From contig PLZO01000018.1 in assembly GCA_003152165.1 (NCBI GenBank), forward strand, positions 173 through 48,055: a DNA stretch of 47,883 nt, in the 5' to 3' direction. Below the pieces are notes generated by a model. That model made no database searches, was not told where the DNA came from, and saw only the letters and a list, made by a program, of their open reading frames with translations. Within the stretch, counting starts at the first letter, position 1. Each line of letters starts with the position of its first letter. The position numbers and the translations under genes are program-made. Below, in pieces: positions 1 through 47,883 of this stretch. Source of the stretch: Chloroflexota bacterium (GTDB taxonomy: Bacteria > Chloroflexota > Limnocylindria > Limnocylindrales > CSP1-4).

Positions 1-1
1 G

Positions 2-283
2 TTGCTCAGTCCGTCACCTTCGATCGTCCCGGTTCCGATGATTGCCGGTGAGGGCCGGGCGCTGTGTTCCGCGGCAGCCGACCAGGGTGTGGGCTGGGTC
101 CTCGCCCGCGATCGGCGCAGCCCTTACCTGGCCGGGGTCCAGAGCCGCCTCTGGCGCTTGATCGCCGTGCATCCGGATGGAGGGGCGGCCGTAACCCCTG
201 GCCCGCCCAGGGCCGGAGAGGCGGCCGCCGGCCCCATCCTGGCCCTGATCCGGCGCCTGCCGTTCGAAGAGCTGGGGCCATAA
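2..283 (+). CDS. C-terminal fragment of an unrecognised protein (5' end outside window)
   Basis: This frame is open from the first bases of the window to TAA at 281-283, and its codons have G or C in the third position in most places, as the confident genes here do. That supports a real coding end whose start lies upstream of the window. The fragment of about 93 residues has no motif I recognise; it ends in a short helix-like segment (LALIRRLPFEELGP). It converges on the ABC-2 permease gene with about 18 nt between the stops. A TTG at position 2 could only be a start by accident. Function unknown; an overlapping minus-strand frame also exists, so the strand is not certain. Confidence 0.45.
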   Translation: MLSPSPSIVPVPMIAGEGRALCSAAADQGVGWVLARDRRSPYLAGVQSRLWRLIAVHPDGGAAVTPGPPRAGEAAAGPILALIRRLPFEELGP

Positions 284-301
284 CTCAAACACGGCGGGCG
301 G

Positions 302-1633
302 TCAGCCGCCGTCGGGTCGAATCGCCACCCGCAGGAAGGTCCTGAAGCCCGGCCGCTGACCGTACAGCAGGACACCAGCACCATAGATTCGGGCGGCGAT
401 CCAGGTCGAGATCGCGATCGCCGCCACGAGGAGGGCCAGCGAGAGCCCGATCTCCCAGGCGTCGACGTGGCCGAGCATCACCCGCGAGAGCATCACGTAC
501 GGGCTGAAGAACGGCACGAACGACAGGAACGCCACCGCGCTGGAGTTGATCGCGGTCATCCCGAAGATCGCCGCGAAATAACCGGCCATCGACACGAAGC
601 TGAGAGGCATGGCGAGTTGCTGGATGTCCTCCGGTCGGCTGACCAGGGACCCCGCGGCTGCGTATACAAACGCGTAGAGCAGGAAGCCCAGGATGAAGAA
701 GCCGAAGGCCAGAAGGATCGGCAGGGTCAGGCCGACCAGTGGAGCCTCGCCCGGATCTGCCGGACCGATCAGGGCGGTGGCGATCGGATCCTGAAGCGCC
801 AGCACAATCGTAGCCGGCACGAGGATCGCCAGGTACTGGGTCAGGCCGGCCGCGCCGACCCCGACCACCTTGCCGACGAGCAGCTGCCGCGGCGTCGCAG
901 CACTGATCAGGAGCTCCATGACCCGACTCGTCTTCTCGGACGCCACGCTGGTGGCCACCCACATGCCGTAGACGGTGAGGGTGATGAAGATCACGACAAC
1001 GAGGATTGAGGCGAGCAACGTCCGGCTGCCCATGGCGCCCGGGTCGATGGGAGCCACGCTGGATCCTCGATCGGTCGGCTGCGTTTCGAACGACGGCACG
1101 TGGAAGGCGGGCCCGGAGCCAGTGTGAGGCAGGCTCTGCGAGTACTCGACGACCGCTGCCCCGAAGGTTGCCACCTGGAGTCGCTGGATCGTCGCGCTGG
1201 TCGGACCGTCGTTGCCGTGGAACGTAAAGTCGAGGCCACCGTCGGACCCGATCGTCACCTCGAGCAGGCTGTCGATCCGGCCGGCATGAACACCGGCCAG
1301 GCCACTCGCGAGATCCATCTGGGGGCTCAGCTGATAATGGGGCCGGACCGTTGCCGAGTCGGTCCCCGGCGGGACCGGATTGAGATAGGCGGACACGAGA
1401 TCGACAACACGGGCCGTGACGGCCGGGTCGCTCGAGACGACGCCGATCCGGGTGATCTGCCCACGATCGACGGCCCGCAACCCGATCGGGATCAGGGCCG
1501 CTCCCACGGCCACCGCAATCAGGATCCCTGTTGCGACGGCGAAAGCCCTGCTGCGGATCTTCTCGACGTACTCGCGGCGAGCCACGAGCCCGGCGTTGGG
1601 CATGAGCGAGCCGTCCGGATGACCGCCGCTCAT
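302..1633 (-). CDS. ABC-2 type export permease (NatB-like)
   Basis: A 443-residue integral membrane subunit of an ABC exporter. One hydrophobic segment lies near the N terminus (FAVATGILIAVAVGAALIPIG). A large extracytoplasmic domain of about 190 residues follows, then five or six membrane segments in the C-terminal half beginning near LLASILVVVIFITLTVYGM. The conserved loop SEKTSRVMELLISAATPRQLL just after that helix is typical of the NatB/ABC-2 family. It starts 16 nt after the stop of the ATPase gene, so the two form an operon. I chose the ATG at 1633; an ATG ten codons later (1603) is also possible, and neither has a strong Shine-Dalgarno sequence. Substrate unknown: family members export sodium, drugs or lipids. 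Confidence 0.88.
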   Translation of the reverse strand: MSGGHPDGSLMPNAGLVARREYVEKIRSRAFAVATGILIAVAVGAALIPIGLRAVDRGQITRIGVVSSDPAVTARVVDLVSAYLNPVPPGTDSATVRPHYQLSPQMDLASGLAGVHAGRIDSLLEVTIGSDGGLDFTFHGNDGPTSATIQRLQVATFGAAVVEYSQSLPHTGSGPAFHVPSFETQPTDRGSSVAPIDPGAMGSRTLLASILVVVIFITLTVYGMWVATSVASEKTSRVMELLISAATPRQLLVGKVVGVGAAGLTQYLAILVPATIVLALQDPIATALIGPADPGEAPLVGLTLPILLAFGFFILGFLLYAFVYAAAGSLVSRPEDIQQLAMPLSFVSMAGYFAAIFGMTAINSSAVAFLSFVPFFSPYVMLSRVMLGHVDAWEIGLSLALLVAAIAISTWIAARIYGAGVLLYGQRPGFRTFLRVAIRPDGG

Positions 1634-1649
1634 GTCGAGGATCGGCCGC

Positions 1650-2603
1650 TCATGCGGCGGACTCGACCGCGGCCCGCGCGCCGGCCGGCGACCCGTCGCC
1701 GGCCGACCGCCCGACAAGCTCGATGAAGACGTCCTCAAGCGAGGCATCGGCGATCTCGAAGCAGGTCACGACCCCGCCCCGGGCCAGTGCGGCGCGCAGG
1801 ATCGACTGGGGATCCGTGCCGGGCTCCACAGTCAACTCGCTGACATGTGGGCCAGGCCGGATCAAGCGTACCCCGGGCAGGGATGAGACCCAGGCCAGCT
1901 CCGGATCAGCCTCGACTGCCAGTCGGACGATTGGTCTACCGGCTCGCCGGCGGACCTCGCCGGTCGGGCCGCTGGTCACCAGCCGGCCGCGGTCGATAAT
2001 CGCGATCGCGCCGGCTAGCGCTTCGACCATCTCCATCTGGTGCGACGAGAAGATCAGGGTCTTGCCCCGAGCCGCCAGCTCGAGGAAGGCGCTCCGCAGG
2101 AGTGCGACGTTGACCGGGTCGAGGCCGGTGAACGGCTCGTCCATCAAGACGACCTCGGGATCGTGCAGGATGGCTGCGATGAACTGGATCTTCTGCTGGT
2201 TGCCTTTGCTGAGCTCGTCGGCCCGCCGGTCGGCCAGGTCGGTGACCCGGAAGCGCTCGAGCCAGCCGACTGCATCTCGCCGGGCTTGCCCGGCCGGGAC
2301 GCCGTACAACCCGGCGAAGAAGACGAGCTGGTCGAGGATCCGCATCCGGGGATAAAGACCGCGCTCCTCCGGGAGGTAGCCAAAGGTGCGCCGGGGAAGG
2401 TCAATGTTGGGCCGGCCGCGCCAGGTCACTGTGCCACTGTCCGCCCGAAGGATGTCGAGGACGATCCGCATCGTCGTTGTCTTGCCCGCACCATTGGCGC
2501 CGAGGAAGCCGAAGATGTCGCCCGGTTCCACCCGAAATCCGACCTGGTCGAGCGCCACGACGTGCCCATAGCTCTTCGACAGGCCGTCGATCACGAGGGT
2601 CAT
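1650..2603 (-). CDS. ABC exporter ATP-binding protein (NatA/DrrA-like)
   Basis: The 317-residue nucleotide-binding subunit that powers the permease encoded just downstream. Walker A is GANGAGKTT near residue 38. The signature is the degenerate LSKGNQQK, common in NatA-type exporters, followed by Walker B VVLMDEPFTGLDP and the H-loop in FSSHQME. The C-terminal 90 residues form the DrrA/NatA-type regulatory extension. The ATG at 2603 begins at the usual family start (MTLVIDGLSKSYG). A GATGCT element lies 6 nt before this ATG, which may be a weak leaderless promoter. The gene is divergent from the DUF971 gene across 79 bp. Confidence 0.92.
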   Translation of the reverse strand: MTLVIDGLSKSYGHVVALDQVGFRVEPGDIFGFLGANGAGKTTTMRIVLDILRADSGTVTWRGRPNIDLPRRTFGYLPEERGLYPRMRILDQLVFFAGLYGVPAGQARRDAVGWLERFRVTDLADRRADELSKGNQQKIQFIAAILHDPEVVLMDEPFTGLDPVNVALLRSAFLELAARGKTLIFSSHQMEMVEALAGAIAIIDRGRLVTSGPTGEVRRRAGRPIVRLAVEADPELAWVSSLPGVRLIRPGPHVSELTVEPGTDPQSILRAALARGGVVTCFEIADASLEDVFIELVGRSAGDGSPAGARAAVESAA

Positions 2604-2670
2604 GCGCCGAGCATCGCACATGCCGTGAGGTCGTGGCCTCGGTACGGAGGTCCCAGCGAGGCACACCCGC

Positions 2671-2676
2671 TACCAT
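2671..2676 (+). promoter_or_regulatory. -10 box TACCAT of a predicted leaderless promoter
   Basis: TACCAT ends 6 nt before the ATG at 2683, which would put the transcription start at or next to the A of the start codon. No Shine-Dalgarno sequence precedes this ATG. No clear -35 hexamer is present. Confidence 0.55.
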
Positions 2677-2682
2677 CAAGAC

Positions 2683-3114
2683 ATGACCAATCCCAATGAT
2701 CCGGCCCGGATTCATGCCGATCGTGCTGCCGGTACGCTCACGATCGAGTGGCGCGACGGTCACGGAACCACCTACCCGACCACGACTCTGCGCTGGCTGT
2801 GCCCGTGCGCCTTTTGCCGGGGCGAGGCCGGCCTGCCGGGCTGGCTCGATTCGGCGCCGACGTTGACTCCGGAGCAGGTCCGGCTGGTGGACATCGCCAT
2901 GGTCGGCCAGTACGCCGTGGCGCCCACCTGGGGCGATGGCCACCATACCGGGTTCTACACGTTCACCGCCCTGCGCGAGATGTGCCCCTGCGAGGAGTGC
3001 ACGGCCGGCCGGGTGAGTGCCGGCCGGCCGACCCTCGCTGCGGGCAGCCATGACAGCCACGGGCAGACAGCACCGGCCGCGCGGCCGGGAGCGGATGTTG
3101 GAGGTTCATCGTGA
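2683..3114 (+). CDS. DUF971 domain protein (GBBH-like N-terminal fold)
   Basis: A 143-residue protein built on the DUF971 domain (residues about 8-110), which is also found at the N terminus of gamma-butyrobetaine hydroxylase and attached to some Mrp/HCF101 iron-sulfur carriers. It carries two similar cysteine clusters, CPCAFC near residue 44 and CPCEEC near residue 105, which probably bind zinc. The block GDGHHTGFYTFTALREMC is the family core. The C-terminal 30 residues are low-complexity. Its stop overlaps the next start (GTGA), so it is co-translated with the YbjQ-like gene. Precise biochemical role is not known for the stand-alone form. Confidence 0.8.
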   Translation: MTNPNDPARIHADRAAGTLTIEWRDGHGTTYPTTTLRWLCPCAFCRGEAGLPGWLDSAPTLTPEQVRLVDIAMVGQYAVAPTWGDGHHTGFYTFTALREMCPCEECTAGRVSAGRPTLAAGSHDSHGQTAPAARPGADVGGSS

Positions 3115-3455
3115 TCATTGCCACCACGCCATCAGTCGGCGGCTATCGGGTCGCCGAAACGAAGGGCCACGTCTTCGGCCTGGTCGTCCGCAGCCGCGGC
3201 CTGGCCGGCAACCTCGCCGCCGGACTGCGCTCGCTGGTCGGGGGCGAGATCCACGAGTACACCAGCCTACTCGAGGACACCCGCCGCCAGGCCATCGACC
3301 GGATGGTCCAGAACGCCACCCTGATGGGCGCCAACGCCGTCCTGTCGATGCGCTTCGACAGCTCCGAGATCGGCCAGACGATGTCCGAGATCGTGGCCTA
3401 TGGCACGGCCGTCGTGCTCGTCCCGGATGCGGCTGCCCAACCTGCCGTCGAGTAG
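3111..3455 (+). CDS. YbjQ/UPF0145 family protein
   Basis: A 114-residue protein covering the whole UPF0145 (YbjQ) family. Recognisable blocks are the N-terminal IIATTPSVGGYRV, the central RRQAIDRMVQNATLMGANAV and the strand MRFDSSEIG. Family members are small homo-oligomeric proteins sometimes annotated as heavy-metal-binding, but the function is not established. The start is GTG at 3111, overlapping the preceding TGA by 4 nt. It sits between DUF971 and a small membrane protein in an apparent three-gene operon. Confidence 0.85.
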   Translation: MIIATTPSVGGYRVAETKGHVFGLVVRSRGLAGNLAAGLRSLVGGEIHEYTSLLEDTRRQAIDRMVQNATLMGANAVLSMRFDSSEIGQTMSEIVAYGTAVVLVPDAAAQPAVE

Positions 3456-3459
3456 GTCG

Positions 3460-3807
3460 ATGATGCTCGCCGCTGCCCGGGTCATCCTCGCCTTCGTCGG
3501 CGCGATCACGATCCTGCTGGGCCTGGGCCTGATCCTGACCAACGGCGCGCGCTTCTCGGGCTTCGTCACGATCCTGGTCGGCGGGGCAATCCTGATCGTG
3601 CTGCTCTATGAGCGCTCCCGCTACCGATCAGTCGAGGCGGATCGGCGCAACGAGTCGACCGGGCCGGGCGGTGGCGAGCCAGTCGGGGCCCTGCCGGTCG
3701 GCTACCGAGCGACGACCGAGGTGTTCGTCGATCCCTCCTCCGGCCGGCGTATGCGGGTCTACCTCCAGGCCACCACCGGCGACCGGCGGTACGTGGCCGA
3801 GGACTGA
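3460..3807 (+). CDS. Small two-helix membrane protein, function unknown
   Basis: A 115-residue protein with two hydrophobic segments, about residues 4-25 (ILAFVGAITILLGLGLIL) and 32-51 (FVTILVGGAILIVLLY). A hydrophilic tail of about 60 residues follows and ends with a short predicted beta region (TEVFVDPSSGRRMRVYLQA). I place the start at ATG 3460, four nt after the previous stop; a second ATG follows directly. No family is recognised. Tight spacing makes it the third gene of the DUF971-YbjQ operon. Confidence 0.75.
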   Translation: MMLAAARVILAFVGAITILLGLGLILTNGARFSGFVTILVGGAILIVLLYERSRYRSVEADRRNESTGPGGGEPVGALPVGYRATTEVFVDPSSGRRMRVYLQATTGDRRYVAED

Positions 3808-3840
3808 CCTCCGGGGGGTTCCGGTAACGGGCAAAGGCCG

Positions 3841-3849
3841 TGCTACGCT
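3841..3849 (+). promoter_or_regulatory. Extended -10 box upstream of ppk
   Basis: TGCTACGCT has the TG-N-TANNNT form of an extended -10 promoter. It lies about 64 nt before the ppk ATG, and an AGGAG ribosome binding site at 3897-3901 fits a leadered transcript. No good -35 was seen, and no convincing Pho box. Confidence 0.4.
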
Positions 3850-3912
3850 TGCCCCGCCGGCCCGCTGAGCCGGCTCATTCCGTCACCGCACCGCCCAGGA
3901 GACGCCCGACTC

Positions 3913-6078
3913 ATGACCGCCGTTCGACCGGAGCGGGTCGCTCGCGCAGCCCGGGCACGCCGGTCCGACGGTGAGACCGCGCTGCCCTACCTGAACCGGG
4001 AGCTTTCCTGGCTGGACCTCAACGCGCGGGTGCTCCATGAAGCAACGGACGAGCGCAATCCCCTCCTCGAGCGGGTGAAGTTCCTGGCGATCTTCGCCTC
4101 GAACCTGGACGAGTTCTTCCAGATTCGTGTCGCCGGGCTTCGCCAGCAGCTAGCCGCCTCGGCTGTTCGCAGCTCGCCCGACGGGCGGAGCCCGGAGGAG
4201 CAGCTGGTGGCAATCCGACGACGTGTCCAGGACCTTGTCGAGGAGCAGGGCGTGCTCTTTGGCCGCATCCGGGCGAAGCTCGCCGATGCCGACGTCCGGA
4301 TCGTCGACTATTCGGACGTGCCCGAGCACCACGCCCGCCTGCGCGAACGTTTCATCGAGGAGGTCTTCCCGGTCCTCACCCCGCTGGCCGTCGACCCGGG
4401 CCACCCGTTCCCATACATCTCAACCCTGAGCCTGTCGATCGCCGTCGGCCTGCGTGACCCGGAGACCGGTGAGCGCCGCTTCGCCCGGGTGAAGGTGCCT
4501 CCAGTCCTGCCCCGCCTGATGGAGATCGACCCCACGACCTTCGTCCTGCTCGACCAGGTGATCGCCAACAACCTCGACGTCCTGTTCACCGGCCTGGAGA
4601 TCGTCGAGGCGCACCTCTTCAGGGTCACCCGCAACGCCGACCTTGCGATCGAGGAGGATGAGGCGGACGACCTGCTGATGGCGATCGAGGAGGAACTCCG
4701 CCGACGGCGCTTCGGCGAGGCTGTCCGGCTTGAGGTCGAGCGGAGCATGCCCGCCGCCACCCGGCGGCTCCTGCTCAACGGGATCGGGCTGACCGAGGCC
4801 GATGCCTACGACATTAGCGGAATGCTCGATCTCACCGGGCTGTGGCAGATCGCCGATCTCGACCTGCCCGACCTTCAGCGTCCGCCCTGGACGCCGGTCA
4901 CACCGCCCCGACTGATGCCGCCGGACGAGGACGAGCCAGTCGACGTCTTTGCCGCAATCCGGGCCGGCGACATCCTCGTCCACCACCCGTACGAGTCATT
5001 CGCGGCCTCGACCGAGCAGTTCATCGCCCAGGCCGCGGCGGATCCGGATGTCCTGACGATCAAGCAGACGCTGTATCGAACGTCCGGCGACTCGCCGATC
5101 GTGCGTGACCTGATCCGGGCCGCAGAGCGGGGCAAGCAGGTCGTCGTCCTGGTCGAGATCAAGGCGCGCTTTGACGAGGAGCAGAACATCGTCTGGGCGC
5201 GCACGCTCGAGCGGGCCGGCGCCCACGTCGTCTATGGCCTGGTGGGCCTCAAGACCCACTCGAAGGTTGCCCTCGTCGTTCGGCGCGAGGGCAACCTGCT
5301 CCGCCGCTACGTCCACATCGGGACCGGCAACTACAACCCGAAGACCGCCCGGCTGTATGTCGACGTTGGGTTGCTGACGTGTCGGCCCGAGATCGGGGCC
5401 GACGTGACCGACCTGTTCAATGTCCTGACCGGGCTCTCCCGCCAGCGGACGTTCCGGCGCCTGCTCGTGGCCCCCCACGGGATGCGGACCCGGGTAATCG
5501 AGCTGATCGACCGCGAGATCGGCCACGCGGCGGCCGGCCGGCCCGCCCGGATCGTCCTGAAGATCAATGCGATCGTCGATCCGGCCTGCATCGCGGCCCT
5601 CTATCGGGCGAGCAGCGCCGGCGTCGACGTCGAGTTGATCGTGCGCGGGATCTGTTCTCTGCAGCCCGGCGTGGCCGGGGTTTCCGACCGGATCCATGTC
5701 CGTTCAATCATCGGCGAGTTCCTGGAGCACTCCCGGATCTGGGGATTCGGCAACGCCGGCGCCGACGAGTGGTACATCGGGTCGGCCGACCTGATGGAGC
5801 GCAATCTCGACCGCCGGATTGAGGCCGCCGTGGCGGTCGAGGATGTCGAGGCACGGGCCCGGATTGCGGAGGTGATCGCGACGATGCTGGCCGACGATCG
5901 CCGCTCCTGGCAGCTCGGCAGCGACGCGGTCTGGCGGCGGACCGAGGAACTCAACGGAGTGGAGGGCACGATCGATACATTCACAGCGATGAAGGAACGA
6001 ACCCTGATCTACAGCGCGGTGACGAGCCAGCCTCGCCGGCCGGGGTCGGGCAGCGGCTCCCTGGATCCTCGGGCGTGA
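3913..6078 (+). CDS. ppk1: Polyphosphate kinase PPK1
   Basis: Reversibly transfers the gamma phosphate of ATP to a growing polyphosphate chain. The 721-residue length is normal. In order it shows the N domain (LNRELSWLDLNARVLHEA near residue 26 and FASNLDEFFQIRVAGL), the head domain, and two phospholipase-D-like C domains. The autophosphorylated histidine region is GLKTHSKVALV, followed by HIGTGNYNPKTARLY; the second conserved histidine is in GEFLEHSRIWGFG. The ATG at 3913 has AGGAG 11 nt upstream. The stop overlaps the CYTH-CHAD start by 4 nt, so synthesis of the polymer and of a probable polymer-binding protein are coupled. Confidence 0.97.
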   Translation: MTAVRPERVARAARARRSDGETALPYLNRELSWLDLNARVLHEATDERNPLLERVKFLAIFASNLDEFFQIRVAGLRQQLAASAVRSSPDGRSPEEQLVAIRRRVQDLVEEQGVLFGRIRAKLADADVRIVDYSDVPEHHARLRERFIEEVFPVLTPLAVDPGHPFPYISTLSLSIAVGLRDPETGERRFARVKVPPVLPRLMEIDPTTFVLLDQVIANNLDVLFTGLEIVEAHLFRVTRNADLAIEEDEADDLLMAIEEELRRRRFGEAVRLEVERSMPAATRRLLLNGIGLTEADAYDISGMLDLTGLWQIADLDLPDLQRPPWTPVTPPRLMPPDEDEPVDVFAAIRAGDILVHHPYESFAASTEQFIAQAAADPDVLTIKQTLYRTSGDSPIVRDLIRAAERGKQVVVLVEIKARFDEEQNIVWARTLERAGAHVVYGLVGLKTHSKVALVVRREGNLLRRYVHIGTGNYNPKTARLYVDVGLLTCRPEIGADVTDLFNVLTGLSRQRTFRRLLVAPHGMRTRVIELIDREIGHAAAGRPARIVLKINAIVDPACIAALYRASSAGVDVELIVRGICSLQPGVAGVSDRIHVRSIIGEFLEHSRIWGFGNAGADEWYIGSADLMERNLDRRIEAAVAVEDVEARARIAEVIATMLADDRRSWQLGSDAVWRRTEELNGVEGTIDTFTAMKERTLIYSAVTSQPRRPGSGSGSLDPRA

Positions 6079-8087
6079 GCCTGCCGGGCCCGATGGAGGT
6101 CGAGCTGAAGTACCAGATTGCGGACCTCGCCATCGGTGAGCGGCTGCTGGCTGCGGACCGCCTGGGAGGGTTCGTGCCAGTCGGCGAGATCCGGGTTGCC
6201 GAACAGGTCGACACCTACCTCGACACCCCGGACCGGAGCCTCGAGGCGCGCAAGATCGGGGTCCGCCTGCGAGCCGAAGACGGCGGGACCACGCTCACAA
6301 TCAAGTCGCCCGGGTCGGTGGATGGCGCCTACCGCCGGCGCGAAGAGCTCGAGGGTCCAGCCCAACCCGGCACGCCGCCGGCCTCGTGGCCAGCCTCGGA
6401 CGCACGTGATCGCCTGCTCGAGCTGATCGGCGATCGGCCCCTCCACGAGGTCGTGACGATCCGGCAGTTCAGGCGCAAGCGCGACTTCGCAACGGACGAG
6501 GCCGCGGTGGAGCTCAGCCTCGATGAAGCTCGGATCATCGTGGACGGACGGACGGTCGAGCGCTTCACCGAGCTCGAGGCGGAGCTGACCCGCGGGCCGG
6601 AGACCGCGCTCGGGCCGCTGCTCGGGCTGCTCGACGGTCGGCCGGGGCTCTCGCCAACCGTTGAATCGAAGCTCGCCCGGGCGATGGCGGCAGCAGCGAC
6701 AGCGCGGGCCGCGCCCCCAAAGGTACGCTCACCGGGCCCATCCGGCGCAGCTGCGCTGCCGGTCGCCGAGCCGGCGACAGCGGGTGTCGAGGCGGCCGGC
6801 GACCGGCCGAGTGAGGCGACGCCGAGCATTCCGCAGGTCGCGCCGACGCCCGAGATCGAAATGGCAGCCGAGCCCGTGGTCAAGCCCCTGACAGAACCGG
6901 TGGTCCCGCCGGAACCAGAAGCCCGGGTCGAGCCAGGGTCAGTGGTCGAGGACGAGCCGGAGATGGATGACCCCGCCGAGGTCGCCGACACGTCCGAGAC
7001 CGACGAGGATGCCGACGAGGAGCTCCTGCCGATTCTTGACCTGCCGCGCGCCTCGGAGGACCCACTTGAGCTGCTCGACGCCGGTACCGAACCCGAAGGG
7101 TTGACCGGCAAGGCTGCGCAGGCCGACGCCAATGGCGCGGAGGCACGACTCCCCAGCACCAAGAACCCCGGCGTGGCGGCCGAAGACCTCCACGCGGAGG
7201 CGGGCCGCAAGGTCTTCCGCTTCCACCTTGCCCGGATGCTCGCCCGAGAGGCCGGCACTCGCGCCGGGAACGACCCCGAGGAGCTCCATGGGATGCGCGT
7301 CGCGACCCGCCGGATGCGCGCCGCCTGGCGGGTCTTCGGCGACGCCTATCGCCCGGCGAAGACCAGGCCCTATCGGCGCCGGCTGCGCGAGCTGGCCGGA
7401 CTGCTCGGCGCCGTTCGTGACCTCGATGTGCTGATCGAGGCGACGGAGGCCTACGCTCAGGCGATCGGCTCCCCCGACCTGGTCGGGCTGGAGCCGCTGC
7501 TGGCTGCCTGGCGGGGCGACCGCGACTCCGCCCGAGAACGCCTCATCGTCGTGCTCGACTCGAAGGGCCATCGTCGCTTCGTCGACGAATACGTCGACTT
7601 CGTGTCGAGCCCCGGCCGCGATGTCCTGCCGCTGGAGACCACGACCCCGCATCGCGTCCGGGATACCGCTGCCTCCCGGATCTGGACGGCCTATGAACAC
7701 GTCCGGGCTTACGAAGCCGTCCTGCGCTGGGCCGACGTGCCCACGCTCCACCAGCTCCGGATCGCCGCCAAACGACTGCGCTACACCCTCGAGTTCGTGC
7801 GGGAGCCGCTTGGCCCGGACGCCTCCCCGCTGATCGCCCGCGTTGTCGCGCTCCAGGACCATCTCGGTTTCATGAATGATGCCGAGGTCGCCGCAACGAT
7901 GGCTCGGAACTTCCTCGTCGAGCGCGGCAACGAACTGACCGAATCCGAGGCACAGGCGATCGGTCGCTATCTCGTCTCGCGCGAGCGCGAGGTAGCCCGG
8001 CTGAAGCGGACCGTGGGCACCGCTTGGCGGGGCGTCGCGGGCCTTACGTTCCGGCGCGGCCTGGGCCGGACGGTGGCGATCCTGTAG
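6075..8087 (+). CDS. CYTH-CHAD domain protein (polyphosphate-associated)
   Basis: A 670-residue two-domain protein. The N-terminal CYTH domain (about residues 5-200) starts with the ExExK motif (MEVELKYQI), the triphosphate-binding signature of class IV adenylyl cyclase/thiamine triphosphatase folds. The C-terminal CHAD domain (about 375-660) is a helical bundle with the conserved basic stretch LHGMRVATRRMRAAWRVF and a second one, LHQLRIAAKRLRYTLEF; CHAD domains bind polyphosphate. Between them is an unusually long, Pro/Ala/Glu/Asp-rich linker of about 170 residues. The GTG at 6075 overlaps the ppk stop; an ATG at 6093 is an alternative. The position directly after ppk supports a role on polyphosphate granules, which is inference. 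Confidence 0.92.
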   Translation: MSLPGPMEVELKYQIADLAIGERLLAADRLGGFVPVGEIRVAEQVDTYLDTPDRSLEARKIGVRLRAEDGGTTLTIKSPGSVDGAYRRREELEGPAQPGTPPASWPASDARDRLLELIGDRPLHEVVTIRQFRRKRDFATDEAAVELSLDEARIIVDGRTVERFTELEAELTRGPETALGPLLGLLDGRPGLSPTVESKLARAMAAAATARAAPPKVRSPGPSGAAALPVAEPATAGVEAAGDRPSEATPSIPQVAPTPEIEMAAEPVVKPLTEPVVPPEPEARVEPGSVVEDEPEMDDPAEVADTSETDEDADEELLPILDLPRASEDPLELLDAGTEPEGLTGKAAQADANGAEARLPSTKNPGVAAEDLHAEAGRKVFRFHLARMLAREAGTRAGNDPEELHGMRVATRRMRAAWRVFGDAYRPAKTRPYRRRLRELAGLLGAVRDLDVLIEATEAYAQAIGSPDLVGLEPLLAAWRGDRDSARERLIVVLDSKGHRRFVDEYVDFVSSPGRDVLPLETTTPHRVRDTAASRIWTAYEHVRAYEAVLRWADVPTLHQLRIAAKRLRYTLEFVREPLGPDASPLIARVVALQDHLGFMNDAEVAATMARNFLVERGNELTESEAQAIGRYLVSREREVARLKRTVGTAWRGVAGLTFRRGLGRTVAIL

Positions 8088-8126
8088 GTCATCAGCCCGC
8101 CGAGCCGGCCGGCGCCCGCCCTCGCC

Positions 8127-8357
8127 TCAGGCCTCGGCCATGCGATGGATCGGGTCTTCGCCTGGCCGACCGCACAGCGCGCAGCGGTCCGCCCGCGCGG
8201 TAACGATCGCTTCGGGCGTCAGCAGGCCGCGGATCGCTGCTCCGCCGCCGCTGAACGGTCCGAGGGGCACGAATGTGTCTGCCGCCAGGAACGCGTGCGG
8301 CTGTGTCGAATCGGCGTCCGCCGGGTCGGCCGATCCATCCTGGCGCGGGTTGTTCAA
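8127..8357 (-). CDS. Small hypothetical protein with C-terminal CxxC-His motif
   Basis: A short gene of about 76 codons with strong G/C third-position bias. Its C terminus reads RCALCGRPGEDPIHRMAEA, a CxxC plus downstream histidine that could bind a metal, preceded by a hydrophobic Gly-rich segment (FVPLGPFSGGGAAIRGL). No family is recognised. The TTG at 8357 is the first conventional start after the promoter-like box at 8373-8381. An in-frame CTG at 8366 lies exactly 6 nt after that -10, the spacing of the leaderless genes here, so the true start is uncertain. It converges on the CYTH-CHAD gene and is divergent from the GH18 gene. Confidence 0.5.
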   Translation of the reverse strand: MNNPRQDGSADPADADSTQPHAFLAADTFVPLGPFSGGGAAIRGLLTPEAIVTARADRCALCGRPGEDPIHRMAEA

Positions 8358-8372
8358 TTCGTCCAGGGATCG

Positions 8373-8381
8373 ATCGTAGCA
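8373..8381 (-). promoter_or_regulatory. Extended -10 box TGCTACGAT for the small CxxC protein
   Basis: On the minus strand the sequence reads TGCTACGAT, a good extended -10. A TTGACA at 8384-8389 is only 5 nt away, too close to act as its -35. The box precedes the small gene and points away from the GH18 gene. Confidence 0.4.
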
Positions 8382-8485
8382 CCTGTCAAGGCATCGCTGG
8401 CGCCCGTCGGCACGGCCCGAGATCCCCGAGCGGATGGGACCATCGTGGGGTGGTTCGATGTGGTCTGGATCGCCATCCTGCCCCC

Positions 8486-9817
8486 ATGAAAGCCGTCTGC
8501 CGGCCGGTCCTTGCCGGCCTTGCGCTCGCCGTCCTGCTGCCGTTCGCGATGGCCACCGGGACGTCCGCCGCAACGACGGCACCATTGCGCCCGCTGACCT
8601 CTGGGCAGGTTGCCCATCGGCTGAGCCGTGAGGTCTACGGCTTCCTGCCCTACTGGCTCCGGACCAGCAAGACGCCCGGATCGCTGCGCTATGACCTGCT
8701 CAGCACCGTCGCCTTCTTCGACGTGGGCCTCCAGTCGAATGGCAGCGTGGACCGAGGTACGCCTGGCTACACCGCGCTAATGGGCGTGTCTGCGACGGCC
8801 CTCATCGGGGCGGCCCATGCGGCCGGCGTTCGGGCGGACCTGACCCTGACCAGCTTCGGCTTCGCCCAGAACCGCGCGTTCCTGCGCAACCGGACCAGCC
8901 AGCGCCGGGCGATCAGACAGATCGTGGCCCTACTGGCGAGCCGCGGCCTGGACGGCGTCGCGGTCGATTTCGAGAGCGTGTATGGGCGGGACCTGCCGGA
9001 TCTCAGCCGGTTCATTGATGCCCTGGGTCGAGCTGTCCGGGCCCACGATCGGGTCGGCCGGGTCAGCGTGGCTGTGGGTGCATCACGCGCCGGCGCGGCG
9101 ATGGCCGCTGCGGCCCTCGCGGGGCACGCCGACCGGATCCTGATCATGGGCTACGACTATCGCAGCGGTGAATCCGCCACGACGGGCAGCACGGACCCGC
9201 TGGTCCGCCGCGGTGGGGGGCCGAGCCTCACCTGGACGCTCGATCTATTCAACGCCGCGCGGCTGCCGGCGAACCGGATCGTCCTGACCCTGCCCTATTA
9301 CGGGATGAGCTGGCCGACCGCATCGGCCCGGCCCGGTACGGCTCCGGCGCGCGCCGCGTATGGCAAGGCACCCGCCTACCCCATCCGGGTCAGCCGGGTC
9401 CAGGCACCGACGGGTGCCCGGCACGGGTACGACCCGGTCGAGGCATCGGCCTGGGTGGCGACCTACGACGCTCACGTCCACGTCTGGCGCCAAACCTGGT
9501 TCGACTCGCCCCAGGCACTGGCGGCAAAGTACGCCTTCGCCCGCAGCCGTGGCCTTGCCGGCGTTGGTCTCTGGGCGCTGGGCTATGACGCCGGCTCAGC
9601 GGCCAACTGGCAGGCGCTCGCCAAGGCCTTTCCGCCACCTCCCCCGGCCAAGGCGCAGCGCGTTCCAAAGCGGGTCCACCAGCCAGCCAAGCCGGCCCAC
9701 AAGCGCCGACCGAAGCCGACGACGACTGCGACGAGCCACAGGTCAAGCACGGCCGAGCGGCCTCACCCGCCATCGACGGTCAAGGTCGTCCACCTGCGGG
9801 GGCCCACCGCAGACTGA
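8486..9817 (+). CDS. Secreted glycoside hydrolase family 18-type protein
   Basis: A 443-residue exported protein with a signal peptide (hydrophobic core LAGLALAVLLPFAM, cleavage likely after GTSA near residue 28). The body (about 50-390) is a GH18 TIM barrel like chitinases and the spore-cortex/peptidoglycan hydrolases of the YaaH type. It keeps the catalytic strand as GLDGVAVDFESVYG, with the acid/base glutamate present, and the family strand ILIMGYDYR. The tail from about 390 is rich in Pro, Lys and Arg and could bind the envelope. ATG at 8486 is chosen because it starts the signal peptide. It converges on ppx with 13 nt between stops. Substrate not determinable; cell-wall glycan is most likely. 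Confidence 0.85.
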   Translation: MKAVCRPVLAGLALAVLLPFAMATGTSAATTAPLRPLTSGQVAHRLSREVYGFLPYWLRTSKTPGSLRYDLLSTVAFFDVGLQSNGSVDRGTPGYTALMGVSATALIGAAHAAGVRADLTLTSFGFAQNRAFLRNRTSQRRAIRQIVALLASRGLDGVAVDFESVYGRDLPDLSRFIDALGRAVRAHDRVGRVSVAVGASRAGAAMAAAALAGHADRILIMGYDYRSGESATTGSTDPLVRRGGGPSLTWTLDLFNAARLPANRIVLTLPYYGMSWPTASARPGTAPARAAYGKAPAYPIRVSRVQAPTGARHGYDPVEASAWVATYDAHVHVWRQTWFDSPQALAAKYAFARSRGLAGVGLWALGYDAGSAANWQALAKAFPPPPPAKAQRVPKRVHQPAKPAHKRRPKPTTTATSHRSSTAERPHPPSTVKVVHLRGPTAD

Positions 9818-9830
9818 CGCCCGGGCTGGC

Positions 9831-10925
9831 CTACGCGCGGGTTTCGGCGGTTCCCTCCGCCCAGCCGTGGGCGAGCCTGGCCAAGGCGTCCCGCCAGGCG
9901 ATCCCGGCGTGGGCCTGGGCCAGGACAATGCCTTCTCTTATCCCGGCTTCGGAGACGGTCAGCTCCTCCAGGCCGAAATGCGCCAGGATCGTTTCGAGAA
10001 TCACGGCTCCGGCGGGCAGCAGCCGAGCCCGTGTCGGATTGATCGCATAGCGCTCGGCCACCGCCAGCGAAGGCTCGGCGCCGAGCGCGTCGAGCGCCGC
10101 CCGGAGACGCCCTCGATCGAGGCGGCGGTCGAGGGCCGCCGCTGGCAGGACCTTGACCAGGTTCGACGCCGTACCACCGACGGCGATGAGCTCGGCCAGA
10201 CTGACCGCCGGAGTTTCGGCCATCAGGCGGCGGGCCTCGGCCCGCATCATCTCGATCTCCCCGGGCGCGGGCGGATCGTTCGCAACGAACGCGGCAGTCA
10301 AACGCGCCCCACCCAGGCGCAGCCCGATCGATGCCGGGGGATGGCCCGGTCCCACGCGCACGATCTGGCTGCTGCCTCCGCCCACGTCGACAATCGCCAG
10401 CTCCCGGTTGATCAGTTGGCCCTGGGTGACACCAATCAGGGTCAGTTCCGCCTCTTCGTGCGGATCGAGGACGCACAGTGGGACGGCCGTGGCCAGGGCG
10501 ACCTCGTGAACCGCCGTGGCCGCGTCGCCGGCCCGGCGCATCGGCTCGGTGCCGACGAAGGCGATCCTCTCGGCCCCCAGCCGGCGGGCCGTCTGCGCGT
10601 AACCGACGAGGGCGGCCACGAGTTCGGCGCGCTTCGCCGGACCGAGCGTGCCGGCCGAGTCGACCCGATCGCCGAGGCCGAGGAACACCGACTCGTCCAC
10701 GAGCGGATCGAGCCGGTGGCCGGTCACCAGGCCGACCAGCAGATGAACCGAGTTCGCCCCCACGTCGACTCCGGCCATAACGCGGCCACCCGCTTCGAGC
10801 ATCGACAGGACGTCTGGATCCGGCGCCGCTTCCACGGCCCCGGACGGATCGACCGACACCTGGACGGGTTCAGTCGCCCGGCGATCCGCCGGTTCAGCTA
10901 GTGGACTCGCCGGAACCACCGCCAT
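9831..10925 (-). CDS. ppx: Exopolyphosphatase / Ppx-GppA phosphatase
   Basis: Hydrolyses terminal phosphates of polyphosphate (or pppGpp). The 364-residue protein has the ASKHA fold of the Ppx/GppA family. The first phosphate-binding loop is AGVDVGANSVHLLVG (about residue 45) and the second is AIVDVGGGSSQIV (about 175). It is shorter than E. coli Ppx, matching the short two-domain form common in Actinobacteria and Chloroflexi. The ATG at 10925 has GGAGG upstream and overlaps the end of the coiled-coil gene by 32 nt; a later start close to the ASKHA domain cannot be excluded. Proximity to ppk and pst supports the polyphosphate role. Confidence 0.9.
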   Translation of the reverse strand: MAVVPASPLAEPADRRATEPVQVSVDPSGAVEAAPDPDVLSMLEAGGRVMAGVDVGANSVHLLVGLVTGHRLDPLVDESVFLGLGDRVDSAGTLGPAKRAELVAALVGYAQTARRLGAERIAFVGTEPMRRAGDAATAVHEVALATAVPLCVLDPHEEAELTLIGVTQGQLINRELAIVDVGGGSSQIVRVGPGHPPASIGLRLGGARLTAAFVANDPPAPGEIEMMRAEARRLMAETPAVSLAELIAVGGTASNLVKVLPAAALDRRLDRGRLRAALDALGAEPSLAVAERYAINPTRARLLPAGAVILETILAHFGLEELTVSEAGIREGIVLAQAHAGIAWRDALARLAHGWAEGTAETRA

Positions 10926-11427
10926 CGGGTTGAAGAGACCTCCGCGTTCGAGGCCGGACCGGCGTCGTGGTCGGTCCGGCCGCCGGCGTCGTGGTTGACG
11001 TGCGCCGGGTGCCCCTCGGACTGGCCCCCGCTCCCCTGGTCCGTCGGACGATCGGCTTGGCCGGGGCCTCAGCCAACGCCGCCGACTTGGCGCGCTCCTC
11101 GGCCCGGATCGCCTCGGCAGCCTCGTGGGCAATGTCGCTGACCGTCTGGCGCCCCTGGGCTCGAGCGTTGGCCGCGATCATCTCGGACAGCTCGGTCAGG
11201 AGGGTGGCCGCCTGGCCCGCCCTGGCAATCGCCGCGTCCAACTGGCCCTGCCGGCGGGTCCTCTCGGCGCCGGTTGCCTCGAGCAGCTGGTGACGGCGCT
11301 TCGACTCGTCTGCCCGGGCGGCGGCCAGCCGCTTCTCGAGCCGGCCGAGGAGCTTCCAGGCGCGCTTGAATGCCTTCGTCGCTGCCCCCTTCGAGGGCTT
11401 CGCTTGCTTGGCTTCGCTCTTGGCCAT
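10894..11427 (-). CDS. Basic coiled-coil protein upstream of ppx
   Basis: A 177-residue protein of unknown family. Residues 1-35 are lysine-rich (MAKSEAKQAKPSKGAATKAF). Residues 20-120 are heptad-like alpha-helix rich in Ala, Leu, Glu and Arg, likely a coiled coil. The last 50 residues are a disordered Arg/Thr/Pro tail (repeated RRT and TTTP). There is no membrane segment or signal. The ATG at 11427 has GAGGAG about 9 nt upstream. The end of the gene overlaps the ppx start, so the two are one operon. Such a highly basic profile suits binding to a polyanion (polyphosphate or nucleic acid); this is inference from composition and context. Confidence 0.75.
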   Translation of the reverse strand: MAKSEAKQAKPSKGAATKAFKRAWKLLGRLEKRLAAARADESKRRHQLLEATGAERTRRQGQLDAAIARAGQAATLLTELSEMIAANARAQGRQTVSDIAHEAAEAIRAEERAKSAALAEAPAKPIVRRTRGAGASPRGTRRTSTTTPAAGPTTTPVRPRTRRSLQPDGGGSGESTS

Positions 11428-11513
11428 CGGTCTCGACTCCTCGCTTGACGGTTGGTGGTGCTCGAGGATCGCCGGCCCAGGAATCAACCTGGCCGCGTCG
11501 TCTGGAACAGCAG

Positions 11514-11551
11514 GGTTGGCTCGCTAATCGCGACCGACCGGCGAGCCAACC
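11514..11551. repeat. 11-bp perfect inverted repeat in the ppx-operon/pstS divergent region
   Basis: The arm GGTTGGCTCGC (11514-11524) and its exact complement (11541-11551) are separated by 16 nt. It lies between two divergent genes, so it is not at the end of either. It could be an operator for a dimeric regulator or a 5' leader structure. The rest of the 326-nt gap 11428-11753 contains the ribosome binding sites of both genes and a possible Pho box, and no further gene. Confidence 0.6.
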
Positions 11552-11649
11552 TCCAGTCTGCCACCGCCAACAGGAATCTCGTTGAAACTCGCGTCGCGGC
11601 AGCCGGCGTTCACGAGGGGGCCGGCGCGGTCCTGCGGCGTCTGGCCACT

Positions 11650-11682
11650 GTTAACAGCGCGACAACCGACCGTTGACGGCCT
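11650..11682 (+). promoter_or_regulatory. Possible Pho box upstream of pstS
   Basis: Three consecutive 11-nt units read GTTAACAGCGC, GACAACCGACC and GTTGACGGCCT. The first and third agree at most positions and the spacing matches the 11-nt period of PhoB/PhoP direct repeats. They lie about 72-104 nt before the pstS start. The consensus for this organism is unknown, so this is tentative. Confidence 0.3.
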
Positions 11683-11740
11683 CACCACAGGCTCAATCTG
11701 CCAGTTCGGCGCAGGGGCGCCCCGTGTTGTGGCCCCGCCC

Positions 11741-11746
11741 AGGAGG
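11741..11746 (+). promoter_or_regulatory. Shine-Dalgarno AGGAGG fixing the TTG start of pstS
   Basis: A full AGGAGG lies 7 nt before the TTG at 11754, from which the lipoprotein signal peptide begins. It decides the start over longer upstream reading. Confidence 0.8.
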
Positions 11747-11753
11747 AACCACG

Positions 11754-12965
11754 TTGACCATCGGGATTCGCCGCTTCGGCGCACTCGCCGTTGCTGCCTC
11801 CATGGCGATCGCCGCCTGCTCAAGCTCGGGCGCAACCTCAAGCCCAACCCCTCCGAGTGCCGCCCCGTCGACCGCCCCAGGGGCCACTCCCGCAACGTCC
11901 GGTGCGGCTTCGAGCGCGTCGGGCAGTGGCGCCCCGGTCACCTATCGATGCACCAAGGGCGACGGCACGCTCAGCGGCGCCGGCTCGACGTTCATCAATC
12001 CGCTCCTGTCGAAGATGGCCGGCGACTACAACTCCAAGTGCGGCGTGCAGGTTAACTACCAGTCCGTCGGCTCCGGTGCCGGGGTCAAGGATTGGCAGCA
12101 GAACACGGTGGACTTCGGCGCCTCGGATGCCTACCTCGCCGATTCCGAGATCGCAGCAGCCGCGGCCAACGGCGCTCCCGTGGAAGTCCCCACAACCTTC
12201 GGTGCGGTGGTGGTTGCCTACAACCTGAGCGGCCTTTCGGGCACGATCAAGATGACCCCGGACATCATCGCGAACATCTTTCTGGGCAAGATCACCACCT
12301 GGAACGACCCGGCGCTCGCCGCGGCCAATCCGGGTCTTAACCTGCCGAGCACGGCCATCAGCGTCGTCCACCGCTCGGATGGCTCGGGCACCACCAGCAT
12401 CTTCACCCACTACCTGACGGCTGTCAGCACCGACTGGGTCACCACGGTGGGCGCCGGTGACCCAACCAAGTCAGCCGCCAAGACCGTCACCTGGCCGGTC
12501 GGGCAGGGCGCCAGTGGCAACGAAGGCGTGACCCAGGGCATCAAGGGGACCGATGGGGCCGTGGGCTATATCGACGTCGCCTATGCCATCCAGAACCAGA
12601 TCCCGTTCGGGGACGTCCAGAACAAGAGCGGGAACTTCATCACCGCGTCACTGGCCTCGATCGCGGCGGCGGCCAACCTGCCGTCCTATCCGGTCGACCT
12701 GCGCTTCAACCTGACCAATACCGATGCCGCCCAGGGCTACCCCATTGCCGGCACGACGTGGATCATCGTGTACAAGGACCTGTCCAAGGTCATGAAGAGC
12801 CAGGACCGGGCGAATTCGCTGGTCGACTTCATCTGGTGGGCGATCCACGACGGCCAGGCGGACGCCGCGCCGCTCGACTACGGCTCGCTACCGGCAAACC
12901 TCCTGGCGCAGGATGAGGCCGCGGTCAGGTCGATCAACTGGGCGGGCGCGCCCCTGCTTCCCTAG
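11754..12965 (+). CDS. pstS: Phosphate ABC transporter substrate-binding lipoprotein
   Basis: Captures inorganic phosphate outside the membrane and delivers it to PstCA. The 403-residue precursor starts at TTG with a lipoprotein signal peptide (ALAVAASMAIAACSS; lipidated Cys near residue 22). A Ser/Pro/Ala/Thr-rich linker follows to about residue 60. The mature domain has the PstS phosphate-site blocks GAGSTFINPLLSKM, DFGASDAYL, HRSDGSGTTSIF and the C-terminal GASGNEGVTQGIKGTDGAVGYIDV. It is the first gene of pstSCAB-phoU and is separated from pstC by a strong hairpin that may raise its relative expression. Confidence 0.97.
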   Translation: MTIGIRRFGALAVAASMAIAACSSSGATSSPTPPSAAPSTAPGATPATSGAASSASGSGAPVTYRCTKGDGTLSGAGSTFINPLLSKMAGDYNSKCGVQVNYQSVGSGAGVKDWQQNTVDFGASDAYLADSEIAAAAANGAPVEVPTTFGAVVVAYNLSGLSGTIKMTPDIIANIFLGKITTWNDPALAAANPGLNLPSTAISVVHRSDGSGTTSIFTHYLTAVSTDWVTTVGAGDPTKSAAKTVTWPVGQGASGNEGVTQGIKGTDGAVGYIDVAYAIQNQIPFGDVQNKSGNFITASLASIAAAANLPSYPVDLRFNLTNTDAAQGYPIAGTTWIIVYKDLSKVMKSQDRANSLVDFIWWAIHDGQADAAPLDYGSLPANLLAQDEAAVRSINWAGAPLLP

Positions 12966-12977
12966 TCACCTCGGATC

Positions 12978-13012
12978 GCAGCGCCCGGGATGGATACCGC
13001 CCCGGGCGCTGC
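12978..13012 (+). terminator. Strong intercistronic hairpin between pstS and pstC
   Basis: A perfect 12-bp GC-rich stem (GCAGCGCCCGGG with its complement) closes an 11-nt loop, 13 nt after the pstS stop. Only a weak T-poor stretch follows, so it is more likely a partial terminator or a 3' stabiliser of pstS mRNA than a full terminator. Confidence 0.65.
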
Positions 13013-13038
13013 CTCATTGTGGTGGACATGGATCTGGC

Positions 13039-14022
13039 ATGACTGAATCGGCACGAGCGCCAGAGCAGCGCGGCGCGCTGGACCTCGCGGGCCTTCGCCG
13101 TCGTCGGTGGACCGGAGACCTGGCCTTCCGCGCCATCCTTTCGGCGCTGACGGTCGCGATCACCGTCGTCCTCGGCCTGATGATGATCGAGAGCTTCATC
13201 AGCGCCTCCCCGGTGTATCAGAAGTTCGGCATCATCGGGTTCGTAACTGGGAGCGAATGGGCCCCGTCGTTCACCATTTATGGGGCCTGGCCGTTCATCT
13301 ACGGCACGCTTGTCACGAGCTTTCTCGGGTTGCTGATCGCAGTCCCGATCTCGGTCCTGATCGCGCTGCTCCTTACCGACCTGGCCCCAGCGCGCCTGCG
13401 TGGACCACTCGGAATCGCGGTAGACCTGCTCGCGGCCGTGCCGTCGGTTGTCTATGGCCTGTGGGGGCTCCTTGTCCTGGTGCCAGCGATGCGTCCTCTG
13501 GAACAGGGCATCGCGGGGACCCTGGGACGGGTGGTTCCCTTCTTCGGGCCGCCCACCCCAGGGTCCAGCTATTTCGCGGCCGGGGTGATCCTGGCGATCA
13601 TGATCGTGCCAATCGTCTCAGCCGTGACGCGCGAAGTGTTTGCGTCGACGCCGCGCATCCAGCGAGAGGCGGTCCTGGCCCTCGGGGGGACACGCTGGGA
13701 CGTCGCCCGAACGGTCACCCTGCCGATCGGCCGGGCTGGCCTGCTGGCGGCGGTGGTGCTCGGGCTGGGCAGGGCGATCGGCGAAACGATCGCCGTCACC
13801 CTCGTGATCGGCAACTCGGACAACATCGGCAAATCGATCTTCTCGCCGGGCTTCACGCTTGCCAGCGTCATCGCCAACGAGTTCAATGAAGCGACCGAGA
13901 CGCTCCACCCGGAGGCGCTCATTGCCCTCGGCACCGTGTTGTTGGTGGTCTCGGTGATCGTAAATGCGGTCGCGATTGGCATCCGCAACCGCTTCACGGG
14001 AGGGTCCCGCAGTGGCTTCTGA
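13039..14022 (+). CDS. pstC: Phosphate ABC transporter permease PstC
   Basis: One of two membrane subunits of the high-affinity phosphate importer. It has 327 residues with six hydrophobic segments, the first at about residue 35 (ILSALTVAITVVLGLMMI). The binding-protein-dependent permease loop is EAVLALGGTRWDVARTVTLP, where the ATPase docks. The conserved GRAIGETIAVTLVIGN follows. ATG 13039 is chosen because it gives a normal short cytoplasmic lead; no strong ribosome binding site is visible. Its stop lies 11 nt inside pstA. Confidence 0.95.
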   Translation: MTESARAPEQRGALDLAGLRRRRWTGDLAFRAILSALTVAITVVLGLMMIESFISASPVYQKFGIIGFVTGSEWAPSFTIYGAWPFIYGTLVTSFLGLLIAVPISVLIALLLTDLAPARLRGPLGIAVDLLAAVPSVVYGLWGLLVLVPAMRPLEQGIAGTLGRVVPFFGPPTPGSSYFAAGVILAIMIVPIVSAVTREVFASTPRIQREAVLALGGTRWDVARTVTLPIGRAGLLAAVVLGLGRAIGETIAVTLVIGNSDNIGKSIFSPGFTLASVIANEFNEATETLHPEALIALGTVLLVVSVIVNAVAIGIRNRFTGGSRSGF

Positions 14023-14896
14023 CGGAGCCGCCGTCTTCGCCCCCACGGGAGGTGCCCGCCGGTTCAGAGCGAACCTGCTGGTCGTGCTCGCCGTCGTTGC
14101 CCTGCTGCTCGCGCTGATCCCACTGATCGCGGTCTTCGGCTACGTATTCGTGAACGGGATCCGGAGCCTGCTCAGCCTTGACTTCCTGACCCAGGATCCA
14201 CCGGCTGACCTCAGTGCAACTGGAGGTGGTGTACGAAACGCGCTCGTGGGCACGCTTGAAATGACCGGCCTTGCGTCCGTCATTGCCGTGCCGATCGGGC
14301 TTGGAGTCGCCATCTTCGCGATCGAGGTTGGAGGCGGGCTGGCGCGGGCTGCACGGTTCCTGATTGACGTCCTGTCCGGGCTGCCATCGATCGTTGTGGG
14401 CATCTTCGTGTACGCCACGGTGGTCGTCACGCAGGGTCATTTCTCAGGCTTCGCTGGGTCCCTGGCCCTTGCGATCGTGATGCTCCCCGTCGTCACCGTG
14501 TCCGCGGAGGAGATCCTGCGCCTGACACCACGACCGATCGCCGAGGGCGCGCGCGCCCTCGGCCTTGCTCGATGGCGGGCCATCCTGTCCGTCTTCGTGC
14601 CGATCGGCCTGTCGGGTATCGTGACCGGTGTTCTGCTTGGCGTGTCGCGTGCCATTGGTGAGACCGCGCCGCTGATCTTCACCTCGCTTGGCAACAACTT
14701 CTTCACCCTCGACCTCAATCAGCCGATGCAGGCCCTGCCACTCCTGATCTACCGAAACGCTCTCAACTCCGCCTACGCTTCGGCGCGTGATCGGGCCTTC
14801 GGCGCCGCCCTGCTTCTGATCCTTATCGTCTTTGGGTTCAATCTGGTAGGCCGCTGGCTTACCGCCCGCAGACGCCTAGCCGGGAGCCGCCGATGA
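14012..14896 (+). CDS. pstA: Phosphate ABC transporter permease PstA
   Basis: The second membrane subunit of the phosphate importer, 294 residues with about six membrane segments. The ATPase-docking loop reads [20 protein letters not shown], and the family motif [18 protein letters not shown] follows. The GTG at 14012 is preceded by GGAGGG at 13999-14004 with good spacing, and it overlaps the pstC end by 11 nt. It ends in an ATGA overlap with pstB, consistent with stoichiometric assembly of the PstCAB complex. Confidence 0.95.
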
Positions 14897-15792
14897 CCAT
14901 CCGTTCTGTCCGGCAGAAGGTGACGGCGAGCCCAGCGCCGAACGAGGCCGAGGCCGTCGCGATCCAGGTGCCTGTCGGCGAGCCGTCAGCCAGCGCCGCA
15001 GGTGGAGCAGCTCTCGGTGATGTCGCCATAACCGTGCGCGACCTGAGCGCCTGGTATGGCGCTCGAAGGGTCATTCGCGACGTGTCGATGGACATCCGGT
15101 CCAATGCGATCACCGCCATCATCGGACCGTCCGGCAGCGGCAAGTCCACGCTCCTTCGTTGTCTGGACCGGATGCATGAGGTCGTGCCAGGTGCCCGAAG
15201 CTCGGGCAAGGTCGCCTATCAGGGGGTCGATATCTACGATCCCGAGATCGAGCCCGCCGCGGTAAGGCGGACGATCGGGATGGTCTTCCAGCAGCCCAAC
15301 CCGTTTCCGACCATGTCGATCTACGACAACGTGGCAGCACCGGCGCGCTTCAACGGCCTGGTCAAGGGGAAGGCGGCCCAGGATGAGCTGGTTGAGCGCT
15401 GCCTCCGACAGGCGGCCCTCTGGGATGAGGTTAGGGACAAGCTCGGCCACGGAGGCACGTCGCTGTCAGGTGGGCAACAACAGCGGCTGTGTATTGCTCG
15501 AACGCTCGCCCTGCAGCCCAAGGTGCTCCTGATGGACGAACCCTGCTCAGCCCTCGATCCTGTGGCCACGCTCCAGATCGAGCAACTGATGTCGAACCTC
15601 AAGTCCGAATATACGATCGTCATCGTCACCCACAACATGCAGCAGGCATCGCGAGTCAGCGACATCACCGCGTTCTTCAACATGGGCCCGGACCGGGCGG
15701 GCTATCTGGTGGAGCTGGACGACACTCGCACGCTGTTCACGAACCCCAAGAACCAGCTGACCGAGGACTACGTGTCCGGGCGGTTCGGTTGA
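14893..15792 (+). CDS. pstB: Phosphate ABC transporter ATP-binding protein PstB
   Basis: ATPase of the phosphate importer. Walker A is [11 protein letters not shown] (about residue 78), the Q-loop [18 protein letters not shown] is PstB-specific, the signature is [13 protein letters not shown], and Walker B is [13 protein letters not shown]. The protein has 299 residues, about 40 longer than usual because of an N-terminal low-complexity extension before the domain starts near [13 protein letters not shown]. The ATG at 14893 overlaps pstA, but an internal start closer to the domain is possible. Confidence 0.96.
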
Positions 15793-15809
15793 GCCCCGAG
15801 GAGACGACG

Positions 15810-16538
15810 ATGACCGGTCCGATCGACGAGATCCTCGATAGCTCGCACCCCGCCGGCTCGCCCACCAGTGCCCTGCCCCACCCGTCGCGCGAGGGGCTCG
15901 ACCGTGAATTGCGCGAGATCAAGGACAACATCCTGCGGATGGGCGCAATGGTCGAGGAGCAGATCCGGGCCTCGCTCGAAGCACTGGTCCACCATGATGC
16001 CGACGCGGCGCTGACCGTGATCCGGGGCGACGGCCGAATCAACGAGATGCAGCGCAAGCTGACCACGATGGTGGCCAGCACCATCGCCACCCAGTCACCA
16101 GTCGCCCGGGATTTGCGCTTCCTGATCGCCCTGGACCACGTCTCATACGAGCTCGAGCGGATGGGCGACCACGCCGGTTCGGTCGCGAAGCAGGCGCGCA
16201 AGCTGGCGCCCGAGCCGCCCCTGCGGAACTATGTCGACCTGCCCGAGATCGGTGAGCGGGCCGCATTCCAGGTCCACGGCATCCTGCGCGCCCTCGTCGA
16301 CATCGACGAGGCGGCCGCCCGGGACGTGGCCAAGGGCGACGATCTGATCGACGACCTCTACCACCGGACGTTCGACGAAGTGCTCGAGCTCATGCGCGAG
16401 GACCCGATCAACGTCGACCGGGGCACCAGGATCCTCTTCGCAGCCCATTACCTTGAGCGGATCGGCGACCGGGTCACGAACATTGCCGAGGACGTGGTCT
16501 TCCTGGCCACCGGCGAGATCGAAGACCTTAACCCGTAG
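15810..16538 (+). CDS. phoU: Phosphate signalling complex protein PhoU
   Basis: Couples the Pst transporter to the PhoR kinase and represses the Pho response when phosphate is sufficient. The 242-residue protein has the two repeated three-helix PhoU domains, with the metal-binding signatures YELERMGDHAGSVAKQ (about residue 115) and HYLERIGDRVTNIAEDV (about 215). There is an N-terminal extension of about 30 residues. ATG 15810 has AGGAG upstream, 17 nt after the pstB stop. It ends convergent with sixA; 29 nt separate the stops and no clear terminator is visible. Confidence 0.96.
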   Translation: MTGPIDEILDSSHPAGSPTSALPHPSREGLDRELREIKDNILRMGAMVEEQIRASLEALVHHDADAALTVIRGDGRINEMQRKLTTMVASTIATQSPVARDLRFLIALDHVSYELERMGDHAGSVAKQARKLAPEPPLRNYVDLPEIGERAAFQVHGILRALVDIDEAAARDVAKGDDLIDDLYHRTFDEVLELMREDPINVDRGTRILFAAHYLERIGDRVTNIAEDVVFLATGEIEDLNP

Positions 16539-16567
16539 ATTCGCCTCGGCCCCGGCCGGAGCGACGG

Positions 16568-17065
16568 TCAGGCGCTGGCGACGAGCTCCGGCGGGATCAG
16601 GAAGGCAAGAATCCCGCTCCCCGGCTCGATCGGGCGGCCGATGTCGATCCGGGCGAAGGTGCCCTTGCGCATCGGGATCGCGACAGCGCCGCTCAGGCTC
16701 GTGACGAGGTCGCTGAAGTCGGGGTCGTGGCCGACGAGGATCGGCCGGGCCGGGTTGCCGTGGTCACTGAGCAGGACCTCGAGCCCGGCCACGTCCAGCC
16801 CACCGCCGAGACGGTCGTCGATCACAACCGCCAGGCCGAGTCGCTGGCCGACGAGCTCGGCCGTCTGGCGGGCCCGAACCAGCGGCGAGCTGACGATCAG
16901 GTCGAAGCGCTGGCCCAGGCCGTCGAGGTGGCGGCCGAGCGCCTCCGCCTGGTGGCGGCCTTTGGCCGACAGCGGCCGGAGGTCGTCCGGCCCCGACCAT
17001 TTCGCAGGGTCGCCGGCATGCGCATGACGCAGGAAGTGGAGCTGGACCGTGGCGCTCGACACCAT
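16568..17065 (-). CDS. sixA: SixA-like phosphohistidine phosphatase
   Basis: A 165-residue histidine phosphatase superfamily protein. The catalytic motif is QLHFLRHAHAGDP (RHG-type, here RHA) near the N terminus. The second histidine is in LVGHDPDFSDLVTSL, and SSPLVRARQTAE is the conserved middle block. E. coli SixA dephosphorylates phosphohistidine domains. The ATG at 17065 is chosen at the start of the first strand; its ribosome binding site is weak. It follows the sugar permease gene by 22 nt and so may be transcribed with the xyl operon, while facing phoU. Which phosphohistidine it acts on here is unknown. Confidence 0.85.
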   Translation of the reverse strand: MVSSATVQLHFLRHAHAGDPAKWSGPDDLRPLSAKGRHQAEALGRHLDGLGQRFDLIVSSPLVRARQTAELVGQRLGLAVVIDDRLGGGLDVAGLEVLLSDHGNPARPILVGHDPDFSDLVTSLSGAVAIPMRKGTFARIDIGRPIEPGSGILAFLIPPELVASA

Positions 17066-17087
17066 CTCGGAGCCTGGGGCTCGCGCC

Positions 17088-18440
17088 TCAGGCGCGCGCC
17101 GTTGCCCCGGATCCAACGCCCTTGCGCGACAGGGAGTCGACACTGACGGCCGCCAGCAGGACGAGGCCGGTGATGATCAGCTGCCACTGGATCGGCAGCC
17201 CCAGCAGGTACAGGCCGTTGTAGATCGCCCCGATCACGAGCCCGCCCAGGAGCCCGTGGATGGCCCTGCCCCGCCCACCGAACAGGCTCGTGCCGCCGAT
17301 GACTGCTGCGGCTACTGCGTACAGGACCAGCTGGCCTCCGTTGATGTTGGTCGTCAGGCCGCCCAGCTGCGAGCAGTAAATGATCCCGGCGAGGGCCGCG
17401 GTGAGCGAGCACAAGATGAAGGCCAACGTGCGGACGCGCGACACGTTGATGCCGGCCCGCCGGGCTGCCTCGGCATTGCCACCGACGGCATACATGTGAC
17501 GTCCGAACTGGGTCCGCTCGAGGAGGATCGTCCAGGCCCCGAGCACGACGAGGACGAGGGGCACGACCCACGGCACGCCGACGATCGGCAGGAAGTTTCC
17601 GCGGTTCACGTTGCAGATCGCCACGACCACGATTCCCGCGCCGGCAACGAGCACGATCTTGGCGACGGTCAGTCCCACGGGCGGGGCCACCAGACCACTC
17701 CGGCGCCGCCCGGCGTCGCGCAGCCACATCGCCGCCCCGAGCAGTCCAACGATTGCCAGCAGCCCGACCCAGGCGACCAGTGGATCGATATACGCGTACA
17801 CGATGCCGTACAAAGCCTCCTGGTTTGGCAGCACCGTACTCGTGATACTCACTCCCCCGGCGGTGCCGAGGATAATGATCATCACCCCGAACCAGAGCAG
17901 GTAACCGGCCAGGGTGACGACGAATGCCGGCATCCGCAGCCTGGTGATGATGAATCCGTGGATCGCGCCAATCCCCGCACAGACGAGGAGCGCGGCCAGG
18001 ATTGCCGCCCACCATGGCCAGTTCGGGGAGGGTTGGACCAGGTCGGCGGCGACGGTCCCGCCGATTGCCGCGACGTAGCCGATCGAGAGATCGATCTCGC
18101 CCAGCAACAAGACGAAGCCCTCGCCCATCGCCAGCACGATGAACACGGCGCTCTGGTCAAACAGGTTGACCAGGTTCTTGGAGGACAAGAACACGTGATT
18201 CGGGCTCACGATCGTGAACACGATCGCGACGGCCAGGAGGGCGAACGCGACGGGCAGGACCCCCGCATCGCCGCCGCGCACGCGGGCTACCCACCCTCGC
18301 AGGTATTCGCCGAGGGATTGGGCAACGATCCCGGGTGGGATCACCTCGACTGCCGCAGCGGTCAGGTCGACGGCGGCGTCCGTGTCGGCGCCAACCGCGG
18401 GCAGGGGTTCATCGCCGGGCTGGGTCGGGATCGTCGCCAT
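17088..18440 (-). CDS. xylH: Sugar ABC transporter permease (XylH-like)
   Basis: Membrane subunit of a ribose/xylose-type (CUT2) importer, 450 residues with about ten hydrophobic segments. Family blocks include VLAMGEGFVLLLGEIDLSIG and the docking region with YAVGGNAEAARRAGINVSRV. The C-terminal glycine-rich block is AVIGGTSLFGGRGRAIHGLLGG. The N-terminal 50 residues before the first helix are longer than in most homologues. It begins 3 nt after the ATPase stop. Xylose is the best guess from the binding protein, but related pentoses cannot be excluded. Confidence 0.92.
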   Translation of the reverse strand: MATIPTQPGDEPLPAVGADTDAAVDLTAAAVEVIPPGIVAQSLGEYLRGWVARVRGGDAGVLPVAFALLAVAIVFTIVSPNHVFLSSKNLVNLFDQSAVFIVLAMGEGFVLLLGEIDLSIGYVAAIGGTVAADLVQPSPNWPWWAAILAALLVCAGIGAIHGFIITRLRMPAFVVTLAGYLLWFGVMIIILGTAGGVSITSTVLPNQEALYGIVYAYIDPLVAWVGLLAIVGLLGAAMWLRDAGRRRSGLVAPPVGLTVAKIVLVAGAGIVVVAICNVNRGNFLPIVGVPWVVPLVLVVLGAWTILLERTQFGRHMYAVGGNAEAARRAGINVSRVRTLAFILCSLTAALAGIIYCSQLGGLTTNINGGQLVLYAVAAAVIGGTSLFGGRGRAIHGLLGGLVIGAIYNGLYLLGLPIQWQLIITGLVLLAAVSVDSLSRKGVGSGATARA

Positions 18441-18443
18441 CGG

Positions 18444-19295
18444 TCAGTCCTTCATCGCAGTGGCATCCGAGGCGGTCACCTGTCGCGTCGACGTACCCGT
18501 GGTCATGAAGTCGACGACGCTCTGGCGGTCGAACGCCGACAGCTGGTCCTGGGCGACCATCCGACCGAGACGCAGGACGGCGACCCGATCGGCCACCTCG
18601 AAGACGTCGTTGAGGTTGTGCGAGATGACCATGACCGCCAGGCCGTGGTCCTTGAGCCGCACGATGAGGTCGAGGACCATCCGGGTCTGGGCCACCCCGA
18701 GCGCCGCGGTTGGCTCGTCGAGCATGACCAGCTTCGAATTCCACATCACGGCCTTGGCCACGGCGACCGCCTGGCGCTGGCCGCCGGAGAGCGTCGCCAC
18801 GGGCTGGCGAATCGATCGCACCGTGGTCACCCGCAGGCTGGCCAGGGTGGCCGCCGCGGCACGCTCCATGCTGTCCTCGTCAAGAAGCCCGCGACTCAGG
18901 CGCTCGCGCCCCAGGAACATGTTCTGCACGATGTCCAGGTTATCGGCGAGGGCCAGGTCCTGGTAGACGGTCTCGATCCCCAGGGCGGCTGCGTCGCCCG
19001 GCGTGCGGATATGGACCAGTCGGCCCTCCCAGAACATCTCGCCCTGGTCAGGCTCGTGGATCCCGGCGATGCACTTGGTGAGCACGGATTTCCCGGCGCC
19101 GTTGTCCCCGCACAGCGCGGTCACCTGGCCCGACGGGAGGTCGACGTCCACGCCGTACAGCGCCTGGACCGCGCCGAAATGCTTGCTGATCCCGCGCAAC
19201 CGCAGGAGCGGCTCCGAGGCACTCACCGGGGTCGCGCCAGGGTTGCTCGCAGGGAGGCTTCCCGTGGGCTCGTTCGGATCAGCCATCAAATCCAA
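18444..19295 (-). CDS. Sugar ABC transporter ATP-binding protein, single nucleotide-binding domain
   Basis: ATPase for the CUT2 importer. It has Walker A GDNGAGKSVLTKC, signature LSGGQRQAVAVAKAVM and Walker B LVMLDEPTAALG. It is 283 residues with one nucleotide-binding domain, like FrcA, whereas XylG/RbsA proteins have two. The complex therefore needs two copies. The TTG at 19295 has AGGACG upstream; the ATG at 19286 three codons later is the alternative. It follows the binding-protein gene by 178 nt that hold a strong hairpin. Confidence 0.92.
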   Translation of the reverse strand: MDLMADPNEPTGSLPASNPGATPVSASEPLLRLRGISKHFGAVQALYGVDVDLPSGQVTALCGDNGAGKSVLTKCIAGIHEPDQGEMFWEGRLVHIRTPGDAAALGIETVYQDLALADNLDIVQNMFLGRERLSRGLLDEDSMERAAAATLASLRVTTVRSIRQPVATLSGGQRQAVAVAKAVMWNSKLVMLDEPTAALGVAQTRMVLDLIVRLKDHGLAVMVISHNLNDVFEVADRVAVLRLGRMVAQDQLSAFDRQSVVDFMTTGTSTRQVTASDATAMKD

Positions 19296-19381
19296 CGAAA
19301 CGTCCTTCGAATACCTGGGCGACGCTGTCAGCGGACACGATTATGACTCCCCGTCCGCGCTCGGAGACCCCCCCGAAAACA

Positions 19382-19416
19382 GCCGTGCTGCACCCGTCGA
19401 CCGGGTGCAGCACGGC
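19382..19416 (-). terminator. 15-bp perfect hairpin after the sugar-binding protein gene
   Basis: GCCGTGCTGCACCCG and its exact complement enclose a 5-nt loop. On the minus strand it is followed by TGTTTTCGG. This is a plausible partial intrinsic terminator, or an mRNA stabiliser, setting more binding protein than ATPase/permease. Confidence 0.7.
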
Positions 19417-19473
19417 GACCTGTCGCGAGCACGATCCGCGTTGAAGGCGTACGTGCTCGCCAGGTTCAACCTG

Positions 19474-20727
19474 TTACTTAATGCCCGCGGCGGTGCACAC
19501 GGCGGCGCCGACTGCGTTGCACAGGTCGGCCACCGCAACAAACTTGTCGGTGATCACCGTGGCTTCCATGTTCGCGGCATTCACCCAAACCGGGGTCAGG
19601 AGGACCGCCGGCTCGGTGGTAGCGGCGTTCGTCGGATCAGTGGTGCTGCCATTCAGCAGGGCGGCTGGCGGTGCCTGGCCGGCTCGCAGATAGGTGGCGA
19701 GGGCCACGGCGGCCTGCGCCTCGAGATAGACCGGCTTGTAGACCGAACCGCACTGGAACCCCTGGAGGACATACTCCATGCCCTGCAGGGTTGCATCCTG
19801 ACCGGTCGTCGGGATCTTCTTGGCCGGGACACCAGCCCCCTTGAGGACCGTGATCACGGCACCGGCGAGCCCGTCGTTGGCCTCGATCGTGGCGTTGATC
19901 TCCGGATGGGCCGTGTAGGCCTGCTGGAAGATCGTGCCGCCCTTGGCATTGTCCCAACCGGGGGCGAGCTGCTCGCCGACGAGGGTCGCACCGCCGGTGG
20001 TGCTGGTCGCACCGGCCGCCACCTGGGCGACCTTCTGGCCCCACACCGCGTCGTTGTAGCCCTTGGCGAAGTCGATCGCGTTCGGGTCGGTGTCCTGGCC
20101 ACCATCAACGGTGAAGACCTTCGGGCTGGTGACGCCCCAGTCCGTCAGGCACTGGAGGAAGCCCTTGCCAATCAGCTCGCCAACCGTGGGGTTGTCGAAG
20201 CTGACGTAGTACGTTTTCGTACCCTGGAACGTGGCGCGGTCATAGCTGATCATCGTCACGCCAGCGGCAGCGGCCGCGGCCTGGATGGACTTACCGGTCG
20301 GGCCGTCGAGCGGGTCGACGAGCAGGACCTTGGCGCCGGCCGTGATGTCGGCCTGGGCGATGCCAAGCTCGGTGGTTGTCGTGCCGGCGGCGTTGTCAAT
20401 CTTGAAGTCGGTCGTGGCGTAGCCGGCAGCCTTGAACGCCTGGGTGAGATAGGGCAGGTCGTAGCTGGTGTAGCGGGCCGACGTCGTGACGTCCGGCAGG
20501 ATTACGCCGACCAGGCCCTTGCCGGCCGAGGTCACGCTGGTCAGTTGGGCCATCGCGGTGAAGGCGCTGTCGAACGACGTCACGCTGAGCCCGGAACCCG
20601 AGCCGGATCCCGACGACGACGCCGGCGCCGACGACGCCGCCGGCGCCGTCGTCGCTGCGCTGCTGCATCCCACAGCAACCAATGCCGTGACCGCGAGCGC
20701 GGTCATCAGCTTTCTCCCTGTTCGCAT
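19474..20727 (-). CDS. xylF: Sugar ABC transporter substrate-binding lipoprotein (xylose type)
   Basis: A 417-residue periplasmic-binding-protein-like lipoprotein. The signal peptide is MTALAVTALVAVGCSSA, with lipidated Cys about residue 21. A Ser/Gly/Ala-rich linker follows to about 46, then the type 1 binding domain. Diagnostic blocks are VLLVDPLDGPTGKSIQAAA, MISYDRATF and the C-terminal PTTGQDATLQGMEYVLQGFQ, which match xylose-binding proteins. ATG 20727 is supported by GAGGAGA upstream. It is the first gene of the importer operon, divided from the ROK regulator by 233 nt that should hold its promoter; a TGGTACGCT box near 20865-20873 on the minus strand is a candidate. Confidence 0.92.
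   Translation of the reverse strand: MRTGRKLMTALAVTALVAVGCSSAATTAPAASSAPASSSGSGSGSGLSVTSFDSAFTAMAQLTSVTSAGKGLVGVILPDVTTSARYTSYDLPYLTQAFKAAGYATTDFKIDNAAGTTTTELGIAQADITAGAKVLLVDPLDGPTGKSIQAAAAAAGVTMISYDRATFQGTKTYYVSFDNPTVGELIGKGFLQCLTDWGVTSPKVFTVDGGQDTDPNAIDFAKGYNDAVWGQKVAQVAAGATSTTGGATLVGEQLAPGWDNAKGGTIFQQAYTAHPEINATIEANDGLAGAVITVLKGAGVPAKKIPTTGQDATLQGMEYVLQGFQCGSVYKPVYLEAQAAVALATYLRAGQAPPAALLNGSTTDPTNAATTEPAVLLTPVWVNAANMEATVITDKFVAVADLCNAVGAAVCTAAGIK
20611..20662 (-). repeat. GAC/GCC-rich low-complexity stretch encoding the lipoprotein linker
   Basis: Short reiterations of GACGACGCC and GCCGGCGCC units code for the Ser/Ala/Pro linker of the sugar-binding protein. It is a likely slippage-prone site but in frame here. 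Confidence 0.5.
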
Positions 20728-20960
20728 TCTTGTCTCTCCTCAGTCCTTGGATTGGTGGCGACTGGCTAAGACCGTGCGGCGCGCGAAGCTACCACCGGGC
20801 CGGTCAGCAACCCTCGACAGGTGTGTCGATCTCCTCCAGCGCCGAGCGTACCACTCCCGAATAGCACGGACCTTGATCTCGTTGGAACCGGTGCCCGGTC
20901 TCAAACGAGGGACGGACCGCAGTCACCGTGGCGGTGGGGCGCAGGGCCTGCTTGCTGGCG

Positions 20961-22322
20961 TCAAATCGCAAGTCTGGTTGCGTCCACCTCCTTCGCCGCA
21001 ACCCGGCGGTCCGCTGCGCTCGACCACTCAGGCCGATCGATCAGCGGGACCGAGGCAGGATCATCGAGCCAATGCTCGAACGCTAGCTCGGCCGCGCCGA
21101 TGAGTGGTCCATCCGCTCCCAGGCGAGCCGGCACGATCGTGGCAACGGCGAGTGGCTCGATCGCCAGCTCGCCCAGCGCCGCCGTCAGGGCGTCTCGGGC
21201 GTAGGGCAGGATCGTGGCAAAGAACCCGCCCAACGCGATCCGTTCGGGATTGAGCGTGTGAATCAAGGCCGCCAGGCCGATCGCGAGCCAGCGACCGCTC
21301 GACTCGATCGCGCTGATCGCGACCGGGTCGCCGGCATCCGCCATGGCCAGGATCAAGTCGACCACCAGTGGTCCGCCCGAACCCGCCCGGCCGGCGCGCC
21401 TGAGAAGCGCGTCCTCGCCGACCTCGGTCTCCCAACAGCCCCGCGCGCCGCAATGACACAGGCGTCCCTCCGGGCTGAGCGGCAGGTGGCCAACCTCGCC
21501 GGCGAATCCAGATCGACCGCTCAACGGGCGTCCGCCAGCGATGATCCCGGCGCCGACGCCTACCTCGCCCCACAGGCAGACGAAGTCGTCACAGCCGATC
21601 CCGGCGCCGCGGAGGTGCTCGGCCAGCGTCGCCAGGTCGGCATCGTTGCCCGTGAAGACCGGGACTCCGAGGCTGAGGCTGGTCCGAATCAGGTCCGCCA
21701 GGGGCACGTCCCGCCAACCAAGGTTCGGGCCGACGACCAGGTCGCCATCGGTCCGTCGGACGACGCCGGCCACGGCCACGCTGATCGCCTGGATCGGGGG
21801 TTGATCCGCTCGGCCCTCAAGCAGTGTGCGACAGATCCCTGCCAGGCGGGCGACAGTCGCCTCGGGCGACGATCCGTCCCGCGCTCGCTCGGCACGCGCC
21901 CGGGCGAGGATCCGGCCACCGAGGCCGATCACCGCGGCAGCGATTGAGTCGTTGAAGATCTCGAGGGCGAGGACCGTGATCCCGTTCGGGTTCGCCGCGA
22001 CGATCGGCGACGGACGGCCCGGAACCCCTCGAACGCCCGCCCGCTCGTGCACGAGGCCGAGCGCCGTGAGCTCAGCCACGAGATCACCGACGGTGCTCCG
22101 ATTCAGCCCCGTGTAGTTGGCCAGATCGGAACGAGACGCCGGCCCAGCGAGGTGGACCCGGCGCATGATCGCGCTGAGGTTCTGGCGACGGACCGCATCA
22201 AGCCCTGCACCCGGGGTTTCTTCGCGCAGCGTGGACGATGCCTCCAGCGATCTTGACCGTTGGACCCGACGATTGTGGGGAGCAGCAACAAACCCGGCCA
22301 ATATCGTGCACCAGCGGTTCAT
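20961..22322 (-). CDS. ROK-family transcriptional repressor (XylR/NagC-like)
   Basis: A 453-residue regulator with an N-terminal winged helix (about 50-100; GPASRSDLANYTGLNRSTVG). A ROK sugar-kinase-like domain follows. Its zinc motif CHCGARGCWE (CxCGxxGCxE) is intact, with GEVGHLPL just before it. The conserved family segment IAVAVIG-type ATP fold is present, but such repressors usually bind sugar rather than phosphorylate it. It probably controls the downstream xylose-type importer, which is on the same strand. The start is uncertain: ATG 22322 has no ribosome binding site, and TTG 22301 is the next option. Confidence 0.88.
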   Translation of the reverse strand: MNRWCTILAGFVAAPHNRRVQRSRSLEASSTLREETPGAGLDAVRRQNLSAIMRRVHLAGPASRSDLANYTGLNRSTVGDLVAELTALGLVHERAGVRGVPGRPSPIVAANPNGITVLALEIFNDSIAAAVIGLGGRILARARAERARDGSSPEATVARLAGICRTLLEGRADQPPIQAISVAVAGVVRRTDGDLVVGPNLGWRDVPLADLIRTSLSLGVPVFTGNDADLATLAEHLRGAGIGCDDFVCLWGEVGVGAGIIAGGRPLSGRSGFAGEVGHLPLSPEGRLCHCGARGCWETEVGEDALLRRAGRAGSGGPLVVDLILAMADAGDPVAISAIESSGRWLAIGLAALIHTLNPERIALGGFFATILPYARDALTAALGELAIEPLAVATIVPARLGADGPLIGAAELAFEHWLDDPASVPLIDRPEWSSAADRRVAAKEVDATRLAI

Positions 22323-22418
22323 TCGGTGTCAATCCGGATTCGAACGCGGTTCCCATCCGAGTATCGAGCCGGCACCTGGAGCCGGGGCTGAGCCCGGTCG
22401 GGCTCGGTGGCCGGGCCG

Positions 22419-23621
22419 TCAGTCGTCGGCGCTCAGCGGGAACGGCAGGGCGATCGGATCCGCTGCCAGCCGGCTGCGGCCGTCGGCATCGAAGCGTTCG
22501 AGGCCAAGCTCGGTCACGTCGATCAGCTCGGTTCGTCCGTGGACCGCAAGATCGGCGGCGACCCGCGCGACGGCAGGACCCCACATCATCCCGTGACCGC
22601 CCGGCGAGGCGATCGTGACACCCTCGATCCGGGCACCATTGGGCGTGATCGCCGGCCCCAGGATCGGCTGGTGGTCGGGCGTGAAGTCGATCGTGGCGCA
22701 CCATGCCTTGCGTAATCCGAGGCCGCGGGTGGCCGGCACGAGCCGCTCCAGCCGGCGCTGCATCCGGCGCAAGTAGGGCCAGTCGATTTCGCGCGCGACA
22801 CCGGGCTTCTCGTCCGGGTTGCTCATCCCGAACAGGAGGCCACCCTCCTCGAGCCGCCAATACAGGCCCCGGCCGAGGTCGAAGACCATCGGTTGGCGCT
22901 CGACCTCGAAGGCCTTGTGCGGCTCCGTCACGGCAATCTGGTGGCGTGCCCCGCCGGCCGCGATCCGCAGTCCGGCAAGCCTGCCGACTGATCGCAACAT
23001 CGGGCCGCCGGTCAGCAGGACCCGCTCAGTGGCGATCGGTCCGGTTGAGGTTTCGACGCCAACGACCCGGCCCCGCACGAGACGCAAGCCCTCGAAGGCG
23101 GTGTGTTCACGGAGTTGCACGCCGGTCCGCTGCATTGCAAGCGAGTACGCCCGGATGTTGCGCAATGGATCGATCGCCCCATCGCTGGTCGCATAGCTTC
23201 CGCCCCGATGGCCGCCTTCGGCCAGGGTTGGATTCACGATGCGCGCCTTGTCGGCACCCAGCCAGGTGACATCGAGGCCAGCGCGCCGCTGCATCTCGAC
23301 GCGGGCCCGGCCCTCACGCTCGTCACGGGCGGTCACCGCCAGGATGAGGTAGCCGAGCTCGCGGAAGCCGGAGTCTGTCCCATAGTGCGCCTGTTGGCCG
23401 CGATAGAAGTCGATCGTCCAGCGCCCGAGCGCCACGGTCGCCGGCGTGCCACCCTGGGCTCGGACGATCCCGGCGGCCCGGCTGCTGGCACCCTCGCCGG
23501 CGACGCCCCGCTCGACAACCACGACCCGCCGCAGGCCAGCCTCGGCGGCGAACGTCGACGCCCAGCCGCCGATGGTGCCGGCTCCCACCACGACCAGATC
23601 TGCCGATTGCTGGTCAGCCAT
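22419..23621 (-). CDS. FAD-dependent oxidoreductase of the DAO family (sarcosine/glycine oxidase-like)
   Basis: A 400-residue soluble flavoprotein. The N-terminal dinucleotide-binding loop is LVVVGAGTIGGWAS (residues 8-21), followed by the acidic strand end VVVVERG and the segment EGASSRAAGIVR typical of D-amino-acid/sarcosine oxidases. The C-terminal FAD block is IEGVTIASPGGHGMMWGPAVA. ATG 23621 is preceded by AGAGGAG. Family members oxidise secondary or tertiary amines such as sarcosine, glycine or dimethylglycine; the actual substrate cannot be read from the sequence. It sits upstream of the ROK gene with 96 nt between them, possibly in one transcript. Confidence 0.88.
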   Translation of the reverse strand: MADQQSADLVVVGAGTIGGWASTFAAEAGLRRVVVVERGVAGEGASSRAAGIVRAQGGTPATVALGRWTIDFYRGQQAHYGTDSGFRELGYLILAVTARDEREGRARVEMQRRAGLDVTWLGADKARIVNPTLAEGGHRGGSYATSDGAIDPLRNIRAYSLAMQRTGVQLREHTAFEGLRLVRGRVVGVETSTGPIATERVLLTGGPMLRSVGRLAGLRIAAGGARHQIAVTEPHKAFEVERQPMVFDLGRGLYWRLEEGGLLFGMSNPDEKPGVAREIDWPYLRRMQRRLERLVPATRGLGLRKAWCATIDFTPDHQPILGPAITPNGARIEGVTIASPGGHGMMWGPAVARVAADLAVHGRTELIDVTELGLERFDADGRSRLAADPIALPFPLSADD

Positions 23622-23731
23622 CCGTTGCTCCTCTGTTGCCGGGCGATGCGCAGCAGCGGTCCCGACGCCCCGAGGATAGGATTGCGCCGAGCCCCTGGGG
23701 AGCCATGTCGCGCTGCCCGGTTCAGCGGGCG

Positions 23732-24421
23732 TCAGAGAGCGAGTGCGCGTCGCTCCACGCACAGCGCCACGACGCCGTTCGCCTCGAGCCGCCGGGCCAC
23801 CCGTGGATCGGTGACGGTCCAGGCGGCGACCTCCAGATCGGCGGCCCAGGCGCGGGCCAGGCCGGCCGGATCGATGGCATGCCAGTCGACCGAGATCCCC
23901 ACGCAACCCAGCTCCCGGGCGATCCGCACGTCACCCGACTTGAGCCGCTCGGTGTTCAACCAGCACGGCCAGCCCGGAGCGAGGCCGCGGATCCGCTCGA
24001 GCGCCGCCACTTCGAACGACGAAACGACGGCGCGTTGGAGCTCCGCCCCACGACCCGCCGCGAGGACCTCCACAACCGGCCGGCCGACATCCGCCTTGAG
24101 CTCGACGTCGAGAAAGGCCCGGCGGGGTACCAGTTCGAGGACTTCGGCCAGGGTCGGAATCCCGTGGACCGCGAGCTCGGCGGCGTTCAGCTCGCTGACG
24201 AAGGCCGCGACGCCCTGGACCCGCTCGAGGGAATCGTCGTGGAGCAGGACGGGAATGCCGTCGAGCGACGCCCTGACGTCGAACTCGAGGCCGTCGCAGT
24301 CGCGGATCTCCATGGCGGCAATCATCGCCGCCAGGCTGTTCTCGGGATGGACGCGGTGGTCGCCGCGGTGGGCAAGGCGCAACGCGCGTGGCTGATGCCC
24401 GCCAGCCGGTTGCGCTGTCAT
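23732..24421 (-). CDS. Glycerophosphodiester phosphodiesterase
   Basis: Hydrolyses glycerophosphodiesters to glycerol-3-phosphate and an alcohol. The 229-residue protein carries the GDPD motifs: HRGDHRVHPENSLAA near residue 15, then DGLEFDVRASLDGIPVLLHD with the metal-binding Glu, Asp and His, and FLDVELKAD (LELK-type). There is no signal peptide, so it is cytoplasmic. ATG 24421 overlaps the stop of the EEP phosphodiesterase by 4 nt (ATGA), and that gene in turn overlaps phoR. The arrangement suggests phosphate scavenging under control of the same operon. Confidence 0.9.
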   Translation of the reverse strand: MTAQPAGGHQPRALRLAHRGDHRVHPENSLAAMIAAMEIRDCDGLEFDVRASLDGIPVLLHDDSLERVQGVAAFVSELNAAELAVHGIPTLAEVLELVPRRAFLDVELKADVGRPVVEVLAAGRGAELQRAVVSSFEVAALERIRGLAPGWPCWLNTERLKSGDVRIARELGCVGISVDWHAIDPAGLARAWAADLEVAAWTVTDPRVARRLEANGVVALCVERRALAL

Positions 24422-25173
24422 CGGCCGGCGCTGCTGAGCCGCACGATGGCGCTCAGCCCGAAGTGATCGCTCGGGAACAGGCCGTGGTCGTTCGCGGCCG
24501 GGCGATCGAACACGACACGGGCCGACTCCGACGTGGCGCCGCCCCGCAGCCAGATGTAGTCGAGGCAACTCGGCTCGCCGTCGGTGTCGATCGCCGGGCC
24601 CTCCAGGCCCGACGGCCAGGTCACGGCCGGCTCGCTGCCGTTCGCTTCGAGATACGCCGAGCGAAAGCCGGCCGCCGCCAGGCGGGCGTAGGCAGGCTCG
24701 GCCGGATCGGCGTTGAAATCGCCGACGATGATCTGGGCGTCCGAGGGCGGTGCATCCATCAGCCAGTCGATGAGCAACTGCGCCTGATGGTCACGGATGG
24801 CGTCGTCGGGAACCTCGTGGTGGAGGTGGGCGTTGACGAATTCGACTTCAACCCCGTCGACGGCGATCCGGACACGTCCCGCGGAGCGTCCATGACTCAA
24901 CTCGAGTCGGTCCGGCTCGGATGTCGGCAGGTCTTCCCGGGTCAGGATCGAGTTGCCGTACTCGGGCCGGCCCGCCCATGCCCGCGAGGCCTGATAGTGG
25001 CCAGGTCCGCCGGCCCCGATCAACCGGTCCTGCTCAAGCACGAAGACAACCTCCTGGAGGCCAATCACATCCGGCTGCAGCGCGGCGAAGTCGCGCAACA
25101 GCAGTGGCAGACGCTCGTTCCGGCGATCAGCCAGGTTGCGGATGTTGAGCGTGGCGACGTGAAGCGCGGTCAT
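24418..25173 (-). CDS. Endonuclease/exonuclease/phosphatase family protein
   Basis: A 251-residue protein of the DNase I-like EEP fold. The motifs are LNIRNLADR, VIGLQEVVFV with the metal-binding glutamate, NAHLHHE, VGDFNADP, and the terminal NDHGLFPSDHFGLSAI with the catalytic histidine. Members cleave phosphodiesters in nucleic acids, inositol phosphates or sphingolipids. It has no signal peptide. ATG 25173 overlaps the phoR stop, and its own stop overlaps the GDPD gene, giving a kinase-EEP-GDPD operon. A phosphodiesterase role in phosphate recovery is inferred from that context. Confidence 0.88.
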   Translation of the reverse strand: MTALHVATLNIRNLADRRNERLPLLLRDFAALQPDVIGLQEVVFVLEQDRLIGAGGPGHYQASRAWAGRPEYGNSILTREDLPTSEPDRLELSHGRSAGRVRIAVDGVEVEFVNAHLHHEVPDDAIRDHQAQLLIDWLMDAPPSDAQIIVGDFNADPAEPAYARLAAAGFRSAYLEANGSEPAVTWPSGLEGPAIDTDGEPSCLDYIWLRGGATSESARVVFDRPAANDHGLFPSDHFGLSAIVRLSSAGR

Positions 25174-26225
25174 CCAGGAGTCCCCTGCGGATCGGCGACT
25201 GGGAGGGCAAAGGAGAAGTTCGAGCCGCGACCCTCCTCCGATACGACCCAGATCCGGCCACCGTGACCCTCCACCACGTGGCGGGCGATCGACAGGCCCA
25301 GGCCCGTCCCGCCACCGCGCACACGTGCCCGATCGACCTTGTAGAAACGCTCGAACACGCGATCCTGTGATCCACGCGGGATCCCGATCCCGCGGTCCTC
25401 AACCGACACCACGATCTCCGGGGCGCGGTCCTCCACCCGGATCGTGACCTCGCCGCCGTCCGGACTGAACTTGACCGCGTTGTGGACGAGATTAATGATC
25501 ACCTGGCCGAGCCGCTCCTCGGCCCCGCTCACCGGCGGAACACCCGCGCTGGGCAGGTCCACGACGAGCTGGACTCCCTGGCGCTCGGCGAACAGACGTA
25601 GTCGATCGACCGAGGCGGCCGCCAGCCGGCCGAGGTCCACCCGATCCAGCAGGAGCATCGGGCGGCCGGACTCGATCCTAGCCAGGTCGAGCAACTCGCT
25701 GACCATCTGGACGAGATGGCCCGTCTCCACCTCGATCTTGTTGATCCGATCGCGCATCCGGGCGGGGATCTGCTCGCCCGCGGCTTCGGACTCCCGAACG
25801 AGGGTCTCAGCCAACAGGCTGACATTCGTCAGCGGCGTCCGCAGCTCGTGCGACAGGTTGTCCACGAACTCGCTCCGGATCCGCTGCAGCCTGCGCAGCT
25901 CGGAGACGTCCTCCAGGGTCAGCCAGGTGACCTGGCCGTCCGCCGTTCGGCGAGCCCGGACGACGAGCGACAGTCCCTCGGCCGAGCGCAGGGTCAACTC
26001 ACCCGTGGCGACGCCTGATGGTCCCGCCGTCTCCGCCAGCTCCTCGATCCGGCGGTCGATGAACGCCTCCATCAGGCTCCGCCCGATCAGCGTACCCGGC
26101 GGTCGACCGGCGAAGACGTGCGCGGCCGGGTTCGCATAGCGGACGACCAGTTCGAGGTCGAGGCGGATCACCCCGACCACAAGGCTGTCCGCCAGGAGCC
26201 GCAGATCGTCGCTCAACCCGGCCAT
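25170..26225 (-). CDS. phoR: Soluble PAS-containing sensor histidine kinase (PhoR-like)
   Basis: A 351-residue sensor kinase. A PAS domain fills about residues 5-110 (VVGVIRLDLELVVRYANPAA). Then come the HisKA helix with the phospho-acceptor in FVDNLSHELRTPLTNV (about 135), the N box LVHNAVKFSPDGG, and G boxes VEDRGIGIPRG and GGTGLGLSIARHVVEGHGG. No transmembrane segment is visible, so it is cytosolic, unlike E. coli PhoR. ATG 26225 is supported by GGAGGAA. The phoB-like gene is 2.2 kb upstream on the same strand, separated by proS and a broken gene. PhoR assignment rests on architecture and on Pho genes nearby. Confidence 0.85.
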   Translation of the reverse strand: MAGLSDDLRLLADSLVVGVIRLDLELVVRYANPAAHVFAGRPPGTLIGRSLMEAFIDRRIEELAETAGPSGVATGELTLRSAEGLSLVVRARRTADGQVTWLTLEDVSELRRLQRIRSEFVDNLSHELRTPLTNVSLLAETLVRESEAAGEQIPARMRDRINKIEVETGHLVQMVSELLDLARIESGRPMLLLDRVDLGRLAAASVDRLRLFAERQGVQLVVDLPSAGVPPVSGAEERLGQVIINLVHNAVKFSPDGGEVTIRVEDRAPEIVVSVEDRGIGIPRGSQDRVFERFYKVDRARVRGGGTGLGLSIARHVVEGHGGRIWVVSEEGRGSNFSFALPVADPQGTPG

Positions 26226-26291
26226 CGGTTGGTGTTCCTCCACGTCACGGGGCGAGGATCGCACATCGACCGCGGCCTGCTTGCCGACGTC

Positions 26292-26608
26292 GTGATAAAG
26301 GCGACCTCGCTCCAGGAGAAGGCCAATCGGCGGCTGCGTGAGAAAAGCTCGCATATCGGATCAACGAGATCACGATCACGGCCGGGATCCCGCCCGACGT
26401 TGCGTTCACGATCGGCCGGATCGAAGTCGAGGAGGAGGCCTCGTCCCTGACCAGCTTGTCGAATGCTGAGATCGAGCTCGAACCGGGTGGAGTCGACATG
26501 GCTGCCGATGGGTCCCAGCCGACATTGGAAGACGTCGACGCGGCGAGCCCAGCGGGCGCGTGGAGTCCGCCCTTGAGCAGCCCTGGCGGGACTGCCCTTT
26601 CAGGCTGA
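26292..26608 (+). pseudogene. Frame-broken small gene between phoR and proS
   Basis: Two adjacent plus-strand frames, both with strong G/C third-position bias, join into one plausible protein if one shift is made at the A-run 26343-26346. The first part starts at GTG 26292 (VIKATSLQEKANRRLREK). The second runs from 26342 to TGA 26606-26608 (LAYRINEITITAGIPPDV, then acidic GRIEVEEEASS). The second frame has a TGA just before 26342 and no early start codon, so it cannot be an independent gene. A sequencing indel, a decayed gene and programmed -1 slippage are all possible. No family recognised. This is the only content of the gap 26226-26620. Confidence 0.4.
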
Positions 26609-26620
26609 TCCCGCCCATCC

Positions 26621-28375
26621 TCAGTCGCCGGTCGGCGGCGGAGAGCCCTCCTCCACCAGCCACGCGCGGGCTTCTTCCAACGGCAGCACGACCCGCTGGC
26701 CCGTCGCCCTTCGGGTGACCTCGACGCCCCCTGCCGCCAGGGAGCGCGGGCTGATCGTGACGATCCAGGGCATGCCCAGCAGCTCGGCGTCGGTGAACTT
26801 CACGCCGGGCGACTCGTCCCGGTCGTCCCACAAGATCTCGCGACCGCCCGGGAAGCCGGCGGCTCCATGACGGGGCCTAGCCGCGGCGGCCCCGTCATGG
26901 AGCTCGGTGGCAAGCTCCGCCACGCGGGGCTCCTTGTTCGTGCCAATCGAGACCAGGTGGACCGGGTAGGGGGCGACCTCGTCCGGCCAGGCGATCCCTT
27001 TCTCATCGTGGTGGGCTTCGACGATACAGGCCACATTGCGACCCAGGCCGATCCCATACGAGCCCATCACGATCGGATGGGCCTGGCCATCCTCGCCCAG
27101 ATAGGTCGCCCCAAGTGCAGCGCTATAGCGCGTCCCGAGCTTGAAGATATTGCCTACCTCGATCCCGTTGCGCAGGGCCAGGGGATGGGCGCAGACCGGG
27201 CAGGCGTCGCCCGCGCGCGCGTTGTCGATGTCGCTGACCAGGTCGGCCCGGTAGTCGCGACCGAGATTGACGTTGCGCAGGTGGTAGCCCACCCGATTGG
27301 CCCCGGCCACCAGGTTCGGTGTGCCGGCCGCCAGCCCATCCACTACCACGGTCGTGTCGTGGGCTCCGACCGCCGAACCGTAGCCGGGCTCCATCCCGGC
27401 GGCCCGGATCTCCTCGACCGTGGCCGGCCGCAGCCCGCCCGACACGCCGGCCGCGTTGCTCAGCTTGGTCTCATTGACATCCCGGTCGCCACGCACGATT
27501 GCGGTAATCAGCCGGCCGTCGCCGGCCGTGAAGAAGGCCGCTTTGGCCGTGGCCGCCGCGTCGATCCCGAGGAAGGCCGCAAGCTCGGCGATCGTGGTTG
27601 CCCCGGGCGTCTCGATTTCTTCCAAGGGTAGCTGGGACGCCTCGCTGGCGGCTGGCACCCGGACCGCGGCAACCTGGCGGTTGGCCGAGAAACCGCACGA
27701 GTCGCACAGGACAAGGAGATCCTCGCCGGACGGATTGAGGACCATGAACTCGTGGGCCAGGCTGCCGCCCATCATCCCGACGTCCGACGCCACCGGGATT
27801 GCATCGAGGCCGAGCCGCTCGAAAATCCGGACGTAGGCGCCGTGGTGCGCCCAGTAGCTCGCATCGAGACCCTCGTCGTCCCGGTCGCAGCTATACGAGT
27901 CCTTCATCACGAACTCGCGGACCCGGATCAGACCACCCCGCGAGCGAGGCTCGTCGCGGAACTTCGTCTGGAAATGATAGAGGCGGACGGGCAGCTGGCG
28001 ATACGAGTGGACGATGTCGCGCAGGAGGTCGGTTACGACCTCCTCGTGGGTCATCGCGATCACCATGTCCCGGTCGCCGCGGTCCTTGAAGCGGGCCATC
28101 TCCGGCCCGATCTGGTCGTAGCGGCCGGATTCGCGCCACAGGTCGGCCGGGTGGATCACCGGCATCTCGAGCTCCTGGCCGCCGATCGCGTTCATCTCCT
28201 CGCGGATCACCTGCTCGACCCGCTTGGTCACCCGGTATCCGAGAGGCAACAGCGAATACAGGCCGGAACCCAGCTGGCGCACGTAGCCGGCTCGCAGGAG
28301 CAGGCGGTGGGAGGGCATCTCGGCGTCGGCCGGATCGTCACGCAGGGTGGCAAAGAAGAGTTGGCTCAGGCGCAT
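26621..28375 (-). CDS. proS: Prolyl-tRNA synthetase with a palindrome-encoded insertion
   Basis: Charges tRNA(Pro) with proline. The 584-residue enzyme is the bacterial type. Class II motif 1 region is GSGLYSLLPLGYRV, motif 2 is FRDEPRSRGGLIRVREFVMKD, and motif 3 is MGSYGIGLGRNVA. A YbaK-like editing domain lies between (about 225-385), and a C-terminal anticodon-binding domain follows. In the last domain about 15 extra residues (within LHDGAAAARPRHGAAG) replace the short loop before WDDRDESPGVKF, and they are encoded by a perfect palindrome at 26862-26903. ATG 28375 is the family start and lies 7 nt after a TATCCT box, so it is probably leaderless. Confidence 0.96.
   Translation of the reverse strand: MRLSQLFFATLRDDPADAEMPSHRLLLRAGYVRQLGSGLYSLLPLGYRVTKRVEQVIREEMNAIGGQELEMPVIHPADLWRESGRYDQIGPEMARFKDRGDRDMVIAMTHEEVVTDLLRDIVHSYRQLPVRLYHFQTKFRDEPRSRGGLIRVREFVMKDSYSCDRDDEGLDASYWAHHGAYVRIFERLGLDAIPVASDVGMMGGSLAHEFMVLNPSGEDLLVLCDSCGFSANRQVAAVRVPAASEASQLPLEEIETPGATTIAELAAFLGIDAAATAKAAFFTAGDGRLITAIVRGDRDVNETKLSNAAGVSGGLRPATVEEIRAAGMEPGYGSAVGAHDTTVVVDGLAAGTPNLVAGANRVGYHLRNVNLGRDYRADLVSDIDNARAGDACPVCAHPLALRNGIEVGNIFKLGTRYSAALGATYLGEDGQAHPIVMGSYGIGLGRNVACIVEAHHDEKGIAWPDEVAPYPVHLVSIGTNKEPRVAELATELHDGAAAARPRHGAAGFPGGREILWDDRDESPGVKFTDAELLGMPWIVTISPRSLAAGGVEVTRRATGQRVVLPLEEARAWLVEEGSPPPTGD
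26862..26903. repeat. 16-bp perfect inverted repeat inside proS
   Basis: GCTCCATGACGGGGCC (26862-26877) and its exact complement (26888-26903) flank a 10-nt spacer that itself contains CCGCGG. It maps to the extra loop of the ProRS anticodon-binding domain and keeps the reading frame. This looks like an inserted palindromic unit rather than ordinary coding sequence. Confidence 0.8.
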
Positions 28376-28382
28376 GCCGCCA

Positions 28383-28388
28383 AGGATA
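28383..28388 (-). promoter_or_regulatory. -10 box TATCCT of a predicted leaderless proS promoter
   Basis: TATCCT on the minus strand ends 7 nt before the proS ATG. The 50-nt gap after phoB contains no ribosome binding site for proS. Confidence 0.55.
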
Positions 28389-28425
28389 CCGGCGCTCCGT
28401 CCCCGCGGTCAGGAAGCCTGCCGGG

Positions 28426-29121
28426 TCAGGACGGGCGACGGAACACGTAGCCAGTGCCGCGGACGGTATGCAGGAACTCCGGGTTGGCCGGGTCCGCCTC
28501 GATCCGCGAGCGCAGCCAGTGGACGTGGACGTCGACGGTGCGCGTCTCGCCGGCGTAGTCGTAGCCCCAGACGTGTTCGAGGAGCTGATCACGGGTGAAG
28601 ACCTGGCCAGGATTGCGGACAAGGAAGGCGAGCAGCTCGAATGCTTTCGGCTTGAGCGGAACGGTGACGCCGTTGCGCAGCAGACGGTGTCCGGCCAGGT
28701 CCACCTGGACGGCACCGACGTCGACCAGCGCCGGCGTCCCGCCCGCCACGGCCTGTTGCTCAGTCCGCCGGAACTGGGCGCGCACCCGGGCGATCAGCTC
28801 GCGCAGGCTGAACGGCTTCGTGACGTAGTCGTCGGCGCCCAGCTCCAGGCCCACGACCTTGTCCAGCTCGGAGTCCTTGGCAGTGAGCATCAGGATCGGC
28901 ACACCCGACTCCGCCCGAATGATCCGGCAGACCTCAATCCCCGAGAGCTCGGGCAGCATGAGGTCGAGCAGCACCAGGTCGGGCTTCGACTCCCGAAACT
29001 TGAGCAAGGCGGCTCGTCCGTCGGCCGCCGTGACGATCGTGAATCCCTCGGCCTCGAGCGCCTCGGCCAGCATCTCGCGCTGGGTCGGCTCGTCGTCGAC
29101 GACCAGGATCGTGCGTGCCAT
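28426..29121 (-). CDS. phoB: OmpR/PhoB-family response regulator
   Basis: A 231-residue transcription factor. The receiver domain (1-118) has the acidic pair in VVDDEPTQ, the phosphorylated Asp in LVLLDLMLPELSG, and the conserved Lys in VTKPFSLREL. The winged-helix DNA-binding domain (about 135-230) has the OmpR-type recognition region GETRTVDVHVHWLRSRI and the wing VRGTGYVF. ATG 29121 is chosen; a GTG three codons earlier is possible. It is the likely partner of the PhoR-like kinase and the likely regulator of pstSCAB-phoU, though the DNA targets are not shown by the sequence. Confidence 0.9.
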   Translation of the reverse strand: MARTILVVDDEPTQREMLAEALEAEGFTIVTAADGRAALLKFRESKPDLVLLDLMLPELSGIEVCRIIRAESGVPILMLTAKDSELDKVVGLELGADDYVTKPFSLRELIARVRAQFRRTEQQAVAGGTPALVDVGAVQVDLAGHRLLRNGVTVPLKPKAFELLAFLVRNPGQVFTRDQLLEHVWGYDYAGETRTVDVHVHWLRSRIEADPANPEFLHTVRGTGYVFRRPS

Positions 29122-29212
29122 GTTCGGCACAGGCTAGTTCATCCGGGTCAACAGGCCGTGAACGCTTCGTTAATCGGCGAGCCGCACCGGACGTCCGGCC
29201 CGGCAGGAACGG

Positions 29213-29617
29213 TCAGCCGCGGGACGGCTCGCCGCGCTGGAGGTTGTAGTACTCGACGAATGTGCGGCAACGACCCTCGCCGTCAAACTCGAGCAGCCAG
29301 GCGTTGTAGTAGCGCCGGCCGGGTGCATCGGCGGTCGCGTCGTAGTCGCTGGTCCCGATCGCCACGGCTCGATCACCCTCGACCAGCCACGGTTCGTAGT
29401 GGCTCCGGAACGAGCCCGGCTGGTCGCGCTGGGCGGGATCGCCGTCCGGACTAAGCCAGTCGGCCACGATCGCTTCGCAACCCACGATCGGGTCAGCCCA
29501 GGCGTGGTAGCGGTATTCCACATCAGGATTGAACAGGTCCCGGATGGCGTCCGGCTCGTAGGTTCGCCAGGCCTCGCTGTAACGATCGAGCCAAGCCTGA
29601 ACGCCCGCGTGGTTCAT
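29213..29617 (-). CDS. NTF2/SnoaL-like protein
   Basis: A 134-residue protein with the cone-shaped alpha+beta NTF2-like fold of the SnoaL group. Helices come first (WLDRYSEAWRTYEPDAIRDLF), followed by the strand with DVEYRYHAWADPIVGCEAI and a C-terminal sheet ending in RTFVEYYNLQRGEP. Such proteins can be small isomerases, hydrolases or binding modules; the pocket here is aromatic and acidic but gives no specific function. ATG 29617 overlaps the gltX stop (ATGA) and has AGGAGG just upstream inside gltX. Confidence 0.75.
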   Translation of the reverse strand: MNHAGVQAWLDRYSEAWRTYEPDAIRDLFNPDVEYRYHAWADPIVGCEAIVADWLSPDGDPAQRDQPGSFRSHYEPWLVEGDRAVAIGTSDYDATADAPGRRYYNAWLLEFDGEGRCRTFVEYYNLQRGEPSRG

Positions 29618-31179
29618 TCCTGCCCTCCTTCCCTGGCCCCGGCGGCCAGCAGCACGATTGCCGAGTCGAGTCGTCCGAGAACCCGCTCACGACCCAGGGC
29701 AACGAGGGTCTGGAACAGAGGCGGGGTCGCCGTCCGGCCGGTAACGGCCACTCGAATCGTCATGAACAGGTCGCCTGCCTTCCAGCCGCGGGCCTCGGCC
29801 AGCGCCCGCAGTGGCGCTTCCAGCTGATCCGGCTCGAAGTCCGCCTGGGCAACCTCACCGATCGTGACGCGCGCATAACCGAGGCCATCGAGCGCTGTCG
29901 CTCGATCCCAGCGCTTCGGCACGAGCTGCGCGGGATCGAGGTCGATGTGCTCGCTGAACAGGAAGTCGACAAGGTCGCCGATGGCGCCGAGCACCGGCAG
30001 CCGCTCCTGGACCAGGGGCATGAGCAGCTCGAGCTCAGAATCGGCCGGTAGTCGATCGATTCTGGCGCCGTCGGCCTCCTCCTGCAGGAAAGGCCGCAGC
30101 CGGTCCACGAGCTCGGTCGGCGACAGGCGCCGGATCCACTGGCCGTTGAGCCACTCGAGGCGTTCCCGGTCGAAGACTGCGCCGCCCTTCTGGATATGCT
30201 CGAGGCTGAACCGCGCCGCAATCTCGTCGATGCCGAGGATCTCCTCCTCGCTGCCCGTGGACCAGCCGAGCAGGGCAAGGTAGTTGACCATTCCCTCGCG
30301 GATGAAGCCTTCGCCGATGTAGTCGTCCACGGCGGTCTGGCTCTTGCGCTTGCTCATCTTTGTCCGGTCCGGGTTGAGGATGAGCGGCAGGTGGGCGAAG
30401 CGCGGCTCGGCTTCACCCAGCGCCCGGAACAGCAGGATGTGCTTGGGCGTATTGCTCAGGTGATCCTCGCCCCGGATCACATGGCTGATCTTCATGGCTG
30501 CATCGTCGACCACGACGCAGAAGTGATAGAGCGGAGTGCCACCGGCCCGGACGATGACAAGGTCGCCGCCAAGGGCGGAAGCATCGATCTGGACTCGGCC
30601 GCGGACGAGGTCATCGAAGACCACGCTGCCGGGCTCGATTCGGAAGCGGATCGCCGGACGGCGGCCTTCGGCCTCGAACGCCGCGCGTTCGGCCGCGCTG
30701 AGATGGGCGCACCGGCCGCTGTAGCGCGGCGCTAGCCTGGCTGCCTCGAGACGTTTGCGCTCGGCGTCGAGCTCGGCGGCCGTGCAGTAGCAGTAGTACG
30801 CCTTGTCGTCGGCCAACAGGCCGGCGCTGATCGAGGCGTAACGGGCCAGTCGCTCCATCTGGCGATACGGGCCATACGGCCCTCGATCGAGTTCGCCGGG
30901 CAGGCCTGGGCCCTCGTCCCAGCCCAGCCCGAGCCAGCGCAATCCCTCGAGGATGTCCTTCTCGTAGGCCGGCGTCGAGCGCTCGAGGTCCGTGTCCTCC
31001 AAGCGCAGGATGAACGTGCCGCCGGTCCGCCGGGCGAAGAGATAGTTGAACAGGGCGGTCCGCGCCGTCCCGATGTGCAGCGGCCCGGTTGGACTCGGCG
31101 CGATCCGGACGCGGACGGCCGGGCCGTCTCCGGGGGAATCGGCCACGCCCGGGTTGGCGAGACCCGATCCGGCCCTCAT
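29614..31179 (-). CDS. gltX: Glutamyl-tRNA synthetase
   Basis: Attaches glutamate to tRNA(Glu), giving the substrate both for translation and for HemA in the C5 heme route encoded downstream in this window. The 521-residue class I enzyme has the HIGH motif as SPTGPLHIGTARTAL (about residue 30) and the KMSKS motif as KMSKRKS (about 260), with RGEDHLSNTPKHILL between. The C-terminal anticodon-binding helical domains are complete. The ATG at 31179 overlaps the stop of the DtxR-like gene, and a 22-residue lead precedes the domain start. Length is slightly above the usual 470-500. Confidence 0.96.
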   Translation of the reverse strand: MRAGSGLANPGVADSPGDGPAVRVRIAPSPTGPLHIGTARTALFNYLFARRTGGTFILRLEDTDLERSTPAYEKDILEGLRWLGLGWDEGPGLPGELDRGPYGPYRQMERLARYASISAGLLADDKAYYCYCTAAELDAERKRLEAARLAPRYSGRCAHLSAAERAAFEAEGRRPAIRFRIEPGSVVFDDLVRGRVQIDASALGGDLVIVRAGGTPLYHFCVVVDDAAMKISHVIRGEDHLSNTPKHILLFRALGEAEPRFAHLPLILNPDRTKMSKRKSQTAVDDYIGEGFIREGMVNYLALLGWSTGSEEEILGIDEIAARFSLEHIQKGGAVFDRERLEWLNGQWIRRLSPTELVDRLRPFLQEEADGARIDRLPADSELELLMPLVQERLPVLGAIGDLVDFLFSEHIDLDPAQLVPKRWDRATALDGLGYARVTIGEVAQADFEPDQLEAPLRALAEARGWKAGDLFMTIRVAVTGRTATPPLFQTLVALGRERVLGRLDSAIVLLAAGAREGGQE

Positions 31180-31907
31180 CGGCGCTCCGAGTCAGGCACC
31201 TGGTGGAAGAGCGCCGGATCCGCTTCGCCGGGCAGGATCCGGATCAGGGCGGCCGGCCGAAGGCCGAGGGTCGCCCGGCCGCGCGGCCCCTCGAGGGTCA
31301 ACGAGTCCAGCGACTCGGATCGGGCCAGGACGTTGATCGCGGCGCCCGGTGTCAGGGCCCGGGCCTCTAGGTAGGACAGCAGGCCGGCATCTTCCTCGGC
31401 CTCCTCCGTGATCCGATAGATCGTAGCCCGACTGCCGGCCTCCACCTGGTCGAGCGGGATCCCGGCCGGGCGGCGCCGCGCGGTGGCGGCATCGATTGGG
31501 TTGCCATGGGGACATGTCTCCGGGTGGCCCAGCATTTCGTCGAGGCGGGCCTCGACCCGCGGCGAGATCGCGCCCTGGAGGCGGGCCGCCTCCTCGTCCG
31601 ACTCGGCCCAGCCCAGTCCGATCACCGAGGTGAGCAGCCATTCGAGGAGCGCGTGGCGGCGGAAGATCGCGTCTGCGGCAGCCCGGCCGGCCTCGGTCAG
31701 GATCAGCTCGCGCCCCCCGGCCTGCGAGACAAGCCCGTCGGCCGCCAGCCGACGGAACATCTCGCTGGCAGCCTGGGTCGTCACGCCTAGATGGCGGCCA
31801 ACCTGGGCGGCGGTGACCTTCGAGCCGTCGACGGCGATGACCCGCAAGGCGAGGAGGTATTCCTGAGCCGCGCTCGAGATTGCGCTTGCGATGTGGCGGC
31901 GAGTCAC
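31176..31907 (-). CDS. DtxR-family regulator lacking canonical metal ligands
   Basis: A 243-residue IdeR/DtxR/MntR-fold protein: N-terminal winged helix (about 1-70, AAQVGRHLGVTTQAASEMF), dimerisation domain (70-145) and a C-terminal SH3/FeoA-like domain. The family dimerisation block ends in LGHPETCPHGNPID, so the assignment is solid. However, the helix that normally reads VHDEACRWEH is ESDEEAARLQG here. By eye, H98, C102, E105 and H106 of DtxR are replaced by Asp, Ala, Gln and Gly, while H79 and E83 remain in RRHALLE. The start is GTG 31907, 6 nt after a TACGAT box. It overlaps gltX by 4 nt. Confidence 0.88.
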   Translation of the reverse strand: MTRRHIASAISSAAQEYLLALRVIAVDGSKVTAAQVGRHLGVTTQAASEMFRRLAADGLVSQAGGRELILTEAGRAAADAIFRRHALLEWLLTSVIGLGWAESDEEAARLQGAISPRVEARLDEMLGHPETCPHGNPIDAATARRRPAGIPLDQVEAGSRATIYRITEEAEEDAGLLSYLEARALTPGAAINVLARSESLDSLTLEGPRGRATLGLRPAALIRILPGEADPALFHQVPDSERR

Positions 31908-31911
31908 GCCC

Positions 31912-33327
31912 TCATCGTACGCGAGCGGCACGCCACGGCGGAAGCGGGATGCGCCCGGACAAAGCGATGCCAACCCCGCCCAGCCAGCCCACGACCATCG
32001 TCACCGGAAGAAGTTCGGTAGTGGCCGAGGATGGCGGCCGTCCACCGCTGCCGGCCGTCAGGATTGCCGCAAGTGGCGCGGTCAAGGCAATCAGCATGAC
32101 GCTGCCGCTGGCCGCGATCCAGGCCAGTCGCGGCGAGATCAGCAGGAGCACGACCACGATCGCCTGCGGGATCCAGACACTCCAGGCGACCGGATCGGTG
32201 CAGCTGGCCATGAACTGGGCGCAGCCGGTCAGCTGTCCGTGGATACCGAAGATCGCGAGCCCGATCGGGAACCAGGCGAGTGCTGCCAACACGACGCGGC
32301 CGCGCCAGGAGCGGACCGCCCGGGCCGGATCGGGTGAGCTGAACCGGACGACGCGCCGGCCGCCTCGCTGCCCGACGGGTGGCCGGTCCCCGGCCGGCCG
32401 CGAGCCGACTGTCACGGGTCTCGATCGTCGAAGCCAGCCGGTGGGTCCCATCCCCTTCGACGACGCGGAGGCCACACTGGACGCGCCGGCCGGGTCGAAG
32501 GCGAACCGGTCGCCCGCGTCTGCGGGCGGGAGGTCATCCGCAGTCGGGCCTCTGCCCTCCGGGCTGGCCTCGGCGCGACGGCCTGCGTCGCCCGATCCGT
32601 CGGCGGCGCCTGGTGCCGCGTCGGACGCCCCGGCCGGCTCGCCCTGGACCACCTGGGACCGCCGGTTGCGGCGAGCTCGGGCGAGGTATTCCGGGCCGTG
32701 CTTGCGCGGGTCGGCGTACTCCTTGGGATTGATCGTCCAGTAGGTGCCGCTGTCGGCGCCGTACCAGGTGGCCCCGCTCCAGCCCGGTTCGAACGGCTCG
32801 TTCTCGGTGCCGTCGTAGGAGGTCGAGCCGATCGTCGCTTTCGGCCTGGCTCGCCGCCCCGGACCGCGGCCAGCGCCAGCCGCCCGACTCCCGGGTCCGC
32901 TGGTCGCCCCGCTCGAGGTGCCCGTCGGTCCGTTCCGGCCGGCTTGACCAGCACCGCCAGACGGTCCGGCAGCGGCTCCCGCCGGGTCTCCCCCCGACCG
33001 GGCGGCGCGGGGGCGGAACGGATCGCGCGCGGCCCGGGCGCGCTGGGCATCGGCGCTCCACGGGCGGCTCGCGGGAGGCGAGGTCGGACCCTGGCTCGAC
33101 CCCCGGCGGGCCGGCTGCCCGCGTCCGTCGGATGTCGGGCCACTCGGCTGGCCGGCCGTCAGTCGCTCGTACGCGGCCTGGATCGCCAGGAACCGAGGCA
33201 ACGCCCGGTCCCCTGCGCTGTCGGGGTGGTAGGCCTTGGCCAGCCGACGATAGGCCCGCTTGATCTCGGCCGGTGTCGCGCCGGGGTCGAGGCCAAGAGT
33301 CCGATATGGGTCGGTGGCTGGTTTCAT
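31912..33327 (-). CDS. J-domain protein with a C-terminal membrane region
   Basis: A 471-residue protein. Residues 6-58 form a J domain (YRTLGLDPGATPAEIKRAYR, with the essential HPD in KAYHPDSAG) that would stimulate an Hsp70. Residues 60-330 are disordered and rich in Pro, Gly, Ala, Arg and Ser. One short conserved-looking island lies in this part (about 178-215, EPFEPGWSGATWYGADSG followed by a segment on YWTINPKEYADPRKHG). The last 130 residues contain three or four hydrophobic segments, beginning with VVLAALAWFPIGLAIFGI. It lacks the zinc-finger and CTD domains of DnaJ, so it is a membrane-tethered specialist co-chaperone. ATG 33327 has AAAGGA upstream. Confidence 0.88.
   Translation of the reverse strand: MKPATDPYRTLGLDPGATPAEIKRAYRRLAKAYHPDSAGDRALPRFLAIQAAYERLTAGQPSGPTSDGRGQPARRGSSQGPTSPPASRPWSADAQRARAARDPFRPRAARSGGDPAGAAAGPSGGAGQAGRNGPTGTSSGATSGPGSRAAGAGRGPGRRARPKATIGSTSYDGTENEPFEPGWSGATWYGADSGTYWTINPKEYADPRKHGPEYLARARRNRRSQVVQGEPAGASDAAPGAADGSGDAGRRAEASPEGRGPTADDLPPADAGDRFAFDPAGASSVASASSKGMGPTGWLRRSRPVTVGSRPAGDRPPVGQRGGRRVVRFSSPDPARAVRSWRGRVVLAALAWFPIGLAIFGIHGQLTGCAQFMASCTDPVAWSVWIPQAIVVVLLLISPRLAWIAASGSVMLIALTAPLAAILTAGSGGRPPSSATTELLPVTMVVGWLGGVGIALSGRIPLPPWRAARVR
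31914..31919 (-). promoter_or_regulatory. -10 box TACGAT of a predicted leaderless promoter
   Basis: On the minus strand TACGAT ends 6 nt before the GTG at 31907. It overlaps the last codons of the J-domain gene, whose stop is at 31912-31914. Confidence 0.5.
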
Positions 33328-33358
33328 GCGTCCTTTGCCGGCGGTCGCTGCGATCGGC

Positions 33359-34513
33359 TCAGCCGATCAGCTCTCCGATCGGTGCGAGCTCGAATTCGGC
33401 GATCGCCTCGGCGACTACCCGCCCATGTGGGTCGAGCGACGCCGGCCGGTGGTAGCGAGCGAGCTCGCGCAGTCGCGCCCCCTCGAGGAGTCCGGCCTGG
33501 CGCAATGCCTCGACCGTGGCTGCCCAGGTTGCTCGCTCGTAGCCATCTCCATCTTCGATCTTGAGGGCCATCCCGGATGAATTCCGGCGATCTGAGCCCA
33601 GGATAGCCAGCCCGCGCAGGGCTTCCATCCCGCCCTTGCTGACGACTCGTCCCGGCAGCGCCTTCATCAGCGAGGTGTCGAGGCGTTCCCGGGTACCAGC
33701 CACCATCTCAGGATAGGCCAGCATCGCGTCGCGGATACGCGTCATCGAGGCGGCCAGGCGCGCCCTCGAATCCCCTATGGGCAAGCTGGCCGGATCGGCC
33801 AGGAACGCGTATGCGCGGGCGACTTCGGCCAGCGGGAAGGCGTAGGTCTCGATGCCGCAGCCGTCGATCGCCCGGACGAGCCGATCAGGGCTCGTCCGGA
33901 ACGCGCCGGCGACGGCCGCCCGATAGGCCTCCTGGCTGGGATGCCCGGGCAGCCAATAGTCCTCGAGCGACCAGCCGTTGAGGCGGGCCAGCAGGATCAT
34001 CGAGGTGTGCTGGCCTGAACACATGTGCCGGATCGGCCCAGCCCGCTCCCCGTCACGGGCCAGGCGGGCTGCCGTCAAAGGGTCGAGGGGCATTCCCTCG
34101 TTGCCGCAGGCCAGCATGGTTTGGCTGACATTGGCCCGACGGAAGACCCCCTGCAAGGTCCGGACATGGCTGTCCTCGCCGGAGTGCGACGAGGCCATGA
34201 TCGCCAGTTCAGCCGGTGAGAGGTCGAGAGCATCGATTCCACCGGCCTCGACAAGCGCCAACAGCCCGAAGGGCTTGACGCACGATCGGAGGCTGACGAT
34301 GCGGTCCGGGTTGCCGATCGAGCGGATCAGCCGACCGGTGACGTCCGCCTCGACAACGTCGCCCCGATGAACCGATTCGACAATCCCGTTGCGGATCTGG
34401 CGAACGAGGACCGGGGCGGCACCGTTCCAGGCGCTGGTCCGGGCTGACCCGTTGCGGGCAACCGGGCGCCGGCTTACGGCCGGAGCTGAGACGCGGGCAC
34501 GGCTGGCGGACAC
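33359..34513 (-). CDS. L-asparaginase II family protein
   Basis: A 384-residue protein of the Asparaginase_II family (the Rhizobium-type, serine-dependent group, unrelated to E. coli AnsA/AnsB). Diagnostic blocks in order are [66 protein letters not shown] and [13 protein letters not shown]. It should convert asparagine to aspartate and ammonia. An upstream open extension exists opposite upp but is rejected: the GTG at 34513 is preceded by TATCCT at exactly leaderless spacing. The N-terminal 30 residues before the domain are low-complexity. Confidence 0.88.
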
Positions 34514-34519
34514 GGCCCG

Positions 34520-34525
34520 AGGATA
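34520..34525 (-). promoter_or_regulatory. -10 box TATCCT of the leaderless asparaginase promoter
   Basis: TATCCT on the minus strand ends 6 nt before the GTG at 34513. It lies back-to-back with the upp promoter, whose -10 is 20 nt away on the other strand. Confidence 0.55.
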
Positions 34526-34539
34526 CCGCTTGGCGATGC

Positions 34540-34545
34540 TAGGAT
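34540..34545 (+). promoter_or_regulatory. -10 box TAGGAT of the leaderless upp promoter
   Basis: TGCTAGGAT (34537-34545) ends 7 nt before the GTG at 34553. An ATG inside this box (34544) is therefore an unlikely start. Confidence 0.55.
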
Positions 34546-34552
34546 GCCAAGC

Positions 34553-35212
34553 GTGTCGAATCCCGAGTCGCTTGCCACGCCCTGGCCCAGCCTGCACGTC
34601 TCGAGCCACCCCGCCGTGCTGCACAAGCTGGCGATCCTGAGGAGCACCGCGACCGAGCCCAAGAAGTTCCGCGAGGTCGTCCGCGAACTGTCCTGGCTCC
34701 TTGGCTACGAGGCGCTCGCCGACGCCCGCGTCAGGCCGTTCGAGATCGAGACGCCGCTCGAGCCGATGGTCGCAAGCCAGCTGGCGGACCGGATCGGGCT
34801 GGTCCCGATCCTGCGCGCCGGCCTGGGCATGGTGGATGCGATGCTCGAGCTGATGCCAACGGCCCAGGTCTGGCACCTTGGCCTGTTCCGGGACGAGCGA
34901 ACACTGCGGCCGGTCGAGTACTACAACAAGTTGCCCGACTCCGCGACCGTGGACCTGTCGCTCATCCTCGATCCGATGCTGGCCACCGGCGGCTCGGCGA
35001 CGGCCGCGATCGAAGTCCTCAAGCGTTGGGGGGCCGTCCGGATCAAGCTGATCAACCTGATCGCGGCGCCCGAAGGCGTGGCCGCGGTCAGCGCTGCGCA
35101 TCCGGATGTCGAGATCTACTGTGCCGCGCTCGATCGAGGCCTGAACGAGAAGGGCTACATCATGCCCGGCCTCGGCGACGCCGGCGACCGCCAGTTCGGG
35201 ACCGGACGCTAG
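34553..35212 (+). CDS. upp: Uracil phosphoribosyltransferase
   Basis: Salvages uracil with PRPP to UMP. The 219-residue protein spans the family: N-terminal [18 protein letters not shown], the [22 protein letters not shown] block, the PRPP loop [17 protein letters not shown], and the uracil-binding C terminus with [21 protein letters not shown] 34553 is taken as start from the promoter spacing; the ATG at 34544 overlaps the -10 box. It converges on hemH with 63 nt between the stops and no clear terminator. Confidence 0.95.
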
Positions 35213-35275
35213 CACGCGCGGCGGATCCTCCGGCCTACCAGGGCCTCGCAGCGCGAGCCAGATTCACTAATCGTG

Positions 35276-36205
35276 CTACGCGCCGATCGTGCCTCGGGCG
35301 ACCGCCACCAGAGCTTCAGTCAACCCCGCATCGACGTTGAGCGATTCGATCCGATGGAACGCCAGGCCGCAGCGTTCGGCCTGTTCACGGGCACCGACCT
35401 CGACGTCGTACAGGATCTCGAGGTGGTCGGCCAGGAACTGGACCGGCGCGACGATGACCGACGTGCCGCCGCCGAGTGCGATCTGGGGCATCAGGTCGGC
35501 GAAGTCGGGCTTCATCCACTCCCCCGGCTCATGGCCAGCACTCTGCCAGCAGAACTGCCAGCGATCCGGACCGATATTCGCCGCGACGGCCACGGCCTCG
35601 GCGGTGGCGCGGAGCTGACCGATGTAGTCCGGTTCCTGCTCGGCGACACGGCGCGGCAGGCTGTGGGCGGTCATCAGGATCGCGACGTCGTCCCGCTCAG
35701 CCGCCGGCAGCGCAGCCAGTGACTGGGCCAGGCGATCCGCGAGCGCCCCGATAAACGCCGGTTCGTCGTGCCAGGCGCCGGCCACGTCGACGGGCGGGGC
35801 CTCGTTTCCGATCTCTGCGCGGGCTTCCGCGACCGCCCGGGTGTAGCCGCCCATCAGCAGGGGCGAGTACTGCGGCGAGAGGATGATCGCCGCGATCTGG
35901 TCGACGCCTTGGGCGGCGAGCTCGCGGATGCCGTCCGCGATCGACGGGGCAGAAAAGCGCATGCCGACCGCCACCGGCCAGTCGAGCGCATCGGCCAGCG
36001 CCGCGGCCTGGGCGCAGGTGATCTCGATCAACGGCGAGCCACCGATGACCCGGTAGCGCCGGGTGAACTCGTCGAGGAGCTCGGCGTCCGGGTCCCGGCC
36101 ACCCCGGATACGCACCAGGTAGGCGCCCACGTCGGCCCGCTCCAACGATGCCGGCGAGCCGTAGGTCATCAGCAGCGCCCCCCGCCGCTCGTGGCCGGCG
36201 CTCAT
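35276..36205 (-). CDS. hemH: Ferrochelatase (coproporphyrin type inferred)
   Basis: Inserts ferrous iron into a porphyrin. The 309-residue protein has the family blocks LLMTYGSPASLERADVGAY, IILSPQYSPLLMGGY, the metal-site histidine in MTAHSLPRRVAEQEPDY, CWQSAGHEPGEWMKPD and VAPVQFLADHLEILYDVE. There is no membrane anchor. Because hemQ lies in the same operon, the substrate is probably coproporphyrin III (CpfC activity) rather than protoporphyrin IX. ATG 36205 overlaps the hemE stop. It is the last gene of the operon. Confidence 0.93.
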   Translation of the reverse strand: MSAGHERRGALLMTYGSPASLERADVGAYLVRIRGGRDPDAELLDEFTRRYRVIGGSPLIEITCAQAAALADALDWPVAVGMRFSAPSIADGIRELAAQGVDQIAAIILSPQYSPLLMGGYTRAVAEARAEIGNEAPPVDVAGAWHDEPAFIGALADRLAQSLAALPAAERDDVAILMTAHSLPRRVAEQEPDYIGQLRATAEAVAVAANIGPDRWQFCWQSAGHEPGEWMKPDFADLMPQIALGGGTSVIVAPVQFLADHLEILYDVEVGAREQAERCGLAFHRIESLNVDAGLTEALVAVARGTIGA

Positions 36206-37248
36206 CCCGCCGCCTCGGCCGCGACGCCGATGCGGCTGGTCTGCTCGTGGACGAAATCGACCAGGCGCCGAAGGAGCCCCGTATCGGTCGCGGGCAGGAC
36301 GCCGTGGCCCAGGTTGAAGACGTGGCCCGGCCGGCCGGCGGCCTGATCGAGCACGGCCCGCGCGCCAGTCTCGGTTGCCTCCCAACCAGCGAGCAAGCGG
36401 GCCGCGTCGAGGTTGCCCTGGACGCCGTGGCTGTAGCCCACTCGTCGCCAGGCATCGCCGAGCGACTGACGGTGGTCGATCCCGATCACGTCGCCGCCTG
36501 CCTCGGCCATCAGCTCGAGCAGGGCAGCGGTGCCCGTCCCGAAATGGATCGCCGGGACATCGGGGAGGCCGTCAAAGATCCGACGGACATGAGGCTGGAC
36601 GAACGTGGCGTAATCGGCGGGCCCCAGGCCCCCAACCCAGCTGTCAAACACCTGCACCACCTGGGCACCGGCCTCGACCTGCGCCCGCAGGTAGATCCCG
36701 ACCATCGTCGCCAGGCGCTCCATCAGGTCGTGCCAGGCAGCCGGTTCGCCGTACATAAACGCCTTCGCGATCGCGTAATCGCGCGACGGACGGCCCTCGA
36801 TCAGGTAGCAGGCCAGGGTGAATGGCGCGCCCGAGAAGCCGATCACGCCGGCCTTCCCGTCGAGCTCGCGGCGGACGAGCCGGATCGCGTCGAGCGTGAA
36901 TGACACAGCGGCTGGATCGAAGGGCCGGAGCGCCGCGATATCGGCCGCCGAGCGGATCGGCTTGTCGATGATCGGACCAACCTCGGGCTCGATCCGCAGG
37001 CCGACCCCCATCGGCTCGAGCGGCAGCATGATGTCGGCGAACAGGACCGCCGCGTCCACGCCGAGCTCGTGCACCGGCATGAGGGTGACTTCGGCGCATA
37101 GGTCGGGCGTCTTGGCCAGCTCGAGGATGCCGTAGCGCTCCCGGAGCTGGCGATAGGCGGCGAAGCTGCGGCCCGCCTGGCGCATGAACCAGACGGGCGT
37201 GGCGTCAACCGGCTCATGCCGGCAGGCGCGCACAAAACGGTCGTTCAT
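36202..37248 (-). CDS. hemE: Uroporphyrinogen decarboxylase
   Basis: Decarboxylates uroporphyrinogen III to coproporphyrinogen III. The 348-residue TIM-barrel enzyme starts with the signature TPVWFMRQAGRSFAAYRQLR. It continues with the catalytic-aspartate region AAVLFADIMLPLEPMGVG and the second signature GFSGAPFTLACYLIEG. The C-terminal GNLDAARL and HVFNLGHGVLPATD blocks are intact. ATG 37248 overlaps the hemL stop by 4 nt, and its own stop overlaps hemH. Confidence 0.96.
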   Translation of the reverse strand: MNDRFVRACRHEPVDATPVWFMRQAGRSFAAYRQLRERYGILELAKTPDLCAEVTLMPVHELGVDAAVLFADIMLPLEPMGVGLRIEPEVGPIIDKPIRSAADIAALRPFDPAAVSFTLDAIRLVRRELDGKAGVIGFSGAPFTLACYLIEGRPSRDYAIAKAFMYGEPAAWHDLMERLATMVGIYLRAQVEAGAQVVQVFDSWVGGLGPADYATFVQPHVRRIFDGLPDVPAIHFGTGTAALLELMAEAGGDVIGIDHRQSLGDAWRRVGYSHGVQGNLDAARLLAGWEATETGARAVLDQAAGRPGHVFNLGHGVLPATDTGLLRRLVDFVHEQTSRIGVAAEAAG

Positions 37249-38537
37249 TGCTGCAACGCCTCGCGGGCGGCGTCGACCGTGGCCTCCAGCTCGACCGGGC
37301 CGTGCGCCATCGAGATGAACCAGGCTTCAAACTGGGATGGCGGCAGGAGAATGCCCCGATCCAGCATCGCGCCGAAGAACCGGGCGTACGCGGCACGGTC
37401 GGACGTGAGCGCCTCGGCTCCGTCCAGCGGCGCCGTCGGGCGGAAGAACACGGTCAGAAGCGAGCCGACGCGGCTGATCGCGACGTCGCGGCTGGCATCT
37501 GCAGCAGCGGCCGCCAGCGATAGCGCAAGGCGCGCTGCGGCCTCGTCCAGGGCGAGATAGCGGTCTGGCGTCAGCGCCGCGAGGGTCGCGATCCCGGCAG
37601 CCATCGACAGCGGATGGCCCGCTAGCGTGCCGGCCTGATAGACCGGTCCGACCGGAGCAATGAGCTCCATCAGGTCGGCCCGACCGCCGTACGCGCCGAT
37701 CGGCATGCCACCACCGATGATCTTGCCCAGCGTCGTCAGATCGGGTCGGATCCCGAACCTGGCCTGGGCACCGCCTGGCCCGATCCGGAAGCCGGTGATC
37801 ACCTCGTCGAAGATGAGCAGCGCACCGTCGGCCCGGGTCGTCTCGCGGAGGTGCTCGAGGAAGTCCGCGGCCGGCGCGATCACGCCGACGTTCGCGGCGA
37901 CCGGCTCCACGATCACCACGGCGATCTGCCCGGGATGCTCGGCGAAGGCGAGGGTCACCGATGACGGGTCGTTGTAGGGCAGGACGAGCGTCTGCGCCGC
38001 GGTTGCGTCGGGCACCCCGGCGCTACCCGGGATCGCCTGGGTCGCGACACCGGAGCCAGCCTCCACGAGCAGGCCGTCGACGTGGCCGTGATAGCCGCCG
38101 GCGAACTTGAGCAGGAGGGTCCGACCAGTCGCCGCGCGGCCAAGACGCAGCGCACTCATTACGGCCTCGGTGCCGGACGAAGTGAAGCGCAGGCGCTCCA
38201 TCGACGGCAGGGCCGCCCGAATCGCCTCGCCCAGCTCGACTTCGAGCGGGTTAGTCGCGCCCAGGGCGAACCCGTTGCGAGCCGCCGCGACCACGGCCGC
38301 AACGACAGCCGGGTCGGCGTGACCGAGGATCGCCGGTCCCCACGCCCCGATGTAGTCGATGTAGCGCCGTCCGTCGGTGTCCCAGACGTACGGCCCTTCA
38401 CCTCGTTCCAGCATGATCGGCGGCCGGCCCACTGACCGGAAGGCACGGACCGGGCTGTTGACCCCACCGGGGAACAGGCGCTCGGCCCGCTCGATGAGCA
38501 TCGCCATCCGCGTGCGGCTCACTCCCGTGACCTTCAT
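37245..38537 (-). CDS. hemL: Glutamate-1-semialdehyde 2,1-aminomutase
   Basis: PLP enzyme converting glutamate-1-semialdehyde to 5-aminolevulinate, second step of the C5 pathway. The 430-residue protein shows ERLFPGGVNSPVRAFRSVG at the N terminus, FTSSGTEAVMSALRLGRA, the cofactor-binding FDEVITGFRIGPGGAQ and the catalytic lysine in TTLGKIIGGGMPIGAYGG. The GSA-specific substrate region FAGGYHGHVDGLLVEAGS separates it from other class III aminotransferases. ATG 38537 overlaps the hemQ stop. Confidence 0.96.
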   Translation of the reverse strand: MKVTGVSRTRMAMLIERAERLFPGGVNSPVRAFRSVGRPPIMLERGEGPYVWDTDGRRYIDYIGAWGPAILGHADPAVVAAVVAAARNGFALGATNPLEVELGEAIRAALPSMERLRFTSSGTEAVMSALRLGRAATGRTLLLKFAGGYHGHVDGLLVEAGSGVATQAIPGSAGVPDATAAQTLVLPYNDPSSVTLAFAEHPGQIAVVIVEPVAANVGVIAPAADFLEHLRETTRADGALLIFDEVITGFRIGPGGAQARFGIRPDLTTLGKIIGGGMPIGAYGGRADLMELIAPVGPVYQAGTLAGHPLSMAAGIATLAALTPDRYLALDEAAARLALSLAAAAADASRDVAISRVGSLLTVFFRPTAPLDGAEALTSDRAAYARFFGAMLDRGILLPPSQFEAWFISMAHGPVELEATVDAAREALQQ

Positions 38538-39229
38538 CCCGCGCCTCCACCAAGCAGGCCGAGGATCTCTTCGATCGGGCGATGAATCCCGAGCAGGATC
38601 GGCGTGTCGCTGACCGTGGAGCGGCGACTCTCCGTGCCGCGCAGCGCCCGGACCAGGCCTCCGAACGCAACCAGGTCGTCGGTCTCATAGGCAACGACGA
38701 AATCCTGCGAGTCGAGACCGAACGAGTAGGCCAGCGCCTGGCGGATCATCGGGTACTCATGCCCGACGTGCATATGCTCGTTCATGATCTTCTGGCGGGC
38801 CTCTCGAGCCAGCAGATACCAGTCGGTGCTCTTCGTGAAGGGGTAGACGACGAGGTAGCGCGAGCGCTCGCCGCCGAACAGCGACTGCTCCTGCTCGGTC
38901 GGCTTGCGGACGTACTGCGAAGGTCCAATTCGACCGATCAGGGACTGCTCAACGGTCAGCCAGCGGCCGAGGCCGGTCCGCAGGAGCCGAGCGGCAACCG
39001 CCTCGAGCGCGTCCATCGTGGGCGCCATCTGCCAGAACAGGATGTCAACGCCCGGCTCGAGTCCGATCGACGAGTAGCTGATGCTGCGAACCCCGTCCGC
39101 CTGGGCGGCCGCCGTGGCTTCGGCGAACTGGCGACCTTCCTCGCGGCGTTCCTCATCGCTTCGGCGGCGCCAGGTCGGATCGAGTCGGAGGGCGAGCGCC
39201 TGGATGTAGGTCTGCTCGTCGTCGCTCAT
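38534..39229 (-). CDS. hemQ: Coproheme decarboxylase HemQ (chlorite dismutase family)
   Basis: Oxidatively decarboxylates coproheme III to heme b, the last step of the coproporphyrin-dependent pathway. The 231-residue protein has the Cld fold. The active-site motif YPFTKSTDWYLL (about residue 128) carries the conserved tyrosine and lysine, and the proximal heme-binding histidine lies in NEHMHVGHEYPMIRQ. The strand DFVVAYETDDL is conserved. The distal arginine of true chlorite dismutases is not evident, and the operon context makes HemQ the likely role. ATG 39229 overlaps the hemB stop by 4 nt. Confidence 0.93.
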   Translation of the reverse strand: MSDDEQTYIQALALRLDPTWRRRSDEERREEGRQFAEATAAAQADGVRSISYSSIGLEPGVDILFWQMAPTMDALEAVAARLLRTGLGRWLTVEQSLIGRIGPSQYVRKPTEQEQSLFGGERSRYLVVYPFTKSTDWYLLAREARQKIMNEHMHVGHEYPMIRQALAYSFGLDSQDFVVAYETDDLVAFGGLVRALRGTESRRSTVSDTPILLGIHRPIEEILGLLGGGAG

Positions 39230-40257
39230 CGCTCGTCCCGCAGCCAGGTCGCAAGGTCGGCGGCGGCGTACGTGATGACGATCCCAGCCCCGGCCCGCAC
39301 GATCGCACTGACCGCCTCGGTCATTGCTCGCCGACCATCGAGCCAGCCTCGTTCCGCGGCCGCCATCAGCATCGCGAACTCACCCGAGACCTGGTAGGCC
39401 GCGATCGGCAGGTCGAAGCGAGCCCGCGCCGCGGCGATCAGGTCCAGTGCCGGTAGGGCCGGCTTGATCAACAGGAGATCCGCGCCCTCGGCGACATCAA
39501 GGTCCATCTCGCGTAGCGCTTCGCGGCCATTGGCCGGGTCCATCTGGTAGGAGCGTCGGTCGCCGAAGGCAGGCGCGCTGTCGGCCGCCTCCCGGAACGG
39601 GCCATAGAAGGCTGAGGCGTGTTTCGCGGCGTAGGCCATGATCGCGGTCTCGCTGAAGCCCGCCTGGTCGAGCGCCGCCCGGATTGCCGCGACCTGGCCG
39701 TCCATCATCGCGCTTGGGGCGACGATCTCGGCTCCGGCTCGAGCCTGGCTGACGGCCGTCTCGGCGAGCCGAACGAGCGCGGCGTCGTTGTCGACGGAAC
39801 CGTCCGGTGCGAGCGGGCCGCAGTGCCCATGGTCGGTGTACTCACACAGGCAGGTGTCGGCGATCGTCACCAGCGGCAACTCGAGCGAGCGGATCCGTCG
39901 GAACGCGTCCTGGACGACCCCGCTGTCCGCAGATGCCTCGAGACCCAGCGGATCCTTGACGTCGGGCAAGCCGAACAGGATCACCCCGCCCACACCCAGC
40001 TCGGCCAGGCGAGCGGCCTCGTTGGCGGCCATGTCCGGCGAAAGGCGGGCAACCCCGGGCATCGAGCCAATCGGTTCGCGGACGGCCCTACCCGGTCGGA
40101 CGAAGAGCGGAGCCACGAGCATCGAGGGGTGCAGTCGTGTCTCCTGGACGAGCGATCGGAGGGCCGGCGTTCGACGCAGACGACGCAGGCGAGTCGTGAT
40201 TTGGATCGGGGCGCCGGAGCTTCCGGCTATGGGACGGGATTCAAGGTCGAGGGTCAT
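39226..40257 (-). CDS. hemB: Porphobilinogen synthase
   Basis: Condenses two 5-aminolevulinates to porphobilinogen. The 343-residue TIM-barrel enzyme has the Cys-rich zinc site DTCLCEYTDHGHCG (zinc-dependent type) and the two Schiff-base lysines in MAYAAKHASAFYGPFREA and LLIKPALPALDLI. RRSYQMDPANGREALRE is the conserved block between them. ATG 40257 has AGAGGA just upstream and starts 10 nt after the hemCD stop; a TTG at 40281 would overlap hemCD and is less likely. Confidence 0.96.
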   Translation of the reverse strand: MTLDLESRPIAGSSGAPIQITTRLRRLRRTPALRSLVQETRLHPSMLVAPLFVRPGRAVREPIGSMPGVARLSPDMAANEAARLAELGVGGVILFGLPDVKDPLGLEASADSGVVQDAFRRIRSLELPLVTIADTCLCEYTDHGHCGPLAPDGSVDNDAALVRLAETAVSQARAGAEIVAPSAMMDGQVAAIRAALDQAGFSETAIMAYAAKHASAFYGPFREAADSAPAFGDRRSYQMDPANGREALREMDLDVAEGADLLLIKPALPALDLIAAARARFDLPIAAYQVSGEFAMLMAAAERGWLDGRRAMTEAVSAIVRAGAGIVITYAAADLATWLRDER

Positions 40258-40267
40258 CGGCTGTCCT

Positions 40268-41923
40268 CTACGGGTAGACAAGGGTCTTCAGGCTGCGGGC
40301 GACGGTCCTGGCCAGAACGTTGGCGTCCGGAGTTTCCGACACCGCGAGCACCGAGAAGCCAGCCCCGCGCGCTTCGGCCGCTGTCCGAATCCCGATGCAG
40401 ACCGACGGGATCGACGCAATATCGAGCTGTTCGGCCTGGGCGAGGGCGACCAGGCCGCGAACGGTCGAACCGCTGGTGAACACGACGGCGTCGATCGATC
40501 CCTCGGCCAGCGCCGCCCGCAACAGCCCCTGCGACGGTTCGGGCGCCTCGAGCGTCCGATAGGCGATCACGTCGTCGACCTCGGCGCCGCGGGCACGCAG
40601 GGCCACGGCCAGGTCCGGACCCGCGAGATCGCCGTGAACATGGAGCACACGCTCGCCCGGACCGATCGGCAGCTGCTCGCCCAGCGCGGCACCGCTCGCC
40701 GGGTCGGACTCGAAATCGACCGCGATGCCGGCCGCCTCGAGGGTGGTGGCGGTGGTTGACCCGATCGCGGCCCAGCGTGGACCAGGGAGGGATGCGGACA
40801 CTCGTGCGGCTGCCTCGATCATCGCCCGGGCTCCGTTGGCACTGGTTACGACGACCCAGCTGTAGGCCTGGAGCCGGCAGGCAACGGTGTCAAGCCGCCC
40901 GCCCGGTGAGTCGAGCTCGATCGCGATCGTCGGGATCGAGACCGGATCGAGACCGGCGTCGCGCAGGGCCAGGACCAGCTCTGCGGCCTGCTCTGGCGCC
41001 CTGGCGACGATCACCCGGCGGGCGATCCCGGGCTGTGGCGCGGGCACGAGCGCGCGCACGAGCTCGCCGGCGATCTGCGCGCCAGCGCCACGCGGACCTC
41101 GACGACGGCCGCGGACTGCGCCTGATCCGTCCGGGTTGGCGTAGCCGCCGAAGAGCTCGAGCTCGCTGGCAGTGACCGTGGCCAGGGCGCCGATCGGCGA
41201 TCGGCAACCGCCGCCGGACGTGCTCAGGAAGGAACGTTCGGCCTCGACCGCGATGCGTGTACCCGGATCGTCGATTGCGCCAACGAGATCGCCTACACGT
41301 CGGTCATTCGTTCGGACCTGGACGGCAATCGCGCCCTGGCCGGGCGCCGGCGGCATGACCTTGGGATCGAGCCGTTGAGTGATTCGGCCGGCCAGGCCGA
41401 GGCGATCCAGGCCGGCGCAGGCCAGGACGAGGGCATCGGTCTCACCGGAATCGAGTCGGCGCAGGCGCGTGTCGACGTTGCCATGCAGCGGATGAACGTC
41501 GAGATCCGGGCGCCGGGCGAGCAGGAAACTGGTCCGTCTGGGGCTGTCGGTACCAACACGTGTTCCCGCTGGCAGATCGTCCAACCAGCGCTCCCGGGCA
41601 TCCACCCGAACGACGAGGGCATCCCGAGGGTCGGCCCTGGGTAGGTAGGCGCCGATCCGGAGGCGAGGATCAGCCTCGGTCGGAACATCTTTGGCGCTGT
41701 GGACCGCGACGTCCACACGCCCATCCAGGAGAGCCAATTCGAGCGCCGCGACGAAGGCCCCTTCGCCCCACGCAGTATCTGGCGCTCGCCGGTCGCCATC
41801 GGTCTCGATGATCACGACATGGCTGGCCTGGCCGGAGCGATGGAACTCGTCGAGGACGAGATTGGCCTGGATGAGGGCCAGCTTGCTGCCCCTGGTTCCG
41901 ATCGCGATTGCTAGTCCAGTCAC
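40268..41923 (-). CDS. hemCD: Fused porphobilinogen deaminase / uroporphyrinogen-III synthase (HemC-HemD)
   Basis: A 551-residue bifunctional protein. Residues 1-300 are HemC: IGTRGSKLALIQANLV, VHSAKDVPTEADPRL, GTDSPRRTSFLLARRPDL, APGQGAIAVQVR, and the dipyrromethane-cofactor cysteine in TSGGGCRSPIGA. Residues about 310-551 are HemD: VIVARAPEQAAELVLALRD at the start, WVVVTSANGARAMI, AAIGSTTATTLEAAGI and VVFTSGSTVRGL. Together they turn porphobilinogen into uroporphyrinogen III without releasing the unstable hydroxymethylbilane to bulk solvent. GTG 41923 overlaps the hemA stop (GTGA). The HemD half is the more divergent part. Confidence 0.95.
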   Translation of the reverse strand: MTGLAIAIGTRGSKLALIQANLVLDEFHRSGQASHVVIIETDGDRRAPDTAWGEGAFVAALELALLDGRVDVAVHSAKDVPTEADPRLRIGAYLPRADPRDALVVRVDARERWLDDLPAGTRVGTDSPRRTSFLLARRPDLDVHPLHGNVDTRLRRLDSGETDALVLACAGLDRLGLAGRITQRLDPKVMPPAPGQGAIAVQVRTNDRRVGDLVGAIDDPGTRIAVEAERSFLSTSGGGCRSPIGALATVTASELELFGGYANPDGSGAVRGRRRGPRGAGAQIAGELVRALVPAPQPGIARRVIVARAPEQAAELVLALRDAGLDPVSIPTIAIELDSPGGRLDTVACRLQAYSWVVVTSANGARAMIEAAARVSASLPGPRWAAIGSTTATTLEAAGIAVDFESDPASGAALGEQLPIGPGERVLHVHGDLAGPDLAVALRARGAEVDDVIAYRTLEAPEPSQGLLRAALAEGSIDAVVFTSGSTVRGLVALAQAEQLDIASIPSVCIGIRTAAEARGAGFSVLAVSETPDANVLARTVARSLKTLVYP

Positions 41924-43083
41924 AGCGCGAAGATGTCCCGGACGGCCTGATCGTCTCGACCATCGGAATCCCGACCAAGCCGCTCAAGGGGCTCGCGCAG
42001 GAGCCGTTGGGCGAGGTGACGGGCCATGCCCTCGATCGCAGTGCGGGCCTCCGGTTGCAGGTCGGGCAGGCGCCGCCACAGCAGGGCGAGCTCAGCCTCG
42101 CGTTCGCGGTCGGCGCGCTGGATCAGCGCATCGGCCGTTGCCCGGCCACCGTGGCCGCTCAGCCAGTCGAGGTATTCAAGCGTCGTCCTCTCGATGAGGG
42201 CGTCGAGTCGAGCCAGCCAGCCCCCGTTCAGCAGCAGGGGCTCGGCCTCCGTGAGGGCCATGGCATCCGCCGAGACGAAGCGAGCACCCAGTGCTTCGGC
42301 GAACCATCCAGGGACGGCTGGCGGGACCGACAGGTCGACCACGATCGTGCTGCCCGCAAGCCCAGCGATCGTCGGCGCGCCAATCGACCACGGTCCGGAG
42401 AGGGCAACGATCACCCCGGCAAACCTGGCCGTCTCTTGACCCGGATCGAAAGGCAGGGTCAGGGCGCCGGTCGCTGCCGCTACAGACTCGGCGCGTTCAG
42501 GCGAGCGACTCGTCAGGGACACGTTGGCTCCGCTGGCAGCCGCGGCCAGGACAGCCAGGCGGCCCATCCGACCGGCACCCACGACGAGGATGTCGCGGTC
42601 CCGAAGGGACCCGGTCTGGCGCTCGATCGCAGCCAGCGCCACGTCTGCTAGTGAACGCTGTGGTCCCTGCCGCCACGAGCGGGCGCGGCGTCCGGCCTGC
42701 AACGCCAGGGCGAAGAGACGCTCGAGCGCTGGATCGAGACGGCCGCCCTTGCGCGCGGCGTCCACCGCCTCGCGCAGCTGGTGGAGGACCTGATCCTCGC
42801 CCACGACGACGGAGTCGCGTCCCACGGCAACAGCCATTGCGTGCTTCACCGCCGCCCCGCCAGTCAGAATCCTGCCGCCGGCGGGCAGCCAGGTGATCTC
42901 CGCCTGGAGGTCTGGGTCGTCCGAACTGGTCCAGTAGGCCTCAACGCGATGGCACGTTTCGAGCACGAGTGCCCGACCAGCCAGCTCGTCCTGGATCCGG
43001 GCTACAAACCGTTCCCGTTGCGCTGCCGGAACGTCTCGGGCGTGGGTGATCAGGGCGACGACGCCCGGGATCAACTGGCTCAC
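41920..43083 (-). CDS. hemA: Glutamyl-tRNA reductase
   Basis: Reduces glutamyl-tRNA(Glu) to glutamate-1-semialdehyde, the committing step of heme synthesis. The 387-residue protein keeps the nucleophilic cysteine in LVLETCHRVEAYW (usually STCNRxE). It also has VVGEDQVLHQLREAVDAA, the NADPH loop ILVVGAGRMGRLAVLAAAA, and the C-terminal dimerisation helix. The N terminus is divergent from the usual GLNHRTAPVEVRE pattern. GTG 43083 overlaps the regulator stop by 4 nt. The enzyme is often post-translationally controlled by heme; nothing specific to that is visible here. Confidence 0.93.
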   Translation of the reverse strand: MSQLIPGVVALITHARDVPAAQRERFVARIQDELAGRALVLETCHRVEAYWTSSDDPDLQAEITWLPAGGRILTGGAAVKHAMAVAVGRDSVVVGEDQVLHQLREAVDAARKGGRLDPALERLFALALQAGRRARSWRQGPQRSLADVALAAIERQTGSLRDRDILVVGAGRMGRLAVLAAAASGANVSLTSRSPERAESVAAATGALTLPFDPGQETARFAGVIVALSGPWSIGAPTIAGLAGSTIVVDLSVPPAVPGWFAEALGARFVSADAMALTEAEPLLLNGGWLARLDALIERTTLEYLDWLSGHGGRATADALIQRADREREAELALLWRRLPDLQPEARTAIEGMARHLAQRLLREPLERLGRDSDGRDDQAVRDIFAL

Positions 43084-43778
43084 GTTGTGCGATCCGGGTG
43101 CTCGTCGTCCGTCAGCGCGAGACCGCGGCGGCGCCGGCCGGTGGCCACACTGTGGCCCGTCATCGTTGCGACCAGCAGGCGGTCCATCGCCCGCTCGGCG
43201 GACTCGAGGACGTCCGTCGTCTCGGCCGCGTCGAAGCCGCGTCGCCGAGCGGCCACTGCGAGCTCGTGGTGGAACGGCGCGCGGAAGCGCAGGAAGCCCT
43301 CGATCGTCTGGCTGAGCGACAGGTCGAGACCAGCCGCGATCCGGCCATATTCGCCGGCGCTGACCGAGGCCTCTTTCAGGTGGTGGGCGACGCCTTCGGA
43401 CTGCGTCGCATCGAGGTGCTGCAGGAGACTCGCGGCCAGCAGGTGGCCTCGCTCCCGAAAGAGCAGCCGTTGCTCATCGCTGAGGGTCAGGACCCACGGC
43501 AACTCCTGGGCAACGTCCCGGCCCACCCGGCGGTAGGTCCGCGCGATGCGGCTCGCTGTGAGCCCAGCGCCACCGAGTGCCGGTCGGCGCGACCGGTCCG
43601 CCGGCAGGAGGCGCTCGAGGACCGCGCGCGAAAATCGGCGGTGACCGCCTGGCGTCGTGAAGACGCGCAGCCGGCCGGCATCGCTCCAGCGTCGAACCGT
43701 GGCGGGTGAGACCCCCAGGACGTGACTTGCCTCGGCCAGACCGAGCCAGTCGCGATCAGGGGCTTGTCGTCGAGCCAA
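43080..43778 (-). CDS. MerR/BldC-type HTH protein with a helical sensor-like domain
   Basis: The 232-residue first gene of the heme operon. Residues 10-55 are a MerR-like/excisionase-type winged helix (GVSPATVRRWSDAGRLRVF, then TTPGGHRRFSRAVLERLL). Residues 75-215 are all-helical without membrane segments. They resemble the RsbRD N-terminal or globin-like sensor type (ARTYRRVGRDVAQELPWVL, then AGEYGRIAAGLDLSLSQTIE) and contain a His-His pair in FRAPFHHELAVAA. A role in controlling hem genes is inferred from position and overlap with hemA. The TTG start at 43778 sits on tandem 10-bp repeats; it lacks a ribosome binding site. Confidence 0.8.
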   Translation of the reverse strand: MARRQAPDRDWLGLAEASHVLGVSPATVRRWSDAGRLRVFTTPGGHRRFSRAVLERLLPADRSRRPALGGAGLTASRIARTYRRVGRDVAQELPWVLTLSDEQRLLFRERGHLLAASLLQHLDATQSEGVAHHLKEASVSAGEYGRIAAGLDLSLSQTIEGFLRFRAPFHHELAVAARRRGFDAAETTDVLESAERAMDRLLVATMTGHSVATGRRRRGLALTDDEHPDRTT

Positions 43779-43797
43779 AATCTACTCAAATCTACGC
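43778..43797. repeat. Two tandem 10-bp direct repeats over the regulator start
   Basis: AAATCTACTC and AAATCTACGC follow each other directly; on the minus strand they read as two TAGATT boxes 10 nt apart. The upstream one is a plausible -10 for the heme operon. BldC-type proteins bind direct repeats of about one helical turn, so these could be an autoregulatory site. Confidence 0.5.
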
Positions 43798-43801
43798 GAA
43801 G

Positions 43802-43818
43802 GTGGGCGACTCGCTCAC
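43802..43818. promoter_or_regulatory. Imperfect palindrome GTGGGCGA-C-TCGCTCAC upstream of the heme operon
   Basis: Two 8-nt arms match with one mismatch around a single central base. It lies just upstream of the putative -10 for the HTH gene and ends 1 nt before the ATPase stop. An operator position is possible. Confidence 0.35.
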
Positions 43819-43819
43819 T

Positions 43820-44641
43820 TTACCACCCAGCGCGATTCGTCGACGCAATGGCTGGGGTGTCGGCCCCGTCGCCGCGGAGAACTGCCCGGACCTGCGTCAC
43901 GAGCTCAAAGTAGCGAGGTGTCTCGCGCGTCGCTACTGCCCGGGGCTGGGGCAGGTCGATCTCGATGATCCTGCTCAGCCTGCCTGGTCGGGCGCTCATC
44001 ACGGCGACCCTGGTCGAGAGGAAGACGGCCTCCGGGATCGAGTGGGTGACGAAGAGCACGGTCGCGCCGAGCCGCGACCAGATCTGGATCAACTCCAGGT
44101 TCAGGCGTTCGCGGGTCATCTCGTCGAGGGCGCCGAACGGCTCGTCCATGAGCAGCAGGAGTGGGTTGGAGGCAAGCGCCCTGGCGATTGCCACCCGCTG
44201 CTGCATCCCACCCGAGAGCTGCCAGGGATGCCGCTGGCTAAACCCGTCGAGCTCCACCAGGTGGAGGAGTTCGGCCGCGCGCCGAGCCCGCTCAGGCGTC
44301 GGCACGCCCATGATCTCGAGCGGCAACTCGACGTTGCGGGCGATTGTCCGCCAGTCCATCAGAACCGGCGCCTGGAAGACCATCCCGTAGGCACGGTCGA
44401 GGCGCGCCTGACGGGCCGGCTTGCCATTGACCAGGATTTCCCCGCGGGTCGGCTCGACCAGGTCAGCGATGACCCGGAGCAGGGTTGACTTGCCGCAGCC
44501 GGACGGCCCGATCAGGCTGACGAACTCGCCGGCCTGGACGGTGAGGTCGATCTCCTCGAGCGCTATGACCGGCTCCGGCTCGCCCTCGAAGACCTTGCTG
44601 ACGCCCCGAACGCTGATGACGCCCGGCCCAGCCGGCGTCAT
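43820..44641 (-). CDS. NitT/TauT-family ABC transporter ATP-binding protein
   Basis: A 273-residue ATPase of the nitrate/taurine/pyrimidine-precursor importer family. Walker A is GPSGCGKSTLLRV, the Q-loop is MVFQAPVLMDWRTI (typical of the family, with WRT), signature LSGGMQQRVAIARAL, Walker B LLLLMDEPFGALDE, H-loop FVTHSIPEAVFL. No cognate permease or binding protein lies in the window. ATG 44641 is 4 nt after the aminotransferase stop, so the two are one operon. The pyrimidine-catabolic neighbours suggest a pyrimidine or related N-heterocycle as substrate (inference). Confidence 0.92.
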   Translation of the reverse strand: MTPAGPGVISVRGVSKVFEGEPEPVIALEEIDLTVQAGEFVSLIGPSGCGKSTLLRVIADLVEPTRGEILVNGKPARQARLDRAYGMVFQAPVLMDWRTIARNVELPLEIMGVPTPERARRAAELLHLVELDGFSQRHPWQLSGGMQQRVAIARALASNPLLLLMDEPFGALDEMTRERLNLELIQIWSRLGATVLFVTHSIPEAVFLSTRVAVMSARPGRLSRIIEIDLPQPRAVATRETPRYFELVTQVRAVLRGDGADTPAIASTNRAGW

Positions 44642-44645
44642 GCCG

Positions 44646-45980
44646 CTACGCCCGGACCGCCCGGTCGGCGATGTCGAGCGCGCCGTCGATGATCGCGAAG
44701 CCCTCGGCCAGCTCGTCCTCGCTGATGCACAGCGGGGGGTTCGTGTGGATCGAGTTGTTAGCGATCATCGTGTACAGGTGGTGCTCCCGGAGATACGCCC
44801 CGATCGCCTTCATCTCGTCCGAGCTGGCGTTGAACCCGGTGAGCGGCACGTAGGGCTCCCGACTGCGGACGAGATCGAGGATCCCGAACAGCCCCAGGTT
44901 GCGGATCGAGCCGACGCTGGGATGCCTGGCGTAGAGCGCCTCGTGGTGGGCGCGCATCACGGGGCCAAGCCGGGCGGTCCGCTCGAGCAAGCCGTCTTCC
45001 TCGTAGACGGAGATCGTGGCCAGCGCGGCGGCCAGGCTGATCGGATGGCTGCTGTAGGTCAGGCCCCCGTAGAAGAAGTTCTTGTCAAAATGTTTTGCGA
45101 TGTCGTGGCGCATGGCCACCCCGCCGAGGGGCAGGTAGCTGCTGGTCAGGCCCTTCGCCATCGTCATCAGGTCCGGAACGGTGTCCCAGTGGTCGACTGC
45201 GAACCAGCGCCCGGTGCGCCCGAAACCGGCCATCACCTCGTCGGCCACCATCAGGATGTCGTGGCGGTTGCAGATCTCGCGGACGCCGGCGATGTAGCCG
45301 TCCGGTGGGATGAGGATCCCGTTCGTGCCCACGATCGTCTCCAGGAAGATCGCCGCAATCGTATGGGCACCCTCGTAGCGGATCACGTCCTCGAGACCCT
45401 GGAGGGCCTCCGCAGCCGGCCGCGGCTCCTTCTCGCCCCAGCGATGGGTGTCGGGGTAGCGGACCACGCCGACGATGCCGGGCTCGTTGGCCCAGCGGCG
45501 CGGGTCGCCGGTCAGGGTCATCGCCCCGAGGGTCGCCCCGTGGTAGCTCCGGTAGCGGGCCAGGATCTTCGTCCGACCGGTCACGTGGCGGGCCATCTTG
45601 ATCGCGTTCTCGATTGCCTCGGCGCCGCCCAGGGTGAAGAAGACCTTGTCCATGTCGCCGGGCAGGATCTCGGCCAGCTTCTCGCCCAGGCGAGCTCGGG
45701 GCTCCGTGGCAAAGGCCGGCTGGACGTATTGAAGCTTGAGCGCCTGGGTGGTGATTGCGTCGATCACCCGACGGTCGCCATGGCCGATGTTGACCGACAT
45801 CAGCTGGCTGTTGAAGTCGAGGATCCGGGTGCCATCGGGGGTGTAGAGGTAGACGCCCTGGGCATGGTCGATCGCGATCGGATCGACGGCCCCCTGCGCC
45901 GCCCACGAGAAGAACGTGTGCTTGCGGGAGAGGCGGACGATCTCCTCCGCGGTCATTCCGGGTACGGTTGCAATGCTCAT
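44646..45980 (-). CDS. Class III aminotransferase (beta-alanine/omega-amino acid type)
   Basis: A 444-residue PLP aminotransferase. The phosphate-binding region is FFTLGGAEAIENAIKMAR, with YRSYHGATLGAMTLTGDPRR, the cofactor aspartate in LMVADEVMAGFGRTGRW, and the catalytic lysine in MTMAKGLTSSYLPLGGVAM. This set matches omega-amino acid:pyruvate transaminases such as those for beta-alanine and taurine. Next to beta-ureidopropionase, beta-alanine to malonate semialdehyde is the likely reaction. ATG 45980 has GAGG upstream. A TATAGT -10 at 46030-46035 on the minus strand lies about 45 nt upstream. Confidence 0.9.
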   Translation of the reverse strand: MSIATVPGMTAEEIVRLSRKHTFFSWAAQGAVDPIAIDHAQGVYLYTPDGTRILDFNSQLMSVNIGHGDRRVIDAITTQALKLQYVQPAFATEPRARLGEKLAEILPGDMDKVFFTLGGAEAIENAIKMARHVTGRTKILARYRSYHGATLGAMTLTGDPRRWANEPGIVGVVRYPDTHRWGEKEPRPAAEALQGLEDVIRYEGAHTIAAIFLETIVGTNGILIPPDGYIAGVREICNRHDILMVADEVMAGFGRTGRWFAVDHWDTVPDLMTMAKGLTSSYLPLGGVAMRHDIAKHFDKNFFYGGLTYSSHPISLAAALATISVYEEDGLLERTARLGPVMRAHHEALYARHPSVGSIRNLGLFGILDLVRSREPYVPLTGFNASSDEMKAIGAYLREHHLYTMIANNSIHTNPPLCISEDELAEGFAIIDGALDIADRAVRA

Positions 45981-46029
45981 CAGCTGAACCTCGGATCGGG
46001 AGTTACTGGCGGTTCGACGGTGACGTCCA

Positions 46030-46035
46030 ACTATA
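46030..46035 (-). promoter_or_regulatory. -10 box TATAGT for the aminotransferase operon
   Basis: GGTATAGT on the minus strand is a near-consensus -10, giving a leader of about 40 nt that holds the GAGG ribosome binding site. No -35 was identified. Confidence 0.45.
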
Positions 46036-46079
46036 CCGGGCGCGTTCCGGGCCATGGCGGACGACCTGGCCGGACTCGG

Positions 46080-46085
46080 TATCAT
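46080..46085 (+). promoter_or_regulatory. -10 box TATCAT for the beta-ureidopropionase gene
   Basis: TATCAT lies about 55 nt before the ATG at 46141, which has its own AGGAGG at 46128-46133. It is divergent from the TATAGT box 44 nt away, so one regulator could control both directions. Confidence 0.45.
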
Positions 46086-46140
46086 CTGATCAAGGGTCCC
46101 ATCCCCAGCCGATCGAGTGCCTGCCATAGGAGGATCCCAG

Positions 46141-46992
46141 ATGCCCCGGATCGTGCGCGGCGCCCTGCTCCAGGCCACCTGGACGGGCGACAAGGAATCG
46201 ATGATCCAGAAACACGAGGCGGCGGCCCATGAGGCCGCCAAACAAGGTGCCGGGCTGATGCTCTTCCAGGAGCTCTTCTATGGTCCCTATTTCTGCCAGG
46301 TCCAGGATGCCCAGTACTACTCGTACACCGAGCTGATCCCGGATGGCCCGACGACCAGGCGGATGCAGGACCTGGCGAAGCAGACCAGGATGGTCCTGGT
46401 CGTGCCGATGTACGAGGAGGACGAGCAGGCTTCGGGGATCTACTACAACACGGCGGCGGTGATCGACGCCGACGGCCGCTACCTGGGCAAGTACCGCAAG
46501 ACCCACATTCCCCACGTCAAGGGCTTCTGGGAGAAGTTCTACTTCCGGCCGGGCAACCTGGGCTACCCCGTCTTCGAGACGGCGGTCGGCAAGGTGGGCG
46601 TGTACATCTGCTACGACCGGCACTTCCCGGAGGGAGCCCGGGCGCTCGGTCTCAACGGCGCCGAGATCGTGCTCATCCCGAGCGCCACCAGCCGAGGCCT
46701 GTCCGAGTACCTCTGGCGGATCGAGCAGGTCAGCCATGCCGTCGCCAACGGCTATTTCGTGGGCACGATCAACCGGGTCGGAATCGAGGCCGAGATCGGC
46801 GATGACGATTTCTACGGCCAGAGCTATTTCGTCAATCCGCGCGGCCAGTTCATCGGCGAGGTGGGCAGTGCCCACGACGAGGAGCTCCTCGTCCGGGACA
46901 TGGACCTCGACCTGATCACGGAGGTCCGCCAGACCTGGCAGTTCTACCGCGACCGGCGGCCCGACGCCTACGCCGACCTGACCCGGCCCTAG
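46141..46992 (+). CDS. Beta-ureidopropionase / N-carbamoyl amidohydrolase (nitrilase superfamily)
   Basis: Hydrolyses N-carbamoyl-beta-alanine (or a similar N-carbamoyl amine) to beta-alanine, CO2 and ammonia, the third step of reductive pyrimidine breakdown. The 283-residue protein has the full nitrilase triad: Glu in MLFQELFYGPYF, Lys in KYRKTHIPHVKGFWEKFYF and Cys in GVYICYDRHFPEGARAL. The block FWEKFYFRPGNLGYPVF and the AVANGYFVGTINRVG block are characteristic of beta-ureidopropionase-like amidases. ATG 46141 has a full AGGAGG at 7 nt. It is followed 11 nt later by the LLM oxidoreductase. Confidence 0.92.
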   Translation: MPRIVRGALLQATWTGDKESMIQKHEAAAHEAAKQGAGLMLFQELFYGPYFCQVQDAQYYSYTELIPDGPTTRRMQDLAKQTRMVLVVPMYEEDEQASGIYYNTAAVIDADGRYLGKYRKTHIPHVKGFWEKFYFRPGNLGYPVFETAVGKVGVYICYDRHFPEGARALGLNGAEIVLIPSATSRGLSEYLWRIEQVSHAVANGYFVGTINRVGIEAEIGDDDFYGQSYFVNPRGQFIGEVGSAHDEELLVRDMDLDLITEVRQTWQFYRDRRPDAYADLTRP

Positions 46993-47003
46993 GGCCCGAC
47001 CCA

Positions 47004-47883
47004 ATGCAGTTCGGTTTCACGCTCAAGCCGGATCACTCGATCGAGCGGACGCTCGATCTCACCCGACGGGCCGAGGCCGCTGGATTCGACTACGGCTGGC
47101 TGTTCGACTCCCACGTCCTGTGGCGCGATCCGTATCCACTCCTGACCCTGATGGCTGGGGCGACAGCGCGTCTCCGCCTCGGGACCTGTGTGACGAATCC
47201 AGCGACTCGGGAGCCGTCGGTCACCGCCTCCGCGCTGGCCACGCTGGACGAGATCAGCGCGGGCCGGATGGACCTGGGCATCGGCCGGGGCGACTCGGCC
47301 CGGCGGGTGCTGGGCAAGCCGCCGACGACGCTGGCGGCGCTCGAGGAGGCCGTCGGCGTCATCCGGGACCTCGTCGAAGGCCGGCCGGTGGAATACGAGG
47401 GCACCGAGCTCTCTTTGCCCTGGACCGGACGCTGGAAGCTGCCGGTCTGGATCGCGGGCTACGGGCCGCAGGTGCTCAAGATGACCGGCCGGATTGCCGA
47501 TGGGGTGATCCTCCAGCTGGCCGATCCAGACCTGATCGGCTGGTTCGTCTCGCAGGTTCGGGCGGCCGCAGTGACCGCCGGTCGAGCGCCCTCGTCGATC
47601 TCCGTGCAGGCAGCCGCGCCGGCCGATTTCGGCGAACGATCGGAGTGCCGGGAGCGGACGCGCTGGTTTCCGGCGCTCGTCAGCAACCACGTGGTCGACC
47701 TCGTCAATCGCTACCCGCGCGAGGAGCTGCCACCCGCCCTGACCGGCTACGTCCAGGATCGGACCGGTTACGACTACCTCCATCACGCCGAGGTCGGCTC
47801 GTCGAATGCGGCGTTCGTCGATGACGAGGTGACCGATCGGTTCTGCGTCCTCGGCTCGGTGGCCGATCACATCGCCAAGTTGC
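47004..47883 (+). CDS. LLM-class flavin/F420-type oxidoreductase (3' end outside window)
   Basis: A gene running off the end of the window; 293 residues are visible. It belongs to the luciferase-like monooxygenase fold (MQFGFTLKPDHSIERTLDL at the start, GWLFDSHVLWRDPYPLLTLM, LRLGTCVTNPATREPSVTAS, GRMDLGIGRGDSARRVLG). This pattern matches a subgroup that I recall beside pyrimidine/hydantoin catabolic genes; whether it uses FMN or F420 cannot be read here. It starts 11 nt after the amidohydrolase stop, so it is in the same operon. Reaction unknown; an oxidation in N-heterocycle breakdown is a guess. Confidence 0.88.
   Translation, partial: MQFGFTLKPDHSIERTLDLTRRAEAAGFDYGWLFDSHVLWRDPYPLLTLMAGATARLRLGTCVTNPATREPSVTASALATLDEISAGRMDLGIGRGDSARRVLGKPPTTLAALEEAVGVIRDLVEGRPVEYEGTELSLPWTGRWKLPVWIAGYGPQVLKMTGRIADGVILQLADPDLIGWFVSQVRAAAVTAGRAPSSISVQAAAPADFGERSECRERTRWFPALVSNHVVDLVNRYPREELPPALTGYVQDRTGYDYLHHAEVGSSNAAFVDDEVTDRFCVLGSVADHIAKL

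Follow-up and report, generated by a model that had tools for sequence, protein, structure and literature searches.

A small gene for a basic helical protein, directly upstream of the exopolyphosphatase gene ppx, is specifically linked to ppx in a family of soil Chloroflexota, and in one genus of this family a comparable basic segment is fused to Ppx itself. We found the gene in the window, by which we mean the whole stretch of 47,883 nt analysed here (positions 173 to 48,055 of contig PLZO01000018.1, assembly GCA_003152165.1); the features discussed below are collected in Table 1. The best explanation that we can offer, and one that we hold with evenly balanced confidence, is that the gene product serves the neighbouring short-type Ppx as an accessory subunit for the recruitment of its substrate or of polyphosphate granules.

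Table 1. Features of the window that bear on the basic gene and its surroundings
Feature	Position	Strand	Remark
ppk, polyphosphate kinase 1	3913..6078	plus	same cluster
CYTH-CHAD protein	6075..8087	plus	acidic linker; same cluster
ppx, short-type exopolyphosphatase	9831..10925	minus	364 aa; PF02541
Overlap of basic gene and ppx, 32 nt	10894..10925	minus	holds if ppx starts at ATG 10925
Basic helical-hairpin protein gene (P0001)	10894..11427	minus	ORF from ATG to TGA, 177 aa; disordered Arg/Thr/Pro tail
GGAGG, putative Shine-Dalgarno of ppx	10939..10943	minus	inside the basic gene; kept in G002 and G003
Metallophosphoesterase (PF00149) remnant	11487..11625	minus	last 46 residues, frameshifted (two frames)
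pstS, start of the pst operon	11754..12965	plus	adjoins the basic gene in the window genome

A basic helical-hairpin protein

The protein (pI approximately 11.6) has the N terminus MAKSEAKQAKPSKGAATKAFKRAWK, followed by a helical region and an Arg/Thr/Pro-rich tail, and its net charge is +10 over residues 1-115 and +8 over the tail. The ATG start is preceded by GAGGAG and is common to the relatives, while an in-frame TTG upstream would give an alternative product of 197 aa. The AlphaFold prediction (four sequences) places helices at residues 13-50, 54-92 and 96-119, of which the first two, mostly with pLDDT >90, form a helical hairpin, and predicts disorder from residue 121 on. The ORF, the charge and the AlphaFold prediction thus agree with the first-pass annotation of this DNA, which had described a Lys-rich N terminus, a long helix and an Arg/Thr/Pro tail. 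That annotation had also called the protein unrecognised, and rightly so: sequence searches of Pfam, NCBIfam and the PDB with the 177-aa protein gave nothing above chance, and no Pfam family, CHAD (PF05235) included, was found at E ≤1. A Foldseek search of the predicted structure against the PDB gave no match at E ≤0.001; all that it returned were generic helical hairpins.

GC-rich DNA in this region yields long antisense frames, and the basic gene has a low codon score; both would suit the view that the ORF is no gene, but a GC-rich frame that is open by chance. However, comparison with G002 and G003 gives dN/dS values of 0.38 and 0.28, respectively, over the first 115 codons, the changes between these sequences lie mostly at codon position 3, the start and a motif are common to the same-genus genomes, and fusions occur in a sister genus. 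Given this conservation, we rejected a chance open frame, to which we attach practically no credence. Judged from its substitution pattern, the basic gene is a real coding gene under purifying selection. Its tail evolves faster, with dN/dS of 0.51-0.56 against the same two genomes. At usable similarity the gene is present in three other genomes of the window genus and in one of another genus; the four relatives named through the same-genus alignment are Chloroflexota metagenome genomes, one of them labelled Candidatus Limnocylindrales.

We also measured the charge of 16 unfused proteins. Residues 1-115 were net positive in all of them (+3 to +17), and the tail was positive in 14, with many tails strongly basic (+12 to +56); the tails of G028 and G015 were acidic (net -20 each). 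Since the core is positive throughout and the tails are mixed, it is the basic helical part that is conserved, and the tail is often, but need not be, basic. KPA repeats occur in the tails of some relatives (G115, with nine, G006 and G032). In the G076 protein encoded upstream of ppx (locus L111), the coiled coil is followed by an AT-hook-like RRGRPPGSKN and then by an Ala/Lys/Thr/Arg tail.

The overlap of the basic gene with ppx, which had been taken as translational coupling, stands if ppx starts at ATG 10925, and the identical 32-nt overlap is present in G002. However, G003 has no ATG at that site, and therefore the ppx start at 10925 is not proven. The GGAGG inside the basic gene lies 13 nt upstream of this ATG and encodes part of a recurring RRSL motif. 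A scan for promoters and terminators found nothing.

Linkage of the basic gene to ppx

In 107 genomes of the Candidatus Limnocylindrales family, we listed the ppx loci and read the surroundings of nearly all of them. A separate basic helical protein is encoded directly upstream of, and co-directionally with, ppx at 20 loci in 10 genera; among these, G001, G116, G025 and G073 are interrupted by a contig end or represented only by the C-terminal tail at such an end, and G028 is split as well. Three loci (L042, L044 and L111) were read by hand, because gene calling by codon score had picked antisense frames. About half of the ppx loci in the family are without the basic gene, including those of the close relatives G074, G113 and G077, and therefore the gene is not essential to Ppx in general. 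In the Ppx tree, the states of presence and absence cluster, with one large group of 15 without the basic gene.

A profile of the core, applied to the 107 family genomes and 177 genomes of the class, gave no more than one match in any genome, all of them within the family. The strong matches adjoin ppx, including that in G115, which had no part in building the profile, and the weaker matches in G076 and G078 also lie beside ppx. In G001 and G028, the basic gene and ppx are on different contigs with ends that fit together. Weak matches away from ppx were found in G093, G095 and G024, the last of which is a coiled coil. Thus the co-occurrence with ppx across genomes that had been proposed as a check was found, with only weak matches elsewhere. 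The match in G093 is an 86-aa protein near possible phosphonate genes, and that in G095 is similar. Small basic proteins with an LE[KR]RL...KEEAKRR.QL motif are encoded at L124:4974-5231 and L123:5353-5547, where no ppx is adjacent and the neighbours, possibly phosphonate genes, encode an aminotransferase and a phosphonatase-like hydrolase.

As a control, we counted basic Lys-containing proteins, by a fixed definition, in the fetched loci. They make up 11 of 601 called genes, a base rate that covers DNA near ppx and not whole genomes, and 10 of the 11 are beside ppx, where there are 20 called genes in all. The Fisher p-value of approximately 1e-15 is overstated, given the relatedness of the genomes and a definition of basic proteins that was set after the family had been seen. 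The linkage of the basic gene to ppx is specific.

Fusion of a basic segment to Ppx in genus g2

In an eleventh genus, g2, one open frame runs without a stop from a Lys/Ala-rich segment through an acidic linker rich in Pro and Glu into the Ppx domain. The fusions are 667 (G004), 617 (G062), 551 (G064), 606 (G068) and 589 aa long (G070); of these, the G068 fusion has an uncertain start, and the G070 fusion runs off its contig at the 3' end. In G063, G066 and G069 of the same genus, the in-frame linker reaches the contig edge. The basic segment spans 63-122 aa with a net charge of +16 to +36, and the linker carries a net charge of -8 to -54. The fusions of G004, G062 and G064 have a common start with GGAGCGTTCGATG. 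Among these three, dN/dS is 0.33-0.51 for the basic part and 0.33-0.43 for the linker, and basic part, linker and Ppx all remain below 0.55 in one frame. In a Pfam search of three g2 fusions, only Ppx-GppA scored above the cut-off. The fused loci form one group in the Ppx tree (support 89/65).

The fused and unfused modules share position and charge only, and the core profile has no match in the g2 genomes (low complexity). Between genera, the similarity is likewise weak, at 22-39% over low-complexity sequence, and therefore it is not proven that all basic modules share a common descent, and for the fused ones least of all. The fused and unfused modules may nevertheless be homologous.

A short exopolyphosphatase with an altered metal-binding motif

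In E. coli PPX, catalysis resides in domains 1 and 2 and substrate binding in domains 3 and 4 (PMC5025862). The alignment of the window Ppx with this enzyme (1u6z) covers only residues 13-317 of 513, and by this alignment the window Ppx is of the short type, without the C-terminal domains 3 and 4. It is in this respect like PPX1 of Mycobacterium tuberculosis (Rv0496), likewise of the type with catalytic domains only, which acts preferentially on short chains and for which an alternative mode of polyphosphate binding has been proposed (PMC3411833). In contrast to Rv0496-like short enzymes, the Ppx of genus g2 carries the N-terminal basic fusion, which was found in no curated family searched. 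The window Ppx also has an acidic N-terminal extension (net -5 over 50 residues).

The metal-binding motif of the window Ppx reads DVGGGSSQ, in which Gln replaces the Glu of DxGGGS[ST]E (Glu142 in M. tuberculosis PPX1). This Gln occurs in all four genomes of the window genus and in G077, G078 and G080; the other Ppx proteins of the family in which the motif was found keep the Glu. To judge from the motif, the exchange may alter the activity. Two more divergent Ppx/GppA-like genes, with the motif DSGGASTE, are present in the window genome (L129 and L130, on contigs C34 and C153 of G000).

A proposed accessory module of Ppx

We propose that the basic antiparallel helical hairpin, together with the basic disordered tail in most lineages, would hold the polyphosphate polyanion or the granule, with the protein or granule perhaps tethered to DNA, and that the module would thereby bring Ppx to its polyphosphate substrate. 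Acting in trans in the window genus and in cis in the g2 fusions, it would fill the substrate-holding role of domains 3 and 4 of E. coli PPX. The likeness to these domains lies in the proposed role, namely to keep the polyphosphate chain in place for the catalytic domains; it differs in that there is no domain match and in that the module, a basic hairpin or low-complexity segment, is N-terminal or separate. The unfused protein would presumably contact Ppx. In E. coli, proteins bind polyphosphate through Lys-rich regions (PMC12345225), and binding of polyphosphate and a location at granules make a good hypothesis for the basic protein in view of the parallel with AlgP described below. On the other side, the acidic tails in G028 and G015 and the ppx loci without a module call for caution about recruitment.

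AlgP of Pseudomonas aeruginosa is a histone H1-like protein with a helical domain and a KPAA tail, which sits on polyphosphate granules and spaces them (PMC9239181). The window protein resembles it in having a helical N-terminal domain and a disordered tail (Lys/Ala/Pro in AlgP), in its tie to polyphosphate and, in some relatives, in the KPA repeats. However, the window gene is tied to Ppx, or in g2 is part of it, and there is no sequence relationship: NCBIfam AlgP_Nterm (NF038178) scores the window protein at 11 bits (E 0.43) with a cut-off of 100, and the window protein has no KPA repeat that would correspond to the KPAA tail. The best reading is by analogy, in that the basic protein may work somewhat like AlgP without being homologous to it. 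A second comparison lies within the cluster itself, where the CHAD domain (PF05235) is likewise basic and helical and binds polyphosphate (PMC6537752), although the window protein has no Pfam match to it.

The same features could also be those of a histone H1-like nucleoid protein, whose basic tail binds DNA and which lies in the ppx operon only for co-expression under phosphate starvation, so that polyphosphate is no ligand. The Ala/Lys/Pro-rich tails of variable length, the AT-hook-like motif of G076 and the binding of DNA by peptides of the AlgP tail (PMC9239181) all fit this. However, the tails are acidic in two genera, the core has no second copy elsewhere in these genomes, and in g2 Ppx itself carries comparable basic segments as fusions, so that we regard such a protein as unlikely. 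If the hairpin instead contacts Ppx to control its activity or assembly, as a regulator or stabiliser, then the charge would serve protein-protein contact, and the tail would be a spacer whose charge is irrelevant. A basic core that is conserved while the tail varies freely would be expected of such a partner, and the acidic N-terminal extension of the window Ppx, the acidic linkers of the fusions and the exchange of Glu for Gln in the metal site in g1 and g19 would suit it as well. Nevertheless, tail charges of +12 to +56 in many proteins go beyond the needs of a spacer, and we consider a regulator or stabiliser improbable.

We also considered a phasin-like protein of polyhydroxyalkanoate (PHA) granules. 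A helical part and a basic KPAA tail are also found in PhaF, which is believed to link granules to the nucleoid (PMC9239181), and Ala-rich amphipathic repeats are present in G080. However, the basic gene sits among polyphosphate genes, and a search for PhaC_N, which found the Caulobacter control, gave no match in 37 genomes. With no PHA synthase found by PhaC_N in these genomes, we dropped this reading as exceedingly improbable.

The family might further represent a new architecture of exopolyphosphatase, in which a short Ppx works with an interchangeable basic module for binding polyphosphate or granules, present as a translationally coupled partner or as an N-terminal fusion, in place of the C-terminal domains that bind substrate in E. 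coli PPX. We put this forward tentatively, as somewhat short of an even chance. It would bear on how short exopolyphosphatases without C-terminal binding domains engage long polyphosphate, for which an alternative binding mode has been suggested (PMC3411833), and few granule proteins are known. The theme seen in AlgP, a helical part with a basic disordered tail tied to polyphosphate, would extend to Chloroflexota. The family also offers a natural pair for direct tests, in that one enzyme occurs with its basic module either separate or fused.

Neighbouring genes

The order of ppk, the CYTH-CHAD gene and a convergent ppx with the upstream basic gene recurs across many genera, and pstSCAB-phoU-sixA often lies beyond the cluster. 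Together with the ppx-adjacent homologues and the fused module in one genus, this recurring order gives good support to the earlier suggestion that the basic protein belongs to the same system as ppk, CYTH-CHAD and ppx.

The first-pass annotation had further noted that the gene is divergent from pstS. This is so in the window and not in the relatives, where a metallophosphoesterase gene intervenes: G001, G002 and G003 have it immediately upstream of the basic gene (PF00149 was assigned on the G002 copy), and G002 has several other genes between the basic gene and pstS. The window keeps only a scrap of it (Table 1). The divergence from pstS is therefore the result of a local loss of the metallophosphoesterase gene, and a divergent promoter shared with pstS was rejected as a general feature, because the relatives have the metallophosphoesterase as the neighbour.

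Two further arrangements were seen upstream of ppx. In genus g5 (L050 and L061), the position directly upstream of ppx is taken by a different gene, for a PrpE-like phosphatase, instead of the basic gene. In G002 (L037:5708-7494, plus strand), two tandem thymidylate-kinase-like genes lie upstream of the metallophosphoesterase, the basic gene and ppx; their thymidylate-kinase-like fold is shared with PPK2.
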